A DNA stretch of 21,074 nt, from positions 1 through 21,074 of IMG/VR virus record IMGVR_UViG_3300009155_000325; one strand, 5' to 3'. Below, one piece after another: positions 1 to 21,074 of the stretch. The notes under the pieces were generated by a model. That model searched no databases, had not been told where the DNA came from, and was given only the letters and a program-made list of their open reading frames with translations. The stretch is from a virus. A program made the translations under genes and the position numbers. Each line of letters opens with the position of its first letter. Positions within the stretch are counted from its first letter, which is position 1.

Positions 1-18
1 CTAACTAGAAAGTAACAA

Positions 19-333
19 ATGATTCAATTTAATTGGTGCATTGATAGCTTGCCTGTTTACATTGCAAAAGATGGCAAAACAAATGTTGTGTCTGAAATTA
101 ACTGGCATTGCGATGCAGTTGAAAACAATGTTTATTTTGATTCTTTGAGAGGGACAATAGTTCTTGAACTAGACCCGATATCTTTTGTTGCTTATGACCA
201 ACTCACGCAAGACATTGTATGGGAATGGGTTTATGCAAAAATTAGCAAACTAGCAATTGAAAAAAATTTACGGTTAGCCATTGATGCTCAAAAAGCATCC
301 AAGCCTGTTACTCTATCTTTGCCTTGGGCATAA
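19..333 (+). CDS. Small phage protein, DUF7936-like
   Basis: Encodes 104 residues ending in LPWA. The layout (W-x-I-x-x-L near the N-terminus, an alternating central part, a Y-D-Q-L-T segment, a W-V helix, an Ala/Lys-rich helix, then a terminal PW) matches my memory of the DUF7936 phage family, whose role is unknown; I could not run a profile search. There are no signal peptide, membrane segment or catalytic motifs. The stretch upstream of the ATG (AAAGTAACAA) is A-rich with no strong Shine-Dalgarno. It sits just before the scaffold gene, so it may be a minor virion or assembly protein, but this is position-based inference. Its codons look more AT-rich than those of the coat gene. Confidence 0.6.
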   Translation: MIQFNWCIDSLPVYIAKDGKTNVVSEINWHCDAVENNVYFDSLRGTIVLELDPISFVAYDQLTQDIVWEWVYAKISKLAIEKNLRLAIDAQKASKPVTLSLPWA

Positions 334-358
334 ATAAGGCATAATGCCAAAAAACGTA

Positions 359-389
359 CTGGTGCGATCACCAGGGAATCTAAGGATTC
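359..389 (+). other. Two tandem small hairpins in the scaffold-gene leader
   Basis: CTGGTG (359-364) pairs with CACCAG (369-374) around a CGAT loop. Directly after it, GAATC (376-380) pairs with GATTC (385-389) around TAAG. The second hairpin contains AAGGA (382-386), the probable ribosome binding site of the scaffold gene starting at 396. Folding would hide that site, so the pair could modulate scaffold translation. There is no U-tract, so this is not an intrinsic terminator. Only the sequence symmetry is observed; function is inferred. Confidence 0.35.
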
Positions 390-395
390 AGACAA

Positions 396-1148
396 ATGAC
401 TGATGAAGTCGAAAACCTAGCGGTTATACCCGTGCCAGAACTGGAAGCCACGGCGGCAAATCCAGAACCTGTAATTGAAACGCCGGAAGTTGAGGCTCCC
501 AAGACATTCTCGCAAGAGGAACTTGACGCCGCAATTGGTAAACGCCTCGCAAGAGAGCAACGGAAATGGGAACGAGATCAAGCGCAACGCCAAGCGGAAA
601 CGCAGGTGTTGAGAGCGCCAGTTGATGATTATTCCGCAGAGGCTAACCCCGACGCGATGGTCTTGCAAAAGGCTGAAGAAATTATTGCTAGGCGTGAGGC
701 TGCTAAACAGCAGTCGCAAGTTCTTGAAAGCTATCAGGAGCGTGAAGAAGCAGCGCGGGACAAATACACCGATTTTGAACAAGTCGCGTATAACCCCAAG
801 TTGACTATTACAAACGTGATGGCTGAAACGATCCAATCTTCGGATATTGGGCCTGAGTTAGCTTACTACCTTGGTTCAAACCCCAAAGATGCGGATCGTA
901 TTGCCAGACTGTCGCCTCTTAGCCAAGCAAAAGAAATTGGGAAGATAGAGGCCAAATTGGCCGCTGAACCTCCCATGAAGAAAACAACATCTGCGCCAGC
1001 GCCGATTACGCCAGTTACTGCACGCTCCTCTGGAGGAGCAGCTTTTGACACTACAGACCCACGGTCTATTAAGACTATGACGGATTCACAGTGGATTGAA
1101 GCTGAACGTGCAAGGCAGCGTAAGAAGTGGGAAGCACAAAACCGCTAA
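396..1148 (+). CDS. Capsid scaffolding protein
   Basis: Encodes a 250-residue, highly charged protein. The first ~36 residues are rich in Glu, Pro and Ala. The segment from about residue 38 (FSQEELDAAIGKRLAREQ) to ~130 is a long Lys/Arg/Glu/Gln-rich predicted helix or coiled coil. A Pro/Thr/Ala linker follows, and the C-terminus is a basic helix (about residues 233-250). This acidic-helical body with a basic C-terminal helix is the plan of phage scaffolds such as P22 gp8, whose C-terminal basic helix binds the coat protein. It lies directly upstream of the P22-type coat gene, as in P22. The ATG at 396 follows AAGGA with good spacing. Scaffolds diverge strongly, so the call rests on composition, architecture and position. 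Confidence 0.8.
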   Translation: MTDEVENLAVIPVPELEATAANPEPVIETPEVEAPKTFSQEELDAAIGKRLAREQRKWERDQAQRQAETQVLRAPVDDYSAEANPDAMVLQKAEEIIARREAAKQQSQVLESYQEREEAARDKYTDFEQVAYNPKLTITNVMAETIQSSDIGPELAYYLGSNPKDADRIARLSPLSQAKEIGKIEAKLAAEPPMKKTTSAPAPITPVTARSSGGAAFDTTDPRSIKTMTDSQWIEAERARQRKKWEAQNR

Positions 1149-1168
1149 CTTTTTTAAAGGACTTTATT

Positions 1169-2377
1169 GTGTCTAACTCAATCCTAACCATCGACATGAT
1201 CACGCGCAAAGCGCTTGAAATTCTCGAAAACAACTTGGTACTTACTCGTAACGTAAACCGCCAGTACGATGACAGCTTTGCTGTGCAAGGTGCCAAAATT
1301 GGTTCCACGCTGCGTATCCGTCTTCCTGACCGCGCTTTGGTTACTGACGGTGCCGCCCTGCAAGTTCAGGACGACAACGAGCAGTACACCACTTTGTCTG
1401 TTGCAAGCCAGAAACACATTGGTGTTAACTTCACCTCTGCCGAACTGACCATGCAATTGGACGACTTCGCAGAGCGTGTTCTTAAGCCTCGTATCAGCCA
1501 GTTGGCCTCCAGCATTGATGCTGACGTTGCTAACTGCTTCAAGACCATCGGCAACACCGTCGGCACCCCTGGAACGACTCCTTCGACTTCTTTGGTGCTG
1601 TTGCAAGCCCAGCAGAAGCTGAATGAGAACGCTGCTGTAATGTCGCCTCGCTACGCTACCGTCAATCCTGCCGCTAACGCTGGTTTGGTTGAAGGCATGA
1701 AAGGTTTGTTCAACCCCACCGACACTATCAGCAAGCAGTTCAAGAACGGCATGATGGGTACTGGCGTACTGGGCTTTGAAGAAGTCAATATGTCTCAGTC
1801 AATCAAGCAGTTCACCACGGGTTCGCGTGATGCATCCGCTGCCACCATTGTTGCTGCTTCGGTGACTTCGGAAGGTGCTTCTACTATCAGCTTGTCGCAA
1901 GCCTCTGTAACCACGACCATCAAAGCTGGTGACGTGTTTACCTGCGGTAGCGTCTTTGCTGTGAACCCACAAACCCGTGAAACCACTGGTTCGTTGTTCC
2001 AGTTTGTGGCTCTGGCTGATGCAACCGCTGTGTCTGGCACTTGGACCGTGACTGTGGCTCCCATGTATTCCGCTGCTCACGCACTGGCTACCATGACTGC
2101 CCTGCCACTGATCAGCGCTGTTGTGACCTTTGTTGGCACTGCTTCTACGGCTTACGCACAGAACTTGATCTACCACAAGGACGCAATAACATTTGCCACG
2201 GCTGACCTGTTGCTGCCCCAAGGTGTTGACATGGCTGCTCGCGCAGTGCATAACGGTATTAGCTTGCGTGTTGTTCGTCAGTACGACATCAACAATGACC
2301 GTATGCCTTGCCGTATTGACGTTTTGTACGGTTTCAGCACAATCCGTCCTCAGATGGCTTGCCGTCTGTGGGGCTAA
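1169..2377 (+). CDS. Major capsid (coat) protein, P22 gp5 family
   Basis: Encodes 402 residues from a GTG at 1169. This start is chosen because AAAGGA (1156-1161) lies 7 nt upstream and the protein then begins VSNSILTIDMITRKALEIL; an in-frame ATG at 1127 would overlap the scaffold gene and add an unlikely leader. The N-terminal pattern ITRKALEILENN, then RQYDDSF, then GSTLRIRLP, is what I recall of the P22 coat family (gp5, 430 residues), an HK97-fold shell protein. A Ser/Thr/Ala-rich middle (~220-320) likely covers an inserted beta domain. The end DRMPCRIDVLYG..IRPQMACRLWG also fits the family. It follows the scaffold gene by 20 nt and is followed by a GC hairpin. Cytoplasmic assembly role, very abundant product expected. 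Confidence 0.9.
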   Translation: MSNSILTIDMITRKALEILENNLVLTRNVNRQYDDSFAVQGAKIGSTLRIRLPDRALVTDGAALQVQDDNEQYTTLSVASQKHIGVNFTSAELTMQLDDFAERVLKPRISQLASSIDADVANCFKTIGNTVGTPGTTPSTSLVLLQAQQKLNENAAVMSPRYATVNPAANAGLVEGMKGLFNPTDTISKQFKNGMMGTGVLGFEEVNMSQSIKQFTTGSRDASAATIVAASVTSEGASTISLSQASVTTTIKAGDVFTCGSVFAVNPQTRETTGSLFQFVALADATAVSGTWTVTVAPMYSAAHALATMTALPLISAVVTFVGTASTAYAQNLIYHKDAITFATADLLLPQGVDMAARAVHNGISLRVVRQYDINNDRMPCRIDVLYGFSTIRPQMACRLWG

Positions 2378-2384
2378 ATTGAAC

Positions 2385-2400
2385 GGGGCTTTGGCCCCTT
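2385..2400 (+). terminator. Terminator-like hairpin after the coat gene
   Basis: GGGGC (2385-2389) and GCCCC (2394-2398) form a 5-bp stem around TTTG, followed by TTCTCTCT. The downstream tract is weak, so partial termination or 3'-end protection of coat mRNA is more likely than a full stop, since structural genes continue downstream. Confidence 0.5.
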
Positions 2401-2430
2401 CTCTCTAAACATCTTTTTAAGGAAATTATC

Positions 2431-2853
2431 ATGGCTCTCCCTAATGGCGCAGGCGGTTACCAACTTGGTGACGGCAATCTGTCTGAAGTTCAAATTCGCA
2501 CCCAAGCTACCCCAGCAACGGCAACTGTCACAGCAACTCTGACAACTGCTCAAATTCTGAATGGTATCCTTTTGGGCACTCCTACCACCACCGCAGCCGC
2601 ATACACTTTGCCTTTGTGTACTGATCTGGACGCAGCCGTCCCCAGTGCTAAAAACAACAGCTGTTTTGACTTTACGGTGATCAACACCAATGGTTCCGGC
2701 AGCGGCGTGATTACAATCACCACCAACACCGGCTGGACTATTGGTTCGTCTGGCACTCAAGGCTTGATGACTGTTACCACTGCTGGCACGGCGCAAACTT
2801 ACCGCGCAGTCAGAACTGGTGACGCTGCCTGGTCTTTGTATCGCGTTGGCTAA
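2431..2853 (+). CDS. Small beta-rich virion protein, candidate capsid decoration protein
   Basis: Encodes 140 residues rich in Thr, Gly, Ala and Val with few charges. Regular alternating segments such as FDFTVINTN, GVITITTNTGWTI and AWSLYRVG suggest a compact beta-sandwich. There is no signal peptide or membrane helix. The ATG at 2431 is preceded by AAGGAAATTATC, a good ribosome binding site. It sits between two similar hairpins immediately after the coat gene, the usual place of head decoration proteins, and its composition matches such proteins. I recognise no named family; the decoration role is inferred from position and composition. A tail or head-fibre subunit is the alternative. Confidence 0.6.
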   Translation: MALPNGAGGYQLGDGNLSEVQIRTQATPATATVTATLTTAQILNGILLGTPTTTAAAYTLPLCTDLDAAVPSAKNNSCFDFTVINTNGSGSGVITITTNTGWTIGSSGTQGLMTVTTAGTAQTYRAVRTGDAAWSLYRVG

Positions 2854-2861
2854 TATGAACG

Positions 2862-2882
2862 GGGGCTTCGGCCCCTGTTTTT
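2862..2882 (+). terminator. Hairpin with TTCG tetraloop and T-tract
   Basis: GGGGC (2862-2866) pairs with GCCCC (2871-2875) around the stable TTCG loop, followed by TG and five T residues (2878-2882). This resembles an intrinsic terminator. Directly after it comes AAAGGAAATAATT, the ribosome binding site of the gene at 2896. The hairpin plus ribosome-site block closely resembles the one at 2385-2430. Confidence 0.6.
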
Positions 2883-2895
2883 AAAGGAAATAATT

Positions 2896-3336
2896 ATGGC
2901 AAATACAAAATCTATTGGTGTTGCTTTTGAAGATCAAGACCTTAAAGGTTCAGCAACAATCTATGCTTTAGCCGGAAGTGGGCAACTGGGGTACAACACT
3001 GGAAGTTCTACTACAGTGCCTTCAACTGTTACCCAAGCTACCAGCAAGTCTACTGGCGTAACCATCAACGCATCTGTTGGTCAAATTGTTACTAACAACG
3101 CTGCTTTGGCAGCTGCTACTGAAGTTGCATTTGTCGTGACAAATAGCGCGGTTAGTGCTTATGATGTTCCAATAGTGGCATTAGCAAGCGGCGCAGCCAC
3201 GGCGGGGACGTATTTGCTTTCAGTGGCCGCTGTGGCCGCTGGATCATTTACCGTGGTAATTTCAAATGCATCCGCAGGCAGCTTGTCTGAGGCGCTTACT
3301 TTGAATTTTGCTTTGATTCACGTTGCACAAGCGTAA
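2896..3336 (+). CDS. Small Ala/Thr-rich virion protein, candidate decoration or trimeric beta protein
   Basis: Encodes 146 residues. The segment ATSKSTGVTINASVGQIVTN followed by NNAALAAATEVAFVVTNS and a GSLSEALTLNFALIH ending resembles a family I remember from environmental phage genomes next to the coat gene, usually left as hypothetical. Composition is Ala/Ser/Thr/Val with almost no charged residues in the C-terminal two thirds, consistent with an all-beta, externally exposed or trimeric domain. The start is supported by AAAGGAAATAATT just upstream. A strong hairpin with T-tract follows the stop. Function is inferred only. Confidence 0.6.
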   Translation: MANTKSIGVAFEDQDLKGSATIYALAGSGQLGYNTGSSTTVPSTVTQATSKSTGVTINASVGQIVTNNAALAAATEVAFVVTNSAVSAYDVPIVALASGAATAGTYLLSVAAVAAGSFTVVISNASAGSLSEALTLNFALIHVAQA

Positions 3337-3339
3337 AAG

Positions 3340-3366
3340 AAGGGGGCGTAAAAACCCCCCTTTTTT
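3340..3366 (+). terminator. Strong intrinsic terminator-like hairpin
   Basis: A stem AAGGGGG (3340-3346) with CCCCCTT (3356-3362) encloses a 9-nt loop, and the T-run covers 3361-3366. This is the most convincing intrinsic terminator in the window. It lies directly upstream of another same-strand gene, so downstream tail genes need read-through or an unseen promoter. Confidence 0.7.
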
Positions 3367-3369
3367 AAC

Positions 3370-3561
3370 ATGATCATCTACCTAATGCACCCCGTCCACG
3401 GGCGAAAAGTTGCCACAATGGAGCTTGAAGCTGAATACGATGAGAAAAACGGCTGGTCGCGGTACAATCCCGATACGCCTGCTTTAGTCTCTGAACCAGA
3501 TACAAATGCGCTAAACATCAAGCGCAAATACACGCGCAAGGCTGTAACCGAGGAAATCTAA
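3370..3561 (+). CDS. Small hypothetical protein between capsid and head-tail genes
   Basis: Encodes 63 residues beginning MIIYLMHPVHGRKVATMELE and ending with a Lys/Arg-rich tail (IKRKYTRKA). The pattern HPVHGRKVA...E.E...KNGW..Y looks like a small compact domain found in phage structural regions, but I cannot name it. The ATG at 3370 sits three bases after the terminator T-run and has no Shine-Dalgarno, so the start is uncertain; ATG 3385 is an alternative. It ends 1 nt before the next ATG, and its last codons carry GAGGA (3550-3554), the ribosome binding site of the gp4-like gene. Confidence 0.55.
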   Translation: MIIYLMHPVHGRKVATMELEAEYDEKNGWSRYNPDTPALVSEPDTNALNIKRKYTRKAVTEEI

Positions 3562-3562
3562 C

Positions 3563-4279
3563 ATGGCAACATACACCGCAGCAGACCAAATAAATCGTGC
3601 GCTTCGATTGCTTGGCATCTTAGCTGAAGGTGAAACGCCATCGGCAGCTACCTCGCAAGATGCTCTGGTTGCCCTGAACCAGATGATCGATTCGTGGAAC
3701 ACTGAACGTCTGTCGGTGTTCAGCACCCAAGATCAAATGTTTACTTGGCCTGCTGGCTTTATCAACCGCACTCTTGGCCCAACAGGCGATTTTGTAGGCA
3801 ATCGGCCTATCTTGCTGGATGACGCGACCTACTACCGCGACCCAGGCACTAACGTCAGCTTTGGTATCAAGTTCATTAACCAGCAGCAATACGATGGTAT
3901 TGCTGTAAAGACGGTTACGTCCACTTACCCGCAAGTGCTGTTTACCAACATGTCATACCCAGATATTGACATGTACATCTATCCACGTCCCACACGGGAC
4001 TTGGAATGGCACTTTATCAGCGTTGAGGAACTTACCCAACCCGCCACCTTGGCGACTGACATTTTGTTCCCGCCAGGCTATCTGCGTGCGTTTACCTACA
4101 ACTTGGCAATGGAGTTTGCGCCAGAGTTTGGTGTTGAGCCAAGCCCACAAGTGCAGCGGATTGCTATGACTAGCAAGCGCAATCTGAAGCGCATCAACAA
4201 CCCTGACGACATCATGTCCATGCCCTATTCGCTGGTGGCAACTCGTCAACGGTTTAACATTTACGCAGGCAACTACTAA
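3563..4279 (+). CDS. Head-to-tail adaptor, P22 gp4-like tail accessory factor
   Basis: Encodes 238 residues. The start (TAADQINRALRLLGIL...GE.P) and the block DALVALNQMIDSWNTERL are characteristic of the gp4 family, which forms a ring beneath the portal and extends the DNA channel. A C-terminal helical part (FPPGYLRAFTYNLAMEFAPE) follows a beta-rich centre containing YPRPTRDLEWH. P22 gp4 is shorter (166 residues), while environmental relatives are often of this size. In P22, gp4 also has a peptidoglycan hydrolase activity; I see no matching motif here. GAGGA lies 8 nt upstream of the ATG. The stop overlaps the next ATG by one base (TAATG), and the order gp4 then gp10 matches P22. Confidence 0.85.
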   Translation: MATYTAADQINRALRLLGILAEGETPSAATSQDALVALNQMIDSWNTERLSVFSTQDQMFTWPAGFINRTLGPTGDFVGNRPILLDDATYYRDPGTNVSFGIKFINQQQYDGIAVKTVTSTYPQVLFTNMSYPDIDMYIYPRPTRDLEWHFISVEELTQPATLATDILFPPGYLRAFTYNLAMEFAPEFGVEPSPQVQRIAMTSKRNLKRINNPDDIMSMPYSLVATRQRFNIYAGNY

Positions 4280-5745
4280 TGAAAACGCCAATTCTTGGCG
4301 CATCGTATGTTGCCCGTAGCATCAATGCTGCGGACAACCGCATGGTCAACCTGTTTCCTGAAATTGTCCCCGAGGGTGGCAAGGAGGCTGGGTTTCTAAA
4401 TCGTGCGCCAGGTCTTAACTTCTTGCAAACCGTAGGCACCGGCCCTATTCGGGCATTGTGGGCGCACCAGACCAATGGCACAGACTTCTATGTTGTTTCA
4501 GGCACCGAGGTCTACAAACTTACTGGATTGACAGCTACACCTGTCAAGATTGGCAATGTATCTGGAACTGGCCCAGTTTCTATTGCTGACAATGGTGCGG
4601 TGTTATTCTTTGCCTGTAATGGCCCAAGCTACACCTATTACGAACCAACTAACGAGTTTAACCAGATTACAGATGTCAACTTCCCTGGCGCTGTAACGGT
4701 TGGTTATCTAGATACCCAATTTATTTTTAACGAGCCAAATAGCCAACGGCTCTGGTCGGTGGATACGATAAACCCTGCAAATGGTGACTACATCTACCCG
4801 CTAGTGTTTAATCCCTTGTTTTTTTCTAGCGCAGACGGCTCTCCAGACGGCGTGGTGGCAATCAATAGTGACCACCGTCAACTTTGGGTGTTTGGCACTG
4901 ACTCGACTGAAGTTTGGTACAACGCTGGCCTTGCCAACTTCCCTTTAACGCCCATTCAAGGCGCTTTTAATGAAGTTGGATGTGTAGCTGCTTACTCTGT
5001 TGCCAAGCTCGATAACACCCTGTTCTGGCTCGGTACAGACGCCCGTGGTCAGGGTATTGTCTACAAAGCCAACGGATACTCAGCACTTAGGGTTTCTACC
5101 CATGCCATTGAGTACGCAATAGCTCAATACGGCAATCTGGCTAATGCTTTGGCCTATACATACCAACAAGAAGGTCATGCCTTTTACGTGCTAACGTTTC
5201 CCAGCGCCAACGCAACATGGGTTTACGATGTGTCCACCCAAGCCTGGCACGAACGTGCAGGGTTTGACAATGGCGAGTTTGTGCGGCACCGCAGCAACTG
5301 CCAGTGCAACTTTAGCGGCAATACTGTAGTAGGCGATTTTGAGAACGGCAACATCTACACGCTTGACTTGGATGTGTACGCTGACAATGGTGGCATTCAA
5401 AAATGGCTGCGCTCATGGCGGGCGCTGCCTACCGGCCAGAACAACCTAAAGCGCACAGCGCAGCACAGCCTCCAGCTTGACTGCGAAACAGGCGTTGGCC
5501 TAAATACCGGCCAAGGCTCTACTCCAGAGGCCATGCTGCGCTGGTCTGATGATGGCGGTCACACTTGGTCCAATGAGCATTGGCGCGAGATGGGTGCCAT
5601 CGGCCAATACGGATACCGCACGATCTGGCGGCGATTGGGCATGACTCAAAAAATTCGTGACCGAGTTTATGAAGTATCTGGCACCGATCCCGTGAAGATT
5701 GCCATCATGGGTGCTGAGTTGTTGATTTCACCGACGAACGCATAA
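4279..5745 (+). CDS. Packaged-DNA stabilisation protein, P22 gp10-like
   Basis: Encodes 488 residues, close to P22 gp10 (472). It begins MKTPILGASYVARSINAADN with NLFPEIVPEGGK just after, a family signature. Repeated beta-strand and Gly/Asn/Thr-rich segments fit the beta-propeller-like hub that closes the portal channel after DNA packaging. Recognisable internal pieces are TDSTEVWYNAG and the C-terminal WSDDGGHTWSNEHWREMGAIGQYGYR with W-R-R-L-G. Translation is probably coupled to the gp4-like gene through the TAATG overlap, and the same overlap joins it to the gene after. Confidence is high from the conserved N-terminus, length and position. Confidence 0.88.
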   Translation: MKTPILGASYVARSINAADNRMVNLFPEIVPEGGKEAGFLNRAPGLNFLQTVGTGPIRALWAHQTNGTDFYVVSGTEVYKLTGLTATPVKIGNVSGTGPVSIADNGAVLFFACNGPSYTYYEPTNEFNQITDVNFPGAVTVGYLDTQFIFNEPNSQRLWSVDTINPANGDYIYPLVFNPLFFSSADGSPDGVVAINSDHRQLWVFGTDSTEVWYNAGLANFPLTPIQGAFNEVGCVAAYSVAKLDNTLFWLGTDARGQGIVYKANGYSALRVSTHAIEYAIAQYGNLANALAYTYQQEGHAFYVLTFPSANATWVYDVSTQAWHERAGFDNGEFVRHRSNCQCNFSGNTVVGDFENGNIYTLDLDVYADNGGIQKWLRSWRALPTGQNNLKRTAQHSLQLDCETGVGLNTGQGSTPEAMLRWSDDGGHTWSNEHWREMGAIGQYGYRTIWRRLGMTQKIRDRVYEVSGTDPVKIAIMGAELLISPTNA

Positions 5746-6440
5746 TGGCCGGATCATATTCACAAATTCCTGCGCCTCGCGTCCCCTTCTTGGACCCGCA
5801 GACAAACATGGTTTCACCACAATGGTTTTTGTGGTTTAACAATGTTTACGGCATTACGGGCAGCGGCGTTGGCATTGTTGCAGTAGCAAATGGTGGTACG
5901 GGTTTAGGCACGGCCCCCGCCAACGGCCAATTGCTAATTGGCAACGGTACAGGGTATTCCCTTAACACCTTGTTCGCTGGAACTGGCATAACCGTAACTA
6001 ACGGCTCTGGTTCAATTTCAATTATCAATAGTTTGCCAGATCAGACGGTGGTGCTTACGGGTGCTGGCACAAACGTGGTTACTGGTACTTACCCTAACTT
6101 TACAATTACATCAACCGCCGTAACCAGCGTAAGCGGAACGGGCACTGTCAACGGCATTACGTTAACTGGGACAGTCACAAGCACAGGCAGTTTGACCCTT
6201 GGCGGCACCCTTAGCGGCGTAAGTCTGACCACTCAGGTTAGCGGTGTATTGCCAGTGGCAAATGGTGGCACAGGATTAGGAGTAGCCTATACCGTAGCAA
6301 CGTTGCCAGCAGCAGGGACGCAAGGGCGCAGATCATGGGTGACTGATGCTTTGGCACCAGCATTCGGGGCGGCTCCAGTTGGCGGTGGGGCGGTGGTTAT
6401 CCCCGTGTTTGACAACGGCACAATTTGGATTGTTGGATAA
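5745..6440 (+). CDS. Tail tip or fibre protein, Gly/Thr-rich
   Basis: Encodes 231 residues. The N-terminal ~35 residues (IPAPRVPFLDPQTNMVSPQW then FLWFNNVYG) look like a virion-attachment segment seen at the start of many phage tail proteins. The rest is a low-charge Gly/Thr/Val/Ser-rich region with repeated motifs: VANGGTGLG appears twice (around residues 46 and 171), with several TGTVTSTGSLTLGG-like strands between, consistent with a trimeric beta fibre. It occupies the slot of the P22 tail needle gene 26 and has a similar length (233 in P22, from memory), but lacks the coiled coil of gp26, so a fibre or tip protein is the safer label. Its start overlaps the previous stop (TAATG). Confidence 0.7.
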   Translation: MAGSYSQIPAPRVPFLDPQTNMVSPQWFLWFNNVYGITGSGVGIVAVANGGTGLGTAPANGQLLIGNGTGYSLNTLFAGTGITVTNGSGSISIINSLPDQTVVLTGAGTNVVTGTYPNFTITSTAVTSVSGTGTVNGITLTGTVTSTGSLTLGGTLSGVSLTTQVSGVLPVANGGTGLGVAYTVATLPAAGTQGRRSWVTDALAPAFGAAPVGGGAVVIPVFDNGTIWIVG

Positions 6441-6441
6441 T

Positions 6442-6780
6442 ATGATCAGTCATCACTTTGGTGCTGGTGTTTATGCTAAAGAAACCCGCATTCCAGCAGG
6501 AAACATTCTTGTCCAACATAAGCATAAATATGATCATCTATCTGTACTAGCAAGTGGGTCAGTTGAGTTGGTTGTTGATGGTGTTAAGTCCGTTGTCCAT
6601 GCGCCAGCGTGTTTAACAATTCAAGCAAACAAGCACCACGGCGTAAAATCGTTAACTGATGTGGTGTGGTATTGCATTCATGCAACCGAATGCACCGATA
6701 CCGATGAAATAGACGATGTGTTAATCGTTGCTGGTGATGATGTTGAAATGCACACATTGGCTCAATGTTTACAGGAGTAA
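6442..6780 (+). CDS. Cupin-domain protein in the tail gene cluster
   Basis: Encodes 112 residues from the ATG at 6442, the first in-frame start after the preceding stop; an earlier in-frame ATG at 6346 would overlap the tail gene by 95 nt. Cupin motif 1 is readable as G20-x5-H26-x-H28-x3-H32-x6-G39, so the usual Glu is replaced by His. Motif 2 is around P56...N63-K-H65-H66-G. These residues could bind one metal ion in a small beta barrel. The C-terminal ~30 residues are acidic. It lies between the tail protein and the gp7-like ejection gene with no strong Shine-Dalgarno of its own. It may be a virion component or a small enzyme acting on sugars; nothing in the sequence decides. Confidence 0.75.
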   Translation: MISHHFGAGVYAKETRIPAGNILVQHKHKYDHLSVLASGSVELVVDGVKSVVHAPACLTIQANKHHGVKSLTDVVWYCIHATECTDTDEIDDVLIVAGDDVEMHTLAQCLQE

Positions 6781-6783
6781 GTT

Positions 6784-7500
6784 ATGCCTTGGTCATTTAT
6801 TATCCCCGCTGCTGTATCGCTTTTTAGCGGTTCTCAAAATCGACAAGCTGCCTCTAGGGCTAGTGACACTGCAACACAAGCATCTGAAAGCGCTCAAGCA
6901 CTTCAGAAGCAAATGTTTGACAAGCAGCTTGAATTGAACGCACCTTACCGTGAGGCTGGTGTAACTGGTCAAAACCGGCTGATGGAATTGCTTGGCCTTG
7001 GTGGGAATGCTGGTGCTGCTGACTATGGTAAATACGGCAAAGACTTTAGCATGGCTGACTACACGGCAGACCCTGGCTATGGTTTTCGATTGAGTGAAGG
7101 CATGAAACAACTTGGGCATCAAGCTGCTGGCCGTGGTGGCCTGATTTCCGGTCAAAGTATGACTGGGTTGCAAAAATATGCACAAGATCAAGCCTCAAAT
7201 GAATATCAAAATGCGTTTACCCGCTATCAAACCAATCGAACAAATCAGTTGGCTCCCTTGGGTAGCTTGATGACATCTGGACAAAATGCTGCGGTTGGTG
7301 CTGGTTCTCAAGCTGGAACTTATGGTGCAAATGTTGGAAATTTGATGACAAGTACTGGTGAAAATAGAGCCAATGCTTTGCTTGCTGCACAAAGATCAAA
7401 TGCGTCAAGTTATGGCGATATTGCCAAACTTTATGGTCAGACAAGCCCTAACTTTGGCAGCTTGTTTAGTAGTAGCGGCAATGGCAACTACACAACTTAA
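6784..7500 (+). CDS. DNA ejection protein, P22 gp7-like
   Basis: Encodes 238 residues (P22 gp7 is 229). The short hydrophobic N-terminus (MPWSFIIPAAVSLFSG) is followed by an Ala/Ser/Gln helix, then NAPYREAG, DYTADPGYGFRLSEG and AAGRGGLISGQ, then a long Gln/Asn/Ala/Gly-rich tail (LAPLGSLMTSGQNAAVGAGS). This plan matches phage DNA transfer proteins that leave the head before the genome and help build the trans-envelope channel; in P22 gp7 the N-terminus is removed in the virion. AGGAG (6773-6777) gives a well-placed ribosome binding site. It is the first of three genes whose order and lengths match P22 gp7-gp20-gp16. Confidence 0.78.
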   Translation: MPWSFIIPAAVSLFSGSQNRQAASRASDTATQASESAQALQKQMFDKQLELNAPYREAGVTGQNRLMELLGLGGNAGAADYGKYGKDFSMADYTADPGYGFRLSEGMKQLGHQAAGRGGLISGQSMTGLQKYAQDQASNEYQNAFTRYQTNRTNQLAPLGSLMTSGQNAAVGAGSQAGTYGANVGNLMTSTGENRANALLAAQRSNASSYGDIAKLYGQTSPNFGSLFSSSGNGNYTT

Positions 7501-7518
7501 ATACATGAGGCGCTAATC

Positions 7519-8949
7519 ATGGCAGTAAATTACGGACTTTTGGAACCTGTAAACATTGCAGGAAACATGATGGCTGGTCAGCAAGAGGCACAGCGAAACC
7601 AACTTGCACAGCAGCAACTAAAACAATCTGGAATGCAGATGGAACAAACCCAACTGCAAGTTGATCAATTGAAACGTGATCGTGATGCGCTTGCTAAATT
7701 GCAAGAACAATTTGTGGCAAATGGTAAATCGCCCAATTTAGAAGAAAATTTTGGGGCAATGATTCAATCTGGCATTCCGCATTTTGTAGATATTGGAACG
7801 CAAGGATTGCAAAAAATACAGCAACAAAAACAATTTGCAAACATTATGGGTGGCAGCAATACTGCGCCAGTTGCACCTGCTGCACCAGTTGCACGAGCAG
7901 CGCCTGGCGCATTGAGTAGTGGCACATATGATGTTAATGCACCTGTGACTCCTGTGAATGCTTTGGCACCTGTTGCTGCACCCGCACCAGTAAGTAATGC
8001 GCTAAGTCCTGATGTTTCTGGGTTACGTCAAAAACGTGATGCACTTTTGGGTATGGGTACGCAACAAAGCATTGCAGCGGCAAAAGCACTTGATGCTGAC
8101 ATTGCATTGGCATCTAGAGAACCTGTTTATCACAATGTTCCTGGTGTTGGGCTTGTTGATCCACGAACAAAGCAAATAGTAATGCCTTCGGTTGAATCTA
8201 CTCAACCTGAAATTAAACAGTACGAATACGCTAAAAATAACGGGTACAAAGGCTCTTTTGAAGATTTTAAAGTGTTGAGCGCGCCTAAGACTAATATTAG
8301 CCTTACTCAAAACGCTGAAAAATCGTATGGCACAGCATTTGGCGGCAAGATTGCAGATTTGGATGTGGCACGATACGACGCAGCCAATAAAGCGCCTGAG
8401 TTGGCCGCTAACGCTAACCGCGTATTGTCCAGTTTGAATGACGGTAATGTGTTTGTCGGCCCAGCAGCTTCAGTTAAACTGAACCTTGCCCGCGTCCTTA
8501 ACGCCGCTGGCGCAAGCAACGACGAAAAGATAGCCAATACAGAAACGCTTATTTCTAACTTGGGCCGAAATACGCTTGGCATGGTTAAGAGTTCTGGCCT
8601 TGGAACAGGCCAAGGATTTACGGACAAAGACTTGCAATTCTTGGAGCGCGTTGCGGGTGGTTCAATCGACTACAACGCGCAAACGCTGCGTAACTTGGCT
8701 GAACTCTCGCATAAGGCCGCAACAGCAAGCGCAGAAACATGGAGCAAGCGCGTCAAAGAAATACCCGCATCGGCGCTTGGAGGCACGGGTATCTCTACTG
8801 AGACAATCGTTGTTCCTCCCCGATTTACAAAGGCTGCAACGGCGACTAGGCCCGCAGGCGTGCCTTCTGAGTGGACGCTACACACTGACGCAGCAGGCAA
8901 GAAAGCATACGTCAGCCCAGATGGAAAATCTTTCAAAGAGGTGCCGTAA
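7519..8949 (+). CDS. DNA ejection/internal virion protein, gp20 position
   Basis: Encodes 476 residues (P22 gp20 is 471, from memory). Residues ~20-70 form a Gln-rich predicted coiled coil (QQEAQRNQLAQQQLKQ), and ~115-165 form an Ala/Pro/Val linker (APVAPAAPVARAAPGAL). The C-terminal half holds a helical region (VLSSLNDGNVFVGPAASVKL...TLISNLGRNTLGMVKSSG) followed by ITGxx-like TDKDLQFLERVAGGSI, as in several uncharacterised phage internal proteins. There is no signal peptide or membrane helix. GAGG (7507-7510) precedes the ATG by 8 nt, and the stop overlaps the next start (TAATG). The ejection role is inferred from position, length and composition rather than a recognised domain. Confidence 0.65.
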   Translation: MAVNYGLLEPVNIAGNMMAGQQEAQRNQLAQQQLKQSGMQMEQTQLQVDQLKRDRDALAKLQEQFVANGKSPNLEENFGAMIQSGIPHFVDIGTQGLQKIQQQKQFANIMGGSNTAPVAPAAPVARAAPGALSSGTYDVNAPVTPVNALAPVAAPAPVSNALSPDVSGLRQKRDALLGMGTQQSIAAAKALDADIALASREPVYHNVPGVGLVDPRTKQIVMPSVESTQPEIKQYEYAKNNGYKGSFEDFKVLSAPKTNISLTQNAEKSYGTAFGGKIADLDVARYDAANKAPELAANANRVLSSLNDGNVFVGPAASVKLNLARVLNAAGASNDEKIANTETLISNLGRNTLGMVKSSGLGTGQGFTDKDLQFLERVAGGSIDYNAQTLRNLAELSHKAATASAETWSKRVKEIPASALGGTGISTETIVVPPRFTKAATATRPAGVPSEWTLHTDAAGKKAYVSPDGKSFKEVP

Positions 8950-10748
8950 TGGCAGGTTTTGATCTATCCACAGCCAAGCCCGTAGCACCTGCGGGATTTG
9001 ATTTATCAACAGCGCGACCCGTTAGTGAGGGTATGCCTATGCCTCGGCGAAGCTGGAGCGATGTAGGCGGTGAAGCCTTGGCAAACGCGCCTGAAAGTGC
9101 GGGTAAATTTGTAAGCGGGATTGTCCAAAGCCTAGCACATCCGATTGACACCCTGACCAGCATATCGGACTTGGCTGCGGGCGGCTTTTACAATGCCATG
9201 CCCAAAGCCGTGCAGTCAGCCATCAACGCAATTGAAATCAATCCGGATGCCCAGCAACGAGCAATTAAAACTGCAAACGCTGTAGGTGGTGAGTATCAGC
9301 AAAGATATGGCGACATGGACAAGATCAAAGCCACGTTGGCTACAGACCCTGTAGGGGCTGCCGCCGATTTGTCTACGTTAATTTCTGGTGGAGCTACTGC
9401 AACTGCGCGTTTTGCACCTAGCGTATCCAAAGTCATGGCTAGTGCTGCTAAAATAATTAACCCGATGACACCTGCTACTGAAGCTGTTAATTACGGATTA
9501 GGGTTAGGTGCAAAAGGCGCAAGCAATGTGGTTGATGCAGTAGTGGGCCAACGTGCGGCAAATCGTGCGGGTAATATTGTACGTAATGCGTTGACTGAAG
9601 AAGGTAGAGCACCACAAAACTTAGCTGCTGCGCAAAATGCGCTTGCCAACGCACAACCAGGTATGACAGTGCGTCAATCTTTGGCGGACGTAATGTCACC
9701 TCAAATACAGTATCTTGGTGAAACTGTTCAGGCCAAAACAGCGCCAGGCCGCAAATTGTCTATTGACCAAGCACAAGAAGCTGACCGCATGGCGCGGTTA
9801 CAAGGCATTACACCTGATCTGCAAAGTGCTGAAGCTATGCGCGGTAATGTAAGCAGCCCACTGTATATCGCTGCTACTCAGCCTACTACATCTATTAACG
9901 TGCTGCCTTTGACTCAACAGATTGATGGATTGCTTGCAGAAAATCCAGGCAACACAAAGTTAGTGTCTGCGTTGAACCAAGTCAAAAATGGTTTAGAGGC
10001 CAGCACAAACGCACAGCAAGTATCTTCGGTGTTGGATAACCTTAAAGATTTAATTTCTAGTAAAGACAATAAGTTTATTGTTAAAAATCTTACCAACATT
10101 AAAAGCACTATTGAGCAACAGTTGCCCGGCTATCAAAAAGCCCAACAAGTTTTTGCTGCTGCATCACCGCCAGTTAACCAAGCTAAAGTCTTAGGTGCAA
10201 TGCAGGAAGTTCTTGCACAGCCTCTTGGTACTGGCGAACGTGCTGGGCCATTTATGACCGCATTGGGGCGTGGCGAAAACGCACTGATTAAAAAATCTAC
10301 TGGCGCGGCAAGATACGACGACCTAAGCCAAATGTTGTCACCACAACAAATGGGAGTGGTAAATGGTATTGAGTCAGAATTAAAACGCAATGCTGAAGTT
10401 GTGCGCCAAACTCAAGCTGGCGCAGACGCCATGAGGATAATCTTGGAAGCAAACCAATCTAAGTTTCGCTTGCCTAGTTTTTTAAATATTAAAATAACAT
10501 TGACAAATGAAGTATTAGACATTTTAAAAGATAAAATGAGTGCAAACGTATTGAAAGAACTTGAAAAAGGTTTTGAGTCTGCCAAAGATTTTCAAACACT
10601 TCTGAAAAAAGTTCCTGCGTCGCAACGTATTGATGTGCTTAGAGCACTTGGTCAAGCTAATTTAAGTCCTGGAAAAATGCGGAACATTGGCGTAATTAAC
10701 GCTCTTGCCCCAGAATCCGAAAACCAAAACGCACTGATAGGCCAATAG
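8949..10748 (+). CDS. DNA ejection/internal virion protein, gp16 position
   Basis: Encodes 599 residues (P22 gp16 is 609, from memory). It opens with a tandem repeat of AGFDLSTA(K/R)PV at residues 2-12 and 15-25. Alternating Ala-rich and amphipathic helices follow (LAHPIDTLTSISDLAAGGFYNA; AADLSTLISGGATATARFAP), with long helical stretches to the end (VLDILKDKMSANVLKELEKG). No lytic transglycosylase or other enzyme motif is visible. It completes the gp7-gp20-gp16 order, so it probably enters the host envelope during infection and supports DNA entry. The start is fixed by the TAATG overlap with the previous stop. Function is inferred from position, length and helical composition. Confidence 0.62.
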   Translation: MAGFDLSTAKPVAPAGFDLSTARPVSEGMPMPRRSWSDVGGEALANAPESAGKFVSGIVQSLAHPIDTLTSISDLAAGGFYNAMPKAVQSAINAIEINPDAQQRAIKTANAVGGEYQQRYGDMDKIKATLATDPVGAAADLSTLISGGATATARFAPSVSKVMASAAKIINPMTPATEAVNYGLGLGAKGASNVVDAVVGQRAANRAGNIVRNALTEEGRAPQNLAAAQNALANAQPGMTVRQSLADVMSPQIQYLGETVQAKTAPGRKLSIDQAQEADRMARLQGITPDLQSAEAMRGNVSSPLYIAATQPTTSINVLPLTQQIDGLLAENPGNTKLVSALNQVKNGLEASTNAQQVSSVLDNLKDLISSKDNKFIVKNLTNIKSTIEQQLPGYQKAQQVFAAASPPVNQAKVLGAMQEVLAQPLGTGERAGPFMTALGRGENALIKKSTGAARYDDLSQMLSPQQMGVVNGIESELKRNAEVVRQTQAGADAMRIILEANQSKFRLPSFLNIKITLTNEVLDILKDKMSANVLKELEKGFESAKDFQTLLKKVPASQRIDVLRALGQANLSPGKMRNIGVINALAPESENQNALIGQ

Positions 10749-10750
10749 CA

Positions 10751-10984
10751 ATGGACAACCAACAATTTATTAACCTTGCTCTTTGTGGCATTATGACCGT
10801 CATCGGCTGGTTTGCCCGTGAACTGTGGTCAGCAGTCAAGGAATTGAAAGCAGATTTGTCTAGAATGCGTGAGGACTTGCCCAAGGTCTATCTCGCCAAG
10901 GATGACTACAGGTCTGACCTGAAAGACATTCGGGATATGCTGGGCAAGATTTTTGACAAACTGGACGCAAAGCAGGATAAATAA
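10751..10984 (+). CDS. Small membrane-anchored coiled-coil protein, lysis region
   Basis: Encodes 77 residues with one hydrophobic segment (about residues 6-22, INLALCGIMTVIGWF) and then a charged Lys/Asp/Glu-rich helical domain to the end (ELKADLSRMREDLPKV, DIRDMLGKIFDKLDAKQ). This resembles the plan of XhlA-type or other phage inner-membrane accessory lysis proteins, but no family is certain. There is no clear Shine-Dalgarno; the ATG is 3 nt after the previous stop, so coupled translation is likely. Its stop overlaps the next ATG (TAATG). Confidence 0.65.
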   Translation: MDNQQFINLALCGIMTVIGWFARELWSAVKELKADLSRMREDLPKVYLAKDDYRSDLKDIRDMLGKIFDKLDAKQDK

Positions 10985-11463
10985 TGGACCCCTTCACAGC
11001 CTTTGCCACCGCCCAGGCTGCGATTAAAGGAATCCAAGCCGCCATCAAAATGGGCAAAGACATTGGGGCCATAAGTGGCGACCTGATAAAATTCTTTGAG
11101 GCCAAAGACGTTGTTGCCAAGGCCGCTACAAAACCTAAGAAGACCTTTGGGCAGTCAGACACCGCGCAGGCGTTTGAGTCGGTCATGCACGCCAAGATGC
11201 TGCAAGACGCCGAGGATGAACTGAAGCAGCACCTGATCTGGTCAGGCCAAGCCGACGTATGGCAGGCCATCATGGTCGAGCGTAACAACATCGTCGCCAA
11301 ACGCAAGAGCGAGGAGATTGCGATGGAGAAAGCCAAGGCAAAGCGCAAGCAAGAGATTGAGGAAGCCATCACTATGGTGCTGTTAGCCATAGCCGGTGCA
11401 GGTCTGGTGACCTTAGTTGCATGGGGCACTATGGAATACGTTGACTTTATGGGGAGACATTGA
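10984..11463 (+). CDS. C-terminally membrane-anchored hypothetical protein, lysis region
   Basis: Encodes 159 residues. Residues ~1-50 are amphipathic and Ala/Lys-rich, ~60-128 form a charged helix ending in a Lys/Glu-dense stretch (RKSEEIAMEKAKAKRKQE), and one membrane helix lies at ~130-150 (MVLLAIAGAGLVTLVAWG), leaving a short tail. No catalytic motif is seen. It sits between small membrane proteins upstream of the holin, so a lysis or superinfection function is possible. Inner-membrane spanins have their anchor at the N-terminus, so it does not fit that class. The start overlaps the preceding stop by one base. Confidence 0.65.
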   Translation: MDPFTAFATAQAAIKGIQAAIKMGKDIGAISGDLIKFFEAKDVVAKAATKPKKTFGQSDTAQAFESVMHAKMLQDAEDELKQHLIWSGQADVWQAIMVERNNIVAKRKSEEIAMEKAKAKRKQEIEEAITMVLLAIAGAGLVTLVAWGTMEYVDFMGRH

Positions 11464-11464
11464 C

Positions 11465-11728
11465 ATGAATTGGTCAGACGTAATGAAAGCGGTGGTTCCC
11501 ATCGTCGTCGCTTCTTTAGCATGGCTCCTTGGTGAAGTGTCGTCGTTCAACACCCGCTTGACCAAGATTGAAGGTTCGATGCCTGCGCTGATTACATCTC
11601 AAGGCGTGCCTACGGACAGCCCGTTGTCGGCTGAAGCGCGGCACAAGCTAAAGGAAGAAATCTATAAAGAGATCAACACCTTGCACGTCAAGGTAACCCT
11701 ACTTGAAGAACGCCAGAAAGGTAAATGA
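11465..11728 (+). CDS. Small N-terminally anchored coiled-coil protein, lysis region
   Basis: Encodes 87 residues from the ATG at 11465, one base after the previous stop; a longer reading from 11417 would overlap the previous gene. Residues ~8-23 (KAVVPIVVASLAWLLGE) form a membrane helix. After a short loop with LTKIEGSMPALITSQGVPTD comes a helix of Lys/Glu heptad character (ARHKLKEEIYKEINTLHVKV). I recall similar small phage proteins (possibly DUF7365) from lysis regions, unverified. It could serve as a holin partner or inner-membrane spanin-like subunit, but the latter would need a periplasmic partner that I do not find. The last codons hold AAAGG for the holin gene. Confidence 0.62.
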   Translation: MNWSDVMKAVVPIVVASLAWLLGEVSSFNTRLTKIEGSMPALITSQGVPTDSPLSAEARHKLKEEIYKEINTLHVKVTLLEERQKGK

Positions 11729-12135
11729 TGATACTTGATTCAATTCTCGGGATCGGCAACAAGCTGATTGACAAGTTAATCCCTGACCCAGAAGCCAAAG
11801 CCAAAGCGCAAATGGAGTTGGCTACGCTTGCCCAGAACGGCGAACTTGCCAAGATGGCGAACGACACCAAGATGTTTGAGGTGGAGCAACAAAACACCAC
11901 AGACCGTTGGACAGCAGACATGGGGTCAGACTCTTGGCTATCCAAAAACATTCGCCCAATGGCGCTTATAGCTATCTTCGTGGGTTTCTTTACGTTTACG
12001 ATGATGTCGGCCTTTGGCTACAACGCCCAAGAAACTTACGTTCAACTTCTGGGGCAGTGGGGGCAGATCATTTTCCTAGCGTATTTTGGTGGACGCACTG
12101 TTGAAAAACTGGCCGACATGAGGAGCAAGAAATGA
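11725..12135 (+). CDS. Holin, GTA 3-TM type
   Basis: Encodes 136 residues. The N-terminal amphipathic segment (ILDSILGIGNKLIDKLIPDP) is followed by a charged helix and the signature stretch DRWTADMGSDSWLSKNIRPM, then membrane helices at ~77-98 (ALIAIFVGFFTFTMMSAFG) and ~106-122 (LLGQWGQIIFLAYFGG). This matches the holin family first described in gene transfer agents (PF11351). Holins form inner-membrane lesions that release or activate the endolysin. It is directly upstream of the endolysin with an ATGA overlap. Either of two adjacent ATGs (11725 or 11728) could be the start. Residue positions were counted by eye. Confidence 0.85.
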   Translation: MMILDSILGIGNKLIDKLIPDPEAKAKAQMELATLAQNGELAKMANDTKMFEVEQQNTTDRWTADMGSDSWLSKNIRPMALIAIFVGFFTFTMMSAFGYNAQETYVQLLGQWGQIIFLAYFGGRTVEKLADMRSKK

Positions 12136-12554
12136 CGCCACACTTCACTCTTGAAGAGCTTACCCATACTGACCACCGGACTCTGGACAACACGCCAAAT
12201 GACGAAGAACGAGCAAATCTGGTACGACTGGCTGAGTTTCTGGAGTTGGTCAAGGTGGCGCTTGGAAATAAACCCATCATGGTCAACTCTGCGTTTCGCT
12301 CTAAAGCGGTCAACGACGCCGTTGGTTCCAAAGACACTTCTCAGCACCGCATAGGTTGCGCGGCTGACATTAGGGTGCCAGGAATGACCCCCGATCAAGT
12401 AGTACGGGCTTTGATGGCCGCGCAGCTACCCTACGACCAGATCATCCGCGAATTTGATTCTTGGACGCATATCAGTGTCCCTAGCGCCGTTGGATTACTT
12501 CCCCGCAGGCAGGCTCTTATCATTGACCGGCAAGGAACCCGTCAGTTTGCGTAA
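12132..12554 (+). CDS. Endolysin, M15-family zinc peptidase
   Basis: Encodes 140 residues of the Peptidase_M15_3 type, D-Ala-D-Ala carboxypeptidase-like enzymes that cut peptidoglycan cross-links or stems. The opening HFTLEELTHT, the central VNSAFRSKAVN, the motif S-Q-H72-R-I-G-C-A-A-D79 and the late W-T-H113-I-S supply the three zinc ligands (H72, D79, H113); E107 upstream of H113 is a candidate catalytic residue. There is no signal peptide, so export depends on the holin just upstream. The start overlaps the holin stop (ATGA). The last 60 nt overlap the opposite-strand gene ending at 12495, yet the C-terminal PRRQALIIDRQGTR looks family-typical, so the overlap is probably real. Confidence 0.9.
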   Translation: MTPHFTLEELTHTDHRTLDNTPNDEERANLVRLAEFLELVKVALGNKPIMVNSAFRSKAVNDAVGSKDTSQHRIGCAADIRVPGMTPDQVVRALMAAQLPYDQIIREFDSWTHISVPSAVGLLPRRQALIIDRQGTRQFA

Positions 12555-12692
12555 CTCGACCATAGCGTCTTTAAAGTCGCCCTGAAGCTGCATGATGTAG
12601 TCCTGCTGCTCCTGCATTTTTAAATACGCTTCCACGGCGAAATCGGCCAAGTTCTTGTTTGACCAAGCGGCAAAGTTAGGTAGATCGTTCAT
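12495..12692 (-). CDS. Small hypothetical protein, last of the leftward small-gene chain
   Basis: Encodes 65 residues: MNDLPNFAAWSNKNLADFAV, then a Gln/Met-rich helix (KMQEQQDYIMQLQGDF), a charged helix and a Pro/Lys tail. It looks like a short coiled-coil protein; no function is recognised. The ATG overlaps the upstream stop as ATGA and there is no separate Shine-Dalgarno, so expression is probably by coupling. Its 3' 60 nt are antisense to the end of the endolysin gene. Confidence 0.6.
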   Translation of the reverse strand: MNDLPNFAAWSNKNLADFAVEAYLKMQEQQDYIMQLQGDFKDAMVELRKLTGSLPVNDKSLPAGK

Positions 12693-12904
12693 GGTTGTTT
12701 AGGCCCGTAGGGTCGTTTGTCGCTAAAGTCAAAGCGTTGCTCCGTGGTTTTAAATGTGTAGGTATGGTCATCAGCAATAAATTCTAAGCGGCGCAAACCA
12801 TGCTCAAAGCCAGCGCCCCAATTAAGGACTGAGTAGATAGCCCCCGTTAACTTTTCGGTGTAAACACCGCCAATGTGGTGCAGTTGTAGTTCTTTAGGTG
12901 TCAT
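12689..12904 (-). CDS. Small hypothetical protein
   Basis: Encodes 71 residues with mixed beta/alpha character and several aromatics (LHHIGGVYTEKLTGAIYSVL, LRRLEFIADDHTYTFK). No motif, membrane helix or cysteine pair is visible and no family is recognised. Its ATG follows immediately after the TAA of the upstream gene (TTTAAATG) and its stop overlaps the next start, so it is one link in the leftward polycistronic chain. Confidence 0.55.
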   Translation of the reverse strand: MTPKELQLHHIGGVYTEKLTGAIYSVLNWGAGFEHGLRRLEFIADDHTYTFKTTEQRFDFSDKRPYGPKQP

Positions 12905-13111
12905 TTAAACCCCCCTGCTTTTGTAACGTTGATTATTGTCAGCCCCTGGCCTCACAGGTTCCATCTGTTCAGGCTTGTAAGTTGGGCGCTCCCAAAGGTT
13001 CATGGCCGGTGAAGGCGTGGGTGACGGTATAGTGCGCGTGGGGTCAACCTCATTAAGCAGCTTTCGCAGTTCCCGCGCCTTGCGCTCCTCTGCCCAGTTT
13101 CTTGCTCTCAT
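12905..13111 (-). CDS. Small hypothetical basic/Pro-rich protein
   Basis: Encodes 68 residues from the ATG at 13111. I prefer this to an ATG at 13123 because it has GGGGG five bases upstream and overlaps the previous stop as ATGA, exactly like the junction at 13302. An Arg/Glu helix (MRARNWAEERKARELRKLL) is followed by a Pro/Ser/Thr linker (TIPSPTPSPAMN) and a basic tail, suggesting a largely disordered protein. No function can be assigned. Confidence 0.55.
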   Translation of the reverse strand: MRARNWAEERKARELRKLLNEVDPTRTIPSPTPSPAMNLWERPTYKPEQMEPVRPGADNNQRYKSRGV

Positions 13112-13302
13112 GTGTTCCCCCATAATGGTGGTGTGCAGGTGTGTATGTCGTTGGTGCGCTTACCGCACCTCGGGCAAAAATTGTCAGGCTCCTGCTCTGG
13201 CTGTGCCAAGGCTTCTTTAAGTGCATTCACAAGTAGTATGGTTGTTTCCATGTCCACGGGAACAATCGCACCAGCTTGAAGGTATTTCAATGCTTCTTTC
13301 AT
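13108..13302 (-). CDS. Small protein with EALAQPEQEP module and Cys-ribbon
   Basis: Encodes 64 residues from the ATG at 13302, preceded by GAGGGG (13308-13313) and overlapping the previous stop (ATGA); an upstream ATG at 13323 has no comparable support. The N-terminal helix ends in KEALAQPEQEP, the same peptide encoded in the upstream gene. It is followed by CPRCGKRTNDIHTC, a likely small zinc-binding knuckle (Cys-x2-Cys...His-x-Cys). The end LWGNT carries the Shine-Dalgarno of the next gene. Zinc-ribbon proteins of this size may bind nucleic acid or protein; the role is unknown. Confidence 0.6.
   Translation of the reverse strand: MKEALKYLQAGAIVPVDMETTILLVNALKEALAQPEQEPDNFCPRCGKRTNDIHTCTPPLWGNT
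13187..13218. repeat. 32-nt direct repeat, copy 1
   Basis: This 32-nt block is identical, by reading, to 13507-13538. On the minus strand it encodes KEALAQPEQEP in the gene at 13108-13302. Perfect nucleotide identity, including third codon positions, in two neighbouring genes points to recent duplication, gene conversion or exchange. Confidence 0.85.
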
Positions 13303-13742
13303 GTGTTCCCCTCTTTTAGCCATTGCTGAATGCGTTGAAACGCCACCAAGTAATTACCCGCTTCAGCCAGCCTTGCAGCTTCTGTAAATTGCTCATCCGT
13401 CAGTCCTACCCATGTACGCTTTGGTGTTAGTTTTTCACCGTAATATCTGCCTCTTAGGGTGCATGGTTTGGAGCATTTGTAATAATCGCCGCAGCAAACT
13501 TCCACCGGCTCCTGCTCTGGCTGTGCCAAGGCTTCTTTGATGGCGGTGATGGCTTTGTTTTGTTGGCCTCTCCATTCGCCGCAGCCAAGTATGTACTTGC
13601 TATCCAGCGCCTCAAGCGCCAGCTTCAATGCTTCGTCTTTAGTCATTTCTGCGCCTTTTAAATTTGTCTGCGCGTAGACCTGAACATCATCGTCGTCTAA
13701 TCTGTCCAGCGCGATTTTGCGTTTGCTGTCAAAGCCTGTCAT
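13299..13742 (-). CDS. Hypothetical protein, apparent fusion of two small phage modules
   Basis: Encodes 147 residues. The ATG at 13742 has GAGGAGG upstream and an ATGA overlap with the previous small gene. Residues 1-32 (MTGFDSKRKIALDRLDDDDV) resemble the start of a separate small phage protein. M33 (13646) begins a second module, MTKDEALKLALEALDSKY, with its own AAAAGG upstream, continuing to AITAIKEALAQPEQEP (~69-84), a cysteine-rich patch (VCCGDYYKCSKPC), and a helical end (LTDEQFTEAARLAEAGNYL). This suggests in-frame fusion, with possible internal initiation at 13646. The end KEGNT contains the ribosome site of the next gene. Function is unknown. Confidence 0.6.
   Translation of the reverse strand: MTGFDSKRKIALDRLDDDDVQVYAQTNLKGAEMTKDEALKLALEALDSKYILGCGEWRGQQNKAITAIKEALAQPEQEPVEVCCGDYYKCSKPCTLRGRYYGEKLTPKRTWVGLTDEQFTEAARLAEAGNYLVAFQRIQQWLKEGNT
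13507..13538. repeat. 32-nt direct repeat, copy 2
   Basis: Identical to 13187-13218, 320 bp away, and encoding the same peptide KEALAQPEQEP in the neighbouring gene at 13299-13742. Confidence 0.85.
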
Positions 13743-13834
13743 AACAGGGCCTCCTCATAGTTGTCAGGGTTAAATTTAGGTGGTGCCGTGTTGACGGGCA
13801 CCGGCATGGGGAAGGGCGGGAAGGGCCAGCTCAT
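13739..13834 (-). CDS. 31-residue Pro-rich micro-protein
   Basis: ATG at 13834, stop TGA ending at 13739. The product starts MSWPFPPFPMPVPVNTAPPK and ends NPDNYEEALL. Both ends lock into the chain: its ATG overlaps the TGA of the upstream membrane-protein gene (ATGA), and its own TGA overlaps the ATG at 13742 (ATGA). The codons for EEA (GAGGAGGCC) form the Shine-Dalgarno of the next gene. Without it there would be an 88-nt gap in an otherwise gapless series. The protein is probably disordered and its role is unknown. Evidence of translation is indirect. Confidence 0.55.
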   Translation of the reverse strand: MSWPFPPFPMPVPVNTAPPKFNPDNYEEALL

Positions 13835-13968
13835 GTCTTAGCCCACCAGTACCCGAGGCACATCATGCCAAAGCTAAAGATGCCAATGAGGGCGAGCATC
13901 GTCCACACGCCGGTGACAAACATCATCCACAGCGGGGGGTTGTCAATGTTTTCTTCTTTGTTGGTCAT
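13831..13968 (-). CDS. 45-residue single-pass membrane protein
   Basis: Start chosen at ATG 13968, preceded by the AAGAAG-containing repeat; a longer reading from 14034 would overlap the upstream gene by 50 nt. A short acidic N-terminus (MTNKEENIDNPPLW) leads into one long hydrophobic helix (about residues 14-41, MMFVTGVWTMLALIGIFSFG, continuing MMCLGYWWAKT). It could be an inner-membrane peptide affecting the host or superinfection; no family is recognised. Its stop overlaps the start of the 31-residue gene (ATGA). Confidence 0.55.
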   Translation of the reverse strand: MTNKEENIDNPPLWMMFVTGVWTMLALIGIFSFGMMCLGYWWAKT

Positions 13969-13986
13969 GGTTTGTTTTCTTCTTTC
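13965..13986 (-). repeat. Junction repeat, copy A (non-coding spacer)
   Basis: This 22-nt block matches 14338-14359 at 20 of 22 positions. Here it lies mostly between the stop at 13985 and the ATG at 13968. In a third frame it still reads LKEENKP-stop, with that stop overlapping the ATG as ATGA, as though it were the remnant end of a lost gene. Confidence 0.6.
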
Positions 13987-14341
13987 AGTTGTAAAATAAT
14001 TTTGTTTTCTTTTGTAAATGATACCCAGCATCAATTTCCGTTGGCGACCACCAGCGCCCGTTTACAAATCGGCGGCTAAGAATATATGCTGACATTTCTG
14101 CGTCTGTCCACCTTTTTGTAACTGGCGGTTGATACGGGTCTGGCAAATATTCAAACACTTTTCCTTCATTCCATTCGTTTGCTAACTTTTTAGCTTCGGT
14201 TTCATTAGTAAAAACCCGACCGTTACCCAACGTCAAACAATTAATGTTGTGTTTGTTCATAATGCCCCACCATCCATTGGGGCCAATGGCTTCGGCCTTG
14301 TAAGGGCCAAAAGCAAAATATTTACCTGGTCTTGCATTCAC
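13985..14341 (-). CDS. Hypothetical protein, GTG start
   Basis: Encodes 118 residues. The start is GTG (14341), overlapping the TGA of the upstream gene as GTGA, with GAAGG in the upstream gene's last codons as ribosome site. The protein has a Gly/aromatic-rich N-terminal half (YFAFGPYKAEAIGPNGWWGI; LTLGNGRVFTNETEAKKLA), then a Pro-rich linker (LPDPYQPPVTKRW), and a C-terminal half with RRFVNGRWWSPTEID. It may be two small domains. No motif identifies a function. Confidence 0.58.
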   Translation of the reverse strand: MNARPGKYFAFGPYKAEAIGPNGWWGIMNKHNINCLTLGNGRVFTNETEAKKLANEWNEGKVFEYLPDPYQPPVTKRWTDAEMSAYILSRRFVNGRWWSPTEIDAGYHLQKKTKLFYN

Positions 14342-14359
14342 GGTTTGTTTCCTTCTTTC
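14338..14359 (-). repeat. Junction repeat, copy B (coding)
   Basis: Partner of 13965-13986. Here it forms the last codons (LKEGNKP-stop) of the gene at 14338-14526, holds its neighbour's Shine-Dalgarno (GAAGG), and ends in the GTGA start-stop overlap. Confidence 0.6.
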
Positions 14360-14526
14360 AAAATTTCCAACCGTTCCCGATTGGTTCTGAGGGTGCAGTA
14401 GCGTTGGTGGATACGCTCTAGCATGGATACGCGCCTATGCTTTGCGCGTTCTTCTTGCAACAAAACCAACAAGTCAGTCTCGCTGTAATTAGGCAGTTCA
14501 CTCTGAAATTTGCGCCAAGTCAGCAA
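14338..14526 (-). CDS. Small hypothetical helical protein, TTG start
   Basis: Encodes 62 residues. I place the start at TTG 14526 because AAGGAG (14535-14540) lies 8 nt upstream, and no ATG gives a better fit. The sequence is helical and charged: WRKFQSELPNYSETDLLVLL, then EERAKHRRVSMLERIHQRYC, then LRTNRERLEILKEGNKP. I recall similar short proteins in other environmental phage genomes but no function. Stop codon overlaps the GTG of the next gene (GTGA). Confidence 0.6.
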   Translation of the reverse strand: MLTWRKFQSELPNYSETDLLVLLQEERAKHRRVSMLERIHQRYCTLRTNRERLEILKEGNKP

Positions 14527-14538
14527 TTTTGTTTCTCC

Positions 14539-15015
14539 TTAAATGTGCTTGGCAAAATTGCCATGATATTTGCATCTTGCTTCTTCAATAGCAAACTGAG
14601 CCAGTTCAAAATCATCAAAAAATTGTTTAAACACAGTTTGTCTTTTTACATTTAATCGAGCACACCACAAACCATTTGAAACAAGAGAAACACCTTTAAT
14701 CCCAGAAGAACAATTTTTGTTTTGACGACGATTGTGTTGATTTTGTGATCTAGTTGCGGCTCGCAAATTTTCTATTTTGTTGTTGCTTGGGTTGCCATCA
14801 ATGTGGTCAACAGTTTCAGGTTCCCAACCAAAGTGCATAACAAAAATAATTCTGTGCCATAACTGTCTTTTACCATCAACGCGAACATGAAAATATTTAT
14901 CTTTACGTTGGTTCCCAGCAATTTCACCAATTAATGCGCCGTGTGTTTTTTGTTTTCTATAAAGAAAACCATCTCGATATTCAAATAATTCATCACACCT
15001 TTTTTTCGTAAGCAT
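14539..15015 (-). CDS. HNH endonuclease with AP2-like C-terminal domain
   Basis: Encodes 158 residues. The core is LWHRIIFVMHFGWEPETVDH with IDGNPSNNKIENLR right after: the first His, the V-D-H-I-D-G-N block and N-K-I-x-N-L-R define the HNH ββα-metal nuclease. The C-terminal region (NCSSGIKGVSLVSNGLWCAR) matches the AP2-type DNA-binding module often attached to free-standing phage HNH homing endonucleases. It nicks or cuts DNA and typically spreads itself among related phages. It looks more AT-rich than neighbours and sits within the small-gene chain. GGAGG lies upstream of the ATG, and its first 23 nt overlap the end of the 53-residue gene. Confidence 0.88.
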   Translation of the reverse strand: MLTKKRCDELFEYRDGFLYRKQKTHGALIGEIAGNQRKDKYFHVRVDGKRQLWHRIIFVMHFGWEPETVDHIDGNPSNNKIENLRAATRSQNQHNRRQNKNCSSGIKGVSLVSNGLWCARLNVKRQTVFKQFFDDFELAQFAIEEARCKYHGNFAKHI

Positions 15016-15154
15016 TTATCTTTGCCTCCAGTTCAGCAATCCTTGCGGTTACTTTGTTATAGGCCCGAGATGCGCTGTTTTGCGTCCGAGTGCGAATAGC
15101 CAGTTCCGCTTGCGCGGTTCTTAGCTTGGCTTTGAGTTGTGTAAGTCGATTCAT
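14993..15154 (-). CDS. 53-residue coiled-coil micro-protein
   Basis: ATG at 15154, stop TGA ending at 14993. The product begins MNRLTQLKAKLRTAQAELAI and ends IAELEAKINAYEKKV, a Lys/Arg/Ala/Glu-rich helix with heptad character and no cysteines. Its ATG overlaps the stop of the upstream gene as ATGA, the same linkage used throughout this chain. Its late codons (CTGGAGGCA) carry the Shine-Dalgarno of the HNH gene. Without it there would be a 135-nt gap. No function is recognised. Confidence 0.6.
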   Translation of the reverse strand: MNRLTQLKAKLRTAQAELAIRTRTQNSASRAYNKVTARIAELEAKINAYEKKV

Positions 15155-15423
15155 AAAAAATAATTACTATCTGGCATTCGATCTAATTTGCTCTTTCTTT
15201 GTTGATGCGCTGCAAACCAAATGGTAAGTTGCGCTGTATGCTCAATCGTTTCCCAATACGTTTTTGCTTCTTTAATCAAACCATCCGTTGGAACATCGCG
15301 CCAAATCGCAGAACGATTCCTAAAAGACTCAGCGGCTTCCTTGGCGTCAGCCTCAAGAATGCGAACCAAGTCATCGCTTACTAGGCTCTTGCACGTTTTT
15401 AGATCAAAGGACTTTGGGGTCAT
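15151..15423 (-). CDS. Hypothetical protein downstream of primase-helicase
   Basis: Encodes 90 residues, mostly helical: FDLKTCKSLVSDDLVRILEA, KEAAESFRNRSAIW, then HTAQLTIWFAAHQQRKSKLD. There are no membrane helices or metal motifs. The 27-nt gap to the primase stop contains an A-rich stretch and TGTGATAAACTTT (minus-strand reading) that could act as a weak promoter, and no good Shine-Dalgarno is seen before the ATG. The stop overlaps the next ATG (ATGA). Function unknown. Confidence 0.58.
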   Translation of the reverse strand: MTPKSFDLKTCKSLVSDDLVRILEADAKEAAESFRNRSAIWRDVPTDGLIKEAKTYWETIEHTAQLTIWFAAHQQRKSKLDRMPDSNYFL

Positions 15424-15450
15424 GTTCTAAAGTTTATCACAGTTTTTTTG

Positions 15451-17472
15451 TTAATTGGAATTTTTCTTTAGCATCATTCCTGATGCTTGGCCTGCGTCAA
15501 TCACGATCCAGCCGTTCTCATACACTTGAATCAGCCCTGCCTCGGTCAATGGCTTGATGTACTTGCCATTGTTTTTGTCAGCTGGAATTTGCGCTCTCAA
15601 ACTGTCTTTGGTGTATTCCTTGTTTTTCAGTCCATTTACCAATGCCCAGTCAAAGAACGCGCTGCGGGTAAGGTACGGTGCGCCGCCTCGATCTTCGGCA
15701 CCAGTGGCAAACCATGCACGCTCAAACGATGCAAAACCAAGCGAGTCGCCCTTGCTCTTACCCTCTGGTGCTTCGCCTTTAATTAGCACTGCGCTGGTGA
15801 CTTGTTCTCCATCCTCATCAAGCCAACCAGGTATTGCCACCGACTCAAGTTCAACGTACACGGTTTGCGACATCTCAGCATCTTTGCTTTTGCGCTGGAT
15901 GATCTCCATTGGCTTGCCAGGCTTGCTTGGGACAATGCTGATCTCGATGTCCAATGCGCCACGCCATGCGCTAGAGCCTCGGGCACGGTGCTGGGCCTCA
16001 TCTGACACGCCGGTATGGTGAACCAAAATGACGGTGCAGCCAAACTCCTGCATTAGTGCCGCGCAGGCATCTAGCATGGTCTTGGCGTCCTGTGCGCTGT
16101 TCTCATCACCGGCCATAAAACGGTGCAAGGTGTCTACCGTGATCACGCTTGGCTTGATCTTTAATGTCCTGACCGCCTCCAAAACCTTCAAGTAGCCCTC
16201 TGGTGTATTAAGGTCAAGTCCTGACTTGCTTACCCACATATTGAGGCTGGTGACGCTGTTGTGGTGCTTCCACGCCGCTATCCTGCTTCGCAAACCGTGG
16301 TGTCCTTCACCGGCCAAATACACCATGTTGCCGGGTCTGACCTTGTGACCAAACCATGTTGGCTTACCACTAGCAATGTGCAGCATCCAGTCAAGCGTGA
16401 CAAAGGTCTTGCCACCACCGCTAGGGCCATGCACCATCACTAAGGCTTGATCTTGTATCCAATGCTTTACAAGCCACGAGATGGGCGCTGGCTGCTCTGA
16501 AAACCCGTCGGCATGAATAAGGTAGTCTGTGGTCGCTATTGGCTTTAAAAGAAGCGCCAAGTCGTGCCCTTCTTGAACGTAGTCATTAGCGTCCCCTAAG
16601 ACCGGCGGCATTGTCATACGGACACCATACTTTGCACTGGCTTGCTCTGCGTAGCGTTGTCCTACGCCACTGGCGTCATTGTCGGCAACGATGCAAATGT
16701 CAAGCGTGGGGTGTGATTCTTTAAGGATGCCTGTCACAGGCACCAGATTGCTGGCGCTGTAGGCCACGGCGCAGGGTTTGCCGGTCACTTCTGCAATGGT
16801 GGCCGCTGTTGCAAAGCCCTCGGCAATGTAGAGCGTATCGGCGTCATCCATGCTGCCAAGCAGCCAAAACATAGAGCCAGTCTTGCCACCTGGGTGGTAC
16901 TTCTTATCGCCGTCACCGGCAATGTATTGGATGCTGGAGAGTTCCCCGTCTTCGTTGTACAGGGGCACCATCAAACGTCCATCGCCTGTTACCCGTGCGC
17001 CGTGCGGTGCAATCTTTTTCGTAGACAAATAGGGGTGTTCTGGGCTTGCTGCGCTGCCTTCTGACCAGATGATCTCTACTGTCTGCGCCGCTACTTCGCG
17101 GGTCTTGGCCTGCTCTGCGTCGCGCTGGGCCTTGGCCTCTGACAGTCTGCGAGACTGCGCCATTTCTTCGGCTACCGTCAGGCTGCGCCCAATCTCTGCC
17201 TTCCAAGTCAACTCAACACCAGAGCGCCAACATCCAAAACGCCCTGCCGGTACGCCATCATTAAAGGCTATGTACCAGCCAGGCTTGTCGTGCCCTTTTT
17301 CACCCTTGGTGCCTGAATTAAATCGGTGCAATTTACCGTCTAAATGTATGGTGTCTGGTGGCTTGAGACCTGCGCCAAGCATGGCGTCTTTTAGCTGATC
17401 CTCTGGTGCGGTGGGGGCTTGTTGCACTGGCGGCGACCAAGGGCCACCGAAGATACTTGCGAGGTCTGACAT
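15451..17472 (-). CDS. Bifunctional primase-helicase (Toprim + RepA-like AAA ATPase)
   Basis: Encodes 673 residues. An N-terminal region (~60-200, GWYIAFNDGVPAGRFGCWRS) precedes a Toprim domain at ~210-300, with L-Y-I-A-E218-G and the acidic pair V-A-D264-N-D266 for metal binding. A RecA-fold helicase follows at ~325-540: Walker A G349-P-S-G-G-G-K355-T356, Walker B V-I-T-V-D447, and VILVHHTG (His485/His486), as in RepA/AAA_25 hexameric helicases. The C-terminal ~100 residues look winged-helix-like (KEYTKDSLRAQIPADKNNGK). The enzyme would prime and unwind DNA at the phage fork. No N-terminal zinc-ribbon Cys set is seen. It is transcribed opposite to the recombination operon, and AAGG precedes the ATG. 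Confidence 0.87.
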   Translation of the reverse strand: MSDLASIFGGPWSPPVQQAPTAPEDQLKDAMLGAGLKPPDTIHLDGKLHRFNSGTKGEKGHDKPGWYIAFNDGVPAGRFGCWRSGVELTWKAEIGRSLTVAEEMAQSRRLSEAKAQRDAEQAKTREVAAQTVEIIWSEGSAASPEHPYLSTKKIAPHGARVTGDGRLMVPLYNEDGELSSIQYIAGDGDKKYHPGGKTGSMFWLLGSMDDADTLYIAEGFATAATIAEVTGKPCAVAYSASNLVPVTGILKESHPTLDICIVADNDASGVGQRYAEQASAKYGVRMTMPPVLGDANDYVQEGHDLALLLKPIATTDYLIHADGFSEQPAPISWLVKHWIQDQALVMVHGPSGGGKTFVTLDWMLHIASGKPTWFGHKVRPGNMVYLAGEGHHGLRSRIAAWKHHNSVTSLNMWVSKSGLDLNTPEGYLKVLEAVRTLKIKPSVITVDTLHRFMAGDENSAQDAKTMLDACAALMQEFGCTVILVHHTGVSDEAQHRARGSSAWRGALDIEISIVPSKPGKPMEIIQRKSKDAEMSQTVYVELESVAIPGWLDEDGEQVTSAVLIKGEAPEGKSKGDSLGFASFERAWFATGAEDRGGAPYLTRSAFFDWALVNGLKNKEYTKDSLRAQIPADKNNGKYIKPLTEAGLIQVYENGWIVIDAGQASGMMLKKNSN

Positions 17473-17500
17473 TTATTTTTGCCTTGTTGTTAAAAAGTTG

Positions 17501-17531
17501 TTGACACTGTATCACAGACTTATGCTATGAT
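17501..17531 (+). promoter_or_regulatory. Rightward sigma70-type promoter for the recombination operon
   Basis: TTGACA (17501-17506) is a perfect -35 box and TATGAT (17526-17531) a near-perfect -10 box, separated by 19 bases, slightly long. An overlapping TATGCT (17521-17526) would give a short 14-base spacer. It lies in the 113-nt gap between divergent genes, with the first + gene starting 54 nt further on. The RNA leader may fold (GCTTC 17540-17544 with GAAGC 17561-17565). Confidence 0.6.
17507..17517. promoter_or_regulatory. Small dyad between -35 and -10, candidate operator
   Basis: CTGT-ATC-ACAG is an inverted repeat lying exactly between the two promoter boxes, where a repressor would block RNA polymerase. 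TATCACAG recurs in the 15424-15450 gap. An 11-bp dyad can occur by chance, so this is tentative. Confidence 0.3.
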
Positions 17532-17585
17532 CTAGCCACGCTTCGAACTGAGTCCAGACGGAAGCGCAAACAGAAGGAGAGCCAC

Positions 17586-18251
17586 ATGGCTATTTCGTTA
17601 AAACGCACTAGCGGCCTCAGTGCCAACGGTGTCAAATTGCTTGTCTACGGACAGGCTGGTGCGGGTAAGACAAGTCTGATCAAGACGTTGCCAAGCCCCG
17701 TTGTATTGTCTGCCGAGGGTGGATTATTGTCCATTCAAGACGCTGACCTTCCTTACTTGGAAATTACAAGTATGGATGATTTGCGGGAAGCCTACTCATG
17801 GGTTTTGGAGTCTGATTACAAGAGCGTAGCCCTTGATTCGATTTCTGAGATCGCCGAAGTTTGCCTGAATCATGAAAAGAAGGTCAACAAAGACCCACGC
17901 GCTGCCTATGGCGCTATGCAAGAACAGATGGCTGACATTATTCGGGCATTCCGCGACATTCCAGGTCGCCACGTTCTGATGACCGCCAAACTGGAAAAGA
18001 CCCAAGACGAGATGGGACGGGTTCTGTACAGCCCTTCAATGCCAGGTAACAAAACCGGCCAAGCGCTGCCCTACTTTTTCGACGAGGTGTTAGCACTACG
18101 GGTTGAGAAAGACGCCGAGGGCAACACCCAACGCGCCCTGATGTGCGACTCTGACGGCCTGTGGCTTGCCAAAGACCGCAGCGGCAAGTTGAGCGCATGG
18201 GAAGCCCCTGACTTGGGCGAGATCATTGCCAAGATTGGCGGTGCAGCATGA
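17586..18251 (+). CDS. Sak4-like RecA-fold ATPase, recombinase
   Basis: Encodes 221 residues. Walker A is G22-Q-A-G-A-G-K28-T29 after a beta-strand (VKLLVYG); Walker B is V-A-L-D84-S-I. The compact length, the early P-loop, and the segments YGAMQEQMADIIRAFRD and the DxxGRxxYSPSMPGN-like area match the AAA_24/Sak4 group of phage recombination proteins, RecA-core ATPases that promote single-strand annealing or strand exchange with a phage ssDNA-binding protein. Such a protein (DUF669) and a nuclease are encoded downstream. AAGGAG (17574-17579) is a strong ribosome site 6 nt from the ATG. It is the first gene of the operon; its stop overlaps the next ATG. Confidence 0.83.
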   Translation: MAISLKRTSGLSANGVKLLVYGQAGAGKTSLIKTLPSPVVLSAEGGLLSIQDADLPYLEITSMDDLREAYSWVLESDYKSVALDSISEIAEVCLNHEKKVNKDPRAAYGAMQEQMADIIRAFRDIPGRHVLMTAKLEKTQDEMGRVLYSPSMPGNKTGQALPYFFDEVLALRVEKDAEGNTQRALMCDSDGLWLAKDRSGKLSAWEAPDLGEIIAKIGGAA

Positions 18252-18436
18252 AGCCTGTTATCAGCCTTACCGATCTGATTGCCATTCAGAATGCCTTTAT
18301 TACCCTGTACGGCATTGTGGATGAGGTCCATCTGAACGCTGGTCAGTTTGAACGCAAGCTGGATTGCGTACACGGTAGGGTTGTACTTAACCGAGTGATG
18401 GCATCACTTAACGCAGAATTTGAGGTGACAGCATGA
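18248..18436 (+). CDS. Small hypothetical protein in recombination operon
   Basis: Encodes 62 residues, mainly helical (VISLTDLIAIQNAFITLYGI; ERKLDCVHGRVVLNRVM). It overlaps the upstream stop and the downstream start by four bases each (ATGA), so it is translationally coupled between the ATPase and the next small protein. No motif or family is recognised. Confidence 0.6.
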   Translation: MKPVISLTDLIAIQNAFITLYGIVDEVHLNAGQFERKLDCVHGRVVLNRVMASLNAEFEVTA

Positions 18437-18804
18437 GCCTATACCAACGCTGGCTAGAAGCCAAAAAGATGGAAACCCTTGCAGTGGCCGAGCGCCGTGA
18501 CATTGAAGATCAGATGGCTATTCACTTTGGCATTCCCAAAGACTTGGATGGCACGGTCAAAGTTGAGGAAAACGGCTTCACCATCCGCATGGAAGGCCGC
18601 ATCAACAAGAAGATTGACGCCGACAAATTGCAAGTGCTGGCTGCTGAAGCCGGTATCTCTGAACACCTTTCCAGCCTTTTCCGCTGGAAGCCCGAGATCA
18701 ATGCGAAGGCATGGAATGCGGCTGCTGACGCCGTGACTGGGCCTTTGCTTGGTGCTATCACGTCCACCCCTGGACGCCCTACTTTTACAATCACTAAGGA
18801 TTAA
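18433..18804 (+). CDS. Hypothetical phage protein, DUF7173-like
   Basis: Encodes 123 residues. An N-terminal helix (LYQRWLEAKKMETLAVAERR) is followed by DIEDQMA, a beta segment (TVKVEENGFTIRMEGRINKK) with DADKLQVLA, and the conserved-looking FRWKPEINAKAW with a terminal TSTPGRPTFTI. From memory this resembles DUF7173, a phage family commonly beside Sak4-type recombination genes; unverified and of unknown function. The ATG overlaps the previous stop. Confidence 0.68.
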   Translation: MSLYQRWLEAKKMETLAVAERRDIEDQMAIHFGIPKDLDGTVKVEENGFTIRMEGRINKKIDADKLQVLAAEAGISEHLSSLFRWKPEINAKAWNAAADAVTGPLLGAITSTPGRPTFTITKD

Positions 18805-18805
18805 T

Positions 18806-19117
18806 ATGAATATTGACAATATTCCTGCAATTACAACGCCGCATCCATTTTGCGGAAAATACGTTATAGCTCGTTGTCATATTGCTGGTGTACACGCCGG
18901 AGAAGTTGTGAGCGCAGATGGCGAGAATGTCATTCTTAAAGACTCTCGACGTTTGTGGTCATGGAAAGCAAAGGACGGAATTGCTCTTTCTGGAGTGGCG
19001 CAAAACGGCCTTAAATCAGATAGCAAAATTGACACAATGAACCCTTTGATTTTTTTAACTGGTGTATGCGAACTTATTGTTTGCTCTGACGCCGCAAAGG
19101 AATCAATTAATGGCTGA
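18806..19117 (+). CDS. Hypothetical phage protein, DUF6948-like
   Basis: Encodes 103 residues from the ATG at 18806, with AAGGA (18796-18800) five bases upstream; a longer in-frame reading from 18749 would overlap the previous gene. The pattern KYVIARCHIAGVHAGEVVSA, LKDSRRLWSWKA, ALSGVAQNGL and a late LTGVCELIVC agrees with my memory of DUF6948, small beta-rich phage proteins of unknown function; not verified. The last 8 nt overlap the start of the glycine-repeat gene. Confidence 0.7.
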   Translation: MNIDNIPAITTPHPFCGKYVIARCHIAGVHAGEVVSADGENVILKDSRRLWSWKAKDGIALSGVAQNGLKSDSKIDTMNPLIFLTGVCELIVCSDAAKESING

Positions 19118-19352
19118 ACAATTTATTGATGGATCAGGCTATGGTGCTGGCGATGGCACTGGCGATGGCTCCGGCTATGGCTATGGCTATGGCGATGGCT
19201 GTGGCGCTGGCGGTGGGTGGGGAATTGGCACTGGCTCTGGTGCTGGCTCTGGCAGTGGCTTTGGAACTGGCTCTGGCTATGGTGCTGGCACTGGTCTTGG
19301 CTATGGTGACGGCAATGGCACTGGCACTAGCGTTGCCGGTGGTTGGAATTAA
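19110..19352 (+). CDS. Glycine-alternating (X-Gly)n repeat protein
   Basis: Encodes 80 residues starting at ATG 19110, with AAAGG about ten bases upstream. After the leader MAEQFID, glycine occupies every even position from 8 to 72, giving 33 consecutive X-Gly pairs; the X residues are mainly Ser, Thr, Tyr, Asp and Ala, with no Lys or Arg. The tail is TSVAGGWN. The DNA shows hexamer-like periodicity (GGC TAT, GGC GAT, GGC ACT). Strict Gly alternation could form a flat beta structure as in silk-like GAGAGS peptides, or stay disordered; no function is known. It sits between the DUF6948-like and DUF669 genes. Adjacent-frame ORFs here are repeat artefacts. Confidence 0.7.
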   Translation: MAEQFIDGSGYGAGDGTGDGSGYGYGYGDGCGAGGGWGIGTGSGAGSGSGFGTGSGYGAGTGLGYGDGNGTGTSVAGGWN

Positions 19353-19378
19353 CAAATTACATTTTTTAGGATTAAATC

Positions 19379-19864
19379 ATGGCTTTTTTAGACGAAGAAT
19401 TTAGCGTTGACACGCTGCCCGTTGGTAATAACAACTTTGAACCCCTGCCCGAGGGCTGGTACAACGCCACTATTACTGGTGCTGAGATCAAGTCCACCAA
19501 AGCAGGCGATGGCAAGTTTATTGCGGTCAAGTACACCATCACTGGCCCCAGCCATCAAGGGCGGGTTGTATTTGGTAACCTCAACATCAAGAACGCAAGC
19601 ACCAAGGCCGAGGAGATCGGACGCCAGCAGCTTGGAGAGATCATGCGAGCCATTGGCTTGGCTAAGGTATCCGACACCGACCAACTGATTGGCGGTAACC
19701 TTGGCATCAAATTGTCGCTGAAGACTGGTGAGTATGCAGGTAACGAGGTTAAGGCATTTCGGGCTTTGGGCGGTCCCCAACCAGGAACTGTAGCGCTGTT
19801 CAAGGCTGTAGCGCCTGCCGCTACACCTGCTAAGGCCGCGCCACCTTGGGCTAAGAGCAAGTAA
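19379..19864 (+). CDS. Single-stranded-DNA-binding protein, DUF669 type
   Basis: Encodes 161 residues of the DUF669 (PF05037) type, an OB-fold-like ssDNA-binding family found in phage recombination operons. Key parts are the N-terminal PLPEGWYNATITGAEIK, KFIAVKYTITGPSHQGRVVF, NIKNASTKAEEIGRQQLGEI and the C-terminal KTGEYAGNEVKAFRAL. The end APPWAKSK is Pro/Ala-rich and basic rather than the acidic tail of bacterial SSB; it may still be the contact point for Sak4 or the nuclease. AGGATTAAATC precedes the ATG. A GC stem-loop follows the stop and separates it from the nuclease gene. Confidence 0.83.
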   Translation: MAFLDEEFSVDTLPVGNNNFEPLPEGWYNATITGAEIKSTKAGDGKFIAVKYTITGPSHQGRVVFGNLNIKNASTKAEEIGRQQLGEIMRAIGLAKVSDTDQLIGGNLGIKLSLKTGEYAGNEVKAFRALGGPQPGTVALFKAVAPAATPAKAAPPWAKSK

Positions 19865-19870
19865 AAAAAA

Positions 19871-19894
19871 GACCCCGCCGATTAAAGCGGGGTC
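19871..19894 (-). terminator. Perfect 8-bp GC stem-loop, terminator-like for leftward RNA
   Basis: GACCCCGC (19871-19878) pairs perfectly with GCGGGGTC (19887-19894) around an 8-nt loop. On the + strand the stem is preceded by eight A residues (19863-19870) and not followed by T residues; on the minus strand the same element ends in a T8 run, the canonical intrinsic terminator layout. It may therefore stop leftward transcription, or only stall or protect rightward RNA. Confidence 0.6.
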
Positions 19895-19922
19895 AATCGA
19901 CCAACCAACAGGAGAACACACA

Positions 19923-20930
19923 ATGCAAATACCTGAACCCGAGATTACCATAACTTCCTTGATTGATCAAGCCCATGAGGCACGGCTAGAAAAGCCTCGT
20001 GCCCACCTTGGTTGCTCAATGCTAGGCCACCACTGTGATCGCTGGCTATGGCTGTCGTTTCGTTGGGCGGTGCAGGAAAAGTTTAAGGGCCGCATTCTGC
20101 GCTTGTTTCGGCGTGGTCAGAATGAAGAGGCCACTATCATCAGCGACCTGCGCGCCATTAAAATGACCGTATCAGGCACCCAACGCCGAGTGGACTTTGG
20201 TAGCCACGTTAGCGGCAGCTTGGACGGCATTGGCAAGGGGGTGCCTGGTGCGCCAAAGTCCGAACACGTTCTAGAATTCAAAACCCACAGTCTCAAGTCA
20301 TTCAATGACTTGGAGAAAAATGGCGTGGCAAAGAGTAAGCCCATGCACTTCACACAATGCCAAGTGTATATGCACGGCACCGACCTGAAACGCGCTTTGT
20401 ATGTCGCCGTCTGCAAAGACGATGACCGTGTATATACAGAGCGCCTAGAGTATAACCGCGCCCATGCAGAGAAAGCCATTGCCAGAGGCCAGCGCCTTAC
20501 CCTGACCGACCGCCTGCCACCACCCATCAGCACCGACCCTACTTGGTTTGAGTGCAAGATGTGCGCGGCGCATGACTTCTGCCACGGCAGCAAGACCACT
20601 AAAGAAGTTAACTGCCGCACCTGCGCCCATGCAACGCCATTGTCCGATTCAACATGGCACTGCGCCAAGTGGGATGCCATCATACCAATTGAGGCGCAGC
20701 ATACCGGCTGCGAGAGCCATGTTATTCGCCCTGATCTGGTGCCGTGGAAGCGGCTGGAAAGCCCTAGCGATTGGGTGGCGGTCTATGAGATTAACGGGCA
20801 GGGCTTGGCTAATGGTGAGCCAGGCGAGGGTGTGTATAGCAGCAAGGAATTGTTGGCTAATGCTGCGGCTTGCGCTGACCCTACGGTTAATCGGCTGCGG
20901 GGTGAGTTTGATGCTAGGGTGGTGGCGTAA
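19923..20930 (+). CDS. Cas4/RecB-like PD-(D/E)XK nuclease with Fe-S-type cysteines
   Basis: Encodes 335 residues. Motifs run in the expected order: N-terminal HLGCSMLGHHCDRW with C38; G-S-L-D101-G; the catalytic E118-F-K120 in HVLEFKTHS; and the Gln motif HFTQCQVYM (Q145). C38 together with C211-x2-C214-x5-C220 matches the four-cysteine set that holds a 4Fe-4S cluster in Cas4 and AddB nucleases. An extra Cys-rich patch (C231-x2-C234...C247) follows. It would process DNA ends for the Sak4/ssDNA-binding annealing pathway. AGGAG (19910-19914) lies 8 nt before the ATG. No CRISPR array or other cas gene is visible, so this is a phage recombination exonuclease, not an adaptation protein. Confidence 0.82.
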   Translation: MQIPEPEITITSLIDQAHEARLEKPRAHLGCSMLGHHCDRWLWLSFRWAVQEKFKGRILRLFRRGQNEEATIISDLRAIKMTVSGTQRRVDFGSHVSGSLDGIGKGVPGAPKSEHVLEFKTHSLKSFNDLEKNGVAKSKPMHFTQCQVYMHGTDLKRALYVAVCKDDDRVYTERLEYNRAHAEKAIARGQRLTLTDRLPPPISTDPTWFECKMCAAHDFCHGSKTTKEVNCRTCAHATPLSDSTWHCAKWDAIIPIEAQHTGCESHVIRPDLVPWKRLESPSDWVAVYEINGQGLANGEPGEGVYSSKELLANAAACADPTVNRLRGEFDARVVA

Positions 20931-21074
20931 TGCTTAAACAAGTAAGACCATCTTCAGAGCCGCCTTACTGGGTCTGCGTCGAATGCAATTGGGCTTGGCA
21001 ATCACTGCAAGAGGCTAATCACCATGCTTGTAATGGAAACCCACCAGCAGAACCGGCGTTTCGCAGCGTTACAA
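20930..21074 (+). CDS. Partial small Cys/His zinc-knuckle protein
   Basis: Begins at ATG 20930, overlapping the previous stop (TAATG), and runs open to the window edge; 48 residues are readable. The segment YWVCVECNWAWQSLQEANHH then AC gives Cys-x2-Cys...His-His-x-Cys, a small zinc-knuckle pattern often found in short phage proteins next to nuclease genes. Incomplete at the 3' end; function unknown. Confidence 0.55.
   Translation, partial: MLKQVRPSSEPPYWVCVECNWAWQSLQEANHHACNGNPPAEPAFRSVT

Follow-up and report, generated by a model that had tools for sequence, protein, structure and literature searches.

Recurring protein-coding joints between small genes of an uncultured virus and its relatives: probable boundary sequences of a phage gene-cassette array

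The window, that is, the whole 21,074-nt stretch of the uncultured virus record IMGVR_UViG_3300009155_000325, carries small genes connected by joints that belong to a widespread coding adapter with the consensus GAAGCCAAACTCAAGGAGAAGAACACATGA, read as EAKLKEKNT-stop. These joints probably serve as standard boundary sequences in an array of phage gene cassettes, both as translation joint and as exchange point. One DNA stretch would provide the C-terminus of the upstream protein, the Shine-Dalgarno sequence of the next gene and an ATGA stop/start overlap, and recombination between two copies of the joint would swap single genes or several in a row, or replace a neighbor. Because the same joint occurs at many boundaries, the products of such swaps would keep a start codon that is well spaced from its Shine-Dalgarno sequence and coupled to the upstream gene. 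A parallel exchange would take place inside genes, at an ALAQPEQEP-coding linker and at a WVGLTDE module. Comparison of the sequences revealed the joint itself, its enrichment, the conservation of its DNA at synonymous sites, the diversity of its neighbors and breakpoints located at it.

Joints in the small-gene array of the window

The small-gene array that contains the joints, all of them on the minus strand, is bounded on one side by a holin and endolysin pair (11725-12554, both identified by PHROG matches) and on the other by a primase/helicase gene (15451-17472). Among the 10 array ORFs tested, only an HNH endonuclease (14539-15015) showed a clear family match; the others had no Pfam match above the cut-off and two weak PHROG matches (E 0.047 and 0.078). 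A Sak4-like annealing protein, an SSB-like protein and a Cas4-type exonuclease are all encoded in the window.

Joint 1 (13299..13322, minus strand; TGGCTAAAAGAGGGGAACACATGA) codes for WLKEGNT-stop and contains a Shine-Dalgarno sequence; its TGA (13301-13299) overlaps the ATG (13302-13300) of a gene beginning with MKEALKYLQ. Joint 2 (13108..13131, minus strand), the end of CCACCATTATGGGGGAACACATGA, codes for (PP)LWGNT-stop, and its TGA overlaps the ATG (13111-13109) of the downstream partner, a small gene beginning with MRARNWAEE (12905..13111, minus strand). The sequence GGGGAACACATGA was present exactly where it had been reported, at 13108-13120 and 13299-13311, with two copies on the minus strand and none on the plus strand. 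Since 9 of 100 shuffles of the window also contained at least two matches when two mismatches were allowed, the pair by itself is weak evidence.

The original prediction placed a Shine-Dalgarno sequence within terminal codons, together with a stop/start overlap, at four sites. This holds for three of them. Joints 1 and 2 have an ATGA overlap with the Shine-Dalgarno sequence in the end of the upstream gene, and the site at 14338..14359 (minus strand) has a GTG version, in which ...LKEGNKP-TGA runs over a GTG start (14341-14339). At the fourth site (13965..13986, minus strand), the Shine-Dalgarno sequence before ATG 13967 is intergenic and lacks a stop-start overlap, the upstream ORF having already closed with LFYN* (TGA 13987-13985). 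The 22-nt sequences at 14338-14359 and 13965-13986 are equal at 20 of 22 positions by eye, and the frame differs at the latter. These two had also been proposed as a recurring junction, a claim that did not survive: in the set of loci scanned, the core AAACAAACC[A/G]TG was found in one other locus only (L039, in another context). A shorter core, AACAAACC[A/G]TGA, occurred in L008, L039 and L175 among the loci scanned, and L008 reads KEKNKP-stop. With its core almost absent from the scanned loci, the KEGNKP or 22-nt pair was rejected as a second adapter. The site at 14338-14359 is likely a coupled start that lies outside the recurring adapter.

No terminator- or promoter-like site was detected at the joints of the window. 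Seven joints that were folded had no structure beyond that of shuffles, and Rfam gave 0 matches at 12400-15500.

Sequence, enrichment and codon conservation of the adapter

In its full form the joint spans about 30-40 nt (GCCATTGAAGCCAAACTCAAGGAGAAGAACACATGA) and codes for AIEAKLKEKNT-stop, with AAAGAGGGGAACACATGA and ATGGGGGAACACATGA as the variants in the window. Judged by their sequences, the two copies of the window (xGNT) are a minor form of the main adapter, KEKNT. In relatives the tail is written AAGGAGAAGAACACATGA, consisting of the Shine-Dalgarno sequence, then 8 nt, then ATG over the stop codon. Of 154 tails of the type [LIVM][KR][EDGA]KN, 143 are followed closely by a start that opens an ORF of 35 codons or more; this start was located at +2 nt in 113 and at +1 nt in 22. 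The +1 spacing produces an 8-nt overlap and endings such as KEKNHG, KEKNYD and KEKNGG. Given these two start spacings, the tail is fixed up to KEKN, and the final residues of the upstream protein are set by the incoming gene.

Enrichment was examined in 201 related loci picked by protein or linker rather than by joint. ATGA followed AACAC 200 times and ATG[C/G/T] did so 2 times; 189 of the 200 AACAC-ATGA sites close an upstream ORF of 40 or more codons. The anticipated enrichment over ordinary ATGA overlaps was observed in a tabulation of starts that have a Shine-Dalgarno sequence and open an ORF of 40 aa or more: AACAC was the spacer in 189 of 1116 Shine-Dalgarno-bearing ATGA overlaps compared to 13 of 3300 other starts, and the next commonest spacer was counted 38 times. 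Sequences whose context was identical were entered once per count; the family loci had partly been fetched with the peptide QQWLKEGN, giving a slight bias to such tails.

A search independent of any protein found the 18-mer AAGGAGAAGAACACATGA in at least 120 viral contigs. Analysis of 118 of the 120 18-mer stretches (114 new loci together with L086, L087, L090 and L207) yielded 141 occurrences, of which 127 were true overlaps in the KEKNT frame. The codon-permuted control AAGGAGAACAAGACATGA was present in a total of 15 contigs and formed 5 true overlaps. In 35 whole records, selected by hand among those >25 kb, AACACATGA occurred 59 times versus 12 for the reversed control. The pattern GARAACACATGA misses KEKNT and was left out of the counts. 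Although just 10 of 137 sampled joints carry a 26-nt extension, at least 120 contigs match it, which suggests that the collection may hold well over a thousand copies of the joint.

The genes on the two sides of the sampled joints were diverse to different degrees. Downstream, 135 genes formed 87 clusters; upstream, 128 genes with the tail trimmed formed 35 clusters, one of which held 92 of the 128. Synonymous conservation spans about 9-13 terminal codons, including sites beyond the Shine-Dalgarno sequence. The frequencies in tails versus gene bodies were 88% and 22% for GCC at -8, 51% and 9% for CTC at -6, and 97% and 63% for AAC at -2. By codon usage, then, the tail is kept beyond what the peptide or the Shine-Dalgarno sequence needs.

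Swaps and breakpoints at the joint

Shuffling of gene order with breakpoints at the junctions had been predicted, and gene order does vary among the loci. L014, L023, L042 and L141 contain near-identical genes in differing orders, with partners changing at the joint, and swaps were found at 27 joints in 23 locus pairs; here and in the breakpoint counts below, pairs were classed as dissimilar from the fetched loci rather than from whole contigs. L110 and L115 have a 221-codon gene in common (99.7% over 676 nt), with joints on both sides and different flanking genes; outside this gene just 64 nt of the two loci are alike (90.6%). In L405, L096 and L031 one gene body carries three different tails. 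Single cassettes with both ends at joints accounted for 2 of 798 alignments, too few for statistical treatment.

At 95% identity or more, alignments broke at 41 of 351 joints, compared to 24 of 733 ordinary Shine-Dalgarno-bearing ATGA overlaps on the same strand within 2.5 kb of a joint (OR 3.9, Fisher p = 1.8e-7); as the loci are non-independent, the p-values are optimistic. The counts were 31/189 versus 20/349 in the first set and 10/162 versus 4/384 in the second, which was sampled by joint sequence; an earlier run had given 28/187 joints versus 17/325 ordinary overlaps. Relative to random positions, the excess was about 3-6 fold at the joint, 2-3 at other overlaps, 5-8 at the linker and 2-5 at WVGLT sites, so that breaks inside genes at the last two modules count as well. 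Alignments of a shared upstream gene mostly stopped within a few bases of the ATG (at ATGA), and those of a shared downstream gene mostly started about 18 nt before the ATG. Such ends are expected with exchange inside the joint; in part they reflect the similarity of the joint itself, which pulls alignments across it by up to about 18 nt. The data come entirely from metagenomic contigs, some of which may be chimeric assemblies.

These breakpoints could also be viewed as ordinary gene-boundary mosaicism combined with a favored ribosome site, where illegitimate recombination is followed by selection at gene edges and AAGGAG-N8-ATGA arises repeatedly as a coupled start that works well in these hosts. 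The joint does hold a near-perfect Shine-Dalgarno sequence, and the seven folded joints are no more structured than shuffles. The breakage of nearby ordinary ATGA overlaps (24/733 at 95% identity and 67/733 at 90%) indicates that mosaicism at gene boundaries is general and that the joint adds only about 3-4 fold. That added excess over local overlaps nevertheless has to be explained, and a favored ribosome site accounts poorly for the rarity of the codon-permuted joint (15 contigs versus at least 120), for the conservation of synonymous sites outside the Shine-Dalgarno sequence, and for the 2 occurrences of AACAC before a non-ATGA ATG against 200 before ATGA. We consider this explanation unlikely, although it is the strongest of the alternatives.

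Mosaic structure of the window gene and its relatives

The small gene at 13299..13742 (minus strand) consists of an MTGFDSKRK extension, an MTKDEAL N-module, the ALAQPEQEP linker, a variable middle, a WVGLTDE C-module and the KEGNT tail; Pfam and PHROG searches returned no match to it. Locus L004 matches the N-module with linker (13502..13646, minus strand; 89.7%), from the internal ATG to the linker end. Locus L005 matches the C-module, WVGLTDE ... QQWLKEGNT (13299..13412, minus strand; 84.2%), up to the last base of joint 1, and has a different gene beyond. In its sequence, the gene reads as a mosaic cut at a start codon, at the ALAQPEQEP linker within it and at joint 1.

The linker is part of a 32-nt exact repeat, AAAGAAGCCTTGGCACAGCCAGAGCAGGAGCC, which codes for KEALAQPEQEP and lies inside both adjacent genes, at 13507..13538 and, in an identical copy in the next gene, at 13187..13218 (both minus strand). 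It is the strongest repeat and had been overlooked in the original prediction. Its synonymous sites are conserved (GAG 94-97% versus 43%; GCC 68% versus 15%). The second of the two genes (13108..13302, minus strand) runs from MKEALKYLQ through the linker and a zinc-ribbon-like NFCPRCGKRT segment to PPLWGNT; a profile search gave weak zinc-ribbon matches below the cut-off.

Relatives were collected with the protein encoded at 13302-13646, taking the best 80 of 310 related stretches. Their common pattern is MTKDEALKLALEALE... then ALAQPEQEPVAW, a variable middle, (Y)TTPPQR-WVGLTDEE and ...AIEAKLKEKNT-stop, and one N-part pairs with various C-parts and vice versa. Locus L170 matches the window in two places, namely in the gene that follows joint 2, beginning where that gene starts (12961-13113, 83.8%), and in the part of the earlier gene that opens with MTGFDSKRK (13629-13742, 82.5%); it has one fused gene in place of the two in the window, with related neighbors and another junction sequence at joint 2. 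Three further loci, L032, L366 and L119, have both array flanks in common with the window (81-87% for L032). The region from about 12404 to 14389 could not be aligned to these loci at the sensitivity used, except for the linker in L032; their array genes differ from those of the window and have LNT or KEKNT joints.

Database matches to the family were few. Seven members were scanned: Pfam gave nothing over its cut-off, and PHROG gave two matches, both of unknown function and one weak. Among 50,697 phage records, a family-type protein matched in 4 and the zinc-ribbon-like gene in none; the array DNA matched one record, over 4% of the query. As to the host, two loci were located in Betaproteobacterial/Comamonadaceae MAG contigs, possibly binned phage contigs, and the 18-mer AAGGAGAAGAACACATGA was absent from both genomes.

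Descent within one family was considered as a source of the shared joints: a conserved C-terminus would have spread by tandem duplication, and the joints would have been inherited. The linker and the KEAL-type start are common to the two genes of the window, and the 92 of 128 full-tail upstream genes that link into one cluster indicate that part of the sharing is plain descent of a family C-terminus. As a full account, plain paralogy is improbable, because the tail is also found on 34 further upstream clusters, the WVGLTDE and zinc-ribbon-like C-modules of the window show no apparent relatedness, one body can bear three different tails, and single cassettes are common to otherwise dissimilar loci. 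It is most improbable that the DNA conservation is secondary to a function of the tail peptide (KEKNT, RARGNT), for example as a docking or degradation signal, since, despite the presence of the peptide on many non-clustering proteins, the codons are conserved beyond the residues and the last residues vary with the start of the next gene.

Discussion

The joint had been proposed to be a plug-in junction that lets small genes be swapped while translational coupling is kept. The swaps and the enrichment agree with this proposal; a selected purpose does not follow from them, and the coupling is read from the sequence. Under the boundary-sequence reading, ribosomes would re-initiate at the joint, so that translation of neighboring genes would be coupled. 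Exchange would depend on recombination at the joint, homologous or by annealing, and not on random breakage followed by selection, and ease of swapping may maintain the joint sequence. We found no recombinase common to the 35 related records (Sak4-like in 0/35, ERF in 6/35, RecT in 1/35). The window has a Sak4-like gene; as a general mechanism, Sak4-mediated exchange was rejected, given that neither Sak4 (0/35) nor a wider AAA_24 model (0/35 over the cut-off) was found in these records. The description in PMC3945230 of phage recombinase-dependent exchange over diverged regions makes exchange over short homology plausible in principle.

Elements of this kind are already known as phage boundary sequences and T4 PeSLs. 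In lambdoid phages, short conserved boundary sequences were proposed as a source of mosaicism (Susskind and Botstein 1978; Clark et al. 2001, on HK620; both as related in PMC3029335). The present joints resemble them as short conserved DNA at gene boundaries, there proposed to be sites of homologous exchange. As in boundary-sequence mosaicism, conserved DNA lies between non-homologous modules and breakpoints are in excess, in loci that are non-independent. By comparison with the lambdoid sequences as described there, the joint is protein-coding, includes a Shine-Dalgarno sequence and a stop-start overlap, and recurs at several boundaries within one genome and in at least 120 contigs. The neighboring mycobacteriophage Island3 genes gp67 and gp68 are alike in their last 18 residues and in about 50 bp of DNA, a trace of recombination that PMC3029335 presents as a single case and the first in mycobacteriophages, whereas the joint described here is recurrent and its breakpoints could be counted.

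In T4-type phages, PeSL cassettes are modules shuffled at a repeated element between small genes (Arbiol 2010, Comeau 2014; as cited in PMC4503421). As characterized in that source, a PeSL combines a promoter with a stem-loop; the present element is a translation joint without stem-loop, terminator or promoter, as judged from the joints of the window and from the seven joints that were folded. A PeSL reading was rejected, as the window joints have no promoter- or terminator-like site and the seven folded joints no stable fold. In cluster K mycobacteriophages, a 13-bp repeat named the start-associated sequence (SAS) likewise places AGGAG immediately ahead of the starts of genes from different families (PMC3203893); a stop overlap and swap breakpoints are absent from the descriptions of SAS compared here. 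Identity with SAS was rejected, as GGGATAGGAGCCC was absent from the window even when 2 mismatches were allowed. An integron attC reading was likewise rejected, judged on the attC site alone: the joints fold like shuffles, and Rfam had no match at 12400-15500.

No paper on the joint, linker or WVGLTDE peptides, or on coupling with overlap and mosaicism, was found in the open-licence literature. A boundary sequence that is protein-coding, is predicted to couple translation and is common to many viruses appears to be new. More tentatively, at somewhat less than even confidence, the joint may represent a shared assembly standard: one coding adapter used across many dissimilar uncultured phages, into which genes of a common pool could plug anywhere with translation intact, the start of the incoming gene writing the last residues of its neighbor. 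The conserved unit would then be the adapter. The joints also bear on C-terminal peptides common to small phage genes, which can mislead homology searches and gene naming. With a recurrent joint, countable breakpoints and synonymous conservation, the dispute over boundary sequences becomes testable through crosses and recoded joints.

We examined protein tails in related viral loci from metagenomic contigs. The same protein body carried three C-terminal tails, KLKEKNT, AHGITGE, and AHGIKGLV, in loci L405, L096, and L031, and the DNA diverged immediately 3' of the GAAGCC codons. Another candidate tail, RARGNT, was found at 20 of the 205 joints in related loci where AACAC directly precedes the ATGA stop-start overlap. 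GIKENT and GQA/GEA-stop endings, the latter preceding ATGA, also recurred in several related loci, and each of these candidate tails, RARGNT included, may represent a separate adapter class.

At the opposite gene end, an in-frame N-terminal extension, MTGFDSKRKIALDRLDDDDVQVY (13647-13742, minus strand), precedes MTKDEAL in the mosaic small gene of the window. Acidic DDDxQxY pieces resembling it were present in other small genes of L033, L075, L098, and L170; this extension is apparently a further exchangeable module.

The small-gene array of the window contains an HNH endonuclease gene (14539-15015, minus strand; PHROG HNH family match, E 3e-53). Locus comparison placed an HNH endonuclease at the equivalent position in L032 and L366. 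Because the alignments of L119 and L098 with the window leave too little space for this gene, it looks like an insertion gained or lost among loci.

On the plus strand, genes for a Sak4-like annealing protein (17586-18251), a DUF669/SSB-like protein (19379-19864), and a Cas4-domain exonuclease (19923-20930) form a compact recombination module. The gene at 19062-19352 (plus strand) encodes a small protein consisting almost entirely of Gly-rich pairs (GDGSGYGYGYGDG...), and its DNA has a 12-nt periodicity.

Follow-up and report, generated by a model that had tools for sequence, protein, structure and literature searches.

A phage two-gene cassette pairing DUF6948, a predicted Sm-like protein, with a strictly alternating X-Gly chain

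Low-complexity domains of the FUS/hnRNP type, built on [G/S]Y[G/S] motifs, carry tyrosines spaced by Gly or Ser, contain few basic residues and are free in residue order. In the crystalline repeats of silk fibroin, Gly occupies each second residue and the positions between are mainly Ala or Ser. Among the small beta-barrels of the Sm, LSm, Hfq and Rof type, the Sm-like protein Rof is reported to inhibit Rho (PMC11018626). A comparison of Iodobacter phage phiPLPE lists a DNA repeat, (KMGCCG)35, at 46,046-46,255 of that genome and speculates that it is an attachment site (PMC3391216). The Pfam entry PF22253 (DUF6948) is a domain of unknown function. Here we report a phage gene pair that can be compared with each of these: DUF6948 and a protein of alternating X-Gly residues (termed XG). 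No description of this pair was found in the open-access literature, earlier notice elsewhere being possible; the name DUF6948 was itself absent from the literature searched, and we found no record of an Sm-like fold or an XG partner for the family.

The window (the whole stretch of viral DNA that was analysed, 21,074 nucleotides) contains the pair within an operon of the order Sak4, small ORF, DUF7173, DUF6948, XG, DUF669 and Cas4 exonuclease. The features are as follows:

17586..18251, + strand: Sak4-like ssDNA annealing protein, same operon (PHROG 124, E = 5.5e-56)
18433..18804, + strand: DUF7173 protein, left neighbour, outside the cassette (PF23791, E = 6e-15)
18806..19378, + strand: cassette of DUF6948 and XG, between the DUF7173 stop and the DUF669 start
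18806..19117, + strand: DUF6948 protein, 103 aa, partner of XG (PF22253, E = 9.8e-27)
19097..19101, + strand: Shine-Dalgarno-like AAGGA, 8 nt 5' of the XG ATG
19110..19117, + strand: overlap of the XG start and the DUF6948 stop, ATGGCTGA, 8 bp, read from the sequence
19110..19352, + strand: XG protein, 80 aa; leader MAEQFI, 33 X-Gly pairs (residues 7-72), tail TSVAGGWN
19379..19864, + strand: DUF669 protein (SSB-like), right neighbour, outside the cassette (PF05037; PHROG 6015, single strand DNA binding protein, E = 7e-24)
19923..20930, + strand: Cas4-domain exonuclease, same operon (PHROG 1990, E = 2e-97)

The XG ORF runs from its ATG (19110) to a TAA (19352) and encodes MAEQFIDGSGYGAGDGTGDGSGYGYGYGDGCGAGGGWGIGTGSGAGSGSGFGTGSGYGAGTGLGYGDGNGTGTSVAGGWN. 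Gly is present at 33 of 33 even positions from 8 to 72, so that the 33 unbroken X-Gly pairs reported in the first-pass annotation are exact; at the ORF's own Gly frequency (0.45), a run of 33 Gly has p ~4e-12. The X residues are Ser (6), Tyr (6), Asp (5), Thr (5) and Ala (4), with C, G, W, I, F, L and N occurring once each. Lys, Arg and His are absent from these positions, in agreement with the statement that X is never basic, but the statement that it is almost always Ser, Thr, Tyr, Asp or Ala was slightly strong (26/33, 79%). Compared with the average XG tract, that of the window contains more Thr and Ala, and less Tyr and Asp. A ribosome site of its own and an overlap with the upstream gene had also been proposed, and both are present, as AAGGA at a distance of 8 nt from the ATG and as the last 8 bp of the DUF6948 ORF. 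The position and composition of the window XG recur in more than 100 other loci, where the XG start codon again lies mostly within the end of the DUF6948 gene, and a Shine-Dalgarno-like motif precedes 96 of 116 XG genes. Owing to their overlap, the two genes are probably translationally coupled. The window XG protein had no match in Pfam or PHROG, and neither XG nor DUF6948 had one in PADLOC (E ≤ 0.1) or NCBIfam.

The pairing of DUF6948 with XG is well supported. A blind DNA scan for GG at six-base intervals, 16 times in succession, across viral contigs identified at least 39 loci with XG tracts dominated by Ser, Tyr, Asp and Asn, 5 of which begin at a contig edge. Among the matches listed, DUF6948 lies beside the tract in 26 of the other 34 loci, upstream of it in every case except L029. 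A different small gene, with a 'RGW/RGF ... NA..IR.WGTTKGLGEL'-like sequence, is found directly upstream in 7 of the 34 (2 of them more divergent), and we refer to it as the sister family. In total, 33 of these 34 listed loci adjoin one or the other gene family, and L021 adjoins neither; tracts of other composition (VGVG, AGAG, TGTG) were, among the matches listed, generally without such a neighbour. Searching from the partner gene gave the same picture. For 42 viral DUF6948 loci found independently of XG, the next same-strand ORF is XG in 39 of 39 eligible cases, 3 loci having been left out because the contig ends within ~50 bp of the gene. For 51 GTDB loci, XG comes next in 44 of 47, with 4 that end at the gene left out. 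The titles of the GTDB loci name Pseudomonadota, Bacillota, Bacteroidota, Chlorobi, Cyanobacteria, Planctomycetes, Chlamydiae, Acidobacteria and two archaeal groups, host names that call for caution as the loci are mostly metagenome bins.

Annotated phage and bacterial records with DUF6948 carry XG in 8 of 9 cases: Chlorobiaceae phage CV-1-33, Iodobacter phiPLPE, Pectobacterium Koroua, Vibrio IKEMa6-1, N. gonorrhoeae, Monoglobus and two uncultured phages, with one of the 8 (L170) degenerate. The ninth record, MW202478, has no XG next to DUF6948, and little or no XG follows the DUF6948 genes of L176, L195 and L224, which have ample downstream sequence. The DUF6948 gene of the Pectobacterium phage had no DNA relative in E. 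coli genomes. By hhalign, DUF6948 and its divergent sister family are homologous (probability 94.7%, E = 6e-8), and 17 of 44 members of the sister family match PF22253 weakly. XG comes directly after the sister-family gene at 74 of 78 eligible viral loci; the same order of sister-family gene and XG occurs in Rhodobacter phage RcapNL and the Rheinheimera barbaviruses. In L099, DUF6948 and XG form a natural in-frame fusion. Control DNA (80 DUF669 and 108 cellular loci, 696 kb) contained 0 S/Y/D-type XG runs of 8 or more units. For one DUF family, XG is a near-obligate partner across the phages and prophages of many bacterial phyla.

The genes around the pair are those named in the first-pass annotation, which had stressed the adjacent ssDNA-binding protein gene; as a meaningful partner this gene does not hold up, the true partner being the overlapping DUF6948. 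All 80 closest DUF669 relatives with the same Sak4-DUF7173-DUF669-Cas4 operon are without DUF6948 and without XG, and DUF6948 is nearly always followed by XG. In two of these relatives that were read (L308, L312), the DUF7173 stop runs straight into the DUF669 start, ACTAAGGATTAATCATGGCTTTTTTAGACGAAGAATT; in the window, AGGATTAA is found on both flanks of the cassette (18797-18804 and 19368-19375). Absence from related phages had been proposed as a sign against a functional ORF. The ORF is indeed missing from 80 of 80, but the partner gene is missing along with it, which supports a two-gene unit. Given this joint absence at one precise site, DUF6948 and XG constitute a two-gene cassette that is gained and lost as a unit and moves horizontally among unrelated phages. 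Elsewhere its neighbours include genes for helicase, Erf, RecT, Gp157, SSB, exonucleases and repressors, many of them early replication or recombination genes, and no third partner gene recurs among the neighbours of the pair across loci.

The window gene is a clear, full-length member of PF22253 (93.4 bits against a curated cut-off of 27, positions 1-85 of 85), and the protein is predicted to adopt an Sm/LSm-like small beta-barrel fold. The AlphaFold2 model of DUF6948 (79 relatives; pLDDT 95.5, pTM 0.84) is a five-stranded barrel. In a Foldseek search of the PDB, the top 50 matches are Sm/LSm chains throughout, with probability 1.00, a target TM of 0.44-0.70 and borderline E values of 2.9e-3 to 1.1e-2 (none below 1e-3). 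They comprise archaeal SmAP, Lsm1-7 and Lsm2-8, Sm-sized snRNP and spliceosome chains and the small NatC subunit; the individual spliceosome and NatC chains we take to be of the Sm/LSm fold. Of the 79 members compared with Pfam, 5 match SM-ATX (Ataxin-2 SM; best E 0.0055), which ranks second among the families by number of members matched, and LSM and Hfq each have one weak match. Comparison by hhalign gave probabilities of 1.8% for archaeal LSM and 0.7% for Hfq, neither significant, with LSM still the best-scoring comparison family and aligned in the Sm1 register. As hhalign gave no significance, we claim a predicted Sm-like fold and not proven membership. Like the Sm, LSm, Hfq and Rof barrels, DUF6948 has an Sm1-like stretch (GVHAGEVVSADGENVILKD) and an Sm2-like stretch (IFLTGVCELI), which align with archaeal LSM by eye, and a helix precedes the barrel in a longer member. 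Unlike them, it carries an insertion with a helix between strands 3 and 4, lacks a significant profile match and has a separate low-complexity gene as partner. The PDB contained no sequence relative of DUF6948 or of the sister family.

Across 116 distinct tracts, X is Ser (34%), Tyr (29%), Asp (24%), Asn (6%) or Phe (2%); by class, 30% of X residues are aromatic, 26% acidic and 1% basic. In most tracts, the X codons use one third base throughout (all -C in 68 of 112 loci, all -T in 34 of 112), and Gly is encoded by GGC, GGT or GGG, mostly one codon per locus. The choice of third base tracks GC content only partially (r = 0.43). Shares of Ser, Tyr and Asp are similar in the TAC/GGC, TAC/GGG, TAC/GGT and TAT/GGC classes, and translation in either alternative frame would give residues that change from one codon class to another (for example A-M-A-L versus A-T-A-P). 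Because these shares are alike despite different third bases, selection acts on the protein, and the XG chain is under selection as such. The earlier proposal of a maintained coding sequence is borne out, since different codons repeatedly yield the S/Y/D peptide and the frame stays unbroken. An out-of-frame adjacent repeat is found in only 2 of 119 tracts (L170, L042), and 2% of even tract sites are not Gly. The length distribution peaks at ~34 units (median 34, interquartile range 28-40). Residue order at X is near random, with slight avoidance of DD and SS and weakly even spacing of aromatics (z = -2), and no higher-order pattern was found beyond these two.

XG changes faster than its partner protein. 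Between L148 and L149, the DUF6948 DNA is identical and XG differs by 36 bp; among barbavirus isolates whose partner proteins are identical or almost so, XG differs by 6-bp units or by AAC/TAC exchanges, always in frame. The uniformity of third bases, together with changes by whole units, indicates that mutation in these tracts is driven by slippage. Selection retains frame, period, composition and length, and hardly residue order, a pattern of conservation as expected of a composition-dependent low-complexity chain and not of a specific fold.

XG resembles the FUS/hnRNP-type domains in its tyrosines spaced by Gly and Ser, its few basic residues and its free order; it differs from them in having Gly strictly at each second residue, in being acidic and in being a stand-alone small phage gene. 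With silk fibroin it shares Gly at every second residue, and it differs in its Ser, Tyr and Asp at X, its ~35 pairs and, again, its nature as a small phage gene. AlphaFold2 on the natural DUF6948-XG fusion gave pLDDT <50 through the tract, no strands and no usable XG structure, a result in which disorder and an unmodelled repeat sheet look the same; the chain is predicted to be disordered. Together, this pLDDT and the aromatic share of X place XG with aromatics carried in a Gly/Ser-rich disordered chain. The leader, of 5-12 residues, is the sole ordinary sequence, often resembles one short strand (KxFxDG, TLTLDG) and is a candidate docking peptide.

Overlapping genes and joint inheritance make one DUF6948-XG assembly the simplest view, in which the two products would act together. 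By analogy to Sm, LSm and Hfq, the DUF6948 or sister protein would oligomerise and bind RNA. The XG chain, with its ~35 X-Gly pairs, may self-associate into a condensate or a loose beta-type polymer; the Sm-like protein would then nucleate the XG body, or bring RNA or a client to it, and the assembly may serve the early (replication and recombination) phase of infection. Oligomerisation, RNA binding, the formation of a condensate or polymer and the infection step served are inferred. Because order is free as long as Tyr, Asp and Gly are kept, we favour a condensate or polymer scaffold composed of an Sm-like, probably oligomeric protein and a Tyr-rich low-complexity chain, to which we assign a probability of about 0.3. 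That an Sm-like RNA-binding ring and a Tyr-rich (XG)n chain specifically build an RNP-type body in infected cells is a more doubtful proposal; if true, the Sm/LSm granules of eukaryotes would have a viral counterpart in prokaryotes, made from two separate genes. A condensate-prone or flat-sheet chain, as first suggested, stays the best physical reading, without the emphasis on its place beside an ssDNA-binding gene.

An accessory cassette with varied neighbours makes an anti-defence or regulatory role nearly as likely. DUF6948 might block a host nucleic-acid factor, with XG as a fast-changing multivalent decoy or sponge, for counter-defence or host takeover. This tentative second choice would suit a clean insertion in the early region of unrelated phages and an XG that evolves faster than its partner, and the reported inhibition of Rho by Sm-like Rof provides a precedent. 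It is weakened by the absence of a match in the PADLOC defence library (E ≤ 0.1) and of a recurring third gene, and the retention of composition rather than sequence is easier to reconcile with a polymer than with a binding site in an arms race.

Third, and unlikely, is an ordered structure, a silk-like flat beta-sheet or amyloid-like fibre with DUF6948 as cap or chaperone, in which the Gly faces would pack and Ser, Tyr and Asp would lie outside. The near-perfect Gly alternation exceeds what a sticker-spacer chain needs, and the strand-like leaders (TLTLDG, KVFTDG) are consistent with a sheet, but AlphaFold2, which may miss repeat sheets, yields none, and the near-random X order and frequent Asp are unlike the crystalline repeats of silk. 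An addiction pair of the toxin-antitoxin kind, one product harmful and the other neutralising, is improbable: two small overlapping genes are gained and lost together, as it would predict, but neither resembles a known toxin or antitoxin, and a specific neutraliser would hardly be expected to pair with a chain conserved only in composition.

Far less probable is a role of the tract at the DNA level, for example in attachment or as a signal for recombination, with the ORF incidental. The (KMGCCG)35 repeat of phiPLPE is that phage's XG tract viewed as DNA, taken as a possible attachment site and not as a gene (PMC3391216). On its other strand the hexamer is GGC-KMC, which encodes Gly and then Asp, Tyr, Ser or Ala; the 210-bp repeat sits within an XG ORF (record 46,045-46,290) that is unannotated there. 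Yet 2 of 6 bases vary between loci (TAC/TAT, GGC/GGT/GGG) and the peptide remains of the S/Y/D type, composition shifts in the two alternative frames, the start codon, Shine-Dalgarno motif and frame are retained and the partner gene is constant; the attachment-site reading is largely refuted by the varying third bases and the conserved peptide and frame. Least credible of all is a neutral ORF from repeat slippage, the alternative raised in the first-pass annotation: tracts do turn over by 6-bp units, with third bases homogenised within a locus, but the tie to one gene family in many phyla, the S/Y/D composition recurring from different codons, the length optimum, the intact frame and the joint gain and loss contradict it.

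This class of gene tends to escape annotation through low-complexity filters, wrong frames and the label of a DNA repeat. XG is elsewhere annotated as 'hypothetical' or 'lamprin', or called in the wrong frame, and papers on the Rheinheimera barbaviruses and RcapNL do not mention glycine-rich proteins. Many contigs end in or just 5' of XG tracts (L124, L126, L131, L139, L147, L157 and others), which suggests that the repeats break short-read assemblies and conceal the gene. XG provides a natural series of proteins with a two-residue period, of the same composition, free order and variable length, so that the rules of low-complexity chains and the function of DUF6948 are directly testable in laboratory phages.

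Several loci depart from the common arrangement. The XG proteins of L054, L169, L171, L226 and L227 carry a C-terminal domain (FAHG ... WHxxLTGSCxxGR..F) that had no Pfam match in the members scanned. A LTSIPEGFNPTVGG-repeat protein near the pair in L073 (- strand, strand coordinates 2-662) terminates in a similar domain. Other short C-terminal domains, also with no Pfam match, follow the XG tract in L046, L072 and L083. Four tandem XG genes are found in L021 (797-1982), where no DUF6948 was seen, and upstream of DUF6948 in L029 (- strand, strand coordinates 2327-3442); the tandem copies of both loci include Arg or Lys at X. L099 has a second XG copy after the DUF6948-XG fusion (5715-6030). 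A degenerate XG tract with a frame change in a Manatee Spring phage (L170, 3264-3801) is possibly a decaying copy. Gene 25 of Chlorobiaceae phage CV-1-33 (L164, 3301-3546) has been annotated out of frame (MAMAMALAM...), and the likely gene is the XG frame at 3285-3545. In the Rheinheimera barbaviruses (L174, L175, L388-L391), the XG tract is a fast marker of length and codon use among near-identical isolates.
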